Assembly (NCBI GenBank): GCA_039555135.1
Contig: CP114179.1
Location: 2,480,001-2,544,000 of the forward strand
Direction of reading: 5' to 3'
Source: Phycisphaeraceae bacterium D3-23
GTDB taxonomy: Bacteria; Planctomycetota; Phycisphaerae; Phycisphaerales; Phycisphaeraceae
DNA: 64,000 bases
Below the pieces are notes generated by a model. It saw only the letters and a program-made list of their open reading frames with translations, ran no database searches and was not told the origin of the DNA. The translations under genes and the position numbers were made by a program. Of the stretch, positions 1 through 64,000 are shown piece by piece. Positions within the stretch are counted from its first letter, which is position 1; each line of letters begins with the position of its first letter.

Positions 1-53
1 GGCTGCAAAGCCATCACAGTGATCAAGGCAGTCAACACCAGAAACTTGAGCAT
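1..53 (-). CDS. N-terminal fragment of an exported or membrane protein (partial)
   Basis: Only the first 17-18 codons are inside the window. They read Met-Leu-Lys followed by an uninterrupted hydrophobic stretch, as in a signal peptide or first membrane segment. The ATG (minus strand, ending at 53) is preceded by AAAGGG about 8 nt upstream, a plausible ribosome site. Nothing about the function can be said. Confidence 0.45.
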   Translation of the reverse strand, partial: MLKFLVLTALITVMALQ

Positions 54-159
54 CCCAGGACCCTTTCCGCCGCGTGTGATGAGGTTCGACGAACTCATCG
101 TAGCAGTCGCCTGTCCGTAAAGGAAAGACTGAAACGGAAGGGTATGGGCAATCCGTCAT

Positions 160-232
160 TAGCCCGCGGCTAACTGGCGCGTGGGGGTTGCGCGGGGAGG
201 CCTCGGACCGCGCGGCTGTTAGCCGCGGGCTA
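160..232. repeat. Intergenic palindromic repeat, TAGCC...GGCTA family (copy 1)
   Basis: Two arms of about 15 nt (TAGCCCGCGGCTAAC and its inverted partner) bound a 73-bp GC-rich unit. Size and TAGCC/GGCTA ends match the units at 4232, 11984 and 34744. It lies between the divergent partial gene at the left edge and the PHP gene. Confidence 0.6.
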
Positions 233-257
233 TTGTGGGTTGAATGCCTGCACCCGC

Positions 258-263
258 TATCAT
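258..263 (+). promoter_or_regulatory. -10 hexamer TATCAT, leaderless start of PHP gene
   Basis: TATCAT ends 7 nt before the ATG at 271. No Shine-Dalgarno sequence is visible. The same arrangement recurs at many starts in this window, so the transcript probably begins at or next to the start codon. No clear -35 box is seen. Confidence 0.5.
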
Positions 264-270
264 CCGCGTC

Positions 271-1197
271 ATGCCGTATGACCTGCACATGCACTCGACC
301 GCGTCCGACGGGACCGATGCGCCGGGGGACCTTGCGCGGCTGGTGAAGGACGCGGGGCTTGCGGGGTTTGCGTTGACGGACCACGACACGACGAGCGGGC
401 TCGCGGACGCGGCGGCGGCGGCGAAGCGGCTTCGGCTGAAGTTTGTGCCCGGCATCGAGCTGTCGGCCGACCCGGGGTCGATCGCGCCCCCGGAAGCGGG
501 TGGCGTCGCGAGCGACACGCCGGGCGTCGGCACGCTGCATATCCTGGGCTACCACGTGCGCCACGACGACGCGGGGCTCGCGCGGCTCGGCGAGCGGCTG
601 CGCGCGACGCGCGCGAAGCGCAACCCCGAGGTCGTCGAAAAGCTCCAGCAGCTCGGGGTCAAGATCGAATACGACGAGGTCCTCGCGGCGGCGGGTGTGC
701 CCGAATCGGCCTGGGGCGATGCGGCGGCGATCGACGCGACGGGGGTTATCGTCGGCCGGCCTCACATCGCGCAGGTGCTGATCGCCAAGGGGTATGTCAG
801 GTCCATCCACGAGGCGTTCGCGAAGTACATCGGCTTCGGCGGCGCGGCGCACACGCGCAAGGACCGGCTGAGCGCCGCCGAGGCGATCGCCGCGATCCAC
901 GCGGCCGGGGGCGCGGCGGTGCTCGCGCACCCGGTGCAGCTGCGGTTGGCCGAGGACTTGCTGGAGCACGCGGTCGCGCGTTTGGCCGACCTCGGGCTTG
1001 ATGGGATCGAGACCCGGCACAGCGACCACGGCCCGGGCGACACCGAGCAATTCACTGACTACGCGGAGCGTTTCGGTCTGGTCACGACGGGCGGGAGCGA
1101 CTACCACGGCTCACGCAAACACGTCGCGCTGGGGTCGGTAACGGTGACGGGCGAGGACGCGGAGCGGCTTGAGGCGGCGGCGGCGCGGCATGGGTGA
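271..1197 (+). CDS. PHP-domain phosphoesterase (YciV/RNase AM-like)
   Basis: This 308-aa protein begins with the PHP metal-binding signature HMHSTASDGT (His6, His8). It continues with TDHDT, the metal ligand region GIELS, GRPHIA and a C-terminal GGSDYHG motif, an order typical of the TrpH/YciV branch of PHP phosphoesterases. Characterised relatives hydrolyse 3',5'-nucleoside bisphosphates or act as 5'-3' exonucleases on short RNA; which applies here is unknown. An ATG at 244 is in frame, but the ATG at 271 fits the family N-terminus and sits 7 nt after a TATCAT box, so I prefer it. A Gly/Pro-rich insertion separates GIELS from HILGYH. The gene ends in a hairpin shared with the convergent propeller gene. 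Confidence 0.85.
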   Translation: MPYDLHMHSTASDGTDAPGDLARLVKDAGLAGFALTDHDTTSGLADAAAAAKRLRLKFVPGIELSADPGSIAPPEAGGVASDTPGVGTLHILGYHVRHDDAGLARLGERLRATRAKRNPEVVEKLQQLGVKIEYDEVLAAAGVPESAWGDAAAIDATGVIVGRPHIAQVLIAKGYVRSIHEAFAKYIGFGGAAHTRKDRLSAAEAIAAIHAAGGAAVLAHPVQLRLAEDLLEHAVARLADLGLDGIETRHSDHGPGDTEQFTDYAERFGLVTTGGSDYHGSRKHVALGSVTVTGEDAERLEAAAARHG

Positions 1198-1206
1198 GGT
1201 GAGAAA

Positions 1207-1235
1207 GAAGCCCACGCTCGGTGAGCGTGGGCTTC
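1207..1235. terminator. Bidirectional hairpin between convergent genes; REP-like variant
   Basis: Perfect 13-nt arms (GAAGCCCACGCTC and its complement) around a 3-nt loop. It lies 10 nt after the PHP stop and 29 nt beyond the stop of the minus-strand propeller gene. The GAAGCCCAC foot matches the REP-like family, but here it is present on both sides. Confidence 0.65.
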
Positions 1236-1263
1236 GGGGGTGTCGCGTTTTTGTGTCTGGTCT

Positions 1264-3024
1264 TTAGCGTCGTCGGCGACGCAGGAACAGGCCGGAGATG
1301 GCGAAGGCGGCGAGCGCGGTGGGCTCGGGGACCGCCGCGCCGGGGAAGCCGGGCAGGGTGTCGCCCCAGTTGGCTTCAATGATGTCCAGGTCGAGCTGGT
1401 CGATGACGCCGTCGTTGTTCGTATCGCCTCGGCTGTGGTTGCCGGCCGCGACGGTGTCGCCCCAGTTGGCGAGCAGGAGGTCGAGGTCTTCGACGCCGAC
1501 GAGCCCGTCTTCGGTCAGGTCGCCGGGGTTCACGGCATCGAAGAAGCGTGAGATTGCGCTGGCGCTGACGTGGCTGCCTTGGAGGTACTCGAGCATGAGC
1601 AGCGCGTCTTCGTCGTTGACCGAGCCGTCCTGGTTGGTGTCGCCCGCGTCGTAGTCGGCGTCGGGGTTGGCGTTGTTGAAGTCGGTTTCGGACATCGTGA
1701 TGGCCTGGCCGAAGAGGTCGACGTCGCCGACGTTGACGGCGTCGTTGCCGCTCAGGTCGCCGAGGATGCGGTCGGTCACGAGGCGGTAGATGTTGCCGCC
1801 GAGTGTGAGGAAGTAGAGGTTGCCGTCGGCGTCCTCGGCGAACGAGGAGATGCCGCTGATGCTGCTGACACCGTTGTTGCCGTCGAGCAGGTCGGCGTTG
1901 ACGCGTTCGAGCGAGCCGTTGACCATGGTGCCGGAGTCGCGGTCGACTTCGAGGGTCCAGATGTTGTTGGTGACGAAGTCGGCGAAGTAGTACTCGCCGC
2001 GTGCCTGGGTGATGGGCCCGCGGTAGACGTAGCCGCCGGTGAGGGAGAAGCCGCCGACGGTGTTGAAGGAGTGTCCGTATTCGTGGATCGGGTCGATTGC
2101 GCCGGCGGGTGCGGGCCCGCCGACGCTGCCGGGCGTCTGCGCGGTGCCTTCGCGGAGCCGCCAGCCGTAGTTTTCGCCGCCGGAGGAGTCGGCGTGCTGG
2201 AAGTTGATTTCTTCGAGGATGTTTTGGCCGACGTCGGCGATATAGAGGTCGCCGGTGTCGCGGTCGAAGCTGTTGCGCCAGGGGTTTCGCAGGCCGTAGG
2301 CCCAGATTTCGTCGTCGCCGGTCGTGCCGACGAAGGGGTTGTCGGCGGGGTTGGTGTAGGCGCCGTTGCCGTCGGGGTCGATGCGGAGCATGGCGCCCAG
2401 GAGGTTGTTGGTGATGTCCTGGCCGTTGCCGATGCCGGAGGTGTGGCCGCTGCCGGTGTCGTTGGCGCCGCCGCCGTCGCCCGAGGCGATGTAGAGGTAG
2501 CCGTCGGGGCCGAAGTCGATCCACCCGCCGTTGTGGTTGGAACTGGGTTGGCCAAAGCGGAGGACGGTCTGCTGTGAGCCGGCGTTGGCGGTGAGCGAGC
2601 CGGCCGCGCCGTTGCGGTTGTACTGGTAGATGTAGGAGGCGTGGTTCTGTCCGCCGGCGAAGCTGCTGCCCGAGGCGTAGACGTAGAAGTCGCCGCTGGT
2701 CTGGTAGTCCGGGGCGAAGGCGAGCCCGAGCAGGCCCATCTCGTTGCCGGACGTGTTGACGGGGACGTTGAGGAAACTGTCAGGTTCCCAAGTGTCGGTG
2801 TTGACGTTGAGCACGCGGATGCGTCCGCCCTGCTCGACGACGTAGAGATGGTCGTTGTCGCCGGGGGCGAAGGTCGCGTACACCGGGCCTTCGCCGCCGC
2901 TCGATGTGAAGGCGATCTGGTCCAGCGACAGGTCCTGGGCGGTCGCAGTCGTGCCAAACCCGCAACCCACACAGGCAACCAACGCGCCCGCGGTAAACCG
3001 ACGGTTCAATCCATTCCAAGCCAT
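1264..3024 (-). CDS. Secreted glucose/sorbosone dehydrogenase-like beta-propeller, dockerin-like repeats, PEP-CTERM
   Basis: The protein is 586 aa. It has an N-terminal signal peptide (about residues 1-30, ending TATAQ), then a six-bladed propeller of the GSDH/PQQ-dependent aldose-sugar dehydrogenase type (motifs VVEQGGRI, FLNV, LGLAFAPDY, NHNGG, YGLRNPWR, DVGQN, ENYGWR). Two dockerin-like calcium-loop blocks follow (DTNQDGSVNDEDALL; DTNNDGVIDQLDLDI). The tail is VPEP plus a hydrophobic stretch plus RRRRR, a PEP-CTERM exosortase signal. It probably oxidises or binds carbohydrate outside the cytoplasm; real dehydrogenase activity is not shown. The start at 3024 has GGAGAGG upstream; an upstream in-frame ATG at 3084 would put a non-signal extension before the signal peptide. 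Confidence 0.85.
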   Translation of the reverse strand: MAWNGLNRRFTAGALVACVGCGFGTTATAQDLSLDQIAFTSSGGEGPVYATFAPGDNDHLYVVEQGGRIRVLNVNTDTWEPDSFLNVPVNTSGNEMGLLGLAFAPDYQTSGDFYVYASGSSFAGGQNHASYIYQYNRNGAAGSLTANAGSQQTVLRFGQPSSNHNGGWIDFGPDGYLYIASGDGGGANDTGSGHTSGIGNGQDITNNLLGAMLRIDPDGNGAYTNPADNPFVGTTGDDEIWAYGLRNPWRNSFDRDTGDLYIADVGQNILEEINFQHADSSGGENYGWRLREGTAQTPGSVGGPAPAGAIDPIHEYGHSFNTVGGFSLTGGYVYRGPITQARGEYYFADFVTNNIWTLEVDRDSGTMVNGSLERVNADLLDGNNGVSSISGISSFAEDADGNLYFLTLGGNIYRLVTDRILGDLSGNDAVNVGDVDLFGQAITMSETDFNNANPDADYDAGDTNQDGSVNDEDALLMLEYLQGSHVSASAISRFFDAVNPGDLTEDGLVGVEDLDLLLANWGDTVAAGNHSRGDTNNDGVIDQLDLDIIEANWGDTLPGFPGAAVPEPTALAAFAISGLFLRRRRR

Positions 3025-3267
3025 GATGAGAGGTCCTCTCCAACTAAAACGCATCGTCCCGGCGGGCAAAACACATCGCCACACCGCCCCGAAGGCGTAA
3101 TCCTACCACATCGACTGGCCGATAACTAGGGGAATTGCCTGATTTCAGGGCCTCACAACCCCCCACGCCGCCCACGCCAAGGGGTGGATCTGAGCAGCCC
3201 CGGACCGCCCACAGATGGCCCCCAAACGGCATCGGCGGCAACCTCCCGCGATGTTCAGGGCTGTGGG

Positions 3268-3843
3268 CTACTCCTCGACCGCCGTACGCTCCCACACATC
3301 GTCCATCACCGCGACCCACTGGCCCGCCGGGTTCTGCATCATCACCTTCCAGGCGTACGCATCGCCATCGACCCGCGAAATGAACTGGCGGATCGTGATC
3401 GTTCCGCCTTGGCCGTCGGGCTGCTCGGCCTCGATGTGGAACCCGTCCTCGCGCAGCTCCATCACGCCCGTCTCGACCGAGCCGTCGTACGCGACCGTCG
3501 TATAGACGTACTGCCCGTCCTCGACGTTGTAGGAGAACAGCGTCTCGTAACGCAGGTACTCGGGCCCGCCGTTGTCGGCCACGTAGGTCCGCGCCCGCAT
3601 GTGCTTGCCGTCGAAGACAGGCTCGTAGATATTGCGTCCGGCCATCGTCGCCCCCCACGCCCATTCGGCCTCGCACGCCCACGCGCCCGCATACGCCTGC
3701 AACACGGCCATCGGGTCTTCTGCCACTTCGGCCGGCGGCACGTCAGGCGCGGCCGGGGCACCGTCCTGCGCCTGCAATCCCAAAGGCGATCCCAATCCAA
3801 CCAGCAAAGCAAACGCGCCAACAAGCAGGGAAGTCAGTTTCAT
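3268..3843 (-). CDS. Secreted DUF1579-like (lipocalin-fold) protein
   Basis: This 191-aa protein carries a clear signal peptide (MKLTSLLVGAFALLVG..., cleavage near LQAQ). It then has a DUF1579/lipocalin-like body: an opening AGAWACEAEWAWG segment and alternating strands with many Gly and aromatic residues. The function is unknown; such proteins are predicted to bind small hydrophobic ligands. The start at 3843 is chosen because AAGGAG lies 7 nt upstream and the signal peptide follows. An ATG at 4005 in the same frame would add 54 non-coding-looking residues. It is a lone gene between the propeller gene and a MITE. The 243 nt between 3024 and 3268 hold no recognisable element. Confidence 0.6.
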   Translation of the reverse strand: MKLTSLLVGAFALLVGLGSPLGLQAQDGAPAAPDVPPAEVAEDPMAVLQAYAGAWACEAEWAWGATMAGRNIYEPVFDGKHMRARTYVADNGGPEYLRYETLFSYNVEDGQYVYTTVAYDGSVETGVMELREDGFHIEAEQPDGQGGTITIRQFISRVDGDAYAWKVMMQNPAGQWVAVMDDVWERTAVEE

Positions 3844-4036
3844 CACGGGCTCCTTCGATATGGATAGACAGTGGGTGCGACGCGGCCGATCGTCCGCGCC
3901 GGCCTCTATCATGCCCGGACGGTCGGGCGGTGTAAAGGGGAATCGTTGCGGCCGGGGCTGCGTGTTTTCAACCGGTTCGACGCGGATGAGGCCTGCGGGT
4001 TCCACGGGTTCTAGAGAGGCAAGCCGATCCGCCGTT

Positions 4037-4233
4037 TAGAGCAACTTGCACGATTATTGTCCGCTTCCGGCTCCCCCTCCCTGCCGGGAGGGAGGGGGCT
4101 GGGGGGAGGGTCGGGCGCTGCCGCTTGCGTGTCCTAGGATGTCGGGTCAGTCTGCCGACCCCCACCCCAGCCCTCCCCCTAAGAGGGGGAGGGAGCTAAG
4201 ACAAGGCGGACAACAATGTTGCAAGTTGCTCTA
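4037..4233 (+). mobile_element. 193-bp MITE, copy 1, with TA target duplication
   Basis: The element runs 4039-4231 with TA on both sides (4037-4038, 4232-4233). The ends are inverted: GAGCAACTTGCA left and TGCAAGTTGCTC right, extending about 26 nt with few mismatches. The whole unit is quasi-palindromic about a CCTAGG centre near 4135, through C/G-rich arms. By eye it is identical to the copy at 34815-35007. Its right end abuts a TAGCC-family repeat. No transposase is encoded. A TA duplication is typical of IS630/Tc1-mariner mobilisation (inference). Confidence 0.85.
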
Positions 4234-4307
4234 GCCCCACGCCCCACGGGCGCGGCGCAGCGAGCCAACCGCCGTGGAAACGCGCCGCCCGTTGGGCGAC
4301 GGCTAAA
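4232..4307. repeat. TAGCC...GGCTA palindromic repeat (copy 2)
   Basis: A 76-bp unit from TAGCCCCACG to GGCTAAA. The right half contains the block GCGCCGCCCGTTGGGCGACG, which is also present in the copies ending at 12053 and 34814. Its left TA is shared with the MITE target duplication. Confidence 0.6.
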
Positions 4308-4350
4308 CAGTCGGCGCGTGTCTCGATCTGCCATCGGCGGTATTGAAAAA

Positions 4351-4375
4351 CCCACAGATGTAATCTGTGGGCTTC
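4351..4375 (+). repeat. REP-like hairpin
   Basis: CCCACAGAT, a 3-nt loop, ATCTGTGGG, then CTTC. This is the window's REP-like consensus with a one-sided GAAG/CTTC foot. It is intergenic, 45 nt past the stop of the small minus-strand gene, and may double as its terminator. Confidence 0.7.
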
Positions 4376-4419
4376 GCTGCGTTCAAGTATTCAGACCAAG
4401 GGTCACAAATGCCGCCGAC

Positions 4420-4617
4420 TCACGCGGCGTCGCGGGTGGTCACGGCCGGGCTCGTGGTATCGCGGACCCAGCGGGTGTCCGGGCCCCGGTGGCCGTTGAT
4501 CCGGTCCAGCCGAAGGAGGTAGGTCTCCAGCGATTTTTCGTCGAAGCGTTTGAGGAACTTCGCGCTCGCCGTTTGGTTGTGCTCGCGGATGCGTTCGATG
4601 GTTTCTTGCTTGTTCAT
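4420..4617 (-). CDS. Small hypothetical protein (65 aa)
   Basis: The protein is a charged, helix-rich 65-mer starting MNKQETIERIREHNQ, with a central basic/leucine segment (KFLKRFDEKSLETYLLRLDRI). I recognise no family. The ATG at 4617 has AGAAGAG 6-10 nt upstream; longer in-frame starts read through low-complexity Arg/Pro sequence and are unlikely. It stands alone, followed by a REP-like hairpin. The 326 nt upstream, to the FKBP gene, contain only a possible divergent -10 (TACAAT, 4860-4865) reading the other way. Confidence 0.5.
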   Translation of the reverse strand: MNKQETIERIREHNQTASAKFLKRFDEKSLETYLLRLDRINGHRGPDTRWVRDTTSPAVTTRDAA

Positions 4618-4859
4618 GGTTCTCTTCTCGTGTTGGGGTGGTGAATCGGCCCGAAAGTCCATCGGCCGATCCGCCCCGCCCCCGGGACGCGGTAACTCGT
4701 TCGGACCCATGCGCAGCCCACAAGTCGGGGCACGGCGGTGGGCGGGTGTGTTTTTCCGGACCCGGAGTGCGCCCGAGCGTCCGATAGTGTGTGAGGGGTT
4801 AGGCCCCAACCCCTAGCTGCTTCCCTTGCCCAGTTCATCAGCCCGCTCATGGCGTCGGG

Positions 4860-4865
4860 TACAAT
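4860..4865 (+). promoter_or_regulatory. Possible -10 box (TACAAT) of the FKBP gene
   Basis: TACAAT lies 78 nt before the start at 4944, which would give an untranslated leader of about 70 nt. No convincing -35 hexamer is seen at the expected distance. Confidence 0.3.
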
Positions 4866-4943
4866 GGCCGACTAGCTTTTTGAGCTTGACCGCGCAAAAC
4901 GGCTAACCCACCCGGCTATCCCGCCACCCCCGACTCGCCACCC

Positions 4944-6380
4944 ATGCCCATCACCATCCTCAGCCCGTACTCCGGCAAGCCCGTCAAGGTCCGCGACCAG
5001 GACGTCGGCCGCGCGATCCGCGACGAAGAAGGACGCATCTTCTACATCGTCCAAAGCGACGACGACGCCGGCGAGCCCTACGCCTCCATGACACGCAAGG
5101 GCTCCGAGAAAGACGAGCAGCGCTACCGCAAACTCGTCGATGGCTCGGCCAAGACCCAGCAAGTCGCACGTGAAAACGTCACCCAGGCCCACGACGCCAC
5201 CGGCAAGAAACGCAGCAACCCCGTCGGCGTGCTCGCCGTGTTGGTTGTCCTGCTCGCGCTGGCCGGCGCGGCGTACGTCTACTTCGCCAGGCCCGACCTC
5301 GTGCCTTGGCTCAACAGGAACAACACACCCGCCCCCGCGCAGCCCGGCGACAACAACGCGCCCGCAACAACACCCGGCGAAGACCCCAGCAACGCGACGC
5401 CCGACGCCGGCACGCCGCAGTCGTCGCTGCTCAACAAGAAGCACCGCGTGATCCACGAAGGCGGCCTGTCGCATTGGGGCGAGCTCGATGCGCCCGCTTG
5501 GCAGGCCGGCACAGTGTCGGTCTCGATCCCCGTGGTCTGTTGGGACTGGGTACCCGACAGCTTCCCACCCGCGTTCGCGTTCCCGCCCGAAGGCGAAACG
5601 GCCCAAGCCAGCGACGAAGAGCCCGTCGCTCTGCCGACCTGGGTGCCCGTTTCTGCGGACCGCGCTCGGGACGATGGAGCCGACGAAGTCGAAGACCCGT
5701 TGGCCGGTTTCCGCGTGCTGGCGTCGGGGCTGCGGTACAAGCCGATCGAGCAGGGCGAGGGCCAGCGGGCGCAGGCCGGGCACTACGTCGCGGTGCGTTA
5801 CGCGGCGTACACGATGGACGGGATGGCGCTGATCGATGATGCCGAGCACACGTTCATCCTCGCGACGGGCCAGGCCATCCGCGCGTTGGACGAAGGCCTT
5901 GCCGGTGTCCGGCCCGGCGGGCAGCGGCTGCTGTTCGTCCCGCGGGGCCACTCGGTCGCGGGGCATCTGCCCGGGATCGACGAGCTGCCCGAGGATGCGT
6001 ATCTCTTAGATGTGCAGCTGGAGACGGTCCGGCCGGGCGTGTCAGTGATCACCGAGATGCCCGGCGAGGGTGACGCCGCGATGGCGGGGGATCGGCTGGT
6101 GCTCGACTACACCGCGACCGTCGAGGGCGAGGCCGAGCCGTTTGATTCATCGCGGTTGCGCGGCCAACCGCTGCGCGTCACCCTCGGAGCCGGGGCCCTG
6201 ATCGACGGGCTCGAGTTCGGCCTCACCGGCATCCGGCCCGGCGAAACCCGCCTGCTCACCATCCCCCCCTACCTCGCCTACGGCGACCGCGGCGCGATCC
6301 ACGGCCTCATCCCCCCCGGTGCCGTCCTCAGCTACCGCGTCACCGCCCGCGCCATCGAGCCCGCCGACGAACGCGAGTAG
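4944..6380 (+). CDS. Membrane-anchored protein with two FKBP-type peptidyl-prolyl isomerase domains
   Basis: The protein is 478 aa. A charged cytoplasmic head (1-90) precedes one membrane segment (about 93-114), then a Pro/Asn/Thr-rich linker (120-160), a region without a recognised fold (160-250), and two C-terminal FKBP modules. Module 1 (about 255-355) shows GxxVxVRYxAYTMDG and LDEGLAGVRPGGQR. Module 2 (about 360-472) shows VLDYTATVEG, DGLEFGLTGIRPGETR, IPPYLAYGDRG and IPPGAVLSY, close to the classic FKBP consensus. It probably catalyses prolyl isomerisation or acts as a chaperone in the periplasm. Module 1 lacks the usual IPP(A/E)LAYG segment and may be inactive. The first residues ITILSPYSGKPVKVRDQDVGR resemble the GKPVR-type N-terminal motifs of planctomycete membrane proteins. 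Confidence 0.8.
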   Translation: MPITILSPYSGKPVKVRDQDVGRAIRDEEGRIFYIVQSDDDAGEPYASMTRKGSEKDEQRYRKLVDGSAKTQQVARENVTQAHDATGKKRSNPVGVLAVLVVLLALAGAAYVYFARPDLVPWLNRNNTPAPAQPGDNNAPATTPGEDPSNATPDAGTPQSSLLNKKHRVIHEGGLSHWGELDAPAWQAGTVSVSIPVVCWDWVPDSFPPAFAFPPEGETAQASDEEPVALPTWVPVSADRARDDGADEVEDPLAGFRVLASGLRYKPIEQGEGQRAQAGHYVAVRYAAYTMDGMALIDDAEHTFILATGQAIRALDEGLAGVRPGGQRLLFVPRGHSVAGHLPGIDELPEDAYLLDVQLETVRPGVSVITEMPGEGDAAMAGDRLVLDYTATVEGEAEPFDSSRLRGQPLRVTLGAGALIDGLEFGLTGIRPGETRLLTIPPYLAYGDRGAIHGLIPPGAVLSYRVTARAIEPADERE

Positions 6381-6402
6381 CCGCAATCACACCCACCAAG
6401 AT

Positions 6403-6454
6403 GAAGCCCACAGATTCCATCTGTGGGACACCCACGGAAGAAATCCGTGGGCTC
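6403..6454. repeat. Inverted pair of REP-like hairpins (BIME-like)
   Basis: First unit 6403-6427 has its foot on the left (GAAGCCCACAGAT, loop, ATCTGTGGG). Second unit 6431-6454 has CCCACGGA, loop, TCCGTGGG, then CTCC on the right. The opposite orientation and the 3-nt spacing resemble enterobacterial BIMEs. It lies between the FKBP gene and oppA. Confidence 0.65.
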
Positions 6455-6512
6455 CGCGCTGCTGTTTTCGATTGATCGGGGGTCGTGCATGGGGTTCTCC
6501 CCCGCCGCGCGA

Positions 6513-6518
6513 TACACT
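6513..6518 (+). promoter_or_regulatory. -10 hexamer TACACT, leaderless start of oppA-like gene
   Basis: TACACT ends 6 nt before the ATG at 6525, with no Shine-Dalgarno sequence between. Confidence 0.45.
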
Positions 6519-6524
6519 AGCGGG

Positions 6525-8390
6525 ATGTTCAGATACCTCCTCGTCGTCGGCGGCATGATCCTCCTCGCGATCGGCACCGCCTTTGTCAGCTTCGACCGCG
6601 CCCTCTCCAAGCTCCCCGACGATCCGCAGAACCGCGGCACACTCACCTACGCCGACACCTCCGGGCCGACCAACCTCGACCCCAACAAGACCTCCGCCTC
6701 GGTCGACTTCCGACTGCTCAAGTGCATGTACCAGACCCTGCTGGTCTACCAGTTCGGCGGCGAAGGCCTCGAGCCCGGCGTCGCCACCGCCATCCCCGAA
6801 CCCACCAACGGCGGCAGGACCTACACCTTCAACCTGCGCGAAGAAGCCCGCTGGTCCGACGGCGAGCCCGTCATCGCGCAGGACTTCGTGTACGCGTGGC
6901 GGCGGGCGCTCCTCCCCGACACCGCCTCGGACTACGCGGGCCTGCTCTACAAAATCGAGGGCGGCGAAGACTTCCACAATTGGCGCGCAGCGCTCGTGAA
7001 CTTTGAGGCGCTCGAAGAGAAGATCAAGGACGATGACCAACGCGCTGCCTTCCTCGAACGATTCCCCGAGCTCGAAGCCCAGGCCGCGGTCGATGCGGAC
7101 GGCAGAGCCCTGCTGACCCCCGAACAAAAATGGGCGCTCACCGAGGCGATGTTTGATGAGCTCGTCGGCATCAAGGCCCTCGACGACCACACGCTCCAGG
7201 TCACGCTCGAAGTCCCGACCGCGTTCTTCCTCGAGCTGTGCGCCTTCCCGACCTTCTCGCCCATCCCCGAGCATGTCGTTGAACAGTACACCCAGTTCGT
7301 CGGCGGCGACAAAAACGACGCGACCGTCCGCACCGACTCGACCTACTGGGGCGACCCCGACCGCGTTGTCATGAACGGGGCCTACACCCTGAGCTTCTAC
7401 AAGCTCAAGAGCCGGCTGGTCCTCGACCAGAACCCGCACTACTGGGCAAAAGACACGATGGGCAACCTGCGCATCGTGCTGGAAATCGTCGAGGACGAGA
7501 CGCTCGCGATCCTGCTGTTCAAGGATGGGCAGGTCGACTGGATCGTCGGGATCTCCCAGCCCGAGCTCAAGAAGAAACTGCTGTCGAGTGGGTATGAGCA
7601 CGCGCACAGCGTGCCCAACGCCGGGACCTACTACTATCAATACAACTGCCGCGCGGAGATGGATGGCAAACCCAACCCGCTCGCCGATCGACGGGTGCGT
7701 CAGGCACTGTCGATGTGTATCAACCGGCAGGAGATCGTCGACAACGTCATGGGCTCGGGCGAGTCGGTCTCGCTGACGTTTGTCCCGGCCGACCAGATCC
7801 CGGGGTACGATTCGCCCAACGATGCGGCGCTGGGCTACGACCCGGTCCGCGCGGCCGAGCTCTTAGCCGAGGCGGGCTACCCCGGCGGCGAGGGCATCCC
7901 GAAGATCGACCTGCTCGTCAACGCGACGGGCACCGGCGGCGGGGCCAATGTCGATATCGCCGTCGTCATCAAGAAGGTCTGGGAAGACGAGCTGGGCATC
8001 CGCTCGGTCAACATCAGCCAGCCGATCTTCCAGGTCTACCTCGAAGAGAGCAAGAAGGGCAACTTCATGGCCCGACGTGCCGGGTGGTTTGGCGACTACC
8101 GCGACCCGACGACCTGGCTCGACATGCTCCAGTCGAGCGACCCCAACAACGACGCGAAATACAGCAGCCCGGCGTACGACGCGCTGCTCGCCGCCGCAGC
8201 GCTAGAGGTCGATGCACAGAAACGGCTCGATCTCTTGCGCGACGCCGAGGCCCTGCTCCTGCAAGAGGCGCCGGTCAGCCCGATCTATACCTACGCGACC
8301 CTCATGATTTACGATGCCCAGCAGATCGACCTGGGGACCAACGCCTGGAACAACCTCCGCCTCGACCTGGTGCGTATCGAACGCGACTAA
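6525..8390 (+). CDS. ABC transporter peptide-binding protein (OppA/DppA family, SBP_bac_5)
   Basis: The 621-aa protein starts with an uncleaved-looking hydrophobic anchor (residues 3-24, no lipobox Cys). A family-5 periplasmic binding protein follows, with the opening signature (PTNLDPNKTSASVDFRLLKC), LREEARWSDGEPVIAQDFVYAWRR, the lobe-linking VMNGAYTLSFYKL, and C-terminal DYRDPTTWLDML. It should bind oligopeptides outside the membrane and deliver them to a permease such as the next gene. Length is above the usual 500-550 aa because of a charged insertion at about residues 155-205. The start at 6525 is chosen over 6423 because the upstream in-frame sequence is the REP pair. The gap to oppB is 118 nt. 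Confidence 0.88.
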   Translation: MFRYLLVVGGMILLAIGTAFVSFDRALSKLPDDPQNRGTLTYADTSGPTNLDPNKTSASVDFRLLKCMYQTLLVYQFGGEGLEPGVATAIPEPTNGGRTYTFNLREEARWSDGEPVIAQDFVYAWRRALLPDTASDYAGLLYKIEGGEDFHNWRAALVNFEALEEKIKDDDQRAAFLERFPELEAQAAVDADGRALLTPEQKWALTEAMFDELVGIKALDDHTLQVTLEVPTAFFLELCAFPTFSPIPEHVVEQYTQFVGGDKNDATVRTDSTYWGDPDRVVMNGAYTLSFYKLKSRLVLDQNPHYWAKDTMGNLRIVLEIVEDETLAILLFKDGQVDWIVGISQPELKKKLLSSGYEHAHSVPNAGTYYYQYNCRAEMDGKPNPLADRRVRQALSMCINRQEIVDNVMGSGESVSLTFVPADQIPGYDSPNDAALGYDPVRAAELLAEAGYPGGEGIPKIDLLVNATGTGGGANVDIAVVIKKVWEDELGIRSVNISQPIFQVYLEESKKGNFMARRAGWFGDYRDPTTWLDMLQSSDPNNDAKYSSPAYDALLAAAALEVDAQKRLDLLRDAEALLLQEAPVSPIYTYATLMIYDAQQIDLGTNAWNNLRLDLVRIERD

Positions 8391-8508
8391 CCCATCACGC
8401 AAACGTCCCGACACGACAGCTGTACGACGACGCCGCGCCGGCATTCGGCAAACCGTGCGTCGCAACCCGACGGGCTAACAACCTAAACGACACCCCGCGA
8501 TACCCAAC

Positions 8509-9462
8509 ATGCTGCGACTGATCCTCTCCCGCCTGCTGCAACTCCCGGTGATCCTCGTGATCATCCTGATCGTGACCTACGCGATGGTCTGGCTCATGCC
8601 GGGCGACCCGTTTTTGCAGGACGGCGCGAAGCGGCCCGACCAAGCCACGATCGACGCGTGGAAGGCCGAGTACAACATGGACCGCGGCCCGGTCGTCTTC
8701 ATGGGCAGCTACCTCACCGGCATCGTGACCGAGTTCAACTTCGGCGAGTCGATCAAGATGCGCGGCGTCAAGGTCAGCGATATCATCAAAGACGGCATGC
8801 CCGTCTCTGCGGCACTCGGGCTCGCCGCACTGGCCGTCGCGTTGTTCCTGGGCACCCTCGCCGGCGTCGTGGGAGCCCTGCGCCCGAAATCCGCCTGGGA
8901 TACGGCATCCCTTGTCACCACGCTCATCGGCATCTCGCTCCCGAACTTTGTTACCGGCGCGATCCTCCTCGCCATCGGGGCCGGGCTCACGCGCCTGTTC
9001 ATGCCCGACGCCTCCTTCCTCCACGCGCCCCTGGGCGGATGGAGCGGGCCCGCCAATATGATCCTCCCCGCCATCTGCCTCGGGCTCGCGCCCTCCGCCT
9101 ATATCGCGCGGCTCGTCCGGCTGGGCCTGGCCGACATCATGTCCTCCGACTTTGTCAGAACCGCCCGGGCGAAAGGCCTGTCCCGACACCAGGCCTTGTT
9201 TAAGCACGCGCTCAAGGTCGCCTACCTCCCGGTCCTCTCGTTCCTGGGCCCCGCCGCCGCCGCCGCGATGACCGGCTCCTTCGTCGTCGAAAAAATCTTC
9301 AACATCCCCGGCATCGGGCAAGAGTTCGTCAGTGCCGTCGAAAACAAAGACCAGTCCGTCATCCTCGGCGTCGTCCTCGTCTTCGCCACCATCCTCATCG
9401 TCTTCAACCTCATCGTCGACCTCGCCTACGCCTGGATCGACCCCCGCATCGACCTGACGTAA
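8509..9462 (+). CDS. ABC transporter permease, OppB/DppB type
   Basis: The 317-aa integral membrane protein begins MLRLILSRLLQLPVILVIIL, the standard OppB opening, followed by the MPGDPF motif. It has six predicted membrane segments and the cytoplasmic EAA-type loop (VRTARAKGLSRHQALFKHALK) that docks with the ATPase. The end, VFNLIVDLAYAWIDPRIDL, is the family C-terminus. It would form half of a peptide channel with an OppC partner. No oppC, oppD or oppF follows: the next gene is convergent lgt. The partner subunits must lie elsewhere or the system is partial. Confidence 0.88.
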   Translation: MLRLILSRLLQLPVILVIILIVTYAMVWLMPGDPFLQDGAKRPDQATIDAWKAEYNMDRGPVVFMGSYLTGIVTEFNFGESIKMRGVKVSDIIKDGMPVSAALGLAALAVALFLGTLAGVVGALRPKSAWDTASLVTTLIGISLPNFVTGAILLAIGAGLTRLFMPDASFLHAPLGGWSGPANMILPAICLGLAPSAYIARLVRLGLADIMSSDFVRTARAKGLSRHQALFKHALKVAYLPVLSFLGPAAAAAMTGSFVVEKIFNIPGIGQEFVSAVENKDQSVILGVVLVFATILIVFNLIVDLAYAWIDPRIDLT

Positions 9463-9522
9463 GCAGCGTGCGATGATCGAGCCAACCCCATGCCGTGGGC
9501 TAAGCGCCGCGCTAATCGCAAT

Positions 9523-10578
9523 TCAATTCCCGGCGCGAAGCCACCCGCCAAGCTTGTCTTGCTTGCGCTGGAGCGCCACCGTCACCACCGTGACGCCACC
9601 CAGCAGCAGCGCTATGCTCAGCCACTGCCCGCGCGTGACCGCCGGGAGTTGGCCGTCCACCATCAGGTGCGCATCGGGCATGCGGAAGAATTCGTTGAGC
9701 ACCCGCATCAGCGCGTAGCTGATGCCAAACGCCCCGCCGACCAGCCCCGGCCGAACGGCCTTGCGGTAGACGATCAGCAGCACGGCCATCACGACAAGCC
9801 CCTCGGTCAGCCCCGCGAAGAGCTGGCTCGGGTAGCGCGGCGTGAGCAGCGGCGCGACCACCGCCGACACCCCGGCGTCGCCCGCCTGCACCTTCTCGAT
9901 CGCGAACTGCACCAGGTCGTACGACGACGTCGGCACATAGCCCACCGCGCCGCGCACCCCGGCTTCGAGTTGCATCAGCTTCGGGTCCCCGCCGGTCACC
10001 GTGCCGTCCGCCAACCGCTGTGGCAGCCAGTCGCCCATCTCCTGCGGGAACTTCACCGCCAGCGGGAAGTCGGCGGCGCACTCCCGGCCGTAGAGTTCGC
10101 CGTTCACGAAGTTCGCGACGCGTCCGAAGAACAGCCCGATCGGCCCGCCGAAGGCCATGAGGTCGAAGGCGTGCAGCAGCGGGATCCTCTGTCGCCACGC
10201 GAAGAACACACAGCCGAGCATCCCGCCGACGATCCCGCCGTGGCTCGCCATGCCGCCCTGCATGGTCGCGAACACGCCCCAGAACGGAACATCACTTGTG
10301 AACTGCCAGAGCAGCGACGGCTGGTAGAACAATACATAGCCCAGACGGCCGCCGACGACGATGCCGATCGCGAGCGTGACGACAAAGTCCGCCACCTGCG
10401 CGGGCTTCAAGGGCGACACGCCCGCCGTCACGATACGCCGCACCAGGAAGTATCCGAGCGCAAACCCCGCGAGGTACGACAGCCCGTACCAACGCAGCCC
10501 GCCCCCGGGGAACCAGTCCAGCCGCAGCGCGAACGGGTCGAGGTTGTGCAGCCAGGCATCGGCGAGAGGTTGAGGCAT
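9523..10578 (-). CDS. lgt: Prolipoprotein diacylglyceryl transferase
   Basis: The 351-aa polytopic membrane protein transfers diacylglycerol from phosphatidylglycerol to the lipobox Cys of prolipoproteins. Family landmarks are visible: LRWYGLSYLAGF near the N-terminus, GGMASHGGIVGGMLGC (the catalytic-His loop) and GRVANFVNGELYGRE (the Lgt signature with the essential Asn, Glu and Arg). A loop of about 60 residues between GRE and the last helices makes it longer than the usual 270-300 aa. The start has GGAG 8 nt upstream. The Coa1-like gene ends 34 nt before it on the same strand, so the two are probably cotranscribed. Lipoprotein genes at 25194 and 56769 are candidate substrates. Confidence 0.92.
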   Translation of the reverse strand: MPQPLADAWLHNLDPFALRLDWFPGGGLRWYGLSYLAGFALGYFLVRRIVTAGVSPLKPAQVADFVVTLAIGIVVGGRLGYVLFYQPSLLWQFTSDVPFWGVFATMQGGMASHGGIVGGMLGCVFFAWRQRIPLLHAFDLMAFGGPIGLFFGRVANFVNGELYGRECAADFPLAVKFPQEMGDWLPQRLADGTVTGGDPKLMQLEAGVRGAVGYVPTSSYDLVQFAIEKVQAGDAGVSAVVAPLLTPRYPSQLFAGLTEGLVVMAVLLIVYRKAVRPGLVGGAFGISYALMRVLNEFFRMPDAHLMVDGQLPAVTRGQWLSIALLLGGVTVVTVALQRKQDKLGGWLRAGN

Positions 10579-10612
10579 GGAAGCTCCAGGTGATTCGGCC
10601 GGAAAGTTGAAC

Positions 10613-11068
10613 CTACTGCGGCAACTCGTCCGGGTCGCCGATCATCGTAATCACTTCGCCGTTCTGACGGCCGCCGATGCCCATGTCCAGGTGGATAATC
10701 ACCCACGCGCCGTCGACGCGCTCCAGCCGGGAACGCACCGCCGCCTCGCCGACCGGGCCCTCGATCCGGAACATCAGGTCCGCGACGCCATCGCCCTCAT
10801 CGACCTTGCCCAGCACAATAAACTTCGGCTCAAAAGGCACCCCCACACGCTGCCTCACCTCCGGCCGATCCGCCAGCGTCCGCATCGTCAGCTCGAACGG
10901 CTCGGTCTGCTTCACACTCGTAAACGCATACACCAGCCCGATCCCCAGCCCGAAGATCACCACCGAAAGCAGCAGCACGATCGGCAACAGAAACTTTTTC
11001 TTGCGCGGCAGGAAGGGCAGCTTCTCGGGCGGTGCCTCGGCCGCGTTGTCGTTGGGGGTGTCGTTCAT
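10613..11068 (-). CDS. Coa1/Tim21-domain membrane protein (cytochrome oxidase assembly factor-like)
   Basis: The 151-aa protein has a short Pro/Glu-rich cytoplasmic head, one transmembrane helix (about residues 23-47, after PRKKKF) and a C-terminal domain with the Coa1 pattern: ADRPEVRQRVGVP, a strand rich in Val/Phe, GPVGEAAVRSRLERVDGAWVIIHL. In mitochondria Coa1 helps cytochrome c oxidase assembly; the bacterial role is not established. The start at 11068 has no Shine-Dalgarno sequence but lies 10 nt after a TACAAT box. Upstream of lgt by 34 nt, likely the same transcript. Confidence 0.6.
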   Translation of the reverse strand: MNDTPNDNAAEAPPEKLPFLPRKKKFLLPIVLLLSVVIFGLGIGLVYAFTSVKQTEPFELTMRTLADRPEVRQRVGVPFEPKFIVLGKVDEGDGVADLMFRIEGPVGEAAVRSRLERVDGAWVIIHLDMGIGGRQNGEVITMIGDPDELPQ

Positions 11069-11078
11069 CGGGGCCGAG

Positions 11079-11084
11079 ATTGTA
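11079..11084 (-). promoter_or_regulatory. -10 hexamer TACAAT for Coa1-lgt
   Basis: On the minus strand TACAAT is followed by CTCGGCCCCG and then the ATG, a 10-nt gap without a ribosome site. The string TACAATCTCGGCCCC is also found before the methyltransferase gene at 25123. Confidence 0.45.
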
Positions 11085-11121
11085 CGGCTATCCCTTGACC
11101 GGAGGAAACAACTGTCGCATG

Positions 11122-11164
11122 CCCGCAGTGTTGGGGTGAGCAACGCGAACGCCAATACTGCGGG
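11122..11164. repeat. CCCGC(A/G)GTRTTG palindrome, intergenic copy
   Basis: Arms CCCGCAGTGTTGG and CCAATACTGCGGG (one mismatch) around 17 nt. A related palindrome lies in frame inside murA at 59484-59527. This copy sits between the divergent Coa1-like and tsaB genes. Confidence 0.6.
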
Positions 11165-11173
11165 ATACCGCGA

Positions 11174-11179
11174 TACAAT
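11174..11179 (+). promoter_or_regulatory. -10 hexamer TACAAT, leaderless start of tsaB
   Basis: TACAAT ends 8 nt before the ATG at 11188; the gap is C-rich and has no ribosome site. Confidence 0.5.
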
Positions 11180-11187
11180 CCCACCCC

Positions 11188-11976
11188 ATGCCCGCCGACG
11201 CCCCCACCTCCATCGCCCTAGAAACCGCCGGCCGCGTCGGCCACATCGCGCTGGGACTCGGGGACCAGTGCGTCGCGCAGCGCGACATCCCCCGCACCCG
11301 CCAACGCAACCTCGAACTCGTCCCCACCCTCGACGCCCTGCTCCGCGAGCACAAGCTCGGCCCCGCCGACCTCGACGAGTGCTACGTCGCCCTAGGCCCC
11401 GGCTCGTTCACCGGGCTCCGCATGGCCATCGCCACCGCGCAGATGCTCGCGCTCGCTCAGCCCGCGCTCAAACTCGTCGGCGTCCCGACCCTCGACGTGT
11501 TGGCGCTGCAACACAAAGACGCTGCCGAGCACGTCGCCGTGATGCTCAACCTCAAACGCGGCACGTCCTACTGCGCCACCTACCGCGCGGGCGACTGCAT
11601 CCTCGAACCCGCGATCCGCACGACCGACGAACTGCTCGCCCAGTCGCCCCGCCCCCTCGCCCTCGTCGCCGAGATCGACCCCGGGTTGCCAACAACGAGC
11701 GACGAATCGCTAACGAGCCGCGACCGTAAGGGAGTGGGGCCAACACGATCTACCGCAGCCCCGCTCCCTCACGGTCGCGGCTCGTTCAATCCCAAAGGCG
11801 CGACGGAGCTCCACTGGCTCGACCCCGCCGACACCGCCCCCGACCCCGCCGTCACCTGGCAGCTCGGCCACGCGCTCGCCCGCGCCGGCCAATTCACCGA
11901 CCCGCCGCAGCTCCTCCCGCGCTACATCCGCGAACCCGAAGCCGTCACGCTCTGGGAACAGCAGGGCAAGGGGTAG
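11188..11976 (+). CDS. tsaB: tRNA threonylcarbamoyladenosine biosynthesis protein TsaB
   Basis: The 262-aa ASKHA-fold protein partners TsaD and TsaE in making t6A37 on ANN-decoding tRNAs. N-terminal IALETAG and the signature GPGSFTGLR (residues 70-78) are diagnostic. Residues about 175-200 are encoded by a 75-bp inverted repeat (11712-11786), giving an odd segment ending PLPHGRGSF that normal TsaB lacks. It is a multiple of three, so the frame is kept, and it falls in the variable C-terminal half. The start follows a TACAAT box. A TAGCC-family repeat begins 8 nt after the stop. Confidence 0.88.
   Translation: MPADAPTSIALETAGRVGHIALGLGDQCVAQRDIPRTRQRNLELVPTLDALLREHKLGPADLDECYVALGPGSFTGLRMAIATAQMLALAQPALKLVGVPTLDVLALQHKDAAEHVAVMLNLKRGTSYCATYRAGDCILEPAIRTTDELLAQSPRPLALVAEIDPGLPTTSDESLTSRDRKGVGPTRSTAAPLPHGRGSFNPKGATELHWLDPADTAPDPAVTWQLGHALARAGQFTDPPQLLPRYIREPEAVTLWEQQGKG
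11712..11786. repeat. In-frame 75-bp palindromic insert within tsaB
   Basis: Arms of 28 nt (11712-11739 and 11759-11786) differ at two positions; the loop is 19 nt. The arms begin AACGAGCCGCGACCGT. The length is exactly 25 codons and the reading frame is open through both arms. Confidence 0.75.
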
Positions 11977-11983
11977 AAATCTG

Positions 11984-12053
11984 TTTAGCCCTGGCCCCAA
12001 CGGGGCCGGCGTTTGGCACACCCCAAACGCGCCGCCCGTTGGGCGGTCGGCTA
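11984..12053. repeat. TAGCC...GGCTA palindromic repeat (copy 3)
   Basis: A 70-bp unit from TTTAGCCCTGG to GGTCGGCTA. Left arm CCCCAACGGGGCC...GCGTTTGG pairs with CCAAACGCGCCGCCCGTTGGG on the right, with mismatches. It lies between tsaB and der. Confidence 0.65.
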
Positions 12054-12070
12054 GACGAAGATACGCATGC

Positions 12071-12076
12071 TATAAT
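12071..12076 (+). promoter_or_regulatory. -10 box TATAAT upstream of der
   Basis: A perfect TATAAT, 101 nt before the der start. No good -35 is visible at 16-18 nt. The implied leader is about 95 nt. Confidence 0.4.
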
Positions 12077-12177
12077 CCTGCCTACGCCCTCCCCGCAGGC
12101 GAAATGACAGCGGGAAACACTCAACCGTTCGCGGCACCTCTGCGTTCCCACGCCGCCGCGACCAACGGAGCCCTACC

Positions 12178-13587
12178 ATGCCCCTGCCCAAGATCGTTAT
12201 CGTCGGCCGACCCAACGTCGGCAAGTCGTCGCTATTGAACCGCCTCGCGATGCGAAGGATCTCTATCGTCGACCCCACCGCCGGCGTCACCCGTGACCGC
12301 ATCTCGACCACCATCGAGGTCCCCGCGCAGAAGGCCGGCCAACCCCCGCACCACGCCACCGTCATCGACACCGGCGGCTACGGCATCAAAGACACCATGG
12401 ACCTCACCGCCGAGGTCGAGCAGCAGATCGCGCACGGCCTGGCCGAGGCGGACCTGATCCTCTTCGTCGTCGATGCGCAGTCCGGCATCGTCACGCTCGA
12501 CGAGACCATGGCCAATGTCCTCCGCACCAGCGCGGGCTCGGGCAAGTTTAGAAAGCCCATCCTGCTCGTCGCTAACAAGGTCGACGCCGACAACCTCGAG
12601 CCCACCGCCTACAACGCGATGCAGCTGGGCTTCGGCGAACCCGTCTGCGTCTCGGCCAACACGAAGTACGGCATCGCCCACCTCTACGACAAGATCCACG
12701 AACACATCGACTTCGCCGGCTTCACCGAAGAAGAAGACGAGATCGACGAAGGCATCAAGATCGCGCTCGTCGGCAAACGCAACGCCGGCAAGTCCACGCT
12801 CGTCAACGCGCTGGCGGGGGAAGAGCGCGTGATCGTCTCCGAGCAGGCGGGCACGACCCGCGACTCGGTCGATATCAAGCTCGACCTGGGCGGGCAGCAG
12901 GCGACACTCATCGACACGGCCGGGGTGCGCAAAACCAAGTCGCTCGCCGGGGATATCGAGTTCTACAGCCAGCACCGCTCGCTGCGCAGCGTCCGCCGCG
13001 CGGATGTGTGCCTGCTGCTGATCGATGCCGCGGTGCCCGTGAGCCAGGTCGACCACCAGCTCGTGAACGAGATCACCAAGCACCATCGGCCGACGGTGAT
13101 CGTGGTGAACAAGTGGGACGTGGCCGAGGAAGAGTACACGCAGGACGAGTATGTCGAGTACCTGGACGACTCGCTCAAGGGGCTGAGCTTTGCGCCGATC
13201 GTTTTTATCAGCGCGCTCAAGGGCGAGGGGATGCGCGAGGCGGTGGCGATGGCGCTCAACCTGTACGAGCAGTCGCACCACCGGATGGGGACGAGCGAGC
13301 TGAACCGCGCGATCGAGGAGATCACCGCCGAGCGCGGGCCCAGCAACAAGCACGGCAAGCACGCGCGGATCTACTACGCGACCCAGGTCGAGGTCGCCCC
13401 GCCGACGGTCGCGCTGTTTGTGAACGACACGGACCTGTTCAATCTCAACTGGCAGCAGTACCTCGTCAACCGGATGCGCGACCGCGTCGCGTTCAGCGAG
13501 GTGCCCATCAAGCTGATCCTGCGCGGGAAAGATAAACTGACCCCCGAGCAGCGAAAAGCGCTCAAGCACAGCGCGTCGAAGTCGTAG
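12178..13587 (+). CDS. der: Ribosome-associated GTPase Der (EngA)
   Basis: The 469-aa protein has two tandem G domains and a C-terminal KH-like domain, the Der architecture, and is needed for 50S subunit assembly. G domain 1 shows GRPNVGKS (P-loop, residue 10), DTGG and NKVD. G domain 2 shows GKRNAGKST, DTAG and NKWD. The C-terminal domain ends in the usual basic KLTPEQRKALKH segment. Length and motif order are normal. The start ATG follows GGAGCCCTACC, with GGAG 10 nt upstream. A strong hairpin follows the stop at 13602-13629. Confidence 0.95.
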   Translation: MPLPKIVIVGRPNVGKSSLLNRLAMRRISIVDPTAGVTRDRISTTIEVPAQKAGQPPHHATVIDTGGYGIKDTMDLTAEVEQQIAHGLAEADLILFVVDAQSGIVTLDETMANVLRTSAGSGKFRKPILLVANKVDADNLEPTAYNAMQLGFGEPVCVSANTKYGIAHLYDKIHEHIDFAGFTEEEDEIDEGIKIALVGKRNAGKSTLVNALAGEERVIVSEQAGTTRDSVDIKLDLGGQQATLIDTAGVRKTKSLAGDIEFYSQHRSLRSVRRADVCLLLIDAAVPVSQVDHQLVNEITKHHRPTVIVVNKWDVAEEEYTQDEYVEYLDDSLKGLSFAPIVFISALKGEGMREAVAMALNLYEQSHHRMGTSELNRAIEEITAERGPSNKHGKHARIYYATQVEVAPPTVALFVNDTDLFNLNWQQYLVNRMRDRVAFSEVPIKLILRGKDKLTPEQRKALKHSASKS

Positions 13588-13601
13588 TCGTTTGAACCCC
13601 G

Positions 13602-13629
13602 AGGCCAAGGGACTCAAGTCCCTTGGCCT
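13602..13629 (+). terminator. Stem-loop after der
   Basis: Perfect 12-nt arms AGGCCAAGGGAC / GTCCCTTGGCCT with a TCAA loop, 14 nt after the der stop. There is no T-run. The GGGACT-AAGTCCC core resembles the palindrome embedded in dnaE at 17450. Confidence 0.6.
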
Positions 13630-13650
13630 AACCCCATAAGGAATTCACCC

Positions 13651-13860
13651 ATGCCCCGCCTCGTCCGCCTCGACGCCACCGGCCCGATCGAAGTCCCGCC
13701 GCAGAATGAGTCCGTCTGGGTCTGCGGCTGCGGGCTCTCGCGCGAGATGCCCTTCTGTGACGGCTCGCACAAGAAGTGCGCCAAGATGGAGCCCGACAGC
13801 GCCAAGGTCTACATCTACGACAACGACCGCAAACGCGTCGTGGATGAGAAGGACGCCTAA
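13651..13860 (+). CDS. CDGSH-type iron-sulfur protein
   Basis: The 69-aa protein has one complete CDGSH motif, CGCGLSREMPFCDGSH, which provides the three-Cys one-His ligation of a [2Fe-2S] cluster. Such proteins act in redox sensing or cluster transfer; the specific role is unknown. The ATG at 13651 lies downstream of AAGGAATTCACCC, with AAGGA about 10 nt before it. A perfect hairpin begins right at the stop codon. Confidence 0.88.
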   Translation: MPRLVRLDATGPIEVPPQNESVWVCGCGLSREMPFCDGSHKKCAKMEPDSAKVYIYDNDRKRVVDEKDA

Positions 13861-13886
13861 AGCACGGGGGTAGCCACCCCCGTGCT
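13861..13886 (+). terminator. Stem-loop at the CDGSH gene stop
   Basis: Perfect 11-nt arms AGCACGGGGGT / ACCCCCGTGCT with a 4-nt loop, followed by TTTA. It starts one base after the stop codon. Confidence 0.65.
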
Positions 13887-13906
13887 TTACCCCCAGCATT
13901 TTTGTC

Positions 13907-14416
13907 ATGGCGGAATCCCTCGCCCTCACCCCCGACCTCCCGCGCGCCGAGCGTTACCGCGAGCTGCTCCCCCAGCTCCGCGCGATGCTCGAGGGCGAGA
14001 CGGACACCATCGCGAACCTCGCCAACACCGCGGCCGCGCTTCGCCAGGCCTTCGGCTTCTTCTGGGTCGGGTTTTATCTCGTCAAGCCCACCCCCGGTGC
14101 AACGGACGATACGCAGCTCGTCCTCGGCCCGTTCCAGGGCCCGATCGCCTGCACCCGCATCGCCAGGGGCAGAGGCGTCTGCGGCAGCGCGTGGGAACAG
14201 AAGCAGACCCTCATCGTCCCGGACGTCAACGCCTTCCCCGGCCACATCGCCTGTGCCAGCGACAGCCAGAGCGAGATCGTCGTGCCCATGTTTGATGAAA
14301 GCGGTGACGTTTGGGCCGTGCTGGATGTTGATAGCGATCGGCTCGATGACTTCAGCGAAGTCGATCGCGATGCGCTGGAGCAGCTTGTGGCGTGGCTGAT
14401 TCCGGGTGCCACATAG
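13907..14416 (+). CDS. GAF-domain free methionine-(R)-sulfoxide reductase
   Basis: The 169-aa single GAF domain carries the fRMsr signatures LGPFQGPIACTRI, GRGVCGSAW and FPGHIACASDSQSEIVVP. These contain the three redox Cys residues expected for reduction of free Met-(R)-sulfoxide. It protects against oxidative damage using thioredoxin. The final residues Gly-Ala-Thr and the TAG stop are encoded by the left arm of a GGGTGCCAC palindrome (14404-14485), so that repeat has set the C-terminus. The start has no strong ribosome site (TTTTTGTC upstream). Confidence 0.87.
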   Translation: MAESLALTPDLPRAERYRELLPQLRAMLEGETDTIANLANTAAALRQAFGFFWVGFYLVKPTPGATDDTQLVLGPFQGPIACTRIARGRGVCGSAWEQKQTLIVPDVNAFPGHIACASDSQSEIVVPMFDESGDVWAVLDVDSDRLDDFSEVDRDALEQLVAWLIPGAT

Positions 14417-14485
14417 CGCAGCTATGTGCGAATGGGGCATGCCGATAGGTAAGCAAACAGCACATAGCTGCGCTATGTGGCACCC
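14404..14485. repeat. GGGTGCCAC-ended palindrome (variant), overlapping a stop codon
   Basis: Perfect 25-nt arms (14404-14428, 14461-14485) starting GGGTGCCACATAGCGCAG. The outer 9 nt match the repeats at 19664, 32706 and 53906; the inner sequence differs. The TAG inside the left arm ends the preceding gene. Confidence 0.7.
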
Positions 14486-14523
14486 ACGGCTCTCTGCGTC
14501 TGTACGTCTTTACGCGAACAAAA

Positions 14524-17500
14524 TCAATACCGATCGATCGACTGCCCGCCGTCGTCGTGCATGGCGAAGGCGAGGTTGCCTTCGCTCTGGACTTCGCCGA
14601 ACTGTTTGAGGGCGGCGCGTTTATTGACCTTGGGCGGGCCCATCAGCTCGCACTTTGCGTCTCGGTCGTCGAGGTTGTTGAGGACGGTCTCGATGCTGTG
14701 GACGAGGTTAGGGTCGACGTTGAGGCGCAGCCCGGAGACGCGGAGCGAGACGATGTCGCCAGCTTCGTGCAGCTCGAACAGGACACCCGCGTTGCCGCCG
14801 CCCCGCATAGACGACTGGCGGAGGAGTTCTTTCAAGCGGGTGAACTGGTCGCGCGACTCGCCGTTGCGCGATGCGGTGTCGGCCTTCTCATGGATGACGA
14901 TCTTCACCTGCTCGGTCAACTGCGCGGCGGCCTGGGCGACGGGGACGACCTTGTTGACGACGATGCTGGGCTCCTCGCGTCGGCGGTCGACCTTGCCGAC
15001 GAGGAAGACGACCTCGTCCATCTCGAGGTGCATGTAGCTGGTGGCGAAGGTGTCGGAGAAGCAGACGGCATCGATCTTGCGGGCGTGGTCCTCGAGGGTG
15101 AGCATCGCCATCTTTTGGCCGGCGGATCGGCCGTTCTTGACCAGCGTGTGTCGGACGCGGGTGAGCATGCCGCCGACGACGACCTGCGCCCCGGCGGGGA
15201 GGTCGTCGATGTCGGCGACGGACGCGGTGCCGAAGCGGGCGATGGCGTCGCGGTGTTCATCGAGCGGGTGGCTCGACACGTAGAAGCCCATGACCTCTTT
15301 TTCGTAGGCGAGGAGCTCGGCGGTGGGCCAGGGCTCGGTGGTGGGGAGGGGGACTTGTTGTTTGGTTTGACTACCGTCCTCCGAAGGCGATGAATCGCCT
15401 TCGCCTCCAACGGGCTGGCCGAACATGTTGAGCTGGCCCGAGGCGCGGTCGGCGGCGGCGCGTTGGCCTGCCTTCATGGCGCTGTCGAGCGCTTCGCAGA
15501 GGGCGGCCCGGCTGTCGATGCCGTGGAGCGAATCGAACGCGCCGCACTTGATAATGGCTTCGACGGTCGCCCGGTTCAGGGCCTTGAGGTCGGCGCGCTC
15601 GCAGAAGTCGAAGAGCCCGATGTACGGCCCATTCTTGTCGCGTTCGTCGACGATAGACTGGATCGCCTTCTCGCCGACGCCCTTGACCGCGTGCATCCCG
15701 AAGCGGATGTGGCCGGTGTTGGTGGTGACGGGCTCGTCCTTGTCGTGGACGACGCTGAACGCGACCTGGCTGAGGTTGATGTCGGGGGGCTTGACCTCGA
15801 CGCCGCGTTTGCCGCTGGGCAGCAGGAGTTTTTTGCACTCGTCGATGTACTCGATGACCTTGTCGGTGTTGCCCGATTCGTAGGTCAGGACCGCGGCCAT
15901 GTACTGGAGCGGGAAGTGTGTCTTCAGATAGGCGGTCTGGTACGCGACGATGGCGTAGCCGGTCGAGTGCGACTTGTTGAAGCCGTAGCCCGCGAATTTC
16001 AGGATCAGGTCGAAGAGTTCGGTTGATACTTTCTCGGGGACCTTGTTGATCTCTTTCGCGCCTTTGACGAAGTCGGCGCGGGCGGCGTTGATCGTTTTTT
16101 CTTTCTTTTTGCTGATCGCCTTGATGATGGTGTAGGCCTGGCGGAGCGGGATGCCGCCGAGCTGGTTGATGACCTGCATCACCTGCTCCTGGTAGACCAT
16201 GATGCCGTAGGTCTCGCTCGTGAGGTTATCGACGATGTCGTGGACTTTGGGGACCTGTTCCCGGGCGTGCTTGCGGTTGTTGTAGTTGGGGATGAGCTCC
16301 ATCGGGCCCGGTCGGTAGAGCGCGTTGGCGGCGATGAGGTCGTTGAGCCGGTCGGGCTTCATAGCCATGAGCAGGTTGCGCATGCCGCCGGACTCGAACT
16401 GGAACACGCCTGCGGTCTCGCCGCGCTCGAAGAGCTTGAGGACGCGGGGGTCGTCGTACTTGAGGCGTTCGAGGTCGAGCGGGTGGTAGGCGGGGTCGTC
16501 GGGGTCGGCGCCTTCGAGCTGGGTGCTGCCCTTGCCGGGCTTGACGGCGGCGTAGACCTGTTTGTTCGAAAAATCCCTGGAAATCAGGAGTTTGGCGCGT
16601 TCGATGATGGAGAGGGTGCGGAGCCCGAGGAAGTCCATCTTGAGCAGGCCGACCTTTTCGCAGGTGGGTCCGTCCCACTGCGTGACGATCTGGTCGTCCT
16701 GGGCCGGGGGTTTGTAGAGCGGGCAGATGTTGTCGAGGGGCTGGGTGGCGACGATGACGCCGGCGGCGTGGACACCGGCGTGTCGCGCGTTGCCTTCGAG
16801 CCGGCGTGCGGTGTCGTAGACCCCGCGGACCATCGGGCTGTCGTCGTAGAGCTTCTTGAGGTCGGGCTCCTGCTCGAGCGCGGAGTCGAGCGTTGTTTTC
16901 AAACCGTCGCCGACGAGCTTGCAGACCTTGTCGACTTCGGAGAGCGGCATGTCGAGGACGCGGCCGACGTCACGGATAGCGGCGCGGGCCTTGAGTGTTC
17001 CGAAGGTGATGATCTGCGCGACGAAGCCGTATTTTTCGCGTACCCATTTGAGGATGTCGCCTCGGCCGTCCTGGCACATATCGATATCGATATCGGGGTA
17101 CTCGGATCGGTCGGGGTCGGTGAATCGCTCGAAGAGCAGGCCGTATTCGACGGGGCAGGCGTTGGAGAGGCCCATGACGTAGCCGGTCATGGTGCCGACG
17201 CCGGAGCCGCGTGCGTTGCAGGGGATATCGTTTTGTCGGCCGTAGTTGACGAAGTCCCAGCAGATGATGAAGTAGGCGGAGATCTTTTTATCGGCGAGGA
17301 TGCCGAGTTCGCGTTCGAGGCGTTCGCGGATTTCTGTTGTGATGCCTTGGGTGCCGTAGCGCCAGACGAGGCCGGCTTCGCAGAGGAGGCGGAGTGCGAG
17401 GTCGCAGTGGAGTTCGAGCGCGTCTCGGTCGATGTCGGGAGGGGTCTCATGGGGACTGAAGTCCCCAGGCCTGGAGCCATTTTCATCTTCGTCTTTTTCG

Positions 17501-18618
17501 CCTTCTTCTTTGACGGGTTCCACGACGATCTGGGCGCAGAAATCTTTGAGCCATTTGTTGGAGCCGATGGCTTCGTCGCTTTCAAACGACGTCGGGATCG
17601 TGTCGGGGGTGGTGCCCTTGTCGAGCAGGGTTTGCAGGCGTTGGCCGAAGACGGGATTCACGACCGGCGCGAAGTTGGCGCTGAAGTCGACCTCGACGTT
17701 GCACCGCTCGGCGATGCGCACGGTATTATCGACGGCCTCGGGCGTATCCTTGAACGCCTCGATCATCTGCTCGGGCGACTTCACGTACAGGTCGCGGGGG
17801 TAGTGCAGGCGGTCCTCGTCCTGCTTGATCTTGCCCATCGAGATGCAGCACAGCGTGTCGTGCGCGTCCCAGTCGTCGGCGGTCATGAAGTGCGCATCGT
17901 TATCGCACACCAGCGGGATGTCGAGCTCGGCCGCGAGCTGCTTGATGAACGGGTTGATCTCGTCTTGCAGCTTCTCTTCGTGGCGCTGCATCTCGAGGTA
18001 GAAGCGCGGCTCGCCTTGTTCGTTGACGCCGAAGGTTTCTTTGTGCCAGAGGGCTTCTTTTTTAGCGCGTTCGAAGTGGGTGGGGTCTTTTTCGCGGAGG
18101 TATTTGACCAGGTGGTAGGCGATCGATGAGCCCAGGTGGCCGTTGATCGCGATGAGTCCGTCGGCCCACTGGGTGAGCGTGCCCTTGTCCATGCGGGGCT
18201 TGAAGTAGAAGCCGTTGACAAACGCATCGGACGAGAGCTTGAGGAGGTTGGCCCAGCCCTTGTTGTTTTCGGCGAGGAGGACGAGGTGGAATCCGCCGTC
18301 GGAGACGCCGGTGAACTCGCGGTCGGTCCGGTCGCTGGTTCGTCCGCCGAGGTCGGGTGCGACGTAGGCCTCGATGCCGAGGATGGGCTTGACGTCCTGC
18401 GCCTTGGCGAGGTTGTAGAACTCGATCGCGCCGTGGAGGTTGCCGTGGTCGGTGACGGCGACGGCGTCCATGCCGATGGACTTGACGTGTTTGACCAGCC
18501 GGTCGAGGCGGTTGCCGCCGTCGAGCAGGGAGTATTGGCTGTGGAGGTGGAGGTGGACGAATTTCGACGTCAGCCTGGGCCGGGCGTCGTTGGTCGGGCT
18601 GGTGGTGGGGTCGGCCAT
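14524..18618 (-). CDS. dnaE: DNA polymerase III alpha subunit
   Basis: The 1364-aa replicative polymerase begins with a PHP domain (HLHLHSQYSLLDG, AVTDHGN). Next come the PolIII palm (the catalytic PDIDIDMCQDGRGD and GSGVGTMTGYV motifs), helix-hairpin-helix and OB-fold regions near the C-terminus (DLPAGAQVVVGGML). Length is somewhat above the usual 1150-1200 aa. Extra material includes two charged, low-complexity patches at about residues 365-395 and 1065-1085. Both patches contain perfect small palindromes in the DNA (17450-17467 and 15382-15403), in frame. The gene is followed by a GGGTGCCAC repeat and stands alone; no strong upstream ribosome site is seen (CCAAGG 6-11 nt before the ATG). 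Confidence 0.95.
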   Translation of the reverse strand: MADPTTSPTNDARPRLTSKFVHLHLHSQYSLLDGGNRLDRLVKHVKSIGMDAVAVTDHGNLHGAIEFYNLAKAQDVKPILGIEAYVAPDLGGRTSDRTDREFTGVSDGGFHLVLLAENNKGWANLLKLSSDAFVNGFYFKPRMDKGTLTQWADGLIAINGHLGSSIAYHLVKYLREKDPTHFERAKKEALWHKETFGVNEQGEPRFYLEMQRHEEKLQDEINPFIKQLAAELDIPLVCDNDAHFMTADDWDAHDTLCCISMGKIKQDEDRLHYPRDLYVKSPEQMIEAFKDTPEAVDNTVRIAERCNVEVDFSANFAPVVNPVFGQRLQTLLDKGTTPDTIPTSFESDEAIGSNKWLKDFCAQIVVEPVKEEGEKDEDENGSRPGDFSPHETPPDIDRDALELHCDLALRLLCEAGLVWRYGTQGITTEIRERLERELGILADKKISAYFIICWDFVNYGRQNDIPCNARGSGVGTMTGYVMGLSNACPVEYGLLFERFTDPDRSEYPDIDIDMCQDGRGDILKWVREKYGFVAQIITFGTLKARAAIRDVGRVLDMPLSEVDKVCKLVGDGLKTTLDSALEQEPDLKKLYDDSPMVRGVYDTARRLEGNARHAGVHAAGVIVATQPLDNICPLYKPPAQDDQIVTQWDGPTCEKVGLLKMDFLGLRTLSIIERAKLLISRDFSNKQVYAAVKPGKGSTQLEGADPDDPAYHPLDLERLKYDDPRVLKLFERGETAGVFQFESGGMRNLLMAMKPDRLNDLIAANALYRPGPMELIPNYNNRKHAREQVPKVHDIVDNLTSETYGIMVYQEQVMQVINQLGGIPLRQAYTIIKAISKKKEKTINAARADFVKGAKEINKVPEKVSTELFDLILKFAGYGFNKSHSTGYAIVAYQTAYLKTHFPLQYMAAVLTYESGNTDKVIEYIDECKKLLLPSGKRGVEVKPPDINLSQVAFSVVHDKDEPVTTNTGHIRFGMHAVKGVGEKAIQSIVDERDKNGPYIGLFDFCERADLKALNRATVEAIIKCGAFDSLHGIDSRAALCEALDSAMKAGQRAAADRASGQLNMFGQPVGGEGDSSPSEDGSQTKQQVPLPTTEPWPTAELLAYEKEVMGFYVSSHPLDEHRDAIARFGTASVADIDDLPAGAQVVVGGMLTRVRHTLVKNGRSAGQKMAMLTLEDHARKIDAVCFSDTFATSYMHLEMDEVVFLVGKVDRRREEPSIVVNKVVPVAQAAAQLTEQVKIVIHEKADTASRNGESRDQFTRLKELLRQSSMRGGGNAGVLFELHEAGDIVSLRVSGLRLNVDPNLVHSIETVLNNLDDRDAKCELMGPPKVNKRAALKQFGEVQSEGNLAFAMHDDGGQSIDRY
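15382..15403. repeat. Palindrome inside dnaE (C-terminal linker)
   Basis: CGAAGGCGA, TGAA loop, TCGCCTTCG: 9-nt perfect arms. It encodes the acidic Ser/Asp/Gly patch at about residues 1072-1079. Confidence 0.5.
17450..17467. repeat. Palindrome inside dnaE (after the PHP domain)
   Basis: TGGGGACT, 2-nt loop, AGTCCCCA: 8-nt perfect arms. It encodes part of a linker at about residues 384-390. The core resembles the stem-loop after der. Confidence 0.5.
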
Positions 18619-18878
18619 CCTTGGCGGTCTCTTGGTCGGAGGTGTCGGGCGGTGTGTCCGATCACACGCACGGGTCGATTATATCGCGGGGTTGGCGGGG
18701 CCCTGCCGATGCAGTGTAGGCCGGAGATACCCACCGTTTGGGCGACAGGTTCCCCCAGATTGACAGCGAAAAATCTAATCGAGGTGACGGCAGTTCGTGC
18801 TTGGCAATCCCCCAGAGTGACGCTAACATTAGGTATCTGAATCATTCCTTTCATCCCCGGGCTCGAATCGGAGAAACC

Positions 18879-19634
18879 ATGACAAAACGACTCGCATCGA
18901 CTGCTGTAGCCGCCTTGGCTATCACGGGGTTCGTGTGCGCGCCGGCCTGGGCCGGGACCCTCGAATCCGGCGCGCTGGCCGAGGGGCTCTACCAGCTCCA
19001 CAACCATCCGGACGGCGGGGCGGCACCGCCGCCCTACGGGCTCCGGCTTGATGAACTTGTCGATGTCGAAGACGACCACCACGACGTCTTCACCTTCGAT
19101 TTCGACCACGAGCTCTCCGACATGCGTATCGAAGTCGGGGCCGACTCCATCGACATCTTCGGCACGGTCTACGGCGGGCTCAACGAGGGCTCGGGCTACG
19201 GCGACGACTGGGTCGGGCTCTGGTCCGTCAGCTTTACCTACGCCTTCTACGATTTTGCGCCCGGCGACAACGACCGCTGGACGATCGGGCCCGACCCGGC
19301 CGATCACTGGGGCACGATCACGGCGCTCTTCGGCGACGAGACCGACTTCTGGCTGCAGGATGAAGCGGGCGACAACCCGTACAGCTTCCGCCTGGGCGAT
19401 GAGGACGACGACGCCGGCTACCGCGGGTTCGACGGCATCTCGGGCTGGGGCTGGCTCAACCACGCCCCGGTCGTCCACGACCCGCCGCGCAACGGCACGA
19501 GCGGGCCACCCGAAACCTTCCCGCACAGCTACGACTCGGACTGGGTCTTCGTCGTCGGCGAAGAGATCCCCGAGCCGGGCAGCGCAGCGCTGCTCGCGCT
19601 GGGCGGGTTGGCGTTGATGCGCCGGCGGCGCTGA
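18879..19634 (+). CDS. Secreted PEP-CTERM protein of unknown function
   Basis: The 251-aa protein has a signal peptide (MTKRLASTAVAALAITGF..., cleavage near AWAG). An acidic, Asp/Gly/Trp-rich body follows with no family I recognise, then IPEP plus a hydrophobic stretch plus RRRR. This is a PEP-CTERM signal for exosortase-mediated surface export. The start at 18879 is fixed by GGAG 6 nt upstream and by the signal peptide. The 260 nt upstream, back to dnaE, hold no clear element. Downstream are a GGGTGCCAC repeat and then a true terminator. Confidence 0.8.
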   Translation: MTKRLASTAVAALAITGFVCAPAWAGTLESGALAEGLYQLHNHPDGGAAPPPYGLRLDELVDVEDDHHDVFTFDFDHELSDMRIEVGADSIDIFGTVYGGLNEGSGYGDDWVGLWSVSFTYAFYDFAPGDNDRWTIGPDPADHWGTITALFGDETDFWLQDEAGDNPYSFRLGDEDDDAGYRGFDGISGWGWLNHAPVVHDPPRNGTSGPPETFPHSYDSDWVFVVGEEIPEPGSAALLALGGLALMRRRR

Positions 19635-19663
19635 TTCGCCATCGGGCTAAGGATGCGCGTTCC

Positions 19664-19766
19664 GGGTGCCACACAACTGGCCTGTCCGCAGGCCTGCGGT
19701 GTGCTGCGACGCCAACCGTTTTGTTGCGTCGCACACAGCAGCCCTGCGGGCAGTTGTGTGGCACCC
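19664..19766. repeat. GGGTGCCACACAACTG-ended inverted repeat
   Basis: A 103-bp unit with ends GGGTGCCACACAACTGG and CAGTTGTGTGGCACCC. Inner arms GGCCTGTCCGCAGGCCTG and GCAGCCCTGCGGGC are imperfect. Similar full units lie at 32706 and 53906, and a half unit at 38199. Confidence 0.7.
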
Positions 19767-19792
19767 AGAATGTACCATCAATACTATGACAC

Positions 19793-19819
19793 ACAGGGGC
19801 CTTCACCGGCCCCTGTTTT
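19793..19819 (+). terminator. Rho-independent terminator
   Basis: ACAGGGGCC, 6-nt loop, GGCCCCTGT, followed by TTTTC. It faces the plus strand, between the PEP-CTERM gene and the next gene. Confidence 0.75.
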
Positions 19820-19928
19820 CCTGCGCCCATGCCGGCACTCTTGATCCCGGTAACATGGCCCACGCCCGGCCGTCACGAACAGACAGCCGTTGACTGCCCG
19901 TCGATCAATACAACATTGGAGTGAACCG

Positions 19929-22547
19929 ATGTCCATCTCTTGTCGAGCCGCCCTGCTTGCCCTCGCCGTGTCCGCCTGTCTCGCGCCGCACAACGCGCGT
20001 GCTCAAGACCGCGAAGGCCCGCAGCTTGAGCCCGGCATCGCCGTCCGCATCTACGACGTCGGCGTCGATATGAGTGAGCTGCCCACGCTCCTGGACGACC
20101 AGCTTCCCAACGCGCACGAGGTCCGCGGCACGATCAACTACGGCAACGACGACTTCGCGGGCCACGAAAACCGCTTCCTCCTCCACGCCGATGGCGTCCT
20201 CCGCATCACGCGGGCCGGGGACTACACCTTCCGCCTCATCAGCGACGACGGCGCGGTCCTCACTATCGACGGCGACGTCGTCATCAACCACGACGGCATC
20301 CACCCGCCGACACCGAAGGATGCATCGGTCGAACTCGCGGCGGGCGACCACGCGCTCTCGATCCGCATGTTCGAGCAGGCCGGCGGGCAGGAGCTCCGCC
20401 TGCACTGGCGGTCGCCCGGCGCGGAAGGGTTTACACCCGTCCCCGCGAACGCGCTGTTCACCGAAGTACTCGACGATCGCCCCACCGCCGAGGGGCGCAA
20501 GCGTGTGCGCGTCAATGGCGTCGCCGTCCGCCCCGGCACCGGTGCGCCGCTCGACCGCGTCCACCCGAGCTGGCAGATCGAAAACCTTATGCCCGACGGG
20601 CTCGACCTCCGCTGCGGCGCGATCGCCATCCTCCCCGCCGGCCACCTCGCCGTCACCGAGTTCACCCCCGCGAACAACGGCGTCTTCCGCGACCGGTTCA
20701 ACGGCCGCGTCCTCATCCTCAAAGACATCGTCGGTAACGACAACGTCGATACCGCGAATATTGAGGTCGTCACGATCGACGAAGCGCTCCACGACCCCTG
20801 CGGCGCGCTCTGGCACGATGGCGCGCTCTACGTCTGCGACCGCGAAGCCCTCTACAAGTACACCGATGAGGACGGCGACGGCGTCCCCGAAAAACGCACG
20901 ACCTTCGCGTCGGGCTGGATCAGCGACAACTACCACCACTTCACCTTCGGCATCATCCACCACGACGGCTACTTCTACCTCGCGCTCTCGACCTCGATCT
21001 ACTTCAACAACCAGATCCAGTCCGACAACGTCCGCGGACGCATCGCCGGGCTCAATGGCCCCAACCCCGCAACACGCGGCTGCATGGTCAAGATCGACGA
21101 CACCACGGGCGACGTCACCTACACCGCCGGCGGCTTCCGCACCCCCAACGGCGTCGGCGTCGGGCCCGAGGGCATCCTCCTCGTCTCCGACAACCAGGGC
21201 GCATGGAACCCCGCCAACTCGCTCTACCACGTCCGGCCCGGACACTTCTACGGCCACTACAACAACACGAACGCGACCAGCGACTTCTTCCCCGACGGCG
21301 GCGTGCCGTCGCTCCACAGCGAACACGACCCCACGCCGCCCGCCGTGTACCTGCCGCAGGGCGAGTGCAGCAACTCGCCGACCAACCCGATCATGATCGA
21401 CGACGGCCCCTTCGCCGGGCAGATGCTGCTGGGCGAGCTCACCGGCGGGGGCATCCGCCGTGTGCAACTCGAGCAGGTCAACGGCACCTGGCAGGGCGCG
21501 GTGTTCCGCCACAGCCAGGGCTTCACCGCCGGCAACCAGCGCATTTTGTGGGGGCCCGACGGTTGTTTGTACGCCGCACAGATGGGCAGCGGCGGCAACT
21601 GGTCGTGGCGCGGCCGACAGTTTGGTCTGCAGCGCCTGCGCCCGACGGGTGAGACCGCGTTCGAGATCCACTCGGTCAGCGCGACGTATGATGGGTTTGT
21701 GGTCCGCTTCACTGAGCCCGTCGCGCAGGAACAGCTCGAAGACGCAAGCAACTACATGCTGAAGATGTGGGCCTACAACCCGACCGAGAACTACGGCGGG
21801 CCGAAGGTCGGGCAGCAGACGCTGCGCGTCGAAAGCGCTGCGGCGTCAGACGACCGTCTATCCGTGCGATTGGTCGTTCGGGGAGTCTTGGCGAACCACG
21901 TTGTGCATCTCCAAACCCCCGTCACCAGTGACCCCGGCGACGACCTCTGGTCCGGCGAGGCGTGGTACACGTTCCACCAGCGACCACTGCCCGACGACGA
22001 CCGGACCCAGTCGCTCTTCGACGGCGAAACCCTCGACGGCTGGCACGCACGGCCCGGCGGCGAGTGGACCGTCGAGGACGGCGTCATCGTCGGCCGATCC
22101 ACTGCCGACGAATCGCGCCACGGCCTGCTCGTCAGCGACGCCACCTACACCGACTTCGTCGTCGAGTTCGACTACCAAGTCCTCGAAGGCGACAGCGGCT
22201 TCTACTTCCGCAGCGAAGAACGCGACGACGCCGTCGGCATCGCCGGCTTCCAGGTCGAGGTTGACAACGTCGAGCCCGGCGGGCTCTACGAGACCTCCGG
22301 CCGGGCGTGGGTCATCAAGCCCACGCCCGAAGAAGCGCTCCGCTGGCAACGCCCGGGCGAGTGGAACCACGTCCGACTGTACTGCGACAACAGCATCGTC
22401 AAGGTCGAGGTCAACGGTATCGTAACGGCTTCACTCGTTGACCCCGACGGCCGCACCGAAGGCCACTTCGCCCTCCAACTCCACGGCGGCCAAGACATGC
22501 ACGTGCGGTATCGCGACATCCGCATCGTGGAATCGGTCGGAGAATGA
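19929..22547 (+). CDS. Secreted PA14 / beta-propeller / DUF1080 multidomain protein
   Basis: The 872-aa protein has a signal peptide (cleavage near ARAQ). A PA14 carbohydrate-binding domain (about 30-170) follows, with the FRLISDDGAVLTIDGDVVINHDG core. Next is a PQQ/auracyanin-like propeller common in planctomycetes (about 200-590; FRTPNGVGVGPEGILLVSDNQG, HFYGH, GQMLLGELTGGG). A C-terminal DUF1080 concanavalin-like domain (about 700-872) shows SLFDGETLDGWH, FRSEERD and PGEWNHVRLYC. It likely binds or degrades polysaccharide outside the cell (inference). The ATG at 19929 has GGAG 7 nt upstream. The TGA stop overlaps the first base of a long inverted repeat at 22546. Confidence 0.82.
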   Translation: MSISCRAALLALAVSACLAPHNARAQDREGPQLEPGIAVRIYDVGVDMSELPTLLDDQLPNAHEVRGTINYGNDDFAGHENRFLLHADGVLRITRAGDYTFRLISDDGAVLTIDGDVVINHDGIHPPTPKDASVELAAGDHALSIRMFEQAGGQELRLHWRSPGAEGFTPVPANALFTEVLDDRPTAEGRKRVRVNGVAVRPGTGAPLDRVHPSWQIENLMPDGLDLRCGAIAILPAGHLAVTEFTPANNGVFRDRFNGRVLILKDIVGNDNVDTANIEVVTIDEALHDPCGALWHDGALYVCDREALYKYTDEDGDGVPEKRTTFASGWISDNYHHFTFGIIHHDGYFYLALSTSIYFNNQIQSDNVRGRIAGLNGPNPATRGCMVKIDDTTGDVTYTAGGFRTPNGVGVGPEGILLVSDNQGAWNPANSLYHVRPGHFYGHYNNTNATSDFFPDGGVPSLHSEHDPTPPAVYLPQGECSNSPTNPIMIDDGPFAGQMLLGELTGGGIRRVQLEQVNGTWQGAVFRHSQGFTAGNQRILWGPDGCLYAAQMGSGGNWSWRGRQFGLQRLRPTGETAFEIHSVSATYDGFVVRFTEPVAQEQLEDASNYMLKMWAYNPTENYGGPKVGQQTLRVESAAASDDRLSVRLVVRGVLANHVVHLQTPVTSDPGDDLWSGEAWYTFHQRPLPDDDRTQSLFDGETLDGWHARPGGEWTVEDGVIVGRSTADESRHGLLVSDATYTDFVVEFDYQVLEGDSGFYFRSEERDDAVGIAGFQVEVDNVEPGGLYETSGRAWVIKPTPEEALRWQRPGEWNHVRLYCDNSIVKVEVNGIVTASLVDPDGRTEGHFALQLHGGQDMHVRYRDIRIVESVGE

Positions 22548-22709
22548 ACCGCAGAGGCGCGGAGAGCGCAGAGGAAGGCAGAGGGAGAAGTAGCCACAGA
22601 TTTCACAGATAACACAGATTCTGATTCAGAAAATCTGTGTTGATCTGTGAAATCTGTGGCTACTCTTCTGATTGCCTTCCTTCGTGCCCTTCGCGCCTTC
22701 GTGGTTCAA
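22546..22709. repeat. Long composite inverted repeat between convergent genes
   Basis: Outer imperfect arms GAACCGCAGAGGCGCGG... and ...CGCGCCTTCGTGGTTC enclose a near-perfect inner palindrome (22587-22620 against 22630-22663) built of CCACAGATTTCACAGAT blocks. Its left end overlaps the stop codon of the preceding gene. It could fold as a very stable hairpin and end both transcripts. Confidence 0.65.
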
Positions 22710-22721
22710 CACCTCTCCCAC

Positions 22722-23264
22722 TCACCCCAGCTTCGGCGCGGCCGGGAAGTCCGAGTCGGTGTCGATCACGTGGTTCACATAGTTGGTGAAGATGTTGAGC
22801 ACGACCTGCCCGACGACTTCGAGGATCGTCGCCTCGCTCAGGCCCGCATCTTTTGCGGCGGCGAACTGGTCGTCGGTGATGTGGCCCTGCTTTTCCAGCA
22901 CGGCCGCGGCGAGGGTGAGGATGGCCTGGGCGTTTGCGTCGTCGCTGGCCTTGGCCTGGCGGGCTTCGAGGGTCTGGTCGGCCGAGAGCCCGTTCATCTT
23001 GCCGATGACGGTGTGGGCGTCGACGCAGTAGTGGCAGCCGTTGACCTCGCCGGCCAATAGCGCGATGCGCTCCTGGTCTTTCATTGAGATCGACCCGCCC
23101 GCCATCGCCTGCTTGAGGCCGAGCAGCCCCGCGAGCGTGGTCGGGGCATGGCCCATCGTGGCGTAGAGGTTGGGCACCTTGCCGACCTTCTTCTTGATCC
23201 CGTCGAACAAGGTCGCGGCCTGTCCTTGGGCGTCGTCGGCGGCGAGTGGGGTGATGCGTGGCAT
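22722..23264 (-). CDS. Carboxymuconolactone decarboxylase / AhpD-like protein
   Basis: The 180-aa protein has a CMD fold with the AhpD-type redox motif CHYC preceded by Gly and followed by VDAHT (Cys77, Cys80, His84). It probably acts as an alkylhydroperoxidase-type reductase. The ATG at 23264 has a strong AAGGAG 8 nt upstream, so this start is very likely used. The same frame is open upstream through an Abi-like domain without any stop, so a longer fused product is also possible (see the next entry). Confidence 0.85.
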   Translation of the reverse strand: MPRITPLAADDAQGQAATLFDGIKKKVGKVPNLYATMGHAPTTLAGLLGLKQAMAGGSISMKDQERIALLAGEVNGCHYCVDAHTVIGKMNGLSADQTLEARQAKASDDANAQAILTLAAAVLEKQGHITDDQFAAAKDAGLSEATILEVVGQVVLNIFTNYVNHVIDTDSDFPAAPKLG

Positions 23265-23963
23265 GGTGGGCTCCTTCTTGGTGCTGTGTACTTGAGGTTG
23301 GTACAGAGAAACGACGTGCGATCTTGCCTGTCTTAGCCCTTGAGCATAGACAATCGGATACCGATCTACCTGATCTAGCATTGACAGTATGTCCCGACTG
23401 ACCCAACCGATCACCGTTCTACTTTCGCTATGGTGATGCCCGGGGTTGCTATGTAGGATTCTTTCATGATGAAACACGCGGTTCCTGAATCGCCGTATCG
23501 GGTCCAGCGTCTGCCGGATGTGGGGCACATTGCGGGATGAAGGAGGGCTGTGCGGGAATGCATTCTTTAGTAAACCGCGCCAGGATCGGTCCATGTGGCT
23601 CTGAAACATCGAAGTCCAGAACCCAAAACTCAACTCAGCAACCATGCCCCCGGCACTTAGTGGGCGCCCACTTCTCTCGAGCTCAGTTTTTGCATTTTTG
23701 ACGCAGTCGAGCTGGAATGCATTCAACGGCAACTGTGTTCCATCGAACCACATTGATCCATGCCGAGCAGTCATGGCGCGATGGATCGCATTGCGGATAC
23801 CGACCTCGAGCAAGTTGAGTGCAGGGTACAATGACTCGCATAAACATATATTCCACAAGTATTTAGATGCGATATCGGAGTGGCTGTCTCCTGGAGCCAT
23901 GTAGATCCTAACCCGATCACGGGAAAGATCCTGCTGAAATTTGTCAAAGTCGGCTGTTTCCAT
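22722..23963 (-). CDS. Abi/HEPN-like domain read in frame into the CMD protein
   Basis: From an ATG at 23963, 233 residues resemble the Abi_2-type abortive-infection family: KYLWNICLCESLYPALNLLEVGIRNAIHR, WFDG, MVAELSFGFWTSMF and IRRFRNRVFHHE. RNRVFHH fits the HEPN R-x4-6-H nuclease motif. The frame then runs into the CMD protein with no stop, giving 413 aa in total. Either the Abi stop codon was lost or this is a fusion. Codon use and GC of 23300-23960 are visibly lower than the neighbours, which suggests transfer. Genuine Abi function is not shown. The ribosome site at 23963 is weak. If only the Abi part is meant, it covers 23265-23963. Confidence 0.6.
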   Translation of the reverse strand: METADFDKFQQDLSRDRVRIYMAPGDSHSDIASKYLWNICLCESLYPALNLLEVGIRNAIHRAMTARHGSMWFDGTQLPLNAFQLDCVKNAKTELERSGRPLSAGGMVAELSFGFWTSMFQSHMDRSWRGLLKNAFPHSPPSSRNVPHIRQTLDPIRRFRNRVFHHERILHSNPGHHHSESRTVIGWVSRDILSMLDQVDRYPIVYAQGLRQARSHVVSLYQPQVHSTKKEPTMPRITPLAADDAQGQAATLFDGIKKKVGKVPNLYATMGHAPTTLAGLLGLKQAMAGGSISMKDQERIALLAGEVNGCHYCVDAHTVIGKMNGLSADQTLEARQAKASDDANAQAILTLAAAVLEKQGHITDDQFAAAKDAGLSEATILEVVGQVVLNIFTNYVNHVIDTDSDFPAAPKLG

Positions 23964-24057
23964 CACCGATTCTCTGTAGTAGAATATGGACGTGAGCCCC
24001 GGTGCCCCTCTCCCGCCCTTGAGCGGTGAAGCGCCCGGGGCATTGCCCGCAACGGCT

Positions 24058-24089
24058 ATGCCAGCGTACCTCAAGGGGTACGCTGGCAT
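24058..24089. terminator. Perfect hairpin after the methyltransferase gene
   Basis: Arms ATGCCAGCGTACC / GGTACGCTGGCAT (13 nt) with a 6-nt loop. On the plus strand a TTTTTA run follows, although the adjacent gene ends from the other side (stop at 24092). It probably separates the methyltransferase and Abi-like transcripts. Confidence 0.65.
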
Positions 24090-24091
24090 TT

Positions 24092-25123
24092 TTACTCTGT
24101 TTTCTTCCGCCCCGCGCGTTTCCCGGCCTTGGTCACGACCTTCTCGTCCTTGCGGGCGTCGGGGTTGTGGATGCGTTCCAGCGCGCGCTTGCGGTAGTCG
24201 GCGCTCATCTCGCAGCCCAGCCAGTCCCGGCCGAGCTTGTTCGCGACGGCGAGGGTCGTCCCGCTGCCGGCGAAGGGGTCGAACACGAGGTCGCCTTCGT
24301 TCGACGAGCAGCGCACGATCCGTTCCAAGAGCGCCTCGGGCAGTTGGCACGGGTGCCACTGCTCGCGCTCCTTGAACGTCCCGGCCAAGCGCGATTGGTA
24401 CCATGTGTCCCACCCGACATCGAACGCGCCTTCCTCGGCCGCCTGCTGGGGCCGTGTGTGCCAGTCTTCCATCGCGGGGAACTTCAAGACCCACGTGTCG
24501 TCGGGCAGCTTGCCCTTGGGGTTTTGGCGCGCGTCGTTGTACGTCGTCATCCGGGCGGAGGGCACGGCGACCTCGTCGTAGTTAAACGTGAAGGGCGGGT
24601 TCTTCGTGATGTTGCTCTTGGGCTTGCCGGTCTTGACGTTGAGCGCCGCGCTGCCGACGCAGTAAAAAAGATGCGCGTGGCTGCGGTTGAACTTGGCCTT
24701 GCAGCGTTGGCCAAACGTGTAGTGCCAGATGATCCAGTTGCGGAAGAGGAGCTTGCCTTGTTTCTGCAAGTCCTTGAGGTGCATGCGTGTCTCGGCGGCG
24801 TACTCGTCGCCGATGAGGATGTACATCGACCCGCTGGGCTTGAGCAGGCGTGTCGCGCCGTTGATCCAGTCCTTGGTCCATTCGATGTACTTGTCGCAGT
24901 CGAGTGTGTCCTGGTACTGGTCGTACTTGAAGCCGATGTTGTAGGGCGGGTCGGCGAAGACGAGGTCGACGCTGTCGGCGGGCCAGTCGGCCATGGTCTG
25001 GATGCAGTCGCCGCGGACGATGTCGTTGCGCGGGATGGGCGATGTTTCGGCGGTTTTTGCCGCCATGGCCGAACCTTTCGCCGTGCGGGGGCGTTTCGTT
25101 TTGGGGGCGGGGGATGGGCTCAT
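24092..25123 (-). CDS. Solitary DNA methyltransferase (beta-type, N6-adenine or N4-cytosine)
   Basis: The 343-aa enzyme has motif IV DPPYN (residues 58-62) before motif I FDPFAGSGTT (about residue 295), the order of beta-class N4/N6 amino-methyltransferases. In between lie IEWTKDWINGATRLLKPSGS and LFRNWIIWHYTFGQ, and a Lys-rich tail ends the protein. DPPY is seen with both adenine and cytosine targets, so the recognised base is unclear. No restriction endonuclease or S subunit is adjacent, so it is likely an orphan epigenetic enzyme. The start at 25123 follows TACAAT by 10 nt. An internal ATG at 25066 is a possible alternative. Confidence 0.85.
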   Translation of the reverse strand: MSPSPAPKTKRPRTAKGSAMAAKTAETSPIPRNDIVRGDCIQTMADWPADSVDLVFADPPYNIGFKYDQYQDTLDCDKYIEWTKDWINGATRLLKPSGSMYILIGDEYAAETRMHLKDLQKQGKLLFRNWIIWHYTFGQRCKAKFNRSHAHLFYCVGSAALNVKTGKPKSNITKNPPFTFNYDEVAVPSARMTTYNDARQNPKGKLPDDTWVLKFPAMEDWHTRPQQAAEEGAFDVGWDTWYQSRLAGTFKEREQWHPCQLPEALLERIVRCSSNEGDLVFDPFAGSGTTLAVANKLGRDWLGCEMSADYRKRALERIHNPDARKDEKVVTKAGKRAGRKKTE

Positions 25124-25133
25124 GGGGGCCGAG

Positions 25134-25139
25134 ATTGTA
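25134..25139 (-). promoter_or_regulatory. -10 hexamer TACAAT for the methyltransferase gene
   Basis: It reads TACAAT on the minus strand, 10 nt before the ATG, with no ribosome site. The 15-nt string including this box is identical to that before the Coa1-like gene. Confidence 0.45.
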
Positions 25140-25193
25140 GCAGGCGCTTGGCCCGGGCGCTGGGTATGATGGATGGGCCACGAAGGAGTCGCC

Positions 25194-25898
25194 ATGCTGA
25201 CCCGACGACGAATGTTCCGCTTGATGTTCCCGGCCGTCGCGCTCATTCTGCCGATCGGCTGTGGCGACAAGCCCGCGGACAAGCCCGATGCGCCCGAGCA
25301 AGACCCCGTCGCGGTGGAGCCGGCGGGCCCGGTCGTGCCCGAGCAGGGCGTGGTGCGGATCCGGGTGCTGTCGCGCGAGACCCTGCCTTCGCTCCATGCG
25401 CCGGATGCGACACCCATGACAGAGCAAGACACCTACGCCGCGGTGCAGACCGGGCTGCTTTCGCTGATGTCGGGCGAGCTCGGCGAGGACGACTGGGTGT
25501 GCGAGGCGCTGCCGGGCACGGACCGCGTGCGGTTCTGGGTGGTGCGGGGTGAGACGATCAATGAGGAGAGCGCGGTCGCGCTGGCCGAGGAGTTGGCGTC
25601 GGCGTTTCTGGAGTCGGCGCAGCTGCGATTCGCGGACCGTGTCGAGGTCGCGCTGCTGGGGATCGGTAAAGAGCTCGAGGCCGCGACGGCCCGGCGGGCG
25701 GCCGTGCAGCAGACGCTGCGCGACTACCTCGACATCAACCAGGCCCGCGCGGACACCGCCGAGACACGCCGCGAGCAGCGCGAGCTCGAACGTGACCTGC
25801 ACCGCATCAACGAACACACCGGCGAGCTGCAAGACCTCAAGGCCCGGCTTGAAGACATGCAGCAGCGCGGCCAGCGCTGGTATCGGCGGGTGGAGTAG
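25194..25898 (+). CDS. Putative lipoprotein with C-terminal coiled coil
   Basis: The 234-aa protein starts with an Arg-rich n-region and a hydrophobic core ending in LPIGC, a lipobox, so Lgt should lipidate it. A Pro/Asp linker follows, then a mixed domain (about 60-150) and a charged helix likely to form a coiled coil (about 165-230). I recognise no family; the middle part vaguely resembles Wzz/CpsD-type chain-length proteins. The start is fixed by AAGGAG 7 nt upstream of 25194; a possible TATGAT -10 lies near 25155. It ends 7 nt before the hydroxyacid dehydrogenase start, suggesting one operon. Confidence 0.6.
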   Translation: MLTRRRMFRLMFPAVALILPIGCGDKPADKPDAPEQDPVAVEPAGPVVPEQGVVRIRVLSRETLPSLHAPDATPMTEQDTYAAVQTGLLSLMSGELGEDDWVCEALPGTDRVRFWVVRGETINEESAVALAEELASAFLESAQLRFADRVEVALLGIGKELEAATARRAAVQQTLRDYLDINQARADTAETRREQRELERDLHRINEHTGELQDLKARLEDMQQRGQRWYRRVE

Positions 25899-25905
25899 CA
25901 CGGCT

Positions 25906-26859
25906 ATGGCGACCGCAGTGATAACGGAGACGCTGGACCCGTCCTGCGCCGACTGGCTGGGCGAGCGTTGCAAGGTCGTGTGGTGCAGGCACGAGGCGCC
26001 CGAGTTTGAGACGCATCTGCCGTCGGCCGAGGCGCTCATCGTGCGGACGTACACCATCGTGGATGATGCATTGCTCGGCCGAGCGCCACGGCTCCGGGTC
26101 GTCGGCCGGGCGGGCGTGGGGCTGGACAATATCGACCTGGATGCGTGTAACAAACGCGGCGTGCGCGTGGTGTACACGCCCGATGCGAACACGCAAGCGG
26201 TGGTCGAGTATGTATTCGGGCTCATCCTCGACCACTACCGGCCGCGGCCGATGGGAACGATAGATGCGGCGACCTCGGCGGAGCAATTCCACGCGCTGCG
26301 CAAGACGCATGTCGGTCAGGAGCTCGCGGACCTGTCGCTGGGCATCGTCGGGCTTGGCCGGATCGGGAAACGCATCGCGGTCGTCGCGCACGCGCTAGGC
26401 ATCAATACCTACGGCTGCGACGTATTGCCTGAGGCAACGCTGCGCGCGGCGCTGCCGGGCGTGCCGATCACGCTTGTCGGTCACGACGAGCTGTATGCGA
26501 AAAGCGAGATGGTCAGCTTGCACGTGGATGGCCGCGCCGGGAACCGTCACCTGATTGATGCCGAAGCGCTCAGGCTCTTCAAGGCCGATGCGCTCTTCAT
26601 CAACGCGGCGCGGGGGATGCTGGTGGACCACGCCGCGCTGGCGGGCTGGCTCAAAGCGCATCCGGGGGCGCGGGCGGTTCTGGATGTGCATGATCCTGAG
26701 CCGACGCCGAGCGACTACCCGCTGCACGGTGTGGCCAACGCCTGGCTGCTGCCGCACCTGGCCAGCCGGACGGATACGGCGCTTCGGAACATGAGCGGTG
26801 TGGTGCGCGATGTTGCGGCGGTGCTGGCGGGGGACGAGCCGCGGTACCCGGCGGTGTAG
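25906..26859 (+). CDS. NAD-dependent D-isomer 2-hydroxyacid dehydrogenase
   Basis: The 317-aa protein has the family layout: a substrate lobe with GRAGVGLDNID, a Rossmann dinucleotide site GIVGLGRIGKR, catalytic Arg in NAARGMLVD, Glu in LDVHDPEP and His in LPHLAS. These form the Arg-Glu-His triad. The substrate cannot be predicted; phosphoglycerate or glyoxylate-type substrates are possible. The gene lies 7 nt after the lipoprotein gene. Confidence 0.85.
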   Translation: MATAVITETLDPSCADWLGERCKVVWCRHEAPEFETHLPSAEALIVRTYTIVDDALLGRAPRLRVVGRAGVGLDNIDLDACNKRGVRVVYTPDANTQAVVEYVFGLILDHYRPRPMGTIDAATSAEQFHALRKTHVGQELADLSLGIVGLGRIGKRIAVVAHALGINTYGCDVLPEATLRAALPGVPITLVGHDELYAKSEMVSLHVDGRAGNRHLIDAEALRLFKADALFINAARGMLVDHAALAGWLKAHPGARAVLDVHDPEPTPSDYPLHGVANAWLLPHLASRTDTALRNMSGVVRDVAAVLAGDEPRYPAV

Positions 26860-26943
26860 GCGCAGGCTGGTGCTCGTCCGGGGCTTCGCGGACTGAGCCC
26901 GCGCGTGGCGATGGTTCGCGCGGCGGTGTGGTGGCGTGTTGCG

Positions 26944-26949
26944 TATCAT
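26944..26949 (+). promoter_or_regulatory. -10 hexamer TATCAT, leaderless start
   Basis: TATCAT ends 6 nt before the ATG at 26956; no ribosome site. Confidence 0.5.
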
Positions 26950-26955
26950 CCCGGC

Positions 26956-28260
26956 ATGCCTGAATCTGAAGTGCAACCCGCTGAACCTTCTGAATGTGTT
27001 GAGCACGACCACCTGTGCTGGCGGTGCGATTACAACCTGCGGACGCTGCCGGTGAATGGCGCTTGCCCGGAGTGCGGTTTTTCGGTGGCCGAGTCGATCC
27101 GGCTGGGCGGCCGGGCGCGTCGGGCGTTTACGATGGATGCCCTGCCGTGGTGGGTGCGGACGTGCTACGTCGTGTTCGCGGTCGTGACCCCGCTGGGGGC
27201 GTTCGGCTTCGCGGAGATGGCGAACAGCGGCTCGGGCGGCGCGATGTTTGTCGAGTGGCAGTCGGGGCATTGGTACGACAAGGCGGCGCTGCTGTTGGGC
27301 GGCCCGGGGGCGTGGCCGTTCTACCCGCTTCTGATCTACGCGTCGGTGTGTCTGTTCCTGCTGGTCATCAACCCAAAGTATTTTGGGCGCAAGTGGGTCG
27401 TCGGGATCGGCCTGATCCTCGGGCTCGTGCTGGGGTTGCAGTACGCGTGCATCATGCTGCCGGCGATGCTCGCGATGGGCAAGGGCAACTACGACATGGC
27501 GGACACCTTCGCCTTCGGCGGTTTTCTATTGACCGCCGGGTATCTTGTCGCCAACGGGCTTCGCATGCTCGCCGCGGTGAAGTGGCCCGAGGGCAAGTAC
27601 CCCGGGCGCTTCTCGACGCTTGAGGTGTTCAGCGCGATCGGCGCGATGATCGTGTGTTGCGTCTCGCTCTTGCTGTACCCGCTGGGGATGTGGTTTGCGC
27701 CGGTGCTGTACGGCCTCGTGTTTCTTTCTGCGGTGTCGCGGTTTTTCATCACGCGCCATTTTGACAAACGCGATGGGCTCGAACGGCCTGCGCAGCGCGG
27801 CGCGCTTTGGGTGCTCATCGTGACGGCGCTGGCCTACGCCGCGGCCTGGCCCGGTGCGGTGAAGCTCGCGCTGTGGCGGTACGGCAAGCTGCCGACGACC
27901 GAGCCCACGGGCTGCTATGTCTGCACCGCCGCGGCGAAGGGGCACCCTTGGCTGGTGCGCAGCCCGACAGTCCGATTGGCCGACGGTTCAGTCATGCGGG
28001 TGAGCCGACAGATGCGGGTCCTCAAGGCGGCGGAATGGGTGCTGGCCGAGCGCTGGCCGTGGGGGCATGGCGTGCTGCGGCGCCTCTACAACGCGATTGG
28101 GCCGGCGCTCGCGGCGCGGGTACGTTCGCCTTGGTCGGCGGACCTGGCGTGGCTGCTCTTCGCAGGGCCGGCGGCGCTGGCCTGGGCCGCGCTGAAGCTG
28201 ACGGGATGCGCCGGGCGTATCGATGAAGCGTACTGCGGGGCGAAAGACTTGCGGCGTTAG
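26956..28260 (+). CDS. Polytopic membrane protein with N-terminal zinc ribbon
   Basis: The 434-aa protein opens with an acidic tail and a zinc ribbon (CWRCDYNLRTLP ... CPECG), a module very common on planctomycete membrane proteins. Six or seven hydrophobic segments follow (about residues 70-310) and then a soluble C-terminal part with a late hydrophobic stretch. No transport or enzyme motif is visible, so the function is unknown. The start at 26956 is supported by the TATCAT box and by the zinc-ribbon position; an upstream in-frame ATG at 26905 is less likely. Confidence 0.65.
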   Translation: MPESEVQPAEPSECVEHDHLCWRCDYNLRTLPVNGACPECGFSVAESIRLGGRARRAFTMDALPWWVRTCYVVFAVVTPLGAFGFAEMANSGSGGAMFVEWQSGHWYDKAALLLGGPGAWPFYPLLIYASVCLFLLVINPKYFGRKWVVGIGLILGLVLGLQYACIMLPAMLAMGKGNYDMADTFAFGGFLLTAGYLVANGLRMLAAVKWPEGKYPGRFSTLEVFSAIGAMIVCCVSLLLYPLGMWFAPVLYGLVFLSAVSRFFITRHFDKRDGLERPAQRGALWVLIVTALAYAAAWPGAVKLALWRYGKLPTTEPTGCYVCTAAAKGHPWLVRSPTVRLADGSVMRVSRQMRVLKAAEWVLAERWPWGHGVLRRLYNAIGPALAARVRSPWSADLAWLLFAGPAALAWAALKLTGCAGRIDEAYCGAKDLRR

Positions 28261-28323
28261 TTCAACCACAGTGTAAACCTGACAATCTATCAGGCGATTA
28301 GTCGGCTGCGGTGCCGGCTCGGC

Positions 28324-28329
28324 TATGAT
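28324..28329 (+). promoter_or_regulatory. -10 hexamer TATGAT, leaderless start of lpxI
   Basis: TATGAT ends 7 nt before the ATG at 28337. The two ATGs at 28325 and 28337 compete; this box favours the second. Confidence 0.45.
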
Positions 28330-28336
28330 GCCCGCT

Positions 28337-29224
28337 ATGGATGACCGGCCCGTCATGGGATTGATCGCGGGTGGGGGGCGTTTGCCTTTCTTGCAGGCGC
28401 AGGGGATGCGGGAGGCGGGGTATCGTGTGGCGTGTGTCGGGCTGGACGGGCAGTACGACGCCGACCTGCCGGGGGCGTGCGATCATTTTTCGCGGGCGGG
28501 TGTGCTGCAGATCGGGCGCTGGGCGCGGGCGCTTCGGCGCGCGGGCGCTCAGCGTGCGGTGATGGTTGGGCGGGTGGAGAAGAGCCACCTGCTGTACCAT
28601 CCGCTGGCGTGCTTTCGGCTGCTGCCGTCGTGGCGTGTGGTGAAGCTGTTTTTCTGGGACCTGCGCAAGGACCGCCGGAGCCAGGGCATGTTGTCGGCGG
28701 TCGCGGCCGAGCTTTTGAAAGTCGGTGTTGAACTCGTGGACACAACGCAGTACATCCCGGAACACCTCGCGACGCCCGGCGTGCTGACGTCGTGTCAGCC
28801 GTCGTCTTCGGTGCGGCGCGATATCGACTTCGCTTGGCCGATCCTGATGCGGATGAACGATCTGGACATCGGGCAGGCGGTCGCGGTGAAGAACGGCGAC
28901 GTGGTCGCGGTCGAGGCGATCGAGGGGACCGACGCGATGATCGCCCGCGCCGGCGAGCTGAGCCGGGGCGGCGGATGGGTGTTAGCGAAGGGCGCTCCGC
29001 CGAGCAAAGACCCGCGTTTTGATGTGCCGACGATCGGGACGCAGACGATCGCGAACCTCAAGTCGGCCGGCGGCGTCGCGCTGGTCGTCGCGGCGGGCAA
29101 GGTGATTTTGCTCGACAAGCCGGAGGTGATCGCGGCGGCGGACGCGGCGGGGATTGCGCTGGTGGGGATGGACGCGGCGGGGTCTGAGGATTCGGCGGGC
29201 GTTTCGAAAGTGGCGGACGCGTAG
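28337..29224 (+). CDS. lpxI: UDP-2,3-diacylglucosamine pyrophosphatase LpxI
   Basis: The 295-aa protein matches the LpxI (DUF1009) family: GLIAGGGRLPFL at the start, an N-terminal DUF3108-like half, and the C-terminal half with QAVAVKNGDVVAVEAIEGTDAMI, KGAPPSKDPRFDVPTIG and the Asp-rich end. LpxI converts UDP-2,3-diacylglucosamine to lipid X, an early lipid A step. This supports an outer membrane with lipopolysaccharide, in line with lpxD at the right edge. A REP-like hairpin begins 3 nt after the stop. Confidence 0.9.
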   Translation: MDDRPVMGLIAGGGRLPFLQAQGMREAGYRVACVGLDGQYDADLPGACDHFSRAGVLQIGRWARALRRAGAQRAVMVGRVEKSHLLYHPLACFRLLPSWRVVKLFFWDLRKDRRSQGMLSAVAAELLKVGVELVDTTQYIPEHLATPGVLTSCQPSSSVRRDIDFAWPILMRMNDLDIGQAVAVKNGDVVAVEAIEGTDAMIARAGELSRGGGWVLAKGAPPSKDPRFDVPTIGTQTIANLKSAGGVALVVAAGKVILLDKPEVIAAADAAGIALVGMDAAGSEDSAGVSKVADA

Positions 29225-29226
29225 CA

Positions 29227-29251
29227 CCCACGGATGGCATCCGTGGGCTTC
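29227..29251 (+). repeat. REP-like hairpin after lpxI
   Basis: CCCACGGAT, GGC loop, ATCCGTGGG, CTTC, 2 nt past the lpxI stop. It could act as a terminator between lpxI and the convergent Nramp gene. Confidence 0.7.
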
Positions 29252-29266
29252 GCAGGGGACGCGTCG

Positions 29267-30928
29267 CTACGCCGTGTCGGCGTCGGGCTTCTTCCGCACG
29301 AGCTGCACGACGACGGCGAGCGCGACAAACCCGATCACGAGCGCGAGCAGGAACGGCCGGACCGACTGCTCGGTGCCGGGGATCTTCATCGTGCTCATCC
29401 AGAGTGACAGCCCGCAGCCATAGGTCGCGACGGCGATGGCGAGCACCATCACGATGTTCGCGGCGATACGTTTACCGCCGGTCATCAGGTTGTCGCCCAT
29501 GAGCTTTCGGCTGTTCATCATCAGGAAGAACGTGATGTAGGCGACGGGCAGCAGCATCATGCCGATGCGCGAGGTCGGGATCGCGAGCCAGAACCGCGCC
29601 TCGGGGTACTTGCTCCAAAGGAACATGAAGCCCAGCGCGCCCCGTCACAGCCGGTAGGAACGACCCGATGCGGTGCATCGGCCCGGCGATCGGCGCGCCC
29701 AGCGCTTCGGTGAACGTGAAGCCGTTGATGAGCATGAGGATGATGAGCGTCGAGACCGCCATCCCCGCGACGCCCAGGCCGAAGACGTACTGCGCGATTG
29801 CCTTGGAGCCCGTGACGTTTTCAAGCGACAACGCAAGCGCCCCCGAGTCGGACTTGATCGTCATCGCGGCGAGCTGGCGGTCGGCGTCGTTGACATTCGC
29901 CTCGGCGTGATCGGCTGCATGAAATGCGCTGAGATTTGCGTCGTACCCGCCCTGCAGCTTCGCCGTCACCGCCGTCGGTTCCGCTTCACCCACTAGCCCC
30001 GGGTCGTACTTTGCGTGGAACTGCGACGCCGCCGCGATCACGACGCAGCTCGTCGCCAGCACGAACGGGATGAACAGCCCGGTCGACAGGTCGAACGTCG
30101 CCAGCCCGCGGAACGTCTTGTCCCAGCCCTTGCGCAGCATCGAGTACGGCAGGAGGAACGTCATGTTGATGCCCACGGCCGTGGCTGCGGCGGCGATCAT
30201 CGTGTCCCGCTGAATCCCCACCACCTTGTCCGTCCAGTACGCCGGGTCGGACGACGCGGCGATGAACGGCCGAAGGTCCTCCGCCGGCTTCGACAAGAGC
30301 GAGAAGTCGGGCACAAACCCGGTAAACACCTCGGCCCACGGCAGCGTCCCCTTCATCGACAGCGCGACGACCACACCGAAGAACGCGAGCACGATCAGCC
30401 CGACCATCACCTTGAGGAGTATCTCGAAGAGCTTGATGCCCCAGCCGCCCGCGTCGTAGAACCAGATCACGGTGCATGCGATCACGAACAGGATCGCGAC
30501 GCAGCCCCAGTCGGGCAGCGCGATCCCCAGGTTCTGCTGCATCGCGGCGGTGCCCAGCGAGAACTGAGGCATCGCCCAGACGAGGTTGGCGATCATCGCG
30601 GCAAAAAGCCAGCCCCAGCCCAGCACGGGGTTGATGTGTTTGTTGATCGAGCGGAACGGTTTTTCGCCGGTCGACAGCGTGACGTACGCGATCGCGCTGA
30701 GCATGACGATGCCGAGGATCATCATCACCGGCTGGAGCCAGAGCATCTTGTACCCGCCGATGACGCCGATGTAGAGCGACCCCGCGAGCGACCCGCCCCC
30801 CAGCGTGATCGCCGACTGCAGCCAGCCCGGGCCCGAGAGTTTGAAGTACGCCGCGAACTTCGCCAGCGCCCCCTTCGATTCGGCGGCTGCGAGCAACTCA
30901 CGGTCCTGCTGGAGCTTGGGGTCGGGCA
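29267..30928 (-). pseudogene. Nramp-family divalent metal transporter with a frameshift
   Basis: The N-terminal frame (30928 to about 29640) encodes an Nramp-type protein: KLSGPGWLQSAITLGGGS, GYKMLWLQPVMMILGIVMLSAIAYV and GAPIAGPMHRIGSFLPAVTG. The natural continuation, a final pair of membrane helices (FMFLWSKYPEARFWLAIPTSRIG... down to a KKPDADTA tail), is in a different frame, 29267-29626. Around 29636-29644 the minus strand reads ACGGGGCGCGCTGGGC; removing one base restores a continuous protein of about 553 aa. Either this is a recent inactivating indel or a sequence error in a GC run. Nramp proteins import Mn/Fe with protons; this planctomycete subtype is uncharacterised. Confidence 0.75.
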
Positions 30929-31011
30929 TGGGGGTCTCGCTGAGAGGCAATCCACGAAAGACAGGTCGAGACAAGATCATAACGCACCGACGTAAACCGT
31001 ACGCCGTGAGC

Positions 31012-31017
31012 TATCAT
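31012..31017 (+). promoter_or_regulatory. -10 hexamer TATCAT for the TlyA-like gene
   Basis: TATCAT ends 10 nt before the ATG at 31028; no ribosome site is visible in the gap. Confidence 0.4.
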
Positions 31018-31027
31018 CTCGACGCGC

Positions 31028-31699
31028 ATGCTCCCCACCGACCCGCCCCACACCGAAGATGACCACCCCTATGCCTCGCGCGGCGGGCTCAAGCTCGAAG
31101 CGGCGCTCCGCGCATTCGCGCTCGACGTCGAGGGGTTTACCTGCGCGGACCTGGGCTGCTCCACCGGCGGGTTCACCTCCTGCCTCATCCACCACGGCGC
31201 GGCCAAAGTCTTCGCCGTCGATACCGCCTACGGCGAACTCGCGTGGGCGATGCGCCAGCACGAACGCGTCGCCGTCATGGAACGCAGCAACGCCCTGCAC
31301 ACCGACCCGCCCCCCGAAGTCGCGACGCGCGGCGTCGACCTCGTCGTCATCGACCTGGGCTGGACCCGGCAGCACAAAGCGCTGCCCGCCGCGCTCAAAT
31401 GGATGAGGCAAAACGATGCGGGCGACGATGCGGTGTCGCCCGACACAACACCCCGCCGCATCATCACACTCATCAAGCCGCACTACGAAAGGCCCGGCGA
31501 GACCGGCGGGCGTCGCAAGGGCGAACGCAAGCGTCCGCCGATGCCGGAGGACGAATCCCGCGCGGTCTGTGATGCGGTGCTCGGGGCGGTCGAGCAAGAC
31601 CCGGCGCTCGGGCTGCGCGTCGTCGGGGTGATCGACAGCCCCTTGCCCGGGGGCAAAGGCGGGAACCTCGAACGTCTCGCGCTGCTGCAACGCGGCTAG
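31028..31699 (+). CDS. FtsJ/TlyA-type SAM-dependent rRNA methyltransferase lacking the S4 domain
   Basis: The 223-aa protein has the FtsJ-fold start YASRGGLKLEAAL, the SAM-binding DLGCSTGGFTSCL, AVDTAYGELAW, ERVAVMERSNA and LVVIDLGWT, the order seen in TlyA. TlyA makes 2'-O-methylcytidines in 16S and 23S rRNA. Normal TlyA has an N-terminal S4 RNA-binding domain of about 60 aa; here the protein begins directly at the methyltransferase. The window shows no separate S4 gene. The missing domain may change RNA targeting. Confidence 0.8.
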   Translation: MLPTDPPHTEDDHPYASRGGLKLEAALRAFALDVEGFTCADLGCSTGGFTSCLIHHGAAKVFAVDTAYGELAWAMRQHERVAVMERSNALHTDPPPEVATRGVDLVVIDLGWTRQHKALPAALKWMRQNDAGDDAVSPDTTPRRIITLIKPHYERPGETGGRRKGERKRPPMPEDESRAVCDAVLGAVEQDPALGLRVVGVIDSPLPGGKGGNLERLALLQRG

Positions 31700-31815
31700 T
31701 CATTCGCCGACGCAGGGTCCGCGGAGCGCCTGGTACGCCCCAGCCTCTGGTGCAACTCGCCACCGCCCTCTATCATGAGGCGTTCGCCGCCCGCCCCCGG
31801 CCCCCGGAGCCCCGC

Positions 31816-32523
31816 TTGAAGACCGTCTGCACACACTGCAACAAGTGGTTCCAGGTCCACGACCGCGCCTTGGGCAAACGCGCCAAGTGCAAGGCCTGCG
31901 GCGGTGTCTTCGTGGTCCGGCCCGAGGCCATCGACGAGATCCCGATGCAGGAGGTCGCCCCGCCCAAGATGGGCTCGACTACGCGGATGCAGCCCGCCAA
32001 GAAACGCGAGACCGTGCCTCCGGTCGATAGCGACCCGCTCGCCGCGCTCGCCAGCGCGGCCGACAACTCCCAGCACGACCACGCCGACCACAGCCAGCGC
32101 CTCGCGCGCGAACGCGAGAGCTTCCTCTCCCTCCGCGAGCACGGCGAGAAGGGCCGACCCGCGCCGGGCACCACGCTCTCGCTGATCCTCGGCATCGTCG
32201 CGATCGTCTTCGCGCTGGGTACCTCGGTCAACGTCATCGTCCTCGCCGTACTGGGCAAGGCGCCCTTGGCCGCGATCATCGGCGCGTGCGGCGCGGCTGC
32301 GGTCGGCGGGGGATTCGCCATCTTCGCAATCATCTACGGCAACGGCGCACGCAAACGCATCCGACGCTCCCGCGGCGTACTCGACGGCAAAGGTACCGCC
32401 ACCACAGGCATGATGATGGGCTGGGGCGCGCTGCTCATCTTCGGCATCCTCGCCTGCGTCGGCCTCATCCTCCTCATCCGCACCGGCCCGATCATCACGC
32501 AGACGCAGACCATCACCAACTGA
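31816..32523 (+). CDS. Zinc-ribbon membrane protein, TTG start
   Basis: A TTG at 31816 with GGAG 6 nt upstream gives a 235-aa protein. It begins with CTHCNKWFQV...KRAKCKACGGVF, an MJ0042/zinc-ribbon finger typical of planctomycetes. An acidic/His-rich linker follows, then three or four membrane helices (about 125-225) and a short Thr-rich tail. An ATG in the same frame at 31750 would add a non-conserved Pro/Arg stretch ahead of the finger, so I prefer the TTG. Its role is unknown; related proteins are annotated only as DUF4190-like membrane proteins. A TATCAT box lies near 31771. Confidence 0.65.
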   Translation: MKTVCTHCNKWFQVHDRALGKRAKCKACGGVFVVRPEAIDEIPMQEVAPPKMGSTTRMQPAKKRETVPPVDSDPLAALASAADNSQHDHADHSQRLARERESFLSLREHGEKGRPAPGTTLSLILGIVAIVFALGTSVNVIVLAVLGKAPLAAIIGACGAAAVGGGFAIFAIIYGNGARKRIRRSRGVLDGKGTATTGMMMGWGALLIFGILACVGLILLIRTGPIITQTQTITN

Positions 32524-32705
32524 TCGCGCGGTGATCCCGGTCCGCGAATGCTCTACTCACGACACAGCGCATCACGGATGAAATCCATCCGGTGCGCGGC
32601 GGCTGCCAGGCCGATGTACGTTTCAAATCGCCTGCCGCGTTTCACACCCACCGCAACTACACAACAACAATGCGCATCCCAGTTGATTCACGCGCGTATC
32701 TGCCG

Positions 32706-32809
32706 GGGTGCCACACAACTGCCCGTAGGGCTGCTGGGTGCGACAACCCGATGCCATCGTTCTTCCCGGCACACAGCAGGCCTGCGGACAGGCCAGTTGT
32801 TTGGCACCC
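32706..32809. repeat. GGGTGCCACACAACTG-ended inverted repeat
   Basis: A 104-bp unit with ends GGGTGCCACACAACTGCCC and GGCCAGTTGTTTGGCACC (one arm mutated). It lies in the 546-nt gap 32524-33069. The rest of that gap holds the terminator below and otherwise nothing recognisable. Confidence 0.65.
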
Positions 32810-32929
32810 CGGACCGCGTGTTTTTTTCGGGGATGCGTATAACGCGGCCGACTTGTAAGGATTACCACCCGTCGGGCTACGGCCCTTGCGCCGATCCGAA
32901 TCGAGCACCCGGCACCGTGACGCGCATAA

Positions 32930-32966
32930 AAAAACCGCCTCTGAGGAGCAGTGCTCACTCAGAGGC
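32930..32966 (-). terminator. Rho-independent terminator of the DAACS gene
   Basis: Minus strand: GCCTCTGAG, 12-nt loop, CTCAGAGGC, then GG and a run of seven T. It lies about 100 nt past the symporter stop and faces the right way. Confidence 0.8.
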
Positions 32967-33069
32967 AGCTTCCGGGGGCAAGGTTGTCTGTGGGCAGTAT
33001 AGCGCGAAACAACTAGTCGTGCAAGGGTTCGGTGTGTATTTTTTTGCCCTCATGTAACGCGCGTTACAT

Positions 33070-34689
33070 CTAGCCGTCGGCCAGGACCCCCGATTCGCCT
33101 TCGCTACGGGCGATGGTCACCGCGCCCACCGAGTCGGAGAAGATATTCACCACCGTCCGGCACATATCCAGCGGCCGATCGATCGCAAAGATCACCGGCA
33201 CACCGACCGCGACCAGCGGGACGTCGACGCCCTGCTGCTTGAGCTGCTCCTCGACCGACCGCAGGATTACGACGATCGCGACGATCGACGCCGACGGCAC
33301 GCCGGCGACCCCGACGCTGGTCAGGAGCGCGACGACCACGATCATGAACTGCTGGCCGATCGAGAGGTCGATGCCAAACGCCTGGCAGATGAAGATCGCG
33401 GCGATGCACTCGAACAGCGCCGTGCCGTCCATGTTGACCGTGGCGCCCAGCGGGAGGACGAAACTGGTGGTCTTGCGCGAGACGCCCGCGCGTTCCTCGA
33501 CGCACTCCATCGTGACAGGCAGCGTGCTCGACGAGGACGAGGTCGAGAAGGCCGTCATGATCGCAGGCCCCATCGCGAGGTAGTGCTTGAGCGGGTTGAC
33601 GCGCGCAACGAACATCAGGATCAGCGGCATGACGACGAAGAAGTGCAGCCCGAGCGCGAGCAGCACCGTCACGGCGAACTTGCCGATGCCGACCGCCAGC
33701 TCGTGGACCCGGTCGTCGGGCGCGAGCTTGGCGACCTGGTAGGCGACGGTCGCGGCGATCAGCCCGAACACACCGATCGGCGCGAGGCGGAGGACGAAAT
33801 GCGTGATCGCGAGGGTGATGTCGTATACCGCTTCGACAAACCCGAGGAAGGCCTTACTCTTCTCGGCCGCGAGCCGGGTGGCGAAGAACCCGACGAGCAT
33901 GGCGACGATGATGAGCCCGATGAAGTTGCCTTCGTTGGCGGCCTTGACGATGTTGGGCGGGACCATCGCGCGGAAGACGTCGAGGAAGTCGCTCGCGGTC
34001 TTGCCCGAGGTCTTGCCGTCGACCGCGGCGGCCTCGCTGTCGAAAGACATCGACGCGGCTTCGCCGAAGAGCGTCTCGGGCCCGGGCGTCTTGCCCGGGG
34101 CGATCAGGTTGACCAGCGTGATGCCGATCAGGATCGCGATGAAGGAGGTCGTGAAGTAGTAGGCCAGCGTCTTGAGCCCGAGCCGGCGAAACGCATCGCT
34201 GCCGCCGAGCCCCGCGACGGCGAGGATGATGGACGTCGTGATGATCGGGATGACGATCAGCTTGAGCCCGTTGAGGAACAGGTCGCCGATGAGTTTGAGG
34301 ATGAGGTAGGGCGTGCCGTCGGTGACTTGAGCGTGTGCGCTGGGTGCCGTGCCCAGTTGGTCAAGACGAGATGCTCGTTCCGCCACCGCGGCTTCGTACG
34401 CACGCACGGCCGCGAAAGTCGCATCGGGTGCCTCCGCCGTCGCTTGCAGGCGATCGATGTCGTCCGACGACAAACCGTCTGCCGAGAGTTGTGACAACGC
34501 AGCTTCGTAGGCGGTGTCGAACGCGGCGACTTCACCGGATACCCCCCTAAGCGCGGCGTTAGCCATCAGCGCCCCGACGCCGATGCCGATGACCAGCCCC
34601 AGCAGGATCTGCCAGTGCAGCGCCCAGGTCCAGGGCAGGAGCGGGTTGCGGGGTCGGGTCGCGGCGCGGGGCGGGGGCGTAGCGTTCAT
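33070..34689 (-). CDS. Dicarboxylate/amino acid:cation symporter (DAACS, GltP/DctA family)
   Basis: The 539-aa transporter has the family core: helix 1 (WQILLGLVIGIGVGAL), LKLIGDLFLNGLKLIVIPII, the re-entrant serine-rich loop AFSTSSSSSTLPVTM, the substrate motif LPLGATVNMDGTAL, and GVAGVPSASIVAI. It should import acidic amino acids or C4-dicarboxylates with H+ or Na+. About 75 residues between helices 1 and 2 (residues 40-115) form an unusual Ala/Glu/Asp-rich periplasmic loop, making it longer than the common 420-450 aa. The start at 34689 lies 6 nt after a TACACT box. A TAGCC repeat and a MITE copy lie just upstream. Confidence 0.88.
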   Translation of the reverse strand: MNATPPPRAATRPRNPLLPWTWALHWQILLGLVIGIGVGALMANAALRGVSGEVAAFDTAYEAALSQLSADGLSSDDIDRLQATAEAPDATFAAVRAYEAAVAERASRLDQLGTAPSAHAQVTDGTPYLILKLIGDLFLNGLKLIVIPIITTSIILAVAGLGGSDAFRRLGLKTLAYYFTTSFIAILIGITLVNLIAPGKTPGPETLFGEAASMSFDSEAAAVDGKTSGKTASDFLDVFRAMVPPNIVKAANEGNFIGLIIVAMLVGFFATRLAAEKSKAFLGFVEAVYDITLAITHFVLRLAPIGVFGLIAATVAYQVAKLAPDDRVHELAVGIGKFAVTVLLALGLHFFVVMPLILMFVARVNPLKHYLAMGPAIMTAFSTSSSSSTLPVTMECVEERAGVSRKTTSFVLPLGATVNMDGTALFECIAAIFICQAFGIDLSIGQQFMIVVVALLTSVGVAGVPSASIVAIVVILRSVEEQLKQQGVDVPLVAVGVPVIFAIDRPLDMCRTVVNIFSDSVGAVTIARSEGESGVLADG

Positions 34690-34695
34690 GGGGGG

Positions 34696-34701
34696 AGTGT
34701 A
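34696..34701 (-). promoter_or_regulatory. -10 hexamer TACACT, leaderless start of the symporter
   Basis: Minus-strand TACACT, then CCCCCC, then ATG: a 6-nt gap without a ribosome site. Confidence 0.45.
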
Positions 34702-34743
34702 ACTCGAGCGGTTGCGATGGGCGGCCGTGCAGCGCGGGCGTTG

Positions 34744-34814
34744 TTTAGCCGCCGCCCAACGGACGGCGCGCAGCGGCAAGGAAACACCACGCGCCGCCCG
34801 TTGGGCGACGGCTA
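34744..34814. repeat. TAGCC...GGCTA palindromic repeat (copy 4)
   Basis: A 71-bp unit from TTTAGCCGCCGCCC to GGCGACGGCTA. Its final TA is the target of the second MITE copy. Confidence 0.65.
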
Positions 34815-35009
34815 GAGCAACTTGCACGATTATTGTCCGCTTCCGGCTCCCCCTCCCTGCCGGGAGGGAGGGGGCTGGGGGGAGGGTCGGGCGCTGCCGC
34901 TTGCGTGTCCTAGGATGTCGGGTCAGTCTGCCGACCCCCACCCCAGCCCTCCCCCTAAGAGGGGGAGGGAGCTAAGACAAGGCGGACAACAATGTTGCAA
35001 GTTGCTCTA
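34813..35009 (+). mobile_element. 193-bp MITE, copy 2, with TA target duplication
   Basis: The element runs 34815-35007, flanked by TA at 34813-34814 and 35008-35009. By eye it is identical to copy 1 and has the same orientation. Its left end is inserted at the GGCTA terminus of a TAGCC repeat. Its right end supplies the last base of the TAG stop of the NUDIX gene. Confidence 0.85.
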
Positions 35010-35558
35010 AACTTGCTTGGAGATGTCCCGCGCCAGCGCGATACCGAGGTAGACCTTCACGTCGATGCAGTCGCCGCCCGCGGCGCGCTGCGCAACCCAG
35101 CGGTCGGCCTCGTCGAGCGCGACCCGATGCACTTTGATGTCTTCGCCCTCGCCCGCCGCCCCGCCGCCTTCGCCGACGCGCGTCAGCCCCGTCGCGAGGA
35201 ACAGGTCGATCGTTTCGCTCGTCATGCCCGGGCTGGTGCAGACTTGATACAGATGCCGCATGTTTTCCGCGCGGTAGCCGGTCTCTTCCTCGAGCTCGCG
35301 CCGGGCGGCCAACTCGAACGCCTCGTCACGGTCGGCCCCGTCCCCGGCGAGCCCGGCGGGCAGCTCGATACACGCCTTGCCCATCGGCACGCGGTACTGC
35401 TCGATCAGCACGAGTTCCCCGGCATCCGTCACCGCGACGACGGCGACCGCGCCGGTGGTGTTGTGACGGTCGACGTATTCCCACCGCCCGCGTTTGACCA
35501 TCCGCAGGAATCGGCCGGCGGCCATGACTTCGAGGGGGTCGTCGGGGGTGTCTGCCAT
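35007..35558 (-). CDS. NUDIX hydrolase (ADP-ribose pyrophosphatase-like)
   Basis: The 183-aa protein has a Nudix box (about residues 72-96) with the RELEEETGY core, and a downstream helix-loop (LYQVCTSPGMTSETIDLFLA) typical of ADP-ribose pyrophosphatases. It likely hydrolyses ADP-ribose or a related nucleotide sugar to AMP and a sugar phosphate. Gly-to-Glu spacing before the core is one residue longer than the canonical box. The stop TAG is made from the MITE target TA plus the element's terminal base, so the original stop may have been TAA or TAG. The start follows TAACAT by 6 nt. Confidence 0.85.
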   Translation of the reverse strand: MADTPDDPLEVMAAGRFLRMVKRGRWEYVDRHNTTGAVAVVAVTDAGELVLIEQYRVPMGKACIELPAGLAGDGADRDEAFELAARRELEEETGYRAENMRHLYQVCTSPGMTSETIDLFLATGLTRVGEGGGAAGEGEDIKVHRVALDEADRWVAQRAAGGDCIDVKVYLGIALARDISKQV

Positions 35559-35564
35559 CGCCGC

Positions 35565-35570
35565 ATGTTA
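35565..35570 (-). promoter_or_regulatory. -10-like hexamer TAACAT before the NUDIX gene
   Basis: It lies 6 nt before the ATG on the minus strand; no ribosome site. It is weaker than the other boxes because of the third base. Confidence 0.3.
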
Positions 35571-35615
35571 GCGTCGGGGGTGATGCACGCGACAAGCACC
35601 CATTGCGCCGTCTTT

Positions 35616-35640
35616 CCCACGCATGCAATGCGTGGGCTTC
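35616..35640 (+). repeat. REP-like hairpin
   Basis: CCCACGCAT, GCA loop, ATGCGTGGG, CTTC. A family member with different inner stem bases, retaining the one-sided foot. Confidence 0.6.
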
Positions 35641-35697
35641 TTGCGTTTTGCCGATGTGCGGTCGCGATTGCGCAGTCGCGGCTGCGTGGCATGCAAA

Positions 35698-35738
35698 CAC
35701 CGCCGCCGCGCCGGTGGAGCGTTGGCGCGGCGGCGGTG
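35698..35738 (-). terminator. Strong GC-rich hairpin downstream of the SnoaL-like gene
   Basis: Perfect 15-nt arms CACCGCCGCCGCGCC / GGCGCGGCGGCGGTG with an 11-nt loop. It lies 100 nt past the stop at 35838 on the minus strand. No T-run, so a structural terminator at best. Confidence 0.5.
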
Positions 35739-35837
35739 AAATCGGGGGATCGCAACGCGGGGGTGCAGCCCGAAGCACAGCGATTCACGGCTGCGCCGTA
35801 ATGCCGGGCGAGACGCCCGCCCCACGTTTGAATGTCC

Positions 35838-36248
35838 TTACCCGCCGAAGCCCGAGACGTCGTAGTAGAACTCTTCGCGGACGATCTTGCCGTCCTTCAC
35901 GGTGTAGCGGGCGGCCTCTTTCATCTGGAAGCGTTTGCCTTCCATCGGGCCGCACTTGGGGGTGATGTCCATTTCGAAGAAACAGATGAAGTCGTCGCCG
36001 TTGGGGTAGGGCCCGTCGCAGGACCCGCCGTGGACTTCGTGGTTGTCGTACCACCACTTGGTTTTGCCACGGATGGCGTCGATGCCCTTCATCACCTTGG
36101 GCATGCTTTCGTCGCCACAGACTTCGACGCTCTCGATGTCGTCGGCGTAGAGGGTGTCGATGGCTTCGACGTTCTTGCCTTCCTGGCACAGGGCGACGAG
36201 TTTGTTGCCGACTTCGAGGCAGGGGTTGACGGCTTGGTCGGTGGACAT
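35838..36248 (-). CDS. SnoaL-like / NTF2-fold protein
   Basis: The 136-aa single domain has the pattern of the nuclear-transport-factor-2 superfamily: a helical start (LEVGNKLVALCQEGKNVEAIDTLYADDIESVE), GIDAIRGKTKWWYDN, a FFEMDI strand, and the end KEAARYTVKDGKIVREEFYYD. Members range from small-molecule isomerases to binding proteins; the ligand is unknown. The start has AAGGAG 9 nt upstream. It closes a run of six same-strand genes that starts with ArsR at 39220. Confidence 0.75.
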   Translation of the reverse strand: MSTDQAVNPCLEVGNKLVALCQEGKNVEAIDTLYADDIESVEVCGDESMPKVMKGIDAIRGKTKWWYDNHEVHGGSCDGPYPNGDDFICFFEMDITPKCGPMEGKRFQMKEAARYTVKDGKIVREEFYYDVSGFGG

Positions 36249-36414
36249 GCTTCGGTCTCCTTGGGGTGGGGTATTGCCGCGACGTGCGGCGGGGGTGGGT
36301 TGTTAGTGATGTTCTAAAGATACGTAGCGATGCATGGTCGATCCGGGGCCTCGCGGACGCAGCACCCGGCTTGGGTGCTAAGCCTTCTATCTCCTCACGC
36401 CTAACGCCTTGCCC

Positions 36415-37008
36415 TCACTTCTGCCCGTACTCAAACTTCGGCTGCCAGTCGCCGGCCCCGCCCTTGAGCAGGGAGAACAGCGGCCAGACCGGGCAGTACA
36501 TATCGTAGGGGCCGAAGGGGGTGTGGCCTGTGCGGGTGATGCTGCCGTCCGCATTCCTGTGGAACGCGCTGATGCCCGGCATGTAGCTGTTGTTTTGATC
36601 GGGGTAGTGGTAGCCGAGGTCGGCGGCGAAGGTGTTGTCCTTACAGCTCACCATCGGGAGGGTCCAGCCGCGCGACTTGGCGAAGGCCTGCTGCGTGGCG
36701 GGGTCGTCGGGAGAGCTGATGACACACGCCGCGCGGTCGAGCAGCGGCGCGGCCAAACCATTAAGCCCGTCCGCCCATAGCGTGCAGTAGGAACACCGCT
36801 TACCCATGTTGTGGACGACGAAGAGGTCGTCGCGGTCGGCGAAGAGCTCGCTCAGCGCGATCGGCCCGCCGGGCGACTCGAAGATGTAGTCCTGGACGGT
36901 CTCGGGCGGCGCGGCCTGCCGGGCGGCGCGGAGCTTTTCGCCCAGCTCCCAGATCTGTTTCTCGAGGGCTTCGATCTCGGGCGACATCGGGGGGCAGGTG
37001 TTTGGCAT
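36415..37008 (-). CDS. DUF899 thioredoxin-like protein
   Basis: The 197-aa protein begins with a Leu/Glu helix and then a thioredoxin-fold core with LFVVHNMGKRCSYCTLWADG, the CxxC site (CSYC), and CPVWPLFSLL near the end. This is the DUF899 family of predicted dithiol-disulfide oxidoreductases. It often occurs beside AHSA1/SRPBCC and ArsR genes, as here. The start at 37008 has AAAGGA 8-13 nt upstream. Substrate unknown. Confidence 0.8.
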   Translation of the reverse strand: MPNTCPPMSPEIEALEKQIWELGEKLRAARQAAPPETVQDYIFESPGGPIALSELFADRDDLFVVHNMGKRCSYCTLWADGLNGLAAPLLDRAACVISSPDDPATQQAFAKSRGWTLPMVSCKDNTFAADLGYHYPDQNNSYMPGISAFHRNADGSITRTGHTPFGPYDMYCPVWPLFSLLKGGAGDWQPKFEYGQK

Positions 37009-37128
37009 GGCCGGTCCTTTGTAGTAGATGTGCCGGGGCGTGTCAAGAGAAAGTTAGGGTAAAGGTCGGGTTTTTGCATCCCCACGCCTGCGACACGTGT
37101 TCCGGGTGCCGTGTTCCGGGGGCGGGGG

Positions 37129-37611
37129 TCAGCAGACTTCGGTGGGCTTGTCACCGGTCTCGACGAAGAGCTTGGCGAGGTTGCCCAGGGCGCCGCCCCA
37201 GCCGACGGTGTGTTCGGAGCGTTCGTGCGCGCTGCCGAGCTTTTCGTGGAGCAGGACGAGTTCGGTGGCGGGCTTGTCGTCGAATGTGGTTTCGTGGAGG
37301 GTGATGGTGACGCGGGAGTCGCCGCCGAAGGTCGGGTCGTGTTCCCAGGTCCAGGTGAAGACGAGTCTGGTGGGCCGATCGATCTCGACAAACTCGCCGA
37401 CCGTGACCCACTCGTTGCCGTCCTTGCACATGGCGACGCGGTAGTCGCCGCCGACTTTGGCGTCGATCTCCGCGAAGGGGCACTCCATCCCGGGGCCGCC
37501 GCACCACCATTGCTTGCGGATGTCGGGGTCGAGCCAGGCGTCGAAGACGCGTTCGCGCGGGGCGCGGATGAGTTTGGTCAGGCGGACGTGGCTGTCGACG
37601 GGGTCGGGCAT
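37129..37611 (-). CDS. AHSA1/SRPBCC-domain protein
   Basis: The 160-aa protein has the Aha1-C/START-like pattern: LTKLIRAPRERVFDAWLDPDIRKQWWCG near the start, GGDYRV, GEFVEIDRPTRLVFTWTWE, RVTITLHE and a Trp-Gly-rich C-terminal helix. These small hydrophobic-cavity proteins are commonly paired with ArsR regulators; their ligands are mostly unknown. The start at 37611 is favoured by GAGA about 7 nt upstream. The frame is open farther upstream through a simple-sequence stretch of GGTGTCGG units (37620-37665) that is unlikely to be coding. Confidence 0.82.
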   Translation of the reverse strand: MPDPVDSHVRLTKLIRAPRERVFDAWLDPDIRKQWWCGGPGMECPFAEIDAKVGGDYRVAMCKDGNEWVTVGEFVEIDRPTRLVFTWTWEHDPTFGGDSRVTITLHETTFDDKPATELVLLHEKLGSAHERSEHTVGWGGALGNLAKLFVETGDKPTEVC

Positions 37612-37782
37612 GGTGATCTCGGGTGTTGGGTGTCGGGTGTCGGGGATCGGGGTTCGGGTGTCGTTTCGGAGTAACGCCAAGTCGCGGAGACGCCAAGACG
37701 CCAAGGGGAAGGGCGGGCAGATCGTTCGTCTACCGTCACCCTGAGACTGCGACAACTATTCAGATCAAAACTGATGCTTGTT

Positions 37783-38163
37783 TTAGCTTTTCTTCTTCGT
37801 TTTCTTCTTCACGGTCTTTTTGGCGGCTTTCTTCTTGGGCTTCTTTTTTAGGGTGGAGACGAAGTCGTGGACCTGGTCGATCCAGTCGGTGAGGTCGGCT
37901 TTGCGTTTGAAGCCGTCGGGCTGGATGTAGACCCAGCCACGCATCGGCCGGCCTGTGATGTCCATGGGCTCGGCGTCGCCCTGCTCGATCGCGGCGTTCG
38001 CGGCGTCTTCGCCCACGCGGAGGACCAGCTTGTCGTGGTATACGCCGATCGCGAAGTGGCCATTTAGGAAGAACGCGACGCCGCCGAAGAAGAAGCGTTC
38101 TTCGAAGTCGCGGCCGACGACGGCGGCGCGTAGTCGCTCGGAGAGTTGGGGGTCGCTGTGCAT
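37783..38163 (-). CDS. TfoX N-terminal domain protein with Lys-rich tail
   Basis: The 126-aa protein has the TfoX-N pattern: FEERFFFGGVAFFLNGHFAIGVYHDKLVLRVG, then PMDITGRPMRGWVYI. About 25 residues of almost only Lys/Ala follow at the C-terminus. Isolated TfoX-N proteins are unlike the competence regulator TfoX, which also has a C-terminal HhH domain, so regulation of competence is not implied. The basic tail suggests nucleic-acid or acidic-surface binding. There is no strong ribosome site. Confidence 0.75.
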   Translation of the reverse strand: MHSDPQLSERLRAAVVGRDFEERFFFGGVAFFLNGHFAIGVYHDKLVLRVGEDAANAAIEQGDAEPMDITGRPMRGWVYIQPDGFKRKADLTDWIDQVHDFVSTLKKKPKKKAAKKTVKKKTKKKS

Positions 38164-38198
38164 GGGGCTTTCTACGGCGCGTGTCTATACATGGTCCG

Positions 38199-38233
38199 CA
38201 CACATCAGCCCTGCGGGCAGTTGTGTGGCACCC
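38199..38233 (-). repeat. Half copy of the GGGTGCCAC repeat
   Basis: Only one arm (CACACATCAGCCCTGCGGGC... to GTGGCACCC) is present, between the TfoX-N and DinB genes. It is a probable remnant after loss of the other arm. Confidence 0.55.
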
Positions 38234-38244
38234 GTCGGTTGTTG

Positions 38245-38739
38245 CTACGCGATCAGTGGGTCGCGGCCCAGCGATCGGCGGATGTCAGCGAGCTGGCCGT
38301 TGTGGTGCATTGGATGGATGATCGCGGCGCAGAGGACTTTGCCGACGGTGCCGAAGAACGGCTCGAACTCTTCGGGCATCCCGTCGACCTTGCGGTCGAG
38401 GTCGCTCTCGGACATGCCCTTGACCAGCTCGACGGTCTTGTTGTGCAGGGCTTGAAGCTGCTTGAGTGCTTCGTCGTAGGACGGGTAGACGGAGGCGTCG
38501 TCGGTGGGTGTGGTGCCGCCGGCGAGGTGTTCGCCCCAGCTTGCGATGGGGTTGTCTTGGCCGGTGATCATCTGGTGGAAGTGGGCTTCGGAGAAGGCGA
38601 CGTGGCCGACGGCCCAGGTGGCGTGGATGCCGCCTTCGACCGCGCGGGCCATGGGGTGGTCGCGCAGGTCTTGGGCGAGCGTGGTGAAGAGGTGGGCGGA
38701 GGTGTTGAGCCCGTGGGTGAGGGCTTGGGCGGCGTTCAT
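38245..38739 (-). CDS. DinB-family protein
   Basis: The 164-aa four-helix protein has the DinB/YfiT metal-site pattern: HVAFSEAHFHQM near residue 46 and HPMHHNGQLADIRRSLG near the C-terminus, supplying the His ligands. DinB-superfamily proteins act as metal-dependent thiol transferases or have unknown function. It is part of the minus-strand ArsR-led run, with 82 nt to the TfoX-N gene. Confidence 0.8.
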   Translation of the reverse strand: MNAAQALTHGLNTSAHLFTTLAQDLRDHPMARAVEGGIHATWAVGHVAFSEAHFHQMITGQDNPIASWGEHLAGGTTPTDDASVYPSYDEALKQLQALHNKTVELVKGMSESDLDRKVDGMPEEFEPFFGTVGKVLCAAIIHPMHHNGQLADIRRSLGRDPLIA

Positions 38740-38872
38740 GGTGTGTGCTTTCGCGTGAGGGGTGAAAGTAAAGGGTAGATACGTGGTGGGTGGGTCTGAT
38801 CCGCGGCTTCGCGGACTCAGCCACGGCTTGGGCTGGCATCGCTTTTATCTTCTGACTCTTATCTTCTGGTTC

Positions 38873-39220
38873 CTAACCCTCCTCTTCTTCGCGTTCGAGG
38901 AACTCGGCGAGGGCGTCGAGTTGGCCGGACCAGAAGACGCGGTACTGCTCGACCCAGGCGTTGGCGCGTTTGAGCGGTTCGGGTTCGAGGTGGCATCGGC
39001 GGATCCGGCCGTCGCGTTCCTGTCGGAGGAGGCCTGCGCGTTCGAGCACGCGGAGGTGCTTGCTTACGGCGGGCAGGGTCATGCGTCTTTTGAAGGGCTT
39101 GTAGAGGTCGTTGACGGTGACGCCGTCGTCGCGGGCCAGGCGGTCGACGATCGCCCGGCGGGTCGGGTCGGCGAGTGCGGCGAAGGCCTGGTTGAGTTGT
39201 TCGTCAGCACGATTAACCAT
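38873..39220 (-). CDS. ArsR-family HTH transcriptional regulator
   Basis: The 115-aa winged-helix protein begins QAFAALADPTRRAIVDRLA and has the recognition region MTLPAVSKHLRVLERAGLL. It lacks the CxC metal site, so it belongs to the non-metal ArsR branch that usually sits next to AHSA1/SRPBCC genes. It heads the minus-strand run to 35838 and probably represses it. A near-perfect palindrome overlaps its start codon, and TATCAT lies 8 nt before the ATG, a good layout for autorepression. Confidence 0.88.
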   Translation of the reverse strand: MVNRADEQLNQAFAALADPTRRAIVDRLARDDGVTVNDLYKPFKRRMTLPAVSKHLRVLERAGLLRQERDGRIRRCHLEPEPLKRANAWVEQYRVFWSGQLDALAEFLEREEEEG

Positions 39221-39234
39221 ATGGTAAAATGATA
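39213..39234 (-). promoter_or_regulatory. Promoter and putative ArsR operator over the start codon
   Basis: Plus-strand TTAACCATATGGTAAA (39213-39228) is a palindrome with one mismatch, centred on the start codon. The minus-strand -10 box TATCAT is at 39229-39234. A regulator bound here would block RNA polymerase and a leaderless start alike. Confidence 0.5.
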
Positions 39235-39458
39235 GCGGGTCGGGCCGGCGGTGTCAAGTTTTTTTGAGGTGCGTCTTTGCGGGCCGGTCTTGGGCATTCC
39301 ACCGGCCGCTCTGGCGTGAGTCGCCGGATGCCAGTTTGTCGAAGTCCTAGGAAACAACCGGGGTTGCTGCTACCGTGTGCAGGGCTTTGCTGGCTTGGGG
39401 CTGCGGGCTGGGTTCGTAGTGCCTGGTCCTCACTCGCATTTCATTGGAGAGAAGAAAG

Positions 39459-42400
39459 ATGCCGATGCTTCACACCCGTCTTGGACTGCGCTCGATGTTT
39501 ACTGCCGGGGCCCTGCTCGCCGGGTTGTCGGCGGGGACTTCGTCTCATGCGACCGACTGGACGGGCCTGGGCGGGCCTGGGAACCAGCTCTACCACAGCG
39601 CCGCGAACTGGAACACGGGCGTGCCGGCCGGCCTCTTCGACACCGCGGTCTTCCAGCTCCCCGGGACGTCCGGGGTGTTGTGGGACAACACGACGGGCGA
39701 CACGCTCACCGATGCGCTGCTGATCGATGGCTCGAACGTCACGATGAACACCGTCGCGGGCCAGGCCAACCGGACGCACTTTGTCATCAACGATGCGGTG
39801 CTGCGTGACGACGCGACGCTGATGCTCGGGTTTTCGACGGGCGGGTTTTTCCAGTTGAATATCGCCGGGTCGCTGGACATCGTCGATGAATCGGACGTGA
39901 CGGTCTTCAGCAAGGGCCAGTTGTTTACCCAGGACTTGCGGATCGGGTCTTACCTCCCCGCCGGCGCGGCCGGGGGCGATGCATCGACGCTGACGGTGGA
40001 TGGCGCGGGCGCTATCTTCTCGGCGATGGGCGATGTCACCCTCGGCGGCAACGGCCAGACCGGCGAGCTGACTTTCCGCAACGGCGCGATTGCCAATCGG
40101 ATCTTCGGCGGGCTGATATTGGGCTCCACCCATGTCGACGACTCGCGCGGCGTCCTCACCGTCTCGGGCGGATCGTATCTACTGACGGACACTATCTTCT
40201 CCGGCACCGGTACGGCCCTGGGCGATCGGAACCTGATCAGCGTCTTTGGGACGGGCTCGATCCTCGAACAATCGGACGGGGCCGACCTGACGATCGGCAG
40301 CGGGACGGTGGGCGGGAACACCGGCCTCCTCGAGGTCTTTGCCGGCGGCGTGGTCCGCACCGGACTGGGCGGCGTTGTGACCCTTGACGGCCCACAGAGC
40401 AACATCGTCGTCGGTCAAGGCGGGACACTGTTTGCGCAGGGCCAGATCCAGCTCAACGGGGCAGGGCTGGCCGTGCTTAGCGGTGGTGTGCTGAATTTTT
40501 CGGATGCCCCTTCCGCCGATAGACGATTTTTCGCCTCGAATGGTTCGGTCGTCGTTATCAATGGAGGCCTCACGACCGGATCAGTGAGTTACACGATCGA
40601 TTCGGGCTCCAGCTTGACGGTCGACCCGTTCTTTCAGATCGGTGAAGGCCAGTTCGGTGATGCGGACCTGATCATTGATGGCGTAGGGTCTTCATTGCAG
40701 ACAGGTTCCGCAGTACGCATCGGGGCCGACGGCGACGGCAGTATGACCGTCTCGAACCAGGCGACCGCTGATATCGACGGGAGCCTGGTGGTTGGGGATC
40801 TATTTGGCTTTGGGCAGGAAGGTCGTGTCAGCATCGAATCCGGCGGGGTCGTGACCTCGGGCTCGGTCAGCATCGCGGCGGGCGACAGCAACGACCGTGG
40901 GCGTCTGACCATCACCGGCAGTGGTTCACTGCTGCAGCAGAACGGTTCCGCGTTTGTAACGATCGGTAACCCGATCTCCGGCGGGCCGACCGTCACCGTC
41001 ACCGACGGCGGTCGGCTGGAGACCGGCACCGGGATCATGCGGTTCCGCCCGACGGGCACCCTGCGGGTCGACGACGGCGGTGTCATCGATACGCACCACA
41101 TCGAGATGGATGTCGATGGCGCTAGCAACGGCGGCACCCTCACGGTTGGCGCGGGCGGGACGCTCAACACCGGCCGATTCACGAACCACGGCGGGACACT
41201 CGCGACCGCCGCGGGCAGCACGGTCCGGCTCAACCGGATGACCGGCATGGGCAACGCCATCGACTTCAATGGCAACTTCCATCTCGGTGTCGACCTCGAC
41301 GACGGCGTCGCCAGCCACACCGTCTCGGCCGGTCAGACCTTCAACGTCGATCAATCCATGGTCGTCGGCGCGCAGGGCGGCATCACCTCCGCCGAGTTCA
41401 TTGTCGACGGCGGGCTGCTCACGGTCGATAGCTTCCTCGACGTCGCCTCGTTCACCGGCAGCGACGCGACCTTCCGCGTCCTCAACGGCGGGAACGTCAC
41501 CAACGGCCAGCTCAGCGACTACGGCGGCGCAGCCACGGCGACCCTCGAAGTCGACGGTGCGGGCTCGCAGTGGAACGTCGGCAGCGTCCGCCACAACCGC
41601 GGGACACTGACGGTCGCCAACGGCGGCAGCTACCACGTCAGCAACACCTACACGCTCAACGCCAACGGCGTCGTCAACATCAACAACGGCGGCACCTTCG
41701 ACGCCAACGGCGACGTTGATATTGTCGGCGGCACGCTGAACCGCACGAACGTCGGCAACTTCGACCTCGCCGCCAACCGCATGCTCACCGCCTCCAGTAA
41801 CGCCACGGTGATGTTTGCCGGCAACTACGAGCTCAACGACGGCACGACGATTGAGGTCGAAGGCGGCTCGTCGTTTACCCTGAGCGACTACCTCGACATC
41901 GGCGACGGGTCGGACGGCACGCTGATCGTCCAAGGCGCGGGCTCGTCGCTGGTTACCAATACCGGCACGGCCTTGGAGCTGTACTGGGGCGCGGCGGGCG
42001 GCACGGCCGACGTCACGATCCGCAACGGCGCGAGCGCGACGATCGGCGGGCTGGGCCTGGAGCTGGGGCGTGATGGCAACGCAAGTTCCGACGGCACCCT
42101 GCGACTCCAGACCGGCGCGACGATGACCACCAACGCCATCGAAGTCGCGGTGGGCACCGCGGGCAGCGGGACGATCTCCGTCGGCGGCGCGGGCTCGGCC
42201 CTGACGCAGAACGGCGCGTCGCAGTTCATCGTCGGCGGCTCGGGCTCGGGTGCCGCCACCGTCAACCTCACGGGCGGCGGGGCAATCACCACCGGCACCG
42301 GCGTCATGCGCGTCGGCGCCAACGGCGTCGTCAACCTCAACGGCGGCACACTCGTCGCCAGCACCATCGAACACGTCAGCGGCGGGCAGTTCAACTTCAT

Positions 42401-43052
42401 CCAGGGCAACCTCCGCCTCGATACGTTCAACGGCACGCTCGTCAACGACAGCGGCACCCTCGCCCCCGGCGGTACGCCCGGCGACACCGACACGATCGGC
42501 ACGGCCGTCATCGACAACTACACCCAGCTCTCCGGCGGCACGCTCGCGCTCGAGGTCGGGTCGGCGACGAACCACGATGCGCTCTTTGTGACCAACGCCC
42601 TGGTCGCCGGCGGCACGCTCGAGGTCTCGCTCGCGTTTGGCGCGTCGCTCAACCTCGGCGACCGGATCGACCTGCTCGACTGGGACCTGATCTCCGGCAC
42701 GTTCAGGGACCTCGTGCTCGAGGACCTGGGCTCGGGCTTTGGCTGGAACGCGCAGGACCTGCACACCGATGGCGTGCTCAGCGTCGAGCTCGAAGGCGAC
42801 CTCAACACCGACGGCTTCGTCGGCGTCGAAGACCTCGACATCGTGCTTGCCAACTGGAACGCGACGGTGCTCCCCTACCACTACGCGGCCGGGGACGTGT
42901 CGGGCGACAGCTTCGTGGACGGCGCGGACCTCGCGATCATCCAGGCCAACTGGGGCGCGGGCAACCTCCCCGGCAACGTCCCCGAGCCGGGCACGGCCGC
43001 GGTGCTTGGGCTCATGCTGATTGGCATCGCACGACGGCTGCGGGTCGTGTGA
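39459..43052 (+). CDS. Giant T5SS/PEP-CTERM-repeat surface protein (unit A)
   Basis: The 1197-aa protein has a signal peptide (cleavage near SSHA). It then has a long beta-helix built of irregular repeats with the theme G-x-L-T-V-x-x-G-G-x-x-x-T-G and VDGAGSxL, like the T5SS/PEP-CTERM-associated repeat. A Cys-poor C-terminal domain follows with two calcium-type dockerin loops (LNTDGFVGVEDLDI; VSGDSFVDGADLAI), then VPEP, a hydrophobic run and Arg residues. It is presumably exported, sorted by exosortase and displayed on the surface; adhesion or matrix building is inference. The ATG at 39459 lies 13 nt after GGAGAGAAG. It is the first unit of the A-B-A'-B' array. Confidence 0.82.
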   Translation: MPMLHTRLGLRSMFTAGALLAGLSAGTSSHATDWTGLGGPGNQLYHSAANWNTGVPAGLFDTAVFQLPGTSGVLWDNTTGDTLTDALLIDGSNVTMNTVAGQANRTHFVINDAVLRDDATLMLGFSTGGFFQLNIAGSLDIVDESDVTVFSKGQLFTQDLRIGSYLPAGAAGGDASTLTVDGAGAIFSAMGDVTLGGNGQTGELTFRNGAIANRIFGGLILGSTHVDDSRGVLTVSGGSYLLTDTIFSGTGTALGDRNLISVFGTGSILEQSDGADLTIGSGTVGGNTGLLEVFAGGVVRTGLGGVVTLDGPQSNIVVGQGGTLFAQGQIQLNGAGLAVLSGGVLNFSDAPSADRRFFASNGSVVVINGGLTTGSVSYTIDSGSSLTVDPFFQIGEGQFGDADLIIDGVGSSLQTGSAVRIGADGDGSMTVSNQATADIDGSLVVGDLFGFGQEGRVSIESGGVVTSGSVSIAAGDSNDRGRLTITGSGSLLQQNGSAFVTIGNPISGGPTVTVTDGGRLETGTGIMRFRPTGTLRVDDGGVIDTHHIEMDVDGASNGGTLTVGAGGTLNTGRFTNHGGTLATAAGSTVRLNRMTGMGNAIDFNGNFHLGVDLDDGVASHTVSAGQTFNVDQSMVVGAQGGITSAEFIVDGGLLTVDSFLDVASFTGSDATFRVLNGGNVTNGQLSDYGGAATATLEVDGAGSQWNVGSVRHNRGTLTVANGGSYHVSNTYTLNANGVVNINNGGTFDANGDVDIVGGTLNRTNVGNFDLAANRMLTASSNATVMFAGNYELNDGTTIEVEGGSSFTLSDYLDIGDGSDGTLIVQGAGSSLVTNTGTALELYWGAAGGTADVTIRNGASATIGGLGLELGRDGNASSDGTLRLQTGATMTTNAIEVAVGTAGSGTISVGGAGSALTQNGASQFIVGGSGSGAATVNLTGGGAITTGTGVMRVGANGVVNLNGGTLVASTIEHVSGGQFNFIQGNLRLDTFNGTLVNDSGTLAPGGTPGDTDTIGTAVIDNYTQLSGGTLALEVGSATNHDALFVTNALVAGGTLEVSLAFGASLNLGDRIDLLDWDLISGTFRDLVLEDLGSGFGWNAQDLHTDGVLSVELEGDLNTDGFVGVEDLDIVLANWNATVLPYHYAAGDVSGDSFVDGADLAIIQANWGAGNLPGNVPEPGTAAVLGLMLIGIARRLRVV

Positions 43053-43078
43053 CGCGGGTGGTGGTTTAGGCAATCTCT

Positions 43079-43106
43079 TTGTCTTTGCGCAGCGGTGTGG
43101 TACGTT
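43079..43106 (+). promoter_or_regulatory. Promoter of unit B in a duplicated leader
   Basis: TTGTCT, 16-nt spacer, TACGTT. The segment 43040-43247 (promoter, leader with a CCGGCGG/CCGGTGG hairpin, AGGAG and first 20 codons) is almost identical to 49207-49415 ahead of unit B'. Confidence 0.5.
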
Positions 43107-43182
43107 GTGGCCCCTTTCACCCGGCGGTCTGCCGGTGGTTCTTTGCGGGTGGGGCCGCGGCAATCACAGCAGGAGAAGCAAT

Positions 43183-46047
43183 ATGAAACGCACGGCACTA
43201 CTCTTGGGCGCGGCGATGGCGCTGGGCTTCCCGCAGCACGGCATGGCGCAGTCGGAGACGATCGCCCAGACCGGCGATGCGTCGCCGGACGGCAACGGGA
43301 CGTTTGATTTCTTTATCTCTCCCACCATCAACGCCTTTGGGCAGGTCGCGTTTAGGGCCAATCTAAACGGCACGAGCGGGGGTAGCCTGGACGACTATGG
43401 AATCTACCGCAGCAGCACAGGCACCTTGTTGACTCAGATCGCCCGTGAAGGCCAGGCGGCACCCGACGGCAACGGCACGTTTGATGATCTATTCTCTCCT
43501 CTCATCAACGCCTCGGGACAGGTGGCGTTTTCTACTACACTGACCGGCACGAGCGGGGGCTTCACCGACGACCGTGGCATCTACCGCAGCGGCACCGGCA
43601 GCACACTGACCCGGATCGGCCGTGAAGGTCAGACGGAGCCAGGCGGCAACGGGACTTTTTCAAGTATCGGTTCCGCCGTAATCAACGATTCGGGCCAGGT
43701 GGTGTTTACCGGCTTACTGACCGGCACGAGCGGGGGCAGTTCGGATAATAGGGGCATCTACCGCAGCAACTCGAGCAGCACGCTGACCGAGGTTGCCCGC
43801 AGAGGGCAGGCCGTGCCCGATGGCAACGGGACGTATTCGACTTTTAGTTCTTTTAGTCTCAACGCCTCAGGCCAAGTGACGTTTATCAGCAACCTGAACG
43901 GCACGAGCGGGGCCAGCACGGACAACCAAGGCCTGTACCGCAGCGACTCGGGCACCACACTCACCCAGATCGCCCGCGAAGGGCAGGTACCCCCCGGCGG
44001 CAATGGCGTGTTTGCCAATATCTTTGGGCCCCAGTTCAACGACGCCGGTCAGGTAGCGTTCTATGCCGATCTGTCCGGAACGAGCGGGGGCGGCTTGGAC
44101 AATCGGGGCCTCTACCGCAGCACCGCGGGCAGCGCCCTGACTCAGATCGCACGTGAAGGGCAGACGGCCCCCGGCGGCGATGGAACAATCCTGTCGTTTA
44201 ATGGCCTCGATCTCAATAACTCAGGCCAGGTCGTGTTTACCAGCAATCTGACCGGCACGAGCGGAGGCACAACGGACGATCTTGCCCTCTACCGCAGCAG
44301 CACGGGCAGCACGGTGACTCAGATCGCCCGCGAAGGGCAGGTGGTGCCGGGAGGCGATGGAACGTATTCAACTTTGTTCACTCCCCAAATCAATGATTCG
44401 GGTCTCGTGGTGTTTAGAAGCGATCTGGCGGGTACGAGCGGTGGTAGTTTGGATAACAACGCTCTGTACCTGACCGACGGCGTAGAGACGATTCAAGTCA
44501 TTCGCGAAGGCGAAGCCGTCGCAGGCAGCACGGTGACGGGCGTGAGCAGTCTCACAGCAGGTTCACTAAACGATTTTGGGCAGGTCGTATATGAAATCGG
44601 GCTGGCCAATGGGGATGAACTGATCCAACGCTTCACGCCGGAGCTGCATTGGCGCAGCACATTCTCCAGCTCATGGGACATCGCTTCGCGCTGGACGCTG
44701 GGCATCGACCCAGGCGAAGTCCACAACGTCTTTATCGACCCCGACGTCTCGCTCACCGTCACCGGGCCCGCCGGCGCAGTGGACCTGAAGAACCTCACCC
44801 TCGGCGGCAACAACGGCATCGCCACACTGCGCCTCAACGGCGGGACGATCACCGCTCAGAACGCCGTGTCGGTTGCATCCACCGGGGTGCTGACCGGCGA
44901 CGGCACTATCGACGGGGATGTGGACAACCTGGGCACGGTCCGAGCCGACAATGTCACGATCACAGGCATCCTGACCAACGACGGGCTGGTCACCGGCGAC
45001 GGACGCATCAGCGCCCGGATCGTAAACAATGACGACGCCGAGGTCCGCGTCGCCGACGGCGAACACCTGCACTTCACCGGCACCTCCCTGGCGAGCGCCA
45101 ACCTCGGACGCATCGAGGTCTTCGGCGGGGAGCTGGAGTTCGATAACCACCTGAACAACTTCACCTCGACAGGATTCATCACCGGCCGCAACGCCGTTAT
45201 GCGCTTCAACGGCGGGCTCACCAACAACGGCGCACTCTCCGTCAGCTTCGGCACCTCCGACCTCTTGGGCGATATCAACAACACGGGGATCGGCTCCATC
45301 GTCCTCTCGGGCGGGTCCAGCACCACCTTCTACGACGACGTCACCAACAACGGCTCGATCGTCGTCGCGTCGGCCGGGCCGTTCGTCTCTGCGGCCGTCT
45401 TCTTCGGGGATGTCAGCGGCGCGGGCTCGATCACCGGCGGCGGCAGCGTCTTCCTCCACGGCGACCTGCGACCCGGCAACAGCCCCGCCGCGGTGTTCCA
45501 CGATGTCGATCTGTTTCTCATGTCCACCGCGCGCACCCAGATCGAGATCGGCGGCACGACGCCCGGCAGCGAACACGACCAGATCAACAACGCCAAGTCC
45601 ACCACAATCGGCGGCACCCTCGATGTCCAGCTTATCAACGGCTTCGACCCCGTCGCCGGCGAAACATTCGACATCTTCAACCTCGCATCGCAGTCCGGCG
45701 TGTTCAGCGACATCCTCCTGCCCGCGCTCGACGTCGGGCTCGGCTGGCACCTCGGCAAGCTCTACACCGATGGCGAACTGCATGTGGAGCTCGTAGGCGA
45801 CCTCAACCTCGACGGCTTCGTCGGCGTCGAGGACCTGGACCTCCTGCTCGCCAACTGGGGCGACAGTGCGCTGGCGTTTGACTACACCGCCGGCGACGCC
45901 TCGGGCGACGGGCTGGTCGGCGCGGCCGACCTCGCCATCGTGCAGGCCAACTGGGGCGCCGGGGCGCCCGGTGGCAATGTGCCCGAGCCGGGGACGCTCG
46001 CGGCGCTCGGGCTGGGCGGGCTGGCGTTGCTGCGTCGGCGGCGATAA
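43183..46047 (+). CDS. NxxGxxAF tandem-repeat PEP-CTERM protein (unit B)
   Basis: The 954-aa protein has a signal peptide (MKRTALLLGAAMALGF, cleavage near GMAQ). About seven tandem repeats of 65-70 residues follow (about 25-450), each with IAREGQ, PGGNGTF, INxSGQVxF and LTGTSGG. This is the choice-of-anchor NxxGxxAF repeat, predicted to form a propeller or beta-solenoid. After LHWRSTFSSSWDIASRWTLG comes a beta-helix region (500-830), then a dockerin-like pair (LNLDGFVGVEDLDL; ASGDGLVGAADLAI) and VPEP...RRRR. AGGAG lies 7 nt before the ATG. Its second half closely matches unit B'. Surface role inferred. Confidence 0.82.
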   Translation: MKRTALLLGAAMALGFPQHGMAQSETIAQTGDASPDGNGTFDFFISPTINAFGQVAFRANLNGTSGGSLDDYGIYRSSTGTLLTQIAREGQAAPDGNGTFDDLFSPLINASGQVAFSTTLTGTSGGFTDDRGIYRSGTGSTLTRIGREGQTEPGGNGTFSSIGSAVINDSGQVVFTGLLTGTSGGSSDNRGIYRSNSSSTLTEVARRGQAVPDGNGTYSTFSSFSLNASGQVTFISNLNGTSGASTDNQGLYRSDSGTTLTQIAREGQVPPGGNGVFANIFGPQFNDAGQVAFYADLSGTSGGGLDNRGLYRSTAGSALTQIAREGQTAPGGDGTILSFNGLDLNNSGQVVFTSNLTGTSGGTTDDLALYRSSTGSTVTQIAREGQVVPGGDGTYSTLFTPQINDSGLVVFRSDLAGTSGGSLDNNALYLTDGVETIQVIREGEAVAGSTVTGVSSLTAGSLNDFGQVVYEIGLANGDELIQRFTPELHWRSTFSSSWDIASRWTLGIDPGEVHNVFIDPDVSLTVTGPAGAVDLKNLTLGGNNGIATLRLNGGTITAQNAVSVASTGVLTGDGTIDGDVDNLGTVRADNVTITGILTNDGLVTGDGRISARIVNNDDAEVRVADGEHLHFTGTSLASANLGRIEVFGGELEFDNHLNNFTSTGFITGRNAVMRFNGGLTNNGALSVSFGTSDLLGDINNTGIGSIVLSGGSSTTFYDDVTNNGSIVVASAGPFVSAAVFFGDVSGAGSITGGGSVFLHGDLRPGNSPAAVFHDVDLFLMSTARTQIEIGGTTPGSEHDQINNAKSTTIGGTLDVQLINGFDPVAGETFDIFNLASQSGVFSDILLPALDVGLGWHLGKLYTDGELHVELVGDLNLDGFVGVEDLDLLLANWGDSALAFDYTAGDASGDGLVGAADLAIVQANWGAGAPGGNVPEPGTLAALGLGGLALLRRRR

Positions 46048-46222
46048 CACGGCTGCACTGCGCGGGTACGGCGGGAGGTATTGGACTCGGCCGCCGTCTG
46101 CCGGTCCGCCCAGTTTCACACACGTGTTTTTTCATAGGGGCTCGTCCTCCGGCGTGCTACAGTAAACCCGCCTCTGTGCCTTGATGTCTTCACACTGGCC
46201 ATCTACTTGGGAAGAAACCTTC

Positions 46223-49219
46223 ATGCCTACCACGCCCCCGACCCGCCGCTGCGGCCTGCGCCCGTTGATGTCCGCCGCCGTCCTGCTCGCCTGCGCCCTG
46301 CCCGCGGCGGGGGCGGAGTGGCAGTTCCCGGGGGGCAGCCAGTTCTACGACCTCGGCGGCAACTGGGACACCGGCACCGCGCCGGGCGCGGGCGACCTCG
46401 CCGAGTTCATCGGCGCGAACACCGGCTCGGTCTTCTGGGATGTAAACACCGGCGACACCGCAAGCGCGCAGCTCGACGTCGACGAAGCCGTGGTGAGTTT
46501 CGGCACGACCGACGCCGACACCGAGGGGGTCCGGACGCACACCGCGGGCGGTGTGCTGGTCGATAACACCGGGGCCTTGACGCTGGGGATCGCCTCGGCC
46601 TCGCTGCCGATGAACCTGGAGGTCAATGGGTCCCTGCTCCTCGAGAACGGCGGCGACTTCAGCGCATTGTTCGGCAGCAGCGTGACCACCGACTTTTTGA
46701 GTATCGGCTTCGGCTTCAGCGGGACGAGCGTCGCGACGATCAGCGGCGCGGGGTCTTCGCTGAATAACAGCGGCACGACGCAGATCGCCAGCGAGGCTTC
46801 CGGCATACTCAACTTCAGCAACGGCTCGACCGGCAACGTCCTGGCGGGTGTGGTCCAGATCGTGCCTTCGTCCGGTTTCGGCGATGCCGGCGCACTCAAC
46901 ATCACCGGCGGCTCGACGCTCACGGCCGGGTCGTTCGAGGTCGGGACCCGAACCGGCACGACCAGCGCGACACTCCAGATTGATGGCGCGGGCTCGGCCC
47001 TGACCCAGACCGGCGCTTCCGAGTTCGAGCTGGGCAGCTTCGGCTTGGATGACACCTCGACCGTAACGGTCTCCAACGGCGGGGTCTTCACGACCGGCAC
47101 CGGCCTGTTCGAGGTGTTTGAATCGGGCACGGTCGATATCAACAGCGGCGGGACGTTCAACGCCAACGGCGACCTCAGGTTCGTCGGCGGCACCTTCAAC
47201 GTCACCAACGCCACCTTCAACCTCGCGGCGGGCAAGACCCTGACCGCCGATATGGATTCCACGCTCACTTTCACCGGCAGCTACAACATCGATGGCGGGA
47301 CGACCTTCCGCATCGAGGACCGGACCGAGTTCACCGTGACCAGTTTTCTGGATGTCGGCAGCGGGACGGACGGTACGCTGGTGCTGTCTGATTTTCTGAC
47401 GCGGCTGACGACCAATACGGTTGATACCACGTTCCTCGACTGGGGCCGGGCCGGCGCGACGGGCAGCGTCACGATCAGCAACAGCGCCGAGGCGACGATC
47501 CACGCGACGCGGATCGACATCGGCGTGACGGGTAATGCGGACACGACGGGCACGGTTCAGATCGATGGCGGCAGCATGACCGCGAACAGCATCAACCTCG
47601 CCAACGGCGCGATGGGCTCGGGCTCGATCACGCTGAACAGCTCCGGCGAGCTCACCCTGCGCAACGCATCGGTCTTCAACGTCGGCGGGTCGGGTGTAGG
47701 CACCGCACTGCTCCAAATCAACGATGGCGGGGTAACGACCGGGACGGGGCTGACCACGATCGGGGCGAACGGCCGCGTCGAGATCAATGGGTTCGGACAG
47801 CTCGAGGTCAAGGGCGATATCAACATCGCCGGCGGCCAACTCGTCCATGGCTCAAGCAACGGGTTTGACCAGTTCGATCTCTCATCGGCCAACAGCAAGC
47901 TCACCGTCTCCGACGGGGGCATCGTCCAACTCGGCAACGACTTCCGGGTGGATCAGGGGCAGACGCTCGAGGCCAACACCGGGGGGGACCTGCAGTTCTT
48001 CCGCGGCCTCGACATCGGGGTCGGCACGGACGGGACGGTCATCGTCGATGGGCTGGGCTCAATGCTGAGCACCGAGACGAGCAACCCCGACTCCAACACG
48101 CTCATGAGCATCGGCACCAACGGCGGGGTCGGGATCCTCATCGTCCGCAACCAGGCCGACGCCTTCCTCGGGGCCGACACCGTCAGTGTCGGTGACTCGA
48201 GCGCGTCCGGGACCCTCGGGACCGTCAACGTCCTGTCCGGCGCGAGTCTCACGACCAACAGCCTCAGAATCGGGGTAAACGGCAACGGCACGGTCACTAT
48301 CCTCGGCACCAACTCCAGCCTCACGATGACCGGCGTCTCACTGCTCGATGTCGGCGGGTTTGGCGGCTCGACCACCGGCACGCTCAACCTCGCCGCCGGC
48401 GGCACGCTGACCACCGGGTTCAACACCACCTTCATTGCCGACAACGGGGTGGTCAACCTCAACGGCGGCCACCTCGTCGCCAGCGTCATCGACCACACGT
48501 TTGGCGGGACGTTTAGCTTCATCGCCGGCTCGCTCGGCGTCGAACGCTTCGTGGGCGACCTCACCAACCAGGGCGGCACGCTCCGCGTCGGCAACACCCC
48601 GCCCCCCTCGGGCACGCGCGGCTTGCCGGCCGACAACAACGCGTTCGGCGTCACCAACATCGTCGGCGACTACTCCCAGTTCGCCGGCGCGACCGTCTCC
48701 TTCGACCTCTTCAGCAACACCTCGCCCAGCAGCTCCTACGACCAGCTCGATGTCGACGGCAGACTCACGCTCGACGGCACGATCGAGATCGTGGTCCAAG
48801 CCAACGGCGTGCTGTCGCTGGGCGATACCTTCCAGCTCCTAGAGTGGGACACCCTCGACGGCGAGTTCAGCCAGGCCGTGATTGTCGGTGTTGATCCGGG
48901 CTTTAGCTTCGACCTCAGCGACCTCCACACCAGCGGGCAGGCGCGCTACGCCCTGGCCGGCGACCTGAATGCGGACGGCTTCGTGGGCGTCGAAGACCTC
49001 GACCTCCTCCTCGCCAACTGGGGGGATTCGACCTCTCCGCTCAACTACGCGCACGGCGACCTCTCGGGCGACGGGCTCGTGGGCGACGCCGACCTGCAAC
49101 TGGTCATCGCCAACTGGGGCAACGGCACGCCCGGTGGCACCGTCCCCGAGCCGGGGTCGGCCGCGCTGCTGGGGTTCGGCGTGCTGTCGCTGCTGCGACG
49201 ACGGCGGCGGGTCGTGTGA
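46223..49219 (+). CDS. T5SS/PEP-CTERM-repeat surface protein (unit A')
   Basis: The 998-aa paralogue of unit A has a signal peptide (cleavage near AGAE) and an opening block GGNWDTGTAPGAGDLAEF like the AANWNTGVPAGLFDTAVF block of A. The same beta-helical repeats follow (VDGAGSALTQTGAS, GGVFTTGTGLFEV, IGANG). Then come dockerin-like loops (LNADGFVGVEDLDL; LSGDGLVGDADLQL) and VPEP...RRRRR. It is about 200 residues shorter than A, consistent with loss or gain of whole repeats. The ATG at 46223 has GGGAAG about 9 nt upstream; a possible -10 TACAGT lies near 46158. Confidence 0.82.
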   Translation: MPTTPPTRRCGLRPLMSAAVLLACALPAAGAEWQFPGGSQFYDLGGNWDTGTAPGAGDLAEFIGANTGSVFWDVNTGDTASAQLDVDEAVVSFGTTDADTEGVRTHTAGGVLVDNTGALTLGIASASLPMNLEVNGSLLLENGGDFSALFGSSVTTDFLSIGFGFSGTSVATISGAGSSLNNSGTTQIASEASGILNFSNGSTGNVLAGVVQIVPSSGFGDAGALNITGGSTLTAGSFEVGTRTGTTSATLQIDGAGSALTQTGASEFELGSFGLDDTSTVTVSNGGVFTTGTGLFEVFESGTVDINSGGTFNANGDLRFVGGTFNVTNATFNLAAGKTLTADMDSTLTFTGSYNIDGGTTFRIEDRTEFTVTSFLDVGSGTDGTLVLSDFLTRLTTNTVDTTFLDWGRAGATGSVTISNSAEATIHATRIDIGVTGNADTTGTVQIDGGSMTANSINLANGAMGSGSITLNSSGELTLRNASVFNVGGSGVGTALLQINDGGVTTGTGLTTIGANGRVEINGFGQLEVKGDINIAGGQLVHGSSNGFDQFDLSSANSKLTVSDGGIVQLGNDFRVDQGQTLEANTGGDLQFFRGLDIGVGTDGTVIVDGLGSMLSTETSNPDSNTLMSIGTNGGVGILIVRNQADAFLGADTVSVGDSSASGTLGTVNVLSGASLTTNSLRIGVNGNGTVTILGTNSSLTMTGVSLLDVGGFGGSTTGTLNLAAGGTLTTGFNTTFIADNGVVNLNGGHLVASVIDHTFGGTFSFIAGSLGVERFVGDLTNQGGTLRVGNTPPPSGTRGLPADNNAFGVTNIVGDYSQFAGATVSFDLFSNTSPSSSYDQLDVDGRLTLDGTIEIVVQANGVLSLGDTFQLLEWDTLDGEFSQAVIVGVDPGFSFDLSDLHTSGQARYALAGDLNADGFVGVEDLDLLLANWGDSTSPLNYAHGDLSGDGLVGDADLQLVIANWGNGTPGGTVPEPGSAALLGFGVLSLLRRRRRVV

Positions 49220-49245
49220 CGCGGGTGGTGGTTTAGGCAATCTCT

Positions 49246-49273
49246 TTGTCTTTGCGCAGCGGTGTGGTACGTT
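49246..49273 (+). promoter_or_regulatory. Promoter of unit B' in a duplicated leader
   Basis: TTGTCT, 16-nt spacer, TACGTT, identical to the promoter before unit B. Confidence 0.5.
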
Positions 49274-49350
49274 GTGGCCCCTTTCACCCGGCGGTCTGCC
49301 GGTGGTTTCTTTGCGGGTGGGGCCGCGACCAACACAGCAGGAGAAGCAAT

Positions 49351-52251
49351 ATGAAACGCACAGCACTACTCTTGGGCGCGGCGATGGCGCTGGGCTTCCC
49401 GCAGCACGGCATGGCCGGCACCGAGACGGTCGCGACCACCGGCGACAACCCGGGCGGCACGCACTTCACGGCTGAGTTCGACACCTTCGCGAACCCGGTC
49501 CTGAACAGCACGGGGCAGGTGGCGTATCTGGCGACGCTGGACACGGGTTCTACGTTTGTGACCAGCTTGAGCGACACGGGCCTTTGGTTGGACGATACGC
49601 TTGTGGCACGCGAGGGGTCTCAGGCAGGGGGTGCCGCAAGCGGTGCGGTTTTCAGTTCCTTTTTCGATTACGGCGTCAATGATGCCGGGCAAGTCGGGTA
49701 CGAGGCCTTTCTTCGGATCGGTGCCGGGGGTGTCACCTCAAGCAACGACAACGGTCTGTGGCTGGATGGCGCGATCACGTCGCGGGACGGCTCTCTGGCT
49801 GGCGGCGTTTCGGGGGGGGCGGTCTTCAGTACATTCGGCCCACCGGCACTGAACAGCGCGGGCCAGACGGCCTACTTCGCCACGATGCAGACCGGCATCG
49901 GCGGGATCAACGGCACGAACGACCGCGGCATCTGGCGGGATACCACGCTCATCGCACGCGAAGGCGCACAGGCGGGCGATGTCGCGGCGGGCGGCGTATT
50001 CGCCGGTTTCGGCGGCATCGCCCTGAACAACGCGGGGCAGGTGGCCTACGAGGGGTTTTTGCAGACCTTCGTCGGCGGTGTGACCTCGACGGACGACTCG
50101 GGTGTGTGGCTGGGCTCAACCCTCGTCGCGCGCGAGGGCTCGCAGGCCGGCGGCGTATCGAGCGGGGCGGTGTTCAGCAGTTTTGCTGACCCCTCCCTCA
50201 ACGACTTGGGCCAGGTGGTCTACAGGGGGTTTCTTCTGGTCGGGGCTGGCGGGGTGGAATCCGACAACAACTCAGGGATCTGGCGGGATTCCACACTCAT
50301 CGCGCGTGAGGGTTCGCAGGCCGGCGGCGTCGCCAGCGGGGCTGTGTTCAATAATCTTGGGGACCCCCTGATCAACAACACGGGGCACGTCGTATACACC
50401 GCCACTCTTCGGCAGGGGGCGGGCGGCGTAGTCAGCACCAACGACTTTGGGATCTGGCGCAACTCGACACTTCTGGTCCGTGAGGGCTCACAGGCGGCGG
50501 GCGCCCCCGACGGGGCCGTCTTCCGGACGATCGGCAGCCCCGGCCTCAACGACATCGGCCAAGTCGTACACAGCGGCTCCCTGCTCCAGGGCACGGGCGG
50601 CGTGGATCTCTCGAACGACGGAGGCCTCTGGATCGTCGGCACCAACGGCGAGTCACTGCTCGTCGCGCGAGAAGGCGAAACGCTCGCGGGCCGAACGATC
50701 AGCGGGCTCACCATCGAGTCCGGCTCGGGCGGGGCCGACGGCCGGGGACGCGCGGTCAACAACTTCAGCCAGGTCACCTACCGCGCGACCTTCACCAACG
50801 GCGACCAGGGCGTCTTCCTCTACACCCCCGACCTGCACTGGAACACCACCTTCTCCAGCTCGTGGGACATCGCCTCGCGCTGGACGCTGGGACAGCTCCC
50901 CGGCGAGCCGCACGACGTCTTCATCGACCCGGACGTCTCGCTCTCCGTCACCGGGCCCAGCCAGGATGTCACGGTCGACAACCTCACGATTGGTGGGAAC
51001 CACGGCATCGCGACACTCCGGCTCAACGGCGGGACGATCTCGACCCCGGGGGCCGGACGCGTCACCATCGAAGCCAACGGCATCCTCACCGGCGACGGCA
51101 TCATCGGCGGCAATGGCGGGATCATCAATCGCGGCACCGTCATCGCAGACAACCTCGCCGTCGAGAGCTTCTTCACGAATCAAGGTTTGGTCACCGGGGA
51201 TGGGCGGATCGACGCGGGCATCCTTAACACCGCAGGCAGCAGCGAGATCCGTGTCGCCGCAGGCGACCACCTGCGGATCACGGGACCCTCCGCCTCCGTC
51301 ACGAACTTCGGCCGGATCGAGAACCTCGGGGGTGAACTCGAAGTGAGCGGGCTCGTCTCAAACCGGGCCGGCACCGGATTGATCGTCGGCGAAAACGCGA
51401 CCTTCCGTTTCAACGGCGGACTCAACAACGACAGCGGCGTCGGCATCAGCTTCGGCACCAGCCGGTTCTTCGGCGACATCGATAACACCGGCTCCATCGT
51501 CCTCTCCGGCGGGTCCAACACCACCTTCTACGACGACGTCACCAACAACGGCTCGATCGTCGTCGCCGCGGCCGGCAACGCGACCTCCACCGCCGTGTTC
51601 TTCGGCGATGTCTCCGGCGCGGGCTCCATCACCGGCGGGGGCAACGTCTTCCTCCACGGCGACCTCCGCCCCGGCAACAGCCCCGCCGCCGTCCACCACG
51701 ACGCACACCTCTTCCTCATGGCCACCGCCAACACGCAGATCGAACTCGCCGGCACCAACCCCGGAAGTCAGCACGACCAAGTCAACAACCTCAAGTCCAC
51801 CACCCTCGGCGGCACGCTCGACATCCAACTCATCAACGGTTTCGACCCCGAGCAGGGCGACACGTTCGATATCTTCAACCTCGCCACCTCGACCGGCACG
51901 TTCGCAGACATCCTGCTCCCCCTCCTCGATACCGGGCTCGGCTGGCACCTCGGCCGGCTCTACACCGATGGCGAGCTGCACGTCGAGCTCGAAGGCGACC
52001 TGAATCAGGACGGCTTCGTCGGCGCGGCCGACCTCGACATCCTGCTCGCCCACTGGGGCGACAGCGCCCTCGCCTACGACTACGCGGCGGGTGACGCGTC
52101 GGGCGATGGGCTGGTGGGCCAGGCCGACCTCGCGATCGTGCAGGCCAACTTCGGCGCGGGCACCCCCGGCGGGAACGTCCCCGAGCCGGGGGCGGCGGCG
52201 GTGCTGGGGCTGATGGGGCTGCTGGCCGGGGCGCGACGTCGCCGGCAGTAG
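49351..52251 (+). CDS. NxxGxxAF tandem-repeat PEP-CTERM protein (unit B')
   Basis: The 966-aa paralogue of unit B has the same first 22 residues (signal peptide). About eight repeats of roughly 55-60 residues then diverge from those of B: LVAREGSQAGGVASGAVF, LNNxGQVAYxGFL, GAGGVxSxNDxGIW. The C-terminal half again has LHWNTTFSSSWDIASRWTLG, the beta-helix, NTTFYDDVTNNGSIVVA (shared almost exactly with B), dockerin-like loops (LNQDGFVGAADLDI; ASGDGLVGQADLAI) and VPEP...ARRRRQ. The conserved second half next to a divergent repeat half suggests domain-wise evolution or gene conversion. Confidence 0.82.
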   Translation: MKRTALLLGAAMALGFPQHGMAGTETVATTGDNPGGTHFTAEFDTFANPVLNSTGQVAYLATLDTGSTFVTSLSDTGLWLDDTLVAREGSQAGGAASGAVFSSFFDYGVNDAGQVGYEAFLRIGAGGVTSSNDNGLWLDGAITSRDGSLAGGVSGGAVFSTFGPPALNSAGQTAYFATMQTGIGGINGTNDRGIWRDTTLIAREGAQAGDVAAGGVFAGFGGIALNNAGQVAYEGFLQTFVGGVTSTDDSGVWLGSTLVAREGSQAGGVSSGAVFSSFADPSLNDLGQVVYRGFLLVGAGGVESDNNSGIWRDSTLIAREGSQAGGVASGAVFNNLGDPLINNTGHVVYTATLRQGAGGVVSTNDFGIWRNSTLLVREGSQAAGAPDGAVFRTIGSPGLNDIGQVVHSGSLLQGTGGVDLSNDGGLWIVGTNGESLLVAREGETLAGRTISGLTIESGSGGADGRGRAVNNFSQVTYRATFTNGDQGVFLYTPDLHWNTTFSSSWDIASRWTLGQLPGEPHDVFIDPDVSLSVTGPSQDVTVDNLTIGGNHGIATLRLNGGTISTPGAGRVTIEANGILTGDGIIGGNGGIINRGTVIADNLAVESFFTNQGLVTGDGRIDAGILNTAGSSEIRVAAGDHLRITGPSASVTNFGRIENLGGELEVSGLVSNRAGTGLIVGENATFRFNGGLNNDSGVGISFGTSRFFGDIDNTGSIVLSGGSNTTFYDDVTNNGSIVVAAAGNATSTAVFFGDVSGAGSITGGGNVFLHGDLRPGNSPAAVHHDAHLFLMATANTQIELAGTNPGSQHDQVNNLKSTTLGGTLDIQLINGFDPEQGDTFDIFNLATSTGTFADILLPLLDTGLGWHLGRLYTDGELHVELEGDLNQDGFVGAADLDILLAHWGDSALAYDYAAGDASGDGLVGQADLAIVQANFGAGTPGGNVPEPGAAAVLGLMGLLAGARRRRQ

Positions 52252-52389
52252 ACGCATCCGCGGTCCGGGGAGGCAGCGCAGGTGTGAAACGCGACCGCAC
52301 GGCCGGTCCACACGCGCCGGGCCGGCCATGGCATGGGCATGCGGTGTACACTATCGAGTCTGGATACTTTATCCGCGATAGGAGTCACG

Positions 52390-53895
52390 ATGTCCATCTC
52401 CCTTTGGCCCCGCCTGCTGAACGCCCTGCTCGTCGTGGCGACACTCGCCGCGCTGCCCGCCGCCGCCGCGCCGCGCAACGTCGTCCTCATCGTCACCGAC
52501 GACCAGTCGCAGACGCTGGGGTGCTACGGCGACGCCGCGGCACAGACGCCGAACCTCGATGCGCTCGCCGCCGACGGCGCGCTGTACCGCCACGCGTTCG
52601 CCACCACCGCGTCGTGCTCCGCCAGCCGGAGTGTCATCCTCACCGGGCTGCACAACCACGCCAACGGGCAGTACGGCCACACGCACCACTTCCACAAGTT
52701 CCAGAGCTACGACAACATCGTCTCGCTGCCGCGCTACCTCGAAGCCGCCGGCTACCGCACCGCGCAGGTGGGCAAGTACCACGTCGCGCCCGAGCAGGTC
52801 TACCACTTCGACCAGTACCTCCGAGCCAACCCCCGCAACGTCTACGCGATGGCCGAGGCCGCCCGCGGGCTGATCGAGGCCGACAGCGACCGCCCGTTCT
52901 TCCTCTACCTCGCCACCAGCGACCCCCACCGCGGCGGCGGCTTCGCCCGAGAGTTGCCCGAACACCCCGACCGTTTCGGCAACCCCGCCCCCGGTAGACA
53001 GTACGAGGGCATCGACGAAGTCCGCTACGACCCGGCCGACGTCCCCGTGCCCGGCTTCCTGCCCGACACGCCCGCCTGCCGCGCCGAGCTCGCGCAGTAC
53101 TACCAGTCCCAGGCCCGCATCGACCAAGGCGTCGGCCACCTCTTCGACATCCTCAAAGACGCCGGCCGATGGGAAGACACGCTCATCATCTACATCAGCG
53201 ACCACGGCATGGCCTTCCCCGGCGCGAAGACCACCGTGTACGACGGCGGGCTCCGCAGCCCGCTCATCGTCCGCGACCCGTACACCCAGACGCGCGGCAC
53301 CCAGCCCGACGCCATGATCTCGTGGATCGATCTGACGCCGACCATCCTCGACTTCGCCGGCGTGCTGGATGGCGACGGCGCGGTGCGCGAAGATATCCTT
53401 GAGTCGATCACGATCGAACACGTCAACGGCCAGCGAAACAACGACCTGGTTCCGGGGGCGATGCACGGCCGATCGTTCATGCCAACGCTCGACCAAACCG
53501 AGACCGAGGGCTGGGACGAAATCGGCGCGTCGCACACGTTCCACGAGATCCAGATGTACTACCCGATGCGCGTCGTCCAAGGCCGGCAGTACAAACTCAT
53601 CTGGAACATCGCCCACCCCCAGCCCTTCCCGTTCGCGTCGGACCTCTGGGCCGCGCCGACCTGGCAGCATCAACTCGCGCTGGGCGACGACGCGCCCTAC
53701 GGCGCGTGGACCGTCGCCGGCTACGTCCAGCGCCCCGAGTTCGAGTTGTTCGACCTCACGCAAGACCCGTTCGAGGGCCACAACCTCGCCGACGCCCCCG
53801 ACTACGCCGAGGTCTTGGCCGAGATGCAAGAAAAGCTCCACGCGATGCAGCAGCGCACGCAGGACCCTTGGATCATGAAGTGGGAGTACGAATAA
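52390..53895 (+). CDS. Secreted sulfatase (N-sulfoglucosamine sulfohydrolase-like)
   Basis: The 501-aa enzyme has a signal peptide (cleavage near AAAA) and the alkaline-phosphatase-like sulfatase fold. Landmarks are metal ligands in VLIVTDDQS (Asp37, Asp38), the formylglycine site CSASR (Cys76-Arg80), GKYH and the second metal site YISDHG. The sequence order resembles heparan N-sulfatases. Maturation needs a formylglycine-generating enzyme, not seen in the window. It likely removes sulfate from marine polysaccharides (inference). The ATG at 52390 has GGAG 5 nt upstream. It follows the PEP-CTERM array and precedes a degenerate sulfatase. Confidence 0.88.
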   Translation: MSISLWPRLLNALLVVATLAALPAAAAPRNVVLIVTDDQSQTLGCYGDAAAQTPNLDALAADGALYRHAFATTASCSASRSVILTGLHNHANGQYGHTHHFHKFQSYDNIVSLPRYLEAAGYRTAQVGKYHVAPEQVYHFDQYLRANPRNVYAMAEAARGLIEADSDRPFFLYLATSDPHRGGGFARELPEHPDRFGNPAPGRQYEGIDEVRYDPADVPVPGFLPDTPACRAELAQYYQSQARIDQGVGHLFDILKDAGRWEDTLIIYISDHGMAFPGAKTTVYDGGLRSPLIVRDPYTQTRGTQPDAMISWIDLTPTILDFAGVLDGDGAVREDILESITIEHVNGQRNNDLVPGAMHGRSFMPTLDQTETEGWDEIGASHTFHEIQMYYPMRVVQGRQYKLIWNIAHPQPFPFASDLWAAPTWQHQLALGDDAPYGAWTVAGYVQRPEFELFDLTQDPFEGHNLADAPDYAEVLAEMQEKLHAMQQRTQDPWIMKWEYE

Positions 53896-53905
53896 ATAGG
53901 TTCGC

Positions 53906-54077
53906 GGGTGCCACACAACTGCCCGAAGGGCTGCTGTGTGCTTTTTTGAAGCTTCATTCAGAGCACGAAGCGTCAGCGCGAGACCCGATCGCCTGACGAA
54001 CCGAAACTCGCTAACGCTTCGTACTCCGACAAGGCAGCACACAGCAGCCCGGCGGACCGGGCAGTTGTGTGGCACCC
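53906..54077. repeat. GGGTGCCAC inverted repeat with a second palindrome nested in the loop
   Basis: Outer arms GGGTGCCACACAACTGCCC and GGGCAGTTGTGTGGCACCC. The loop holds another inverted repeat (ACGAAGCGTCAGCGCGAG ... CTCGCTAACGCTTCGT, about 53963-54022). The unit is 172 bp instead of the usual 103 because of the nested element. Confidence 0.7.
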
Positions 54078-54112
54078 CGAAAGAACCCCCAATCCCCAAG
54101 AGGATGCCTCCG

Positions 54113-55282
54113 ATGCAAAGCCGCCGTTCACCGCGCCTGTCTCTCGGCCTGCTTGGGCTGCTCCTTACGGCCGCGCTGCCCGACGCGGTCACCCTGCCCC
54201 AGCGCTTCCGCGACGGCGGGTACTACACCGCCGGGGCCGGCAAAATCTTCCATCACTACCAGAACGACGCGGAATCGTGGGACGCCTACTTCCCCTCCGT
54301 CCAGTACGAGTTCCCGCCCGGGTCGTTCTCCCCGCCCGGCTACGACTCGGGCTACGGCGACTGGCAAGGCCGGTATACCCAGTTCTGCTGGCAACAACTC
54401 GACCAGCGCGACGAACGCAGCGCGGACTACCAGAACGTCGCGTATGTCATCGGCCAGCTCGAAGCGCTGCCGACCGACCGGCCGTTCTTTCTGAACTGCG
54501 GCATCTACCGCCCGCACGTCCCGTGGTTCGCCCCCCGGAAGTATTTCGAGCCGTTCCCGCTGGATGAAGTACAGCTCCCCGCATCCCGCGCCGACGACCG
54601 CGACGACCTGCCGCCCAGCGCGGTGCAATGGCTCAACCGCGGGCGTTACTACGCCGCGCTGGAGGAGACCGGCAAGCACCGCGAAGCCGTGCAGGGCTAC
54701 CTCGCGTCGGTGCACTACATGGACGCGATGGTCGGGGTCCTGCTCGATGCGCTCGACGCCTCGCCCCACGCGGACAACACGATCGTCGTGTTCTGGTCCG
54801 ACCACGGCTTCCACCTCGGCGAAAAGCAGTGGTACCGCAAGTACACGCTGTGGGATGATGCGTGCCACGTGCCCTTGATCATCCGCCTGCCGACGACGAT
54901 GAGGGCGGGGTCGGCGCAGCCCGGCGTGTGCGAAAAGTCGGTGTCGCTGCTGGACCTGTACCCGACGCTGTGCGAATTGGCGGGCGTCGAGTCGGGCGCT
55001 GAGCCCGATGGGAATTCGCTGGTGCCGCTGCTGCACGGCGATGACACACCCGGGGGCCGCGCCGCGGTGACGGTCAACGACTGGAACACCGCCTACGCCG
55101 TGCGGTCGGACGGCTGGTGCTATATCCAACGCGTGGATGGCGAGGAGCTCTACGCCCCAGACGACCCGCACCAGTTCGACAACCTCGCGGATGACCCGCA
55201 GCACGCCGGGCGGATCGCACGATTGCGTTCATACATCCCGGCCCAGCCGGCCGCGGTACGCCGGGCCGAGCAGAAGCCGTAA
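54113..55282 (+). pseudogene. Degenerate iduronate-2-sulfatase-like gene lacking its catalytic N-terminal segment
   Basis: The 389-aa frame starts with a signal-like stretch (RLSLGLLGLLLTAAL) and then jumps straight to LPDAVTLPQRFRDGGYYTAGAGKIFHH. In full-length relatives that segment comes about 110 residues later. The missing part would hold the first metal-binding Asp pair and the CxPSR formylglycine site. The rest is intact: RPHVPWFAPRKYFEPF, YLASVHYMDAMVG, WSDHGFHLGEKQWYRKYTLWDD and PTLCELAG. An in-frame deletion therefore left an open but presumably inactive sulfatase. The start could be 54104 or 54113. Function as a binding protein is possible but unproven. Confidence 0.7.
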
Positions 55283-55306
55283 GCGCATCCCGTCAGAATC
55301 AGGCGA

Positions 55307-55551
55307 TCCGAACGTGCCACGGTCGATCCGCAGCTCGGAGCGGTCGGCCGGGTCGTGGTTCACTCTGACAGGTGGGGTGGCTTCCAGCCCGCCGTCAGGC
55401 CGTAGGCCTGAGTACACACGTGTTTCACGGCTGCGCCGTGATGGCGGGCAAGATGCCCGCCCCACCTAGCTCGCAGTGAACCACGACGGTCGGCCGTGCT
55501 TGCGTCCCGACGCACGGCCGACCGCTGAAGCGGATCAACCGTGGCGCGTAG
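55307..55551. repeat. Composite nested inverted repeat downstream of the sulfatase remnant
   Basis: Outer arms GATCCGC...AGCGGTCGGCC and their complement near 55527-55551. Middle arms GTGGTTCACT / AGTGAACCAC (near 55355 and 55472). An inner block CACGGCTGCGCCGTGATGG with GCGGGCAAGATGCCCGC also occurs, slightly altered, at 35788-35825. No coding sequence is seen in 55283-55756. Confidence 0.5.
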
Positions 55552-55562
55552 GATCCCGTAGC

Positions 55563-55759
55563 TAGAGCAACTTGCACGATTATTGTCCGCTTCCGGCTCC
55601 CCCACCCTGCCGGGAGGGAGGGGGCTGGGGGGAGGGTCGGGCGCTGCCGCTTGCGTGTCATAGGATGTCGGGTCAGTCTGCCGACCCCCACCCCAGCCCT
55701 CCCCCTAAGAGGGGGAGGGAGCTAAGACAAGGCGGACAACAATGTTGCAAGTTGCTCTA
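55563..55759 (+). mobile_element. 193-bp MITE, copy 3, with TA target duplication
   Basis: The element runs 55565-55757 with TA at 55563-55564 and 55758-55759, same orientation as the others. I see two substitutions relative to copies 1 and 2 (CCCACCC for CCCTCCC in the left arm; CATAGG for CCTAGG at the centre). Its right end forms the TAG stop of the next minus-strand gene. Confidence 0.85.
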
Positions 55760-56578
55760 GTTGCGCGTGTTATCGACGACGGGTGTCTGGGTGTCGTCGG
55801 GCGTGTCCGGGTCGCCTGCAAGGTCGCCCGTATCGCCAGCTTCATCGCCCGGCTGTGCGTCTTGGCCGAGGGTCTGCTGCGGCGCGGGGTTTGTCGCCCC
55901 CGTGTCGCGGCCGGTCATGTTGTTCGATCGGCTGGCCATCACGGCGACGTAGCCGGCGATGCACAGCGCGGCGATTGCGACGGCCGAGGTGATCCCCGTC
56001 ATCGCCATCAGGTGCTTCTGCTGACGCTGCGACTGCCCGGCGATCTCGGCAAGGACTTCCCGCCCGGTGCGCTGGTCCTCGTGGACGCCCTCGATCGCGC
56101 CCGACATCTTGTCGATGCCCGCCGCCATTTCGTGGTTCACCGCCTCGGTCTGCGACAGCGTGTTGTTCAGCCGGTCGTGCATCCCGTTCATCGACTGTTC
56201 CTGCTGACGCGTCGCGTCGGCCAAGCCGCCCAGCGCGCGGGTCAACTCCTCGGTCGAATGGTTCTGCGACTCCAGGCTCTGTGTCAGCCCCGCGAGGGTC
56301 TCGTTTTGCCGGTGGTTGGATTCGGGGATCGAACGCATCACCTCGGGCAGCTGCTCGATCACTTCGAGGACGCGGTCGCTCCGCCGGGCCTGGTCCTCCA
56401 TGTGCGTGCGCACCGCGGACATCGTGTCAACCAGTTCGGTGTAGCCCTGGCGCAGCTCGTTGATCACGGCCTCTCGGCTGTTCTCTTCGCGCTTGACGAC
56501 CTCGGTCGTGCCGTCGGGGTTGGGCTTGGGCTTGCGTGAAAACATGCCCCCGAGTTTTTGACGTAGGTTGCCGGCCAT
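55757..56578 (-). CDS. Coiled-coil protein with one C-terminal membrane helix
   Basis: The 273-aa protein is mostly a soluble coiled coil (about residues 30-190: many Glu, Gln, Leu and Met at heptad spacing, resembling the signalling helices of chemoreceptors). One membrane helix follows (about 197-220; ITSAVAIAALCIAGYVAVMA), then an Asp/Pro/Thr-rich tail. No known domain is recognised, and the chemoreceptor hairpin tip is absent. The start at 56578 has AAGGAGG 9 nt upstream. The stop TAG is created by the MITE insertion, so the original C-terminus may have differed. Confidence 0.65.
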   Translation of the reverse strand: MAGNLRQKLGGMFSRKPKPNPDGTTEVVKREENSREAVINELRQGYTELVDTMSAVRTHMEDQARRSDRVLEVIEQLPEVMRSIPESNHRQNETLAGLTQSLESQNHSTEELTRALGGLADATRQQEQSMNGMHDRLNNTLSQTEAVNHEMAAGIDKMSGAIEGVHEDQRTGREVLAEIAGQSQRQQKHLMAMTGITSAVAIAALCIAGYVAVMASRSNNMTGRDTGATNPAPQQTLGQDAQPGDEAGDTGDLAGDPDTPDDTQTPVVDNTRN

Positions 56579-56668
56579 GTGACGCCTCCTTGCGTGACCC
56601 GGATGCTTGAGTGGATGGGCCGAACACACACGCGGCCCGCCATCGGATTGTATCGGGTCACCGGGACA

Positions 56669-56749
56669 CCCACGGATAAAATCCGTGGGCTTCGCGTCAG
56701 AAACTCATGACGCTGTTGTGACCCGAAGCCCACAGATTCCATCGGTGGG
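56669..56749. repeat. Inverted pair of REP-like hairpins
   Basis: Unit 56669-56693 (CCCACGGAT, AAA, ATCCGTGGG, CTTC) and the opposite unit 56725-56749 (GAAGCCCACAGAT, TCC, ATCGGTGGG). The 31-nt spacer and the flanks include TCGGGTCA / TGACCCGA, a further inverted match. Confidence 0.7.
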
Positions 56750-56768
56750 TGCGCCTTACAAAAACGCC

Positions 56769-57863
<1,095 letters not shown>

Positions 57864-57919
57864 GGGGTCAAGGGTAGCGGGTTGCGCCCGGGAAACCAAG
57901 GGTGGGATACAAGGCGGCA

Positions 57920-57999
57920 CCCACAGATGGAATCTGTGGGCTTCGTGGGAGAACAAAGAGGAATGCTTCTGCTCGAAGCCCACGGATTTTATCCGTGGG
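57920..57999. repeat. Inverted REP-like pair downstream of the RAYT gene
   Basis: Unit 57920-57944 (CCCACAGAT, GGA, ATCTGTGGG, CTTC) and the opposite unit 57975-57999 (GAAGCCCACGGAT, TTT, ATCCGTGGG). The RAYT stop codon TAA lies inside the second unit, at its loop. Confidence 0.8.
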
Positions 58000-58573
58000 T
58001 GTTGTCTTGAGGAGAATCGCTTTGCTGATCCTTGAACGTCCACACGGCGGCGCCTTGCTGGGCGTGCCTTTGGATGTAGCGGAAGACGTTGACCTGGTGC
58101 GAGCGGTCGGTGATGGGGACGATCTTGCCTTTGCGGGCCCAGACGCCGCCGGGCTCGGCGAGGCCGGCGGCGACGAGGGCTTTGGCGGACTGCTTCTTGG
58201 CGATGCCGAGGTAGTGGCGCGGCGGGTCGGCGACGCCGTCGCGGGGCTCGAAACGTGCGAGGACGTGGAGGTGTTCGTTACTCACCGCGGCGCAGAGGAA
58301 CTCGATGTGATGGAACCCGAAGGCCTCGACGATCGCGACGATCGCGACGAGCGCGCTGCGTTGCGCGGACGTGTTGAGCACGATGGGTGGGCGACGCATC
58401 TTGTTCTGGGCGGCGGTGTGGAGCCCGTCGTACTTGCCCGCGGGGGGCGGGTTTTTGTAGTCGCCTTCGGCGTGTTCGCGGTGGTGTTTGGTGCGGAAGC
58501 CGCGCGGGTCGCCGGGGAGCCAGGTGCCGAAGGTGTTTGCCATGCAGTGGTACCAGTGGTGCCATGCGGGCAT
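57989..58573 (-). CDS. REP-associated tyrosine transposase (RAYT, Y1/HUH family)
   Basis: The 194-aa protein begins HHWYHCMANTFGTWLPGDPRG, an opening common to IS200-like Y1 transposases. It has an HUH motif HLH (His101, His103, in SNEHLHVLARF) that binds the catalytic metal, and a C-terminal helix with the candidate nucleophile Tyr166 in FRYIQRHAQQG. There are no IS200/IS605-type partner genes, and the gene is single and flanked on each side by an inverted pair of REP-like hairpins. That is the hallmark of a domesticated RAYT, which cuts and mobilises REP DNA as single strands. The start at 58573 has AAGGA about 10 nt upstream. The last codons and stop are provided by a REP. Confidence 0.8.
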   Translation of the reverse strand: MPAWHHWYHCMANTFGTWLPGDPRGFRTKHHREHAEGDYKNPPPAGKYDGLHTAAQNKMRRPPIVLNTSAQRSALVAIVAIVEAFGFHHIEFLCAAVSNEHLHVLARFEPRDGVADPPRHYLGIAKKQSAKALVAAGLAEPGGVWARKGKIVPITDRSHQVNVFRYIQRHAQQGAAVWTFKDQQSDSPQDNTHG

Positions 58574-58599
58574 GGGGTGGTCCTTGAGGGGAAGGGACA

Positions 58600-58667
58600 C
58601 CCACAGATGGAATCTGTGGGCTTCGATGATCGCTTGATTGTTGAAGCCCACGGATTTTATCCGTGGG
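58600..58667. repeat. Inverted REP-like pair upstream of the RAYT gene
   Basis: Unit 58600-58624 (CCCACAGAT, GGA, ATCTGTGGG, CTTC) and the opposite unit 58643-58667 (GAAGCCCACGGAT, TTT, ATCCGTGGG). Both units match the downstream pair 57920-57999 base for base in the stems and loops, in the same order. Confidence 0.8.
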
Positions 58668-58687
58668 TGGGTGCTGCGGATCGGTTC

Positions 58688-58930
58688 TTACTGCGGGATC
58701 AGGTCGGCGTATTTGTTTTTGAAATCTTCGAGGGAGTCGATGCCTTGGGGGAGGGTGGCCTGGTCCATGAGGAGAACGGGGATGCCGTCTTTGATGGGGT
58801 AGCGCAGCCCGGCACCCTCGGGTTTTTGGGCGATGAGCCAGTCGCCTTCCTGTTTGAGTTCGCTGCGCGTGAGGGGGCAGACGAGGATGGCGAGGAGTTT
58901 TTCGTCGAGGGGCTGGGGGTTGGTGGTCAT
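58688..58930 (-). CDS. Trm112/YcaR-like small protein
   Basis: The 80-aa protein has the Trm112 (UPF0434) pattern: LDEKLLAILVCPLTRSEL, then LRYPIKDGIPVLL. Only one Cys of the usual zinc-binding pairs is present, so zinc binding is doubtful. Trm112 in eukaryotes activates methyltransferases; the bacterial role is not known. The start at 58930 follows TACAAT by 7 nt, so it is probably leaderless; an ATG three codons upstream overlaps that box. Confidence 0.75.
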   Translation of the reverse strand: MTTNPQPLDEKLLAILVCPLTRSELKQEGDWLIAQKPEGAGLRYPIKDGIPVLLMDQATLPQGIDSLEDFKNKYADLIPQ

Positions 58931-58937
58931 GGTCGTC

Positions 58938-58943
58938 ATTGTA
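58938..58943 (-). promoter_or_regulatory. -10 hexamer TACAAT, leaderless start
   Basis: Minus-strand TACAAT, 7 nt before the ATG at 58930, no ribosome site. A REP-like hairpin (58956-58980) lies immediately upstream. Confidence 0.5.
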
Positions 58944-58955
58944 AATAAAGAAGCA

Positions 58956-58980
58956 CCCACAGACGGAATCTGTGGGCTTC
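58956..58980 (+). repeat. REP-like hairpin downstream of murA
   Basis: CCCACAGAC, GGA, ATCTGTGGG, CTTC (one stem mismatch). It lies between the murA stop and the Trm112-like gene. Confidence 0.7.
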
Positions 58981-59011
58981 ATGGTTTTTTTATGGGGACT
59001 GCACGACTGCG

Positions 59012-60610
<1,599 letters not shown>

Positions 60611-60796
60611 GGTGTCGGGTCTTGGGGTTGGGGGCTGGGGTTTCGTCCGAAAAAATCGGATACACACGGATCATCGGCAAGCCGAATCAGTCTGCGCCAC
60701 CGAGGTGTACGCTTCATGGTACAACCTGCAACGGCGGGGCAATCCTCCGCGCCAAGTTATCCCCCGCGACCCGAAACCCGGCAACCCAGACCCGCC

Positions 60797-61312
60797 ATGG
60801 ACCTCCACACCCTCATCCGCGACATCGCCGACTACCCCAAGCCCGGGGTCGTCTTCAAGGACATCACCCCCCTGCTCGGCAATCCCGGCGGGCTCGCGCT
60901 CGCGGTCGAGCACATGGCCAACCCCTACCGAGGCATCGGCGTCGATGTCGTCTGCGGGGCCGAGTCACGCGGGTTTATCTTCGGCACGGCGATCGCCCAG
61001 GCCCTCTCCGCCGGGTTCGTCCCCATCCGAAAGCCCGGCAAGCTGCCCTTCGACACCCACAGCATGGCCTACGAGCTCGAGTACGGCAGCGACACGCTCG
61101 AGATGCACACCGACGCGATCAAGCCCGGCCAGACCGTGCTCATGGTCGACGACCTGCTCGCCACCGGCGGGACGATGCGCGCGTGCTGCGACCTGGTGCG
61201 CAAGATGGGCGGCGAGATCGCGGGCATCACCGTGCTCATCGAGCTGACGTTCCTGCACGGCCGGAGCAAGCTTGGGGCGGACGCGGATGTGCATGCTGTC
61301 TTGACCTATTGA
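60797..61312 (+). CDS. apt: Adenine phosphoribosyltransferase
   Basis: The 171-aa enzyme salvages adenine to AMP using PRPP. Typical landmarks are RDIADYPKPGVVFKDITPLL at the N-terminus, GAESRGFIFG, RKPGKLP and the PRPP loop VLMVDDLLATGGTM. Length is standard. It is divergent from murA; the 186-nt gap has no convincing paired promoter boxes. No ribosome site is seen before the ATG at 60797. Confidence 0.92.
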   Translation: MDLHTLIRDIADYPKPGVVFKDITPLLGNPGGLALAVEHMANPYRGIGVDVVCGAESRGFIFGTAIAQALSAGFVPIRKPGKLPFDTHSMAYELEYGSDTLEMHTDAIKPGQTVLMVDDLLATGGTMRACCDLVRKMGGEIAGITVLIELTFLHGRSKLGADADVHAVLTY

Positions 61313-61363
61313 GCCGATTGCTCATCGACGGTTGATGCTTGATAATGCGTTGCGCGCGTGGGC

Positions 61364-62179
61364 ATGGACGGCCGCGCGGTTCGCCCTTTCGTGTGGGTCA
61401 CGACCATCACCCAATCCCACGCCATCACCAACTACTGGGAACGCTCGCGCTGGCCTCTGCAGTCGTTGTACTTCCTGCTGCCGCTGCTGGTGCTCTACGA
61501 GCTGGGGGCCTCGACCTACCTCTGGGCCCGCGGGCAGCAGCACACCGCGCACCGGCTGATGGTGCACTGGCTGGACTGGTTCGGCGTGACGGGGCGTCAC
61601 CTGCCGGCGCTGGTCGTCGTCGGCACGCTGATCGGGATGCACCTCTACCGCCGACGGGCCGAGGGCGAGCAGGACGCCTGGAAGCCCGAGCCCAAGCTGT
61701 ACGTCGCGATGGCGTTTGAGACGGTGATCCTCTCGCTGCCGCTGTTTGTTTTTATGAGCGCGATGTTCCGCTCGCCCATGCCAGCGGTGGCGGGGCTGTC
61801 GGACCTCCAGCAGTTCTTCTCGGGCGACACGTTCGAGCAGTGGAAGGGCTTTGTCGTCGTCTCGATCGGCGCGGGGGTCTACGAAGAGCTGCTGTTTCGG
61901 CTGTTCGCCATCGGGCTCGTGAAGCTCATCGCCACCGAATGGTTCGCGCTGCCCGAGGAGCTGGGCACGGGGTCGGCGGTCGTGCTCTCGTCGATCGGCT
62001 TTGCGCTGATCCACTTCGCGGCGGGGCAGGACTTCGACGCCGCCCGCTTCCTGTTCTACTTCGTGACCGGGCTCTACTTCGGTGCGGTGTACCTGGGCCG
62101 GGGCTTTGGGATGGTCGTCGCGACGCATACGTTCTACGACGTCCTGATCTTCAGCAAATACCTCTACCAGCAGGGCTGA
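61364..62179 (+). CDS. CPBP-family intramembrane protease (CAAX-type)
   Basis: The 271-aa polytopic protein has the three CPBP motifs: EELLFR (EExxxR), FALIHF (FxxxH) and THTFYD. They form the glutamate-based intramembrane active site. Substrates are unknown. The start is uncertain: ATG 61364, or GTG 61358 two codons earlier. A GATAAT hexamer lies at 61341-61346, 17 nt upstream. A degenerate REP-like hairpin follows the stop. Confidence 0.8.
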   Translation: MDGRAVRPFVWVTTITQSHAITNYWERSRWPLQSLYFLLPLLVLYELGASTYLWARGQQHTAHRLMVHWLDWFGVTGRHLPALVVVGTLIGMHLYRRRAEGEQDAWKPEPKLYVAMAFETVILSLPLFVFMSAMFRSPMPAVAGLSDLQQFFSGDTFEQWKGFVVVSIGAGVYEELLFRLFAIGLVKLIATEWFALPEELGTGSAVVLSSIGFALIHFAAGQDFDAARFLFYFVTGLYFGAVYLGRGFGMVVATHTFYDVLIFSKYLYQQG

Positions 62180-62192
62180 AACGCACCCAGGC

Positions 62193-62215
62193 AGCCCGCC
62201 GATTCTATCGGTGGG
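62193..62215 (-). repeat. Degenerate REP-like hairpin
   Basis: AGCCCGCCGAT, TCT, ATCGGTGGG: the foot reads GCAG instead of GAAG and one stem pair is mismatched. It lies between the protease gene and skp. Confidence 0.5.
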
Positions 62216-62320
62216 TGCCGACCCGCCAACCCAACCTGCTACACTACACGGTCTATCGCGGGCGATTGGTCGCGCCGCGCCAACCGTCCGCCAACGCACC
62301 CCCACCGGGAAAGAAACCCC

Positions 62321-62947
62321 ATGAAACACCTCCTCCGACACCCGCTCGTTGTCCTGCTCGCCGCGGCCCTCATGATCGGCGCGCTGGGCTCGTCGTGGAT
62401 GAAGCTCAGCCGGCTCGAAGCCCAGGGCAACGCCCAGGCCGCGCCCACCGCCGTCGCCGTGCTCAACCTCCAGGACGTGCTGGGCCAGCTCAACGAGAAC
62501 AACGCGTTCCAGGCCAGCCAAGCAGCGAAGAACGAGGGGCTCCAGGCCGAGCTCACCCGCCGGCAGAACGCGCTGCAGCAGATGCAGAACGACCTCGAGC
62601 TGCTCGACCCGGATTCGCAGGCCTACGCCGACAAGGAAGACCAGATCTTCACGAACCTGATCGAGCTTCGCACCTGGCAGTCGATCCAGGAGCAGCGCAA
62701 CGTCCTCGAGCAGCGCACCCACCTCGCGTCGCTCTACCGCAAGGTCGTGCAGGCCGGCCGGGCCATCGCCGAGCGGCGCGGCATCGACATCGTCCTGCTC
62801 GACACGCAGGTGCCCGACCTGGACCGCCTCAACCCCGAGCAGCTGCTCAACGCGATCGCGACCCGCAAGGTCCTCTACCACAACGAAGAGACCGACATCA
62901 CCGACGACGTCATCCAGCAGATGAACACCGCCTGGGAAAACCGCTAA
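62321..62947 (+). CDS. OmpH/Skp-family periplasmic chaperone
   Basis: The 208-aa protein has a signal or anchor sequence (residues 5-25), then the Skp/OmpH pattern: a first strand with [13 protein letters not shown], a long charged coiled coil (about 65-150), and a closing strand [11 protein letters not shown]. Skp holds outer membrane proteins in transit. It sits directly before lpxD, as in many Gram-negative genomes. A possible -10, TACACT, lies near 62230, which gives a leader of about 85 nt; the ribosome site is weak (GGGAAAG 8-14 nt upstream). Confidence 0.82.
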
Positions 62948-63053
62948 GCGCATCGCCGCATCCGCCCTCCGCAAACTTCGTCGGGGCAGGCCCACCGCCT
63001 GCCCCGCCCTTCCCGCCCTTCCCGCTATCCCGCCTGCGCCCCGCGAGACCCCC

Positions 63054-64000
63054 GTGCCCCATACGACCCAGTCCATCGCCGACCTCACCCACGGGGACTT
63101 GGTCGGGCCCGGCGAGCTCCAGATCGACTCGCTCGCGGAGATCGGCCAAGCCCAGGCCGGCCAGCTCACCTTCATCGGCAGCGAGAAGTACGCCCAGCGC
63201 TGGCCCGACTCCAATGCCTCGGCCGCACTGGTCGCACGCGAGCTCGACCTCGACCCCGGCGACAACCGCACACTTATCCGTGTCGACAACGCCGACCTCG
63301 CCATGGCCATCGTCCTCGAAGCGTTCGCGCCGCCCACACCGCTCCCGCCCGAGGGGGTCCACTCTTCCGCTATCGTCGCGCCCGACGTAAAACTGGGCCA
63401 AAACGTCCGCGTCGGGCCCCACTGTGTCATCAAGCCCGGCGTCACGCTCGGCGACGACACCGTCCTCCACGCCGGCGTCACCCTCTTCAACGACGTCACC
63501 CTCGGCAGCGGGTGCGAACTCTGGACCGGCGTCGTCGTCCGTGAACGATGCACGATCGGCGACCGCTGCATCATCCACCCCAACGCCGTCATCGGCGCGG
63601 ACGGCTTCGGGTTCCGGCCCGACACCACCGGCCCCATCCCCAAGCTGGTCAAGATCCCCCAGATCGGAATCGTCCGAATCGGCCACGACGTCGAGATCGG
63701 CGCGGGCACCACCATCGACCGCGCCAAGTTCGACGCCACCGTCATCGGCGACGGCTGCAAGATCGACAACCAGGTCCAGATCGGGCACAACGTCGTCCTC
63801 GGACGCATGGTCGTCATCGCCGGCTGCGCAGGCATCGGCGGGTCGTCCACCCTCGGCGACGGCACCATGGTCGGCGGGCTCACCTGTGTCAGCGACCACA
63901 TCAACATCGGGGCCGGCTGCCGTGTCGCCGGATCGTCGGCCTGCATCAACGACATCCCCGCCGGCGAGACCTGGGGCGGCCTCCCCGCCAAGCCGCTCAA
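63054..64000 (+). CDS. lpxD: UDP-3-O-acylglucosamine N-acyltransferase (partial, GTG start)
   Basis: The frame from a GTG at 63054 is open to the window edge (315 codons). The N-terminal LpxD domain ([36 protein letters not shown]) is followed by a left-handed beta-helix of hexapeptide repeats ([35 protein letters not shown]). The active-site regions FGFRPDTTG and [15 protein letters not shown] contain the catalytic His. It adds the N-linked acyl chain in lipid A synthesis. It is the third lipid A or export gene here (with lpxI and skp). The GTG start is inferred from the family N-terminus, since no ATG is in frame nearby. Confidence 0.88.

Follow-up and report, generated by a model that had tools for sequence, protein, structure and literature searches.

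The window, a stretch of 64,000 nucleotides from the genome of Phycisphaeraceae bacterium D3-23, carries on its minus strand a 194-aa open reading frame (ORF; 58573..57989, with ATG at 58573 and the stop codon TAA at 57989-57991) that is predicted to encode a RAYT-like Y1/HUH transposase with the HUH residues His101 and His103, Trp145, Tyr166 and a YIxxH motif. An in-frame GTG at 58651, within the outer upstream REP, would give an alternative protein of 220 aa that reads through the REP at 58600-58624. The neighbouring genes are DUF3500, Trm112-like and murA, and tnpB is absent among the adjoining genes scanned. The Trm112-like gene (90 aa, 58688-58960) stands beside the transposase gene, and in murA (59012-60667) we noticed by eye an extra low-complexity stretch (approximately residues 95-160) ahead of the part that matches the MurA model (162-547).

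Around the transposase gene stand four hairpins with a 9-bp stem, a 3-nt loop and a GAAG foot, which form two inverted pairs with their feet inward. Hairpin CCCACAGATGGAATCTGTGGG is found at 57920-57940 and again at 58600-58620, and hairpin CCCACGGATTTTATCCGTGGG at 57979-57999 and again at 58647-58667, each with GAAG (or CTTC) adjoining. In the downstream pair, the outer REP (57920..57944, minus strand, arm CCCACAGAT, loop TCC) shows its GAAG foot as CTTC on the plus strand at 57941-57944, and the inner REP (57975..57999, plus strand, GAAG-CCCACGGAT, loop TTT) holds the stop codon of the gene. The upstream pair consists of the REP on the start-codon side (58600..58624, minus strand, arm CCCACAGAT, loop TCC, foot 58621-58624) and an outer REP (58643..58667, plus strand, GAAG-CCCACGGAT, loop TTT). 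In foot orientation the TCC-loop REP reads GAAG-CCCACAGAT-TCC-ATCTGTGGG. A first-pass annotation of this DNA had described two identical inverted REP pairs, and this holds for stems, loops, feet and order but not for the spacers between the hairpins, which measure 38 and 26 nt. Its statement that the REP on the 3′ side encodes the stop codon was borne out, as TAA at 57989-57991 is part of hairpin 57979-57999; among the 43 loci of the window gene’s group with a hairpin downstream, the same is seen in 5, of which the window gene is one. The placement of the gene between two inverted hairpin pairs is confirmed.

The same hairpin recurs in the window beyond the immediate flanks of the gene. A third feet-inward inverted pair of the same composition (56669..56749) lies 1.2 kb downstream of the gene, its second member (56729) having one mismatch, and a lone REP with one stem mismatch and a CTTC foot (58956..58980, minus strand) sits between the Trm112-like gene and murA. 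Dispersed copies were located at 4351..4375 and 29227..29251 (both on the minus strand), together with a close pair with feet outward at 6403..6451 (6407 exact, 6431 with one mismatch) and a REP-like hairpin with another inner stem (ACGCAT; 35616..35636, two mismatches to the core). Allowing up to three mismatches, the hairpin core has 13 matches in the window vs 0.08 expected, and none of 100 shuffles reached 13. Folding as single-stranded DNA gave z-scores of −6.8 and −5.3 for two single REPs and of −6.6 and −9.7 for the pairs, and Rfam returned nothing at gathering scores between 56500 and 59100.

Standard protein models said little about the enzyme: the window protein had no match in Pfam or NCBIfam at E-values up to 1, one PHROG match (transposase, E 0.31) and, by phmmer against PDB sequences, matches at chance level only (E 0.38 and above), which made a search by fold necessary. 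The AlphaFold model, built from an alignment of 34 members, has a mean pLDDT of 89.7, and a Foldseek search of the PDB ranked the E. coli RAYT-REP hairpin complex first (4er8, E 1.5e-4), ahead of IS200, IS608, Sulfolobus and ISDra2 transposases; six structures matched it at E 0.001 or better, all of them Y1 enzymes. VIA-align placed IS608 chain 2vju at Z 12.4 (104 residues, 2.3 Å), with IS608 and ISDra2 at Z of about 12, and 4er8 at Z 10.4 (129 residues, 3.9 Å), the latter tied with an unrelated Thg1 chain (9.9); in its list only entries of the IS200 type stand clear. H101, H103, Y166 and H170 are invariant in all 34 aligned members, and Ile167 is kept in 90% or more. The predicted fold and these residues agree with the earlier reading of the 194-aa product as a Y1/HUH protein with Tyr166 as its candidate tyrosine, and support an enzyme of RAYT-like kind. 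Some relatives of the window protein are within the reach of existing models: NCBIfam NF047646 (REP_Tyr_transpos) matches 21 of the 34 aligned members at E 0.01 (best 3.1e-9, the window protein not among them), the NCBI IS200 model matches 4/34, and Pfam Y1_Tnp matches 16/34 at E-values up to 10 (best 2.2e-9). At E 0.01, Pfam recognised none of the window protein and the 10 REP-flanked relatives tested, and 4 of the 10 proteins tested from a REP-poor group of the family; a Y1_Tnp search of this genome at the same cut-off found four places, among which were neither the window gene nor two other REP-flanked paralogs.

The genome-wide count proposed in the first-pass annotation returned 88 exact hairpin copies in the 4.62-Mb genome, against none for the reversed-pattern control. 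For 65 exact copies read with their flanks, each site being oriented by its better foot, GAAG adjoins the hairpin on exactly one side in 59 and on both sides in none; the remaining six match three of the four foot letters on one side (GTAG in one of them) and no more than two on the other. The foot is preceded by C in 51/65 copies and the loop begins with T in 61/65. Given the one-sided foot, the preceding C and the first loop base, the repeat is oriented: cGAAG-CCCACRGAT-TNC-ATCYGTGGG. The consensus given earlier (GAAG foot, CCCACRGAT arm, 3-nt loop, ATCYGTGGG) stands as to its GAAG foot, but the genome contains several inner-arm types side by side, of which this is one. Of the 15 distinct dispersed feet-outward pairs that we saw, 14 have their members only 1-6 nt apart, and the second member often has another inner arm, while all three feet-inward pairs that we saw lie in the window, near the gene. 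REP sites avoid called genes (17/65 inside vs 52.7 expected), where the gene calls come from a simple codon-usage script that leaves some in-gene sites doubtful (57920 and 58600 were called in-gene). The genomic stretches in which copies were read had been picked by pattern matches and are uninformative on density.

Hairpins of this kind might instead be ordinary transcription terminators or stabilisers of mRNA 3′ ends, next to which the gene lies by accident. Many REPs, by eye, stand about 20-60 nt past a called gene; in tandem-gene intervals the foot strand equals the gene strand at 26 of 32 sites (P 0.0005; 22/28 among sites with an exact foot); and a T-rich tail follows on the 3′ side of 12/65 copies, compared to 3/65 on the 5′ side and a background of about 1%. 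The other 53 copies have no T-rich 3′ tail, however. Conservation extends to the loop T and to the GAAG foot, even though the latter forms no base pairs here, and hairpins with matching inner arms occur on both sides of family genes and even inside the coding sequences of relatives (see below). We consider it improbable that termination explains the repeat, and reject it as the main account as the T-rich 3′ tail is found in a minority only; the concern that these might be mere terminators lacking a conserved foot is answered by the one-sided GAAG. Given the 12 tailed copies, some REPs may well have acquired a terminator function.

To place the gene in its family, we collected 99 distinct loci (130 before identical coding sequences were removed) from genomes of relatives and from named genomes, the latter contributing the best 80 of 187. 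By name these 80 are planctomycetes, bar a few labelled Leptolyngbya, Vicinamibacteraceae, Nealsonbacteria or simply “bacterium”. Family genes L078, L059, L084 and L126 come from metagenome-assembled genomes with the first three of these labels, and are probably planctomycete contigs under wrong names. A short sequence motif divides the family into a REP-bearing group (VE, 74 loci including the window gene) and a REP-poor group (SS, 25 loci), a split that is approximate since the two labels need 5 and 4 changes on the protein tree. The tree itself was built by a quick method and is weakly supported at many forks, with 28 of 110 inner branches starred; the one grouping that we took from it places the window gene with L006-L012, L035 and L055 (support 89, below the starred level). 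An AAGCCC-type hairpin lies within 200 nt of the gene in 57/74 loci of the window gene’s group and in 3/25 of the other. Hairpin density, counted without those 200-500 nt from a gene, is 3.9 per kb up to 200 nt and 0.16 per kb past 500 nt in the larger group, and 0.9 and 0.06 per kb in the smaller.

Across the clade the outer arm, (G)AAGCCC, is near-constant, whereas inner bases and loop differ from gene to gene. Using the best pair where a locus has several hairpins, the inner five bases were identical upstream and downstream of the gene in 25/37 loci (shuffled mean 2.6, maximum 10), in-gene and downstream in 9/13 (shuffled 1.1), and upstream and in-gene in 7/15 (shuffled 1.1), with P 0.0002 in each case, and loci with higher protein identity also have more similar inner arms (Mantel rho 0.354, P 0.0005, 53 loci). 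Two loci, L010 and L008, share one hairpin type between the in-gene and downstream positions and have another upstream. The in-gene hairpins are of the AAGCCC type and occur, one or two per gene, in the coding sequence of 17/74 loci of the window gene’s group and 0/25 of the other; the window gene itself has none. By position, these 20 hairpins lie mostly between the HUH motif and the tyrosine. Eight of them read AAG CCC ACG nnn nnn nnn CGT GGG, which encodes K-P-T-x-x-x-R-G-(L or T), five are 22-nt hairpins set one frame over (S-P-(G or R)-x-A-x-(P or R)-G-L), and the other seven are less regular. Judged from the sequences, the use of two reading frames suggests that insertion took place more than once.

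The searches turned up five family members in this genome, three of which are flanked by distinct hairpin types: ACRGAT with a single foot at the window gene, ACGCTC with a double foot at paralog L035 (26 genome copies, three at the gene) and a GGGGGT-like type at paralog L036. No flanking hairpin type was found for L037, and the fifth member, L038, is broken. Matching between gene and inner arm was clear for ACGCTC: the two genomes in which we read an ACGCTC-flanked gene have 26 and 12 copies, of which 3 and 2 stand at the gene, and the other 59 genomes have 4, 1 and 0. The type ACGTTC has 17 copies in G018, 13 in G048 and 8 in G060, and 1-7 copies in nine other genomes; an ACGTTC-flanked gene is present in G048 and G060 but is not among the two family loci read in G018, where the type is commonest. 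Strict one-to-one matching, which we had entertained, therefore does not hold cleanly for ACGTTC.

To ask whether the repeat follows the gene across genomes, we compared two overlapping samples, with hairpin excess defined as the number of AAGCCC-N11-16-GGGCTT matches over a reversed control; the E-value cut-off of the first sample and the excess cut-offs of 10 and 20 were our own choice. In the first sample (61 genomes including this one, the family gene being scored as present at E 1e-20 or better), the median excess was 22 in the 32 genomes with the gene vs 4 in the 29 without it (P 7e-8). The first-pass annotation had held that gene-less genomes equally rich in hairpins would speak against the link; far fewer of them are rich (excess of at least 10 in 4/29, compared to 27/32 with the gene), although there are four exceptions (G031, G001, G027 and G016). 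The window’s own footed consensus, counted as oriented matches in which a double-foot site scores twice, reached at least 10 matches in 7/31 gene-bearing relatives vs 0/29 others, and at least one match in 11/31 vs 3/29. In the second sample (393 planctomycete genomes, family-proper genes at E 1e-30 or better, eight first-look candidates scored per genome), an excess of at least 20 was found in 11/30 genomes with a family-proper gene vs 5/363 without. Of the latter, G134, G106, G376 and G389 have weaker Y1 matches, and G220 has no Y1 match at E 1e-10. G052, conversely, has the family gene and no hairpin excess.

Gene loss or assembly gaps may explain the four gene-less genomes of the first sample that have a hairpin excess. 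When eight relatives without an initial match were searched with a profile, four matched at E-values up to 1: G031 and G027 at E 7.8e-14 and 6.7e-9, by matches that are partial or class-3-like, and G038 and G047 at about 0.05 only. In G031, type AGGCAT (AAGCCCAGGCAT) accounts for 31 of the 47 hairpins, and the only Y1 genes detected are a class-3-like one and a weaker fragment, which points either to REPs left without their gene or to a gap in the assembly. Such genomes lend something to the idea that a different agent, such as one of the other Y1 enzymes of the genome, spreads the hairpins and that the gene merely hitch-hikes between them, as do the presence of other Y1 enzymes in this genome and the richness of G018 in a type unseen at the family genes read there. 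Gene-specific inner arms that recur upstream, in-gene and downstream, and whose similarity rises with protein identity, are hard to fit with it, and we regard it as very unlikely. An ordinary IS200/IS605-type insertion sequence that ends in these hairpins, with the dispersed copies as decayed or miniature elements, would account for the Y1 fold, the hairpins on both sides and the long inverted repeats made by the feet-inward pairs, but is highly improbable and was rejected because near-identical gene copies are lacking (the closest paralog in the genome has 53% identity), the neighbours named above include no tnpB, and the hairpins far outnumber the gene.

Two other kinds of Y1 element were met in these genomes. 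Class-3-like Y1 domains of about 150 aa lie in frame within long ORFs of housekeeping enzymes, and in all seven ORFs tested Pfam recognised host domains on both sides of the Y1_Tnp match; the hosts are valyl-tRNA synthetase (L234, L236, L243 and L246), leucyl-tRNA synthetase (L237), alanyl-tRNA synthetase (L239) and PurH (L242). The same arrangement was seen by eye in L240 and L241 (valyl-tRNA synthetase) and L244 (PurH). Inverted repeats, which differ in sequence between loci (CGAGCCGCGACCGTGAGGGAGCGG in L234), frame the Y1 domain in all five loci examined for them (L234, L237, L239, L242 and L246). This looks like the intein-style lodging of a REPtron in tRNA synthetases, of which the titles and abstract openings of the literature searched make no mention. 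The other group of Y1 proteins, with the motifs HIVKSxYGxWLPGDxRGHW and YIxRH, was noted in L249 and L233 (genomes G029 and G041); in these two of the four loci examined, AGCCGCGGAT-NNN-ATCCGCGGCT hairpins stand at the gene, and none were found in L248 and L250. We read this hairpin as a further REP type in the same bacteria.

Taken together, we hold it to be quite probable that the locus belongs to a REPtron-like system, in which a RAYT-kind Y1/HUH transposase works with its cognate dispersed GAAG-foot hairpins. The first-pass annotation, which saw here a planctomycete counterpart of the RAYT/REP systems with its own consensus, was essentially right, and the system is larger than it described, in that the REPs track the gene across genomes, with exceptions, and the type flanking a gene tends to be specific to it. 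The basis for this model is the predicted fold, the catalytic residues, the oriented dispersed repeat, the gene-matched flanking and in-gene hairpins and the co-occurrence across genomes. By analogy with published REPtrons, the low-copy enzyme would recognise a folded single-stranded hairpin with a GAAG foot, binding both foot and hairpin through foot and loop contacts like those described in the available text of PMC8266576; Tyr166 would nick near the hairpin, and the enzyme would join REPs or REP pairs to new sites by strand transfer. Foot bases have been shown to guide cleavage in one published enzyme, for which AG was proposed to select a CT site (PMC8266576, as far as its available text goes), and since AG is retained in GAAG, a C|T site guided by the foot is predicted here, while the columns listed beside the 65 sites hold no fixed CT dinucleotide. 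Cognate REPs would in this way have spread to mostly intergenic sites, often just downstream of genes. Since the outer arm AAGCCC is near-constant and the inner arm and loop differ between paralogs, the latter most likely set which enzyme works on which repeat.

A more far-reaching proposal, which we put forward tentatively and think somewhat more likely to fail than to hold, is that the hairpin forms a two-part address, composed of an outer arm common to the clade and an inner arm and loop private to each enzyme, which in some members has been copied into their own coding sequence between the HUH motif and the tyrosine. A change of repeat type would then rewrite the flanks, the linker peptide and the dispersed population together, and several enzyme-address pairs would coexist on one chromosome as separate systems.

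One close counterpart is the E. coli TnpAREP/RAYT REPtron (group 2; PDB 4er8), which shares the Y1/HUH fold, REPs around the gene, a GxAG foot 5′ of the hairpin and dispersed REPs. It differs in its foot (GTAG, here GAAG), in REPs that need a bulge according to the available text of PMC8266576 (here a perfect 9-bp stem) and in its tyrosine motif (NP, here YIxxH), and the conserved N-terminal TYGxWLPGDPRG / GDYKxPPP region of the present clade further sets it apart. In hairpin shape the group 3 REPtron of Stenotrophomonas maltophilia is similar, with an 8-bp perfect palindrome and a 3-nt loop with a critical base (PMC8266576, in the text available) where we find 9 bp and a 3-nt loop beginning with T, and this species also has several element-specific transposases per genome (PMC3733652, likewise); its foot, however, is GTAG and its tyrosine motif YI[VI]ANP (subclass 2.5). 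REPs with tyrosine transposases have also been reported for R. baltica (PMC3733652, available text). As R. baltica is a planctomycete, planctomycete REPs as such are not novel.

Within the classification of Quentin et al. 2018 (PMC6006769), as far as its available text describes the classes, TnpAY1 subclass 2.4 shares double-foot REPs and in-frame REPs between the HUH motif and the tyrosine, but has GT[AG]G feet and the motifs NH[IFV]H, WQ and YIxNNP and is abundant in Cyanobacteria and Bacteroidetes. Class 3 resembles the present system in its planctomycete distribution, high-copy hairpins and atypical foot, and proteins whose motifs led us to assign them to class 3 reach 48-72 bits against our family profile and share the YGTWLxGD.RG region; the class as published has the motifs NHVH and YV[VI][AENY]EQ and a CnGA foot, compared to cGAAG here, and the inverted repeats that bound the class-3-like loci we read differ in sequence from ours. 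The GAAG foot is thus neither the GTAG or GTGG of the published class 2 REPs, nor CnGA, nor CGTC, and “GAAG” at the start of a word does not occur in the main texts of PMC6006769 and PMC3733652; the recognition study in PMC8266576, by its available text, covers three enzymes, all with GTAG repeats. YIxxH likewise departs from the NP-ending motifs of the class 2 subclasses (Table 1 of PMC6006769). On sequence grounds, then, the clade is RAYT-like, is marked by a GAAG foot and YIxxH, and by its tyrosine motif fits none of the eleven TnpAY1 subclasses given there; we recognised no description of it among the titles and abstract openings listed from the open-licence literature. The class survey was gated by Pfam Y1_Tnp at E 0.01 (PMC6006769, available text), a threshold that the window protein and 10/10 REP-flanked relatives fail, and the REP-rich planctomycete branch was therefore probably passed over. 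Our analysis extends a known selfish repeat system to a branch largely missed by standard protein models, and with three family genes with distinct REP types in one genome and dozens of natural pairs in which the inner arm differs and the outer arm stays, it makes enzyme-REP specificity directly testable.
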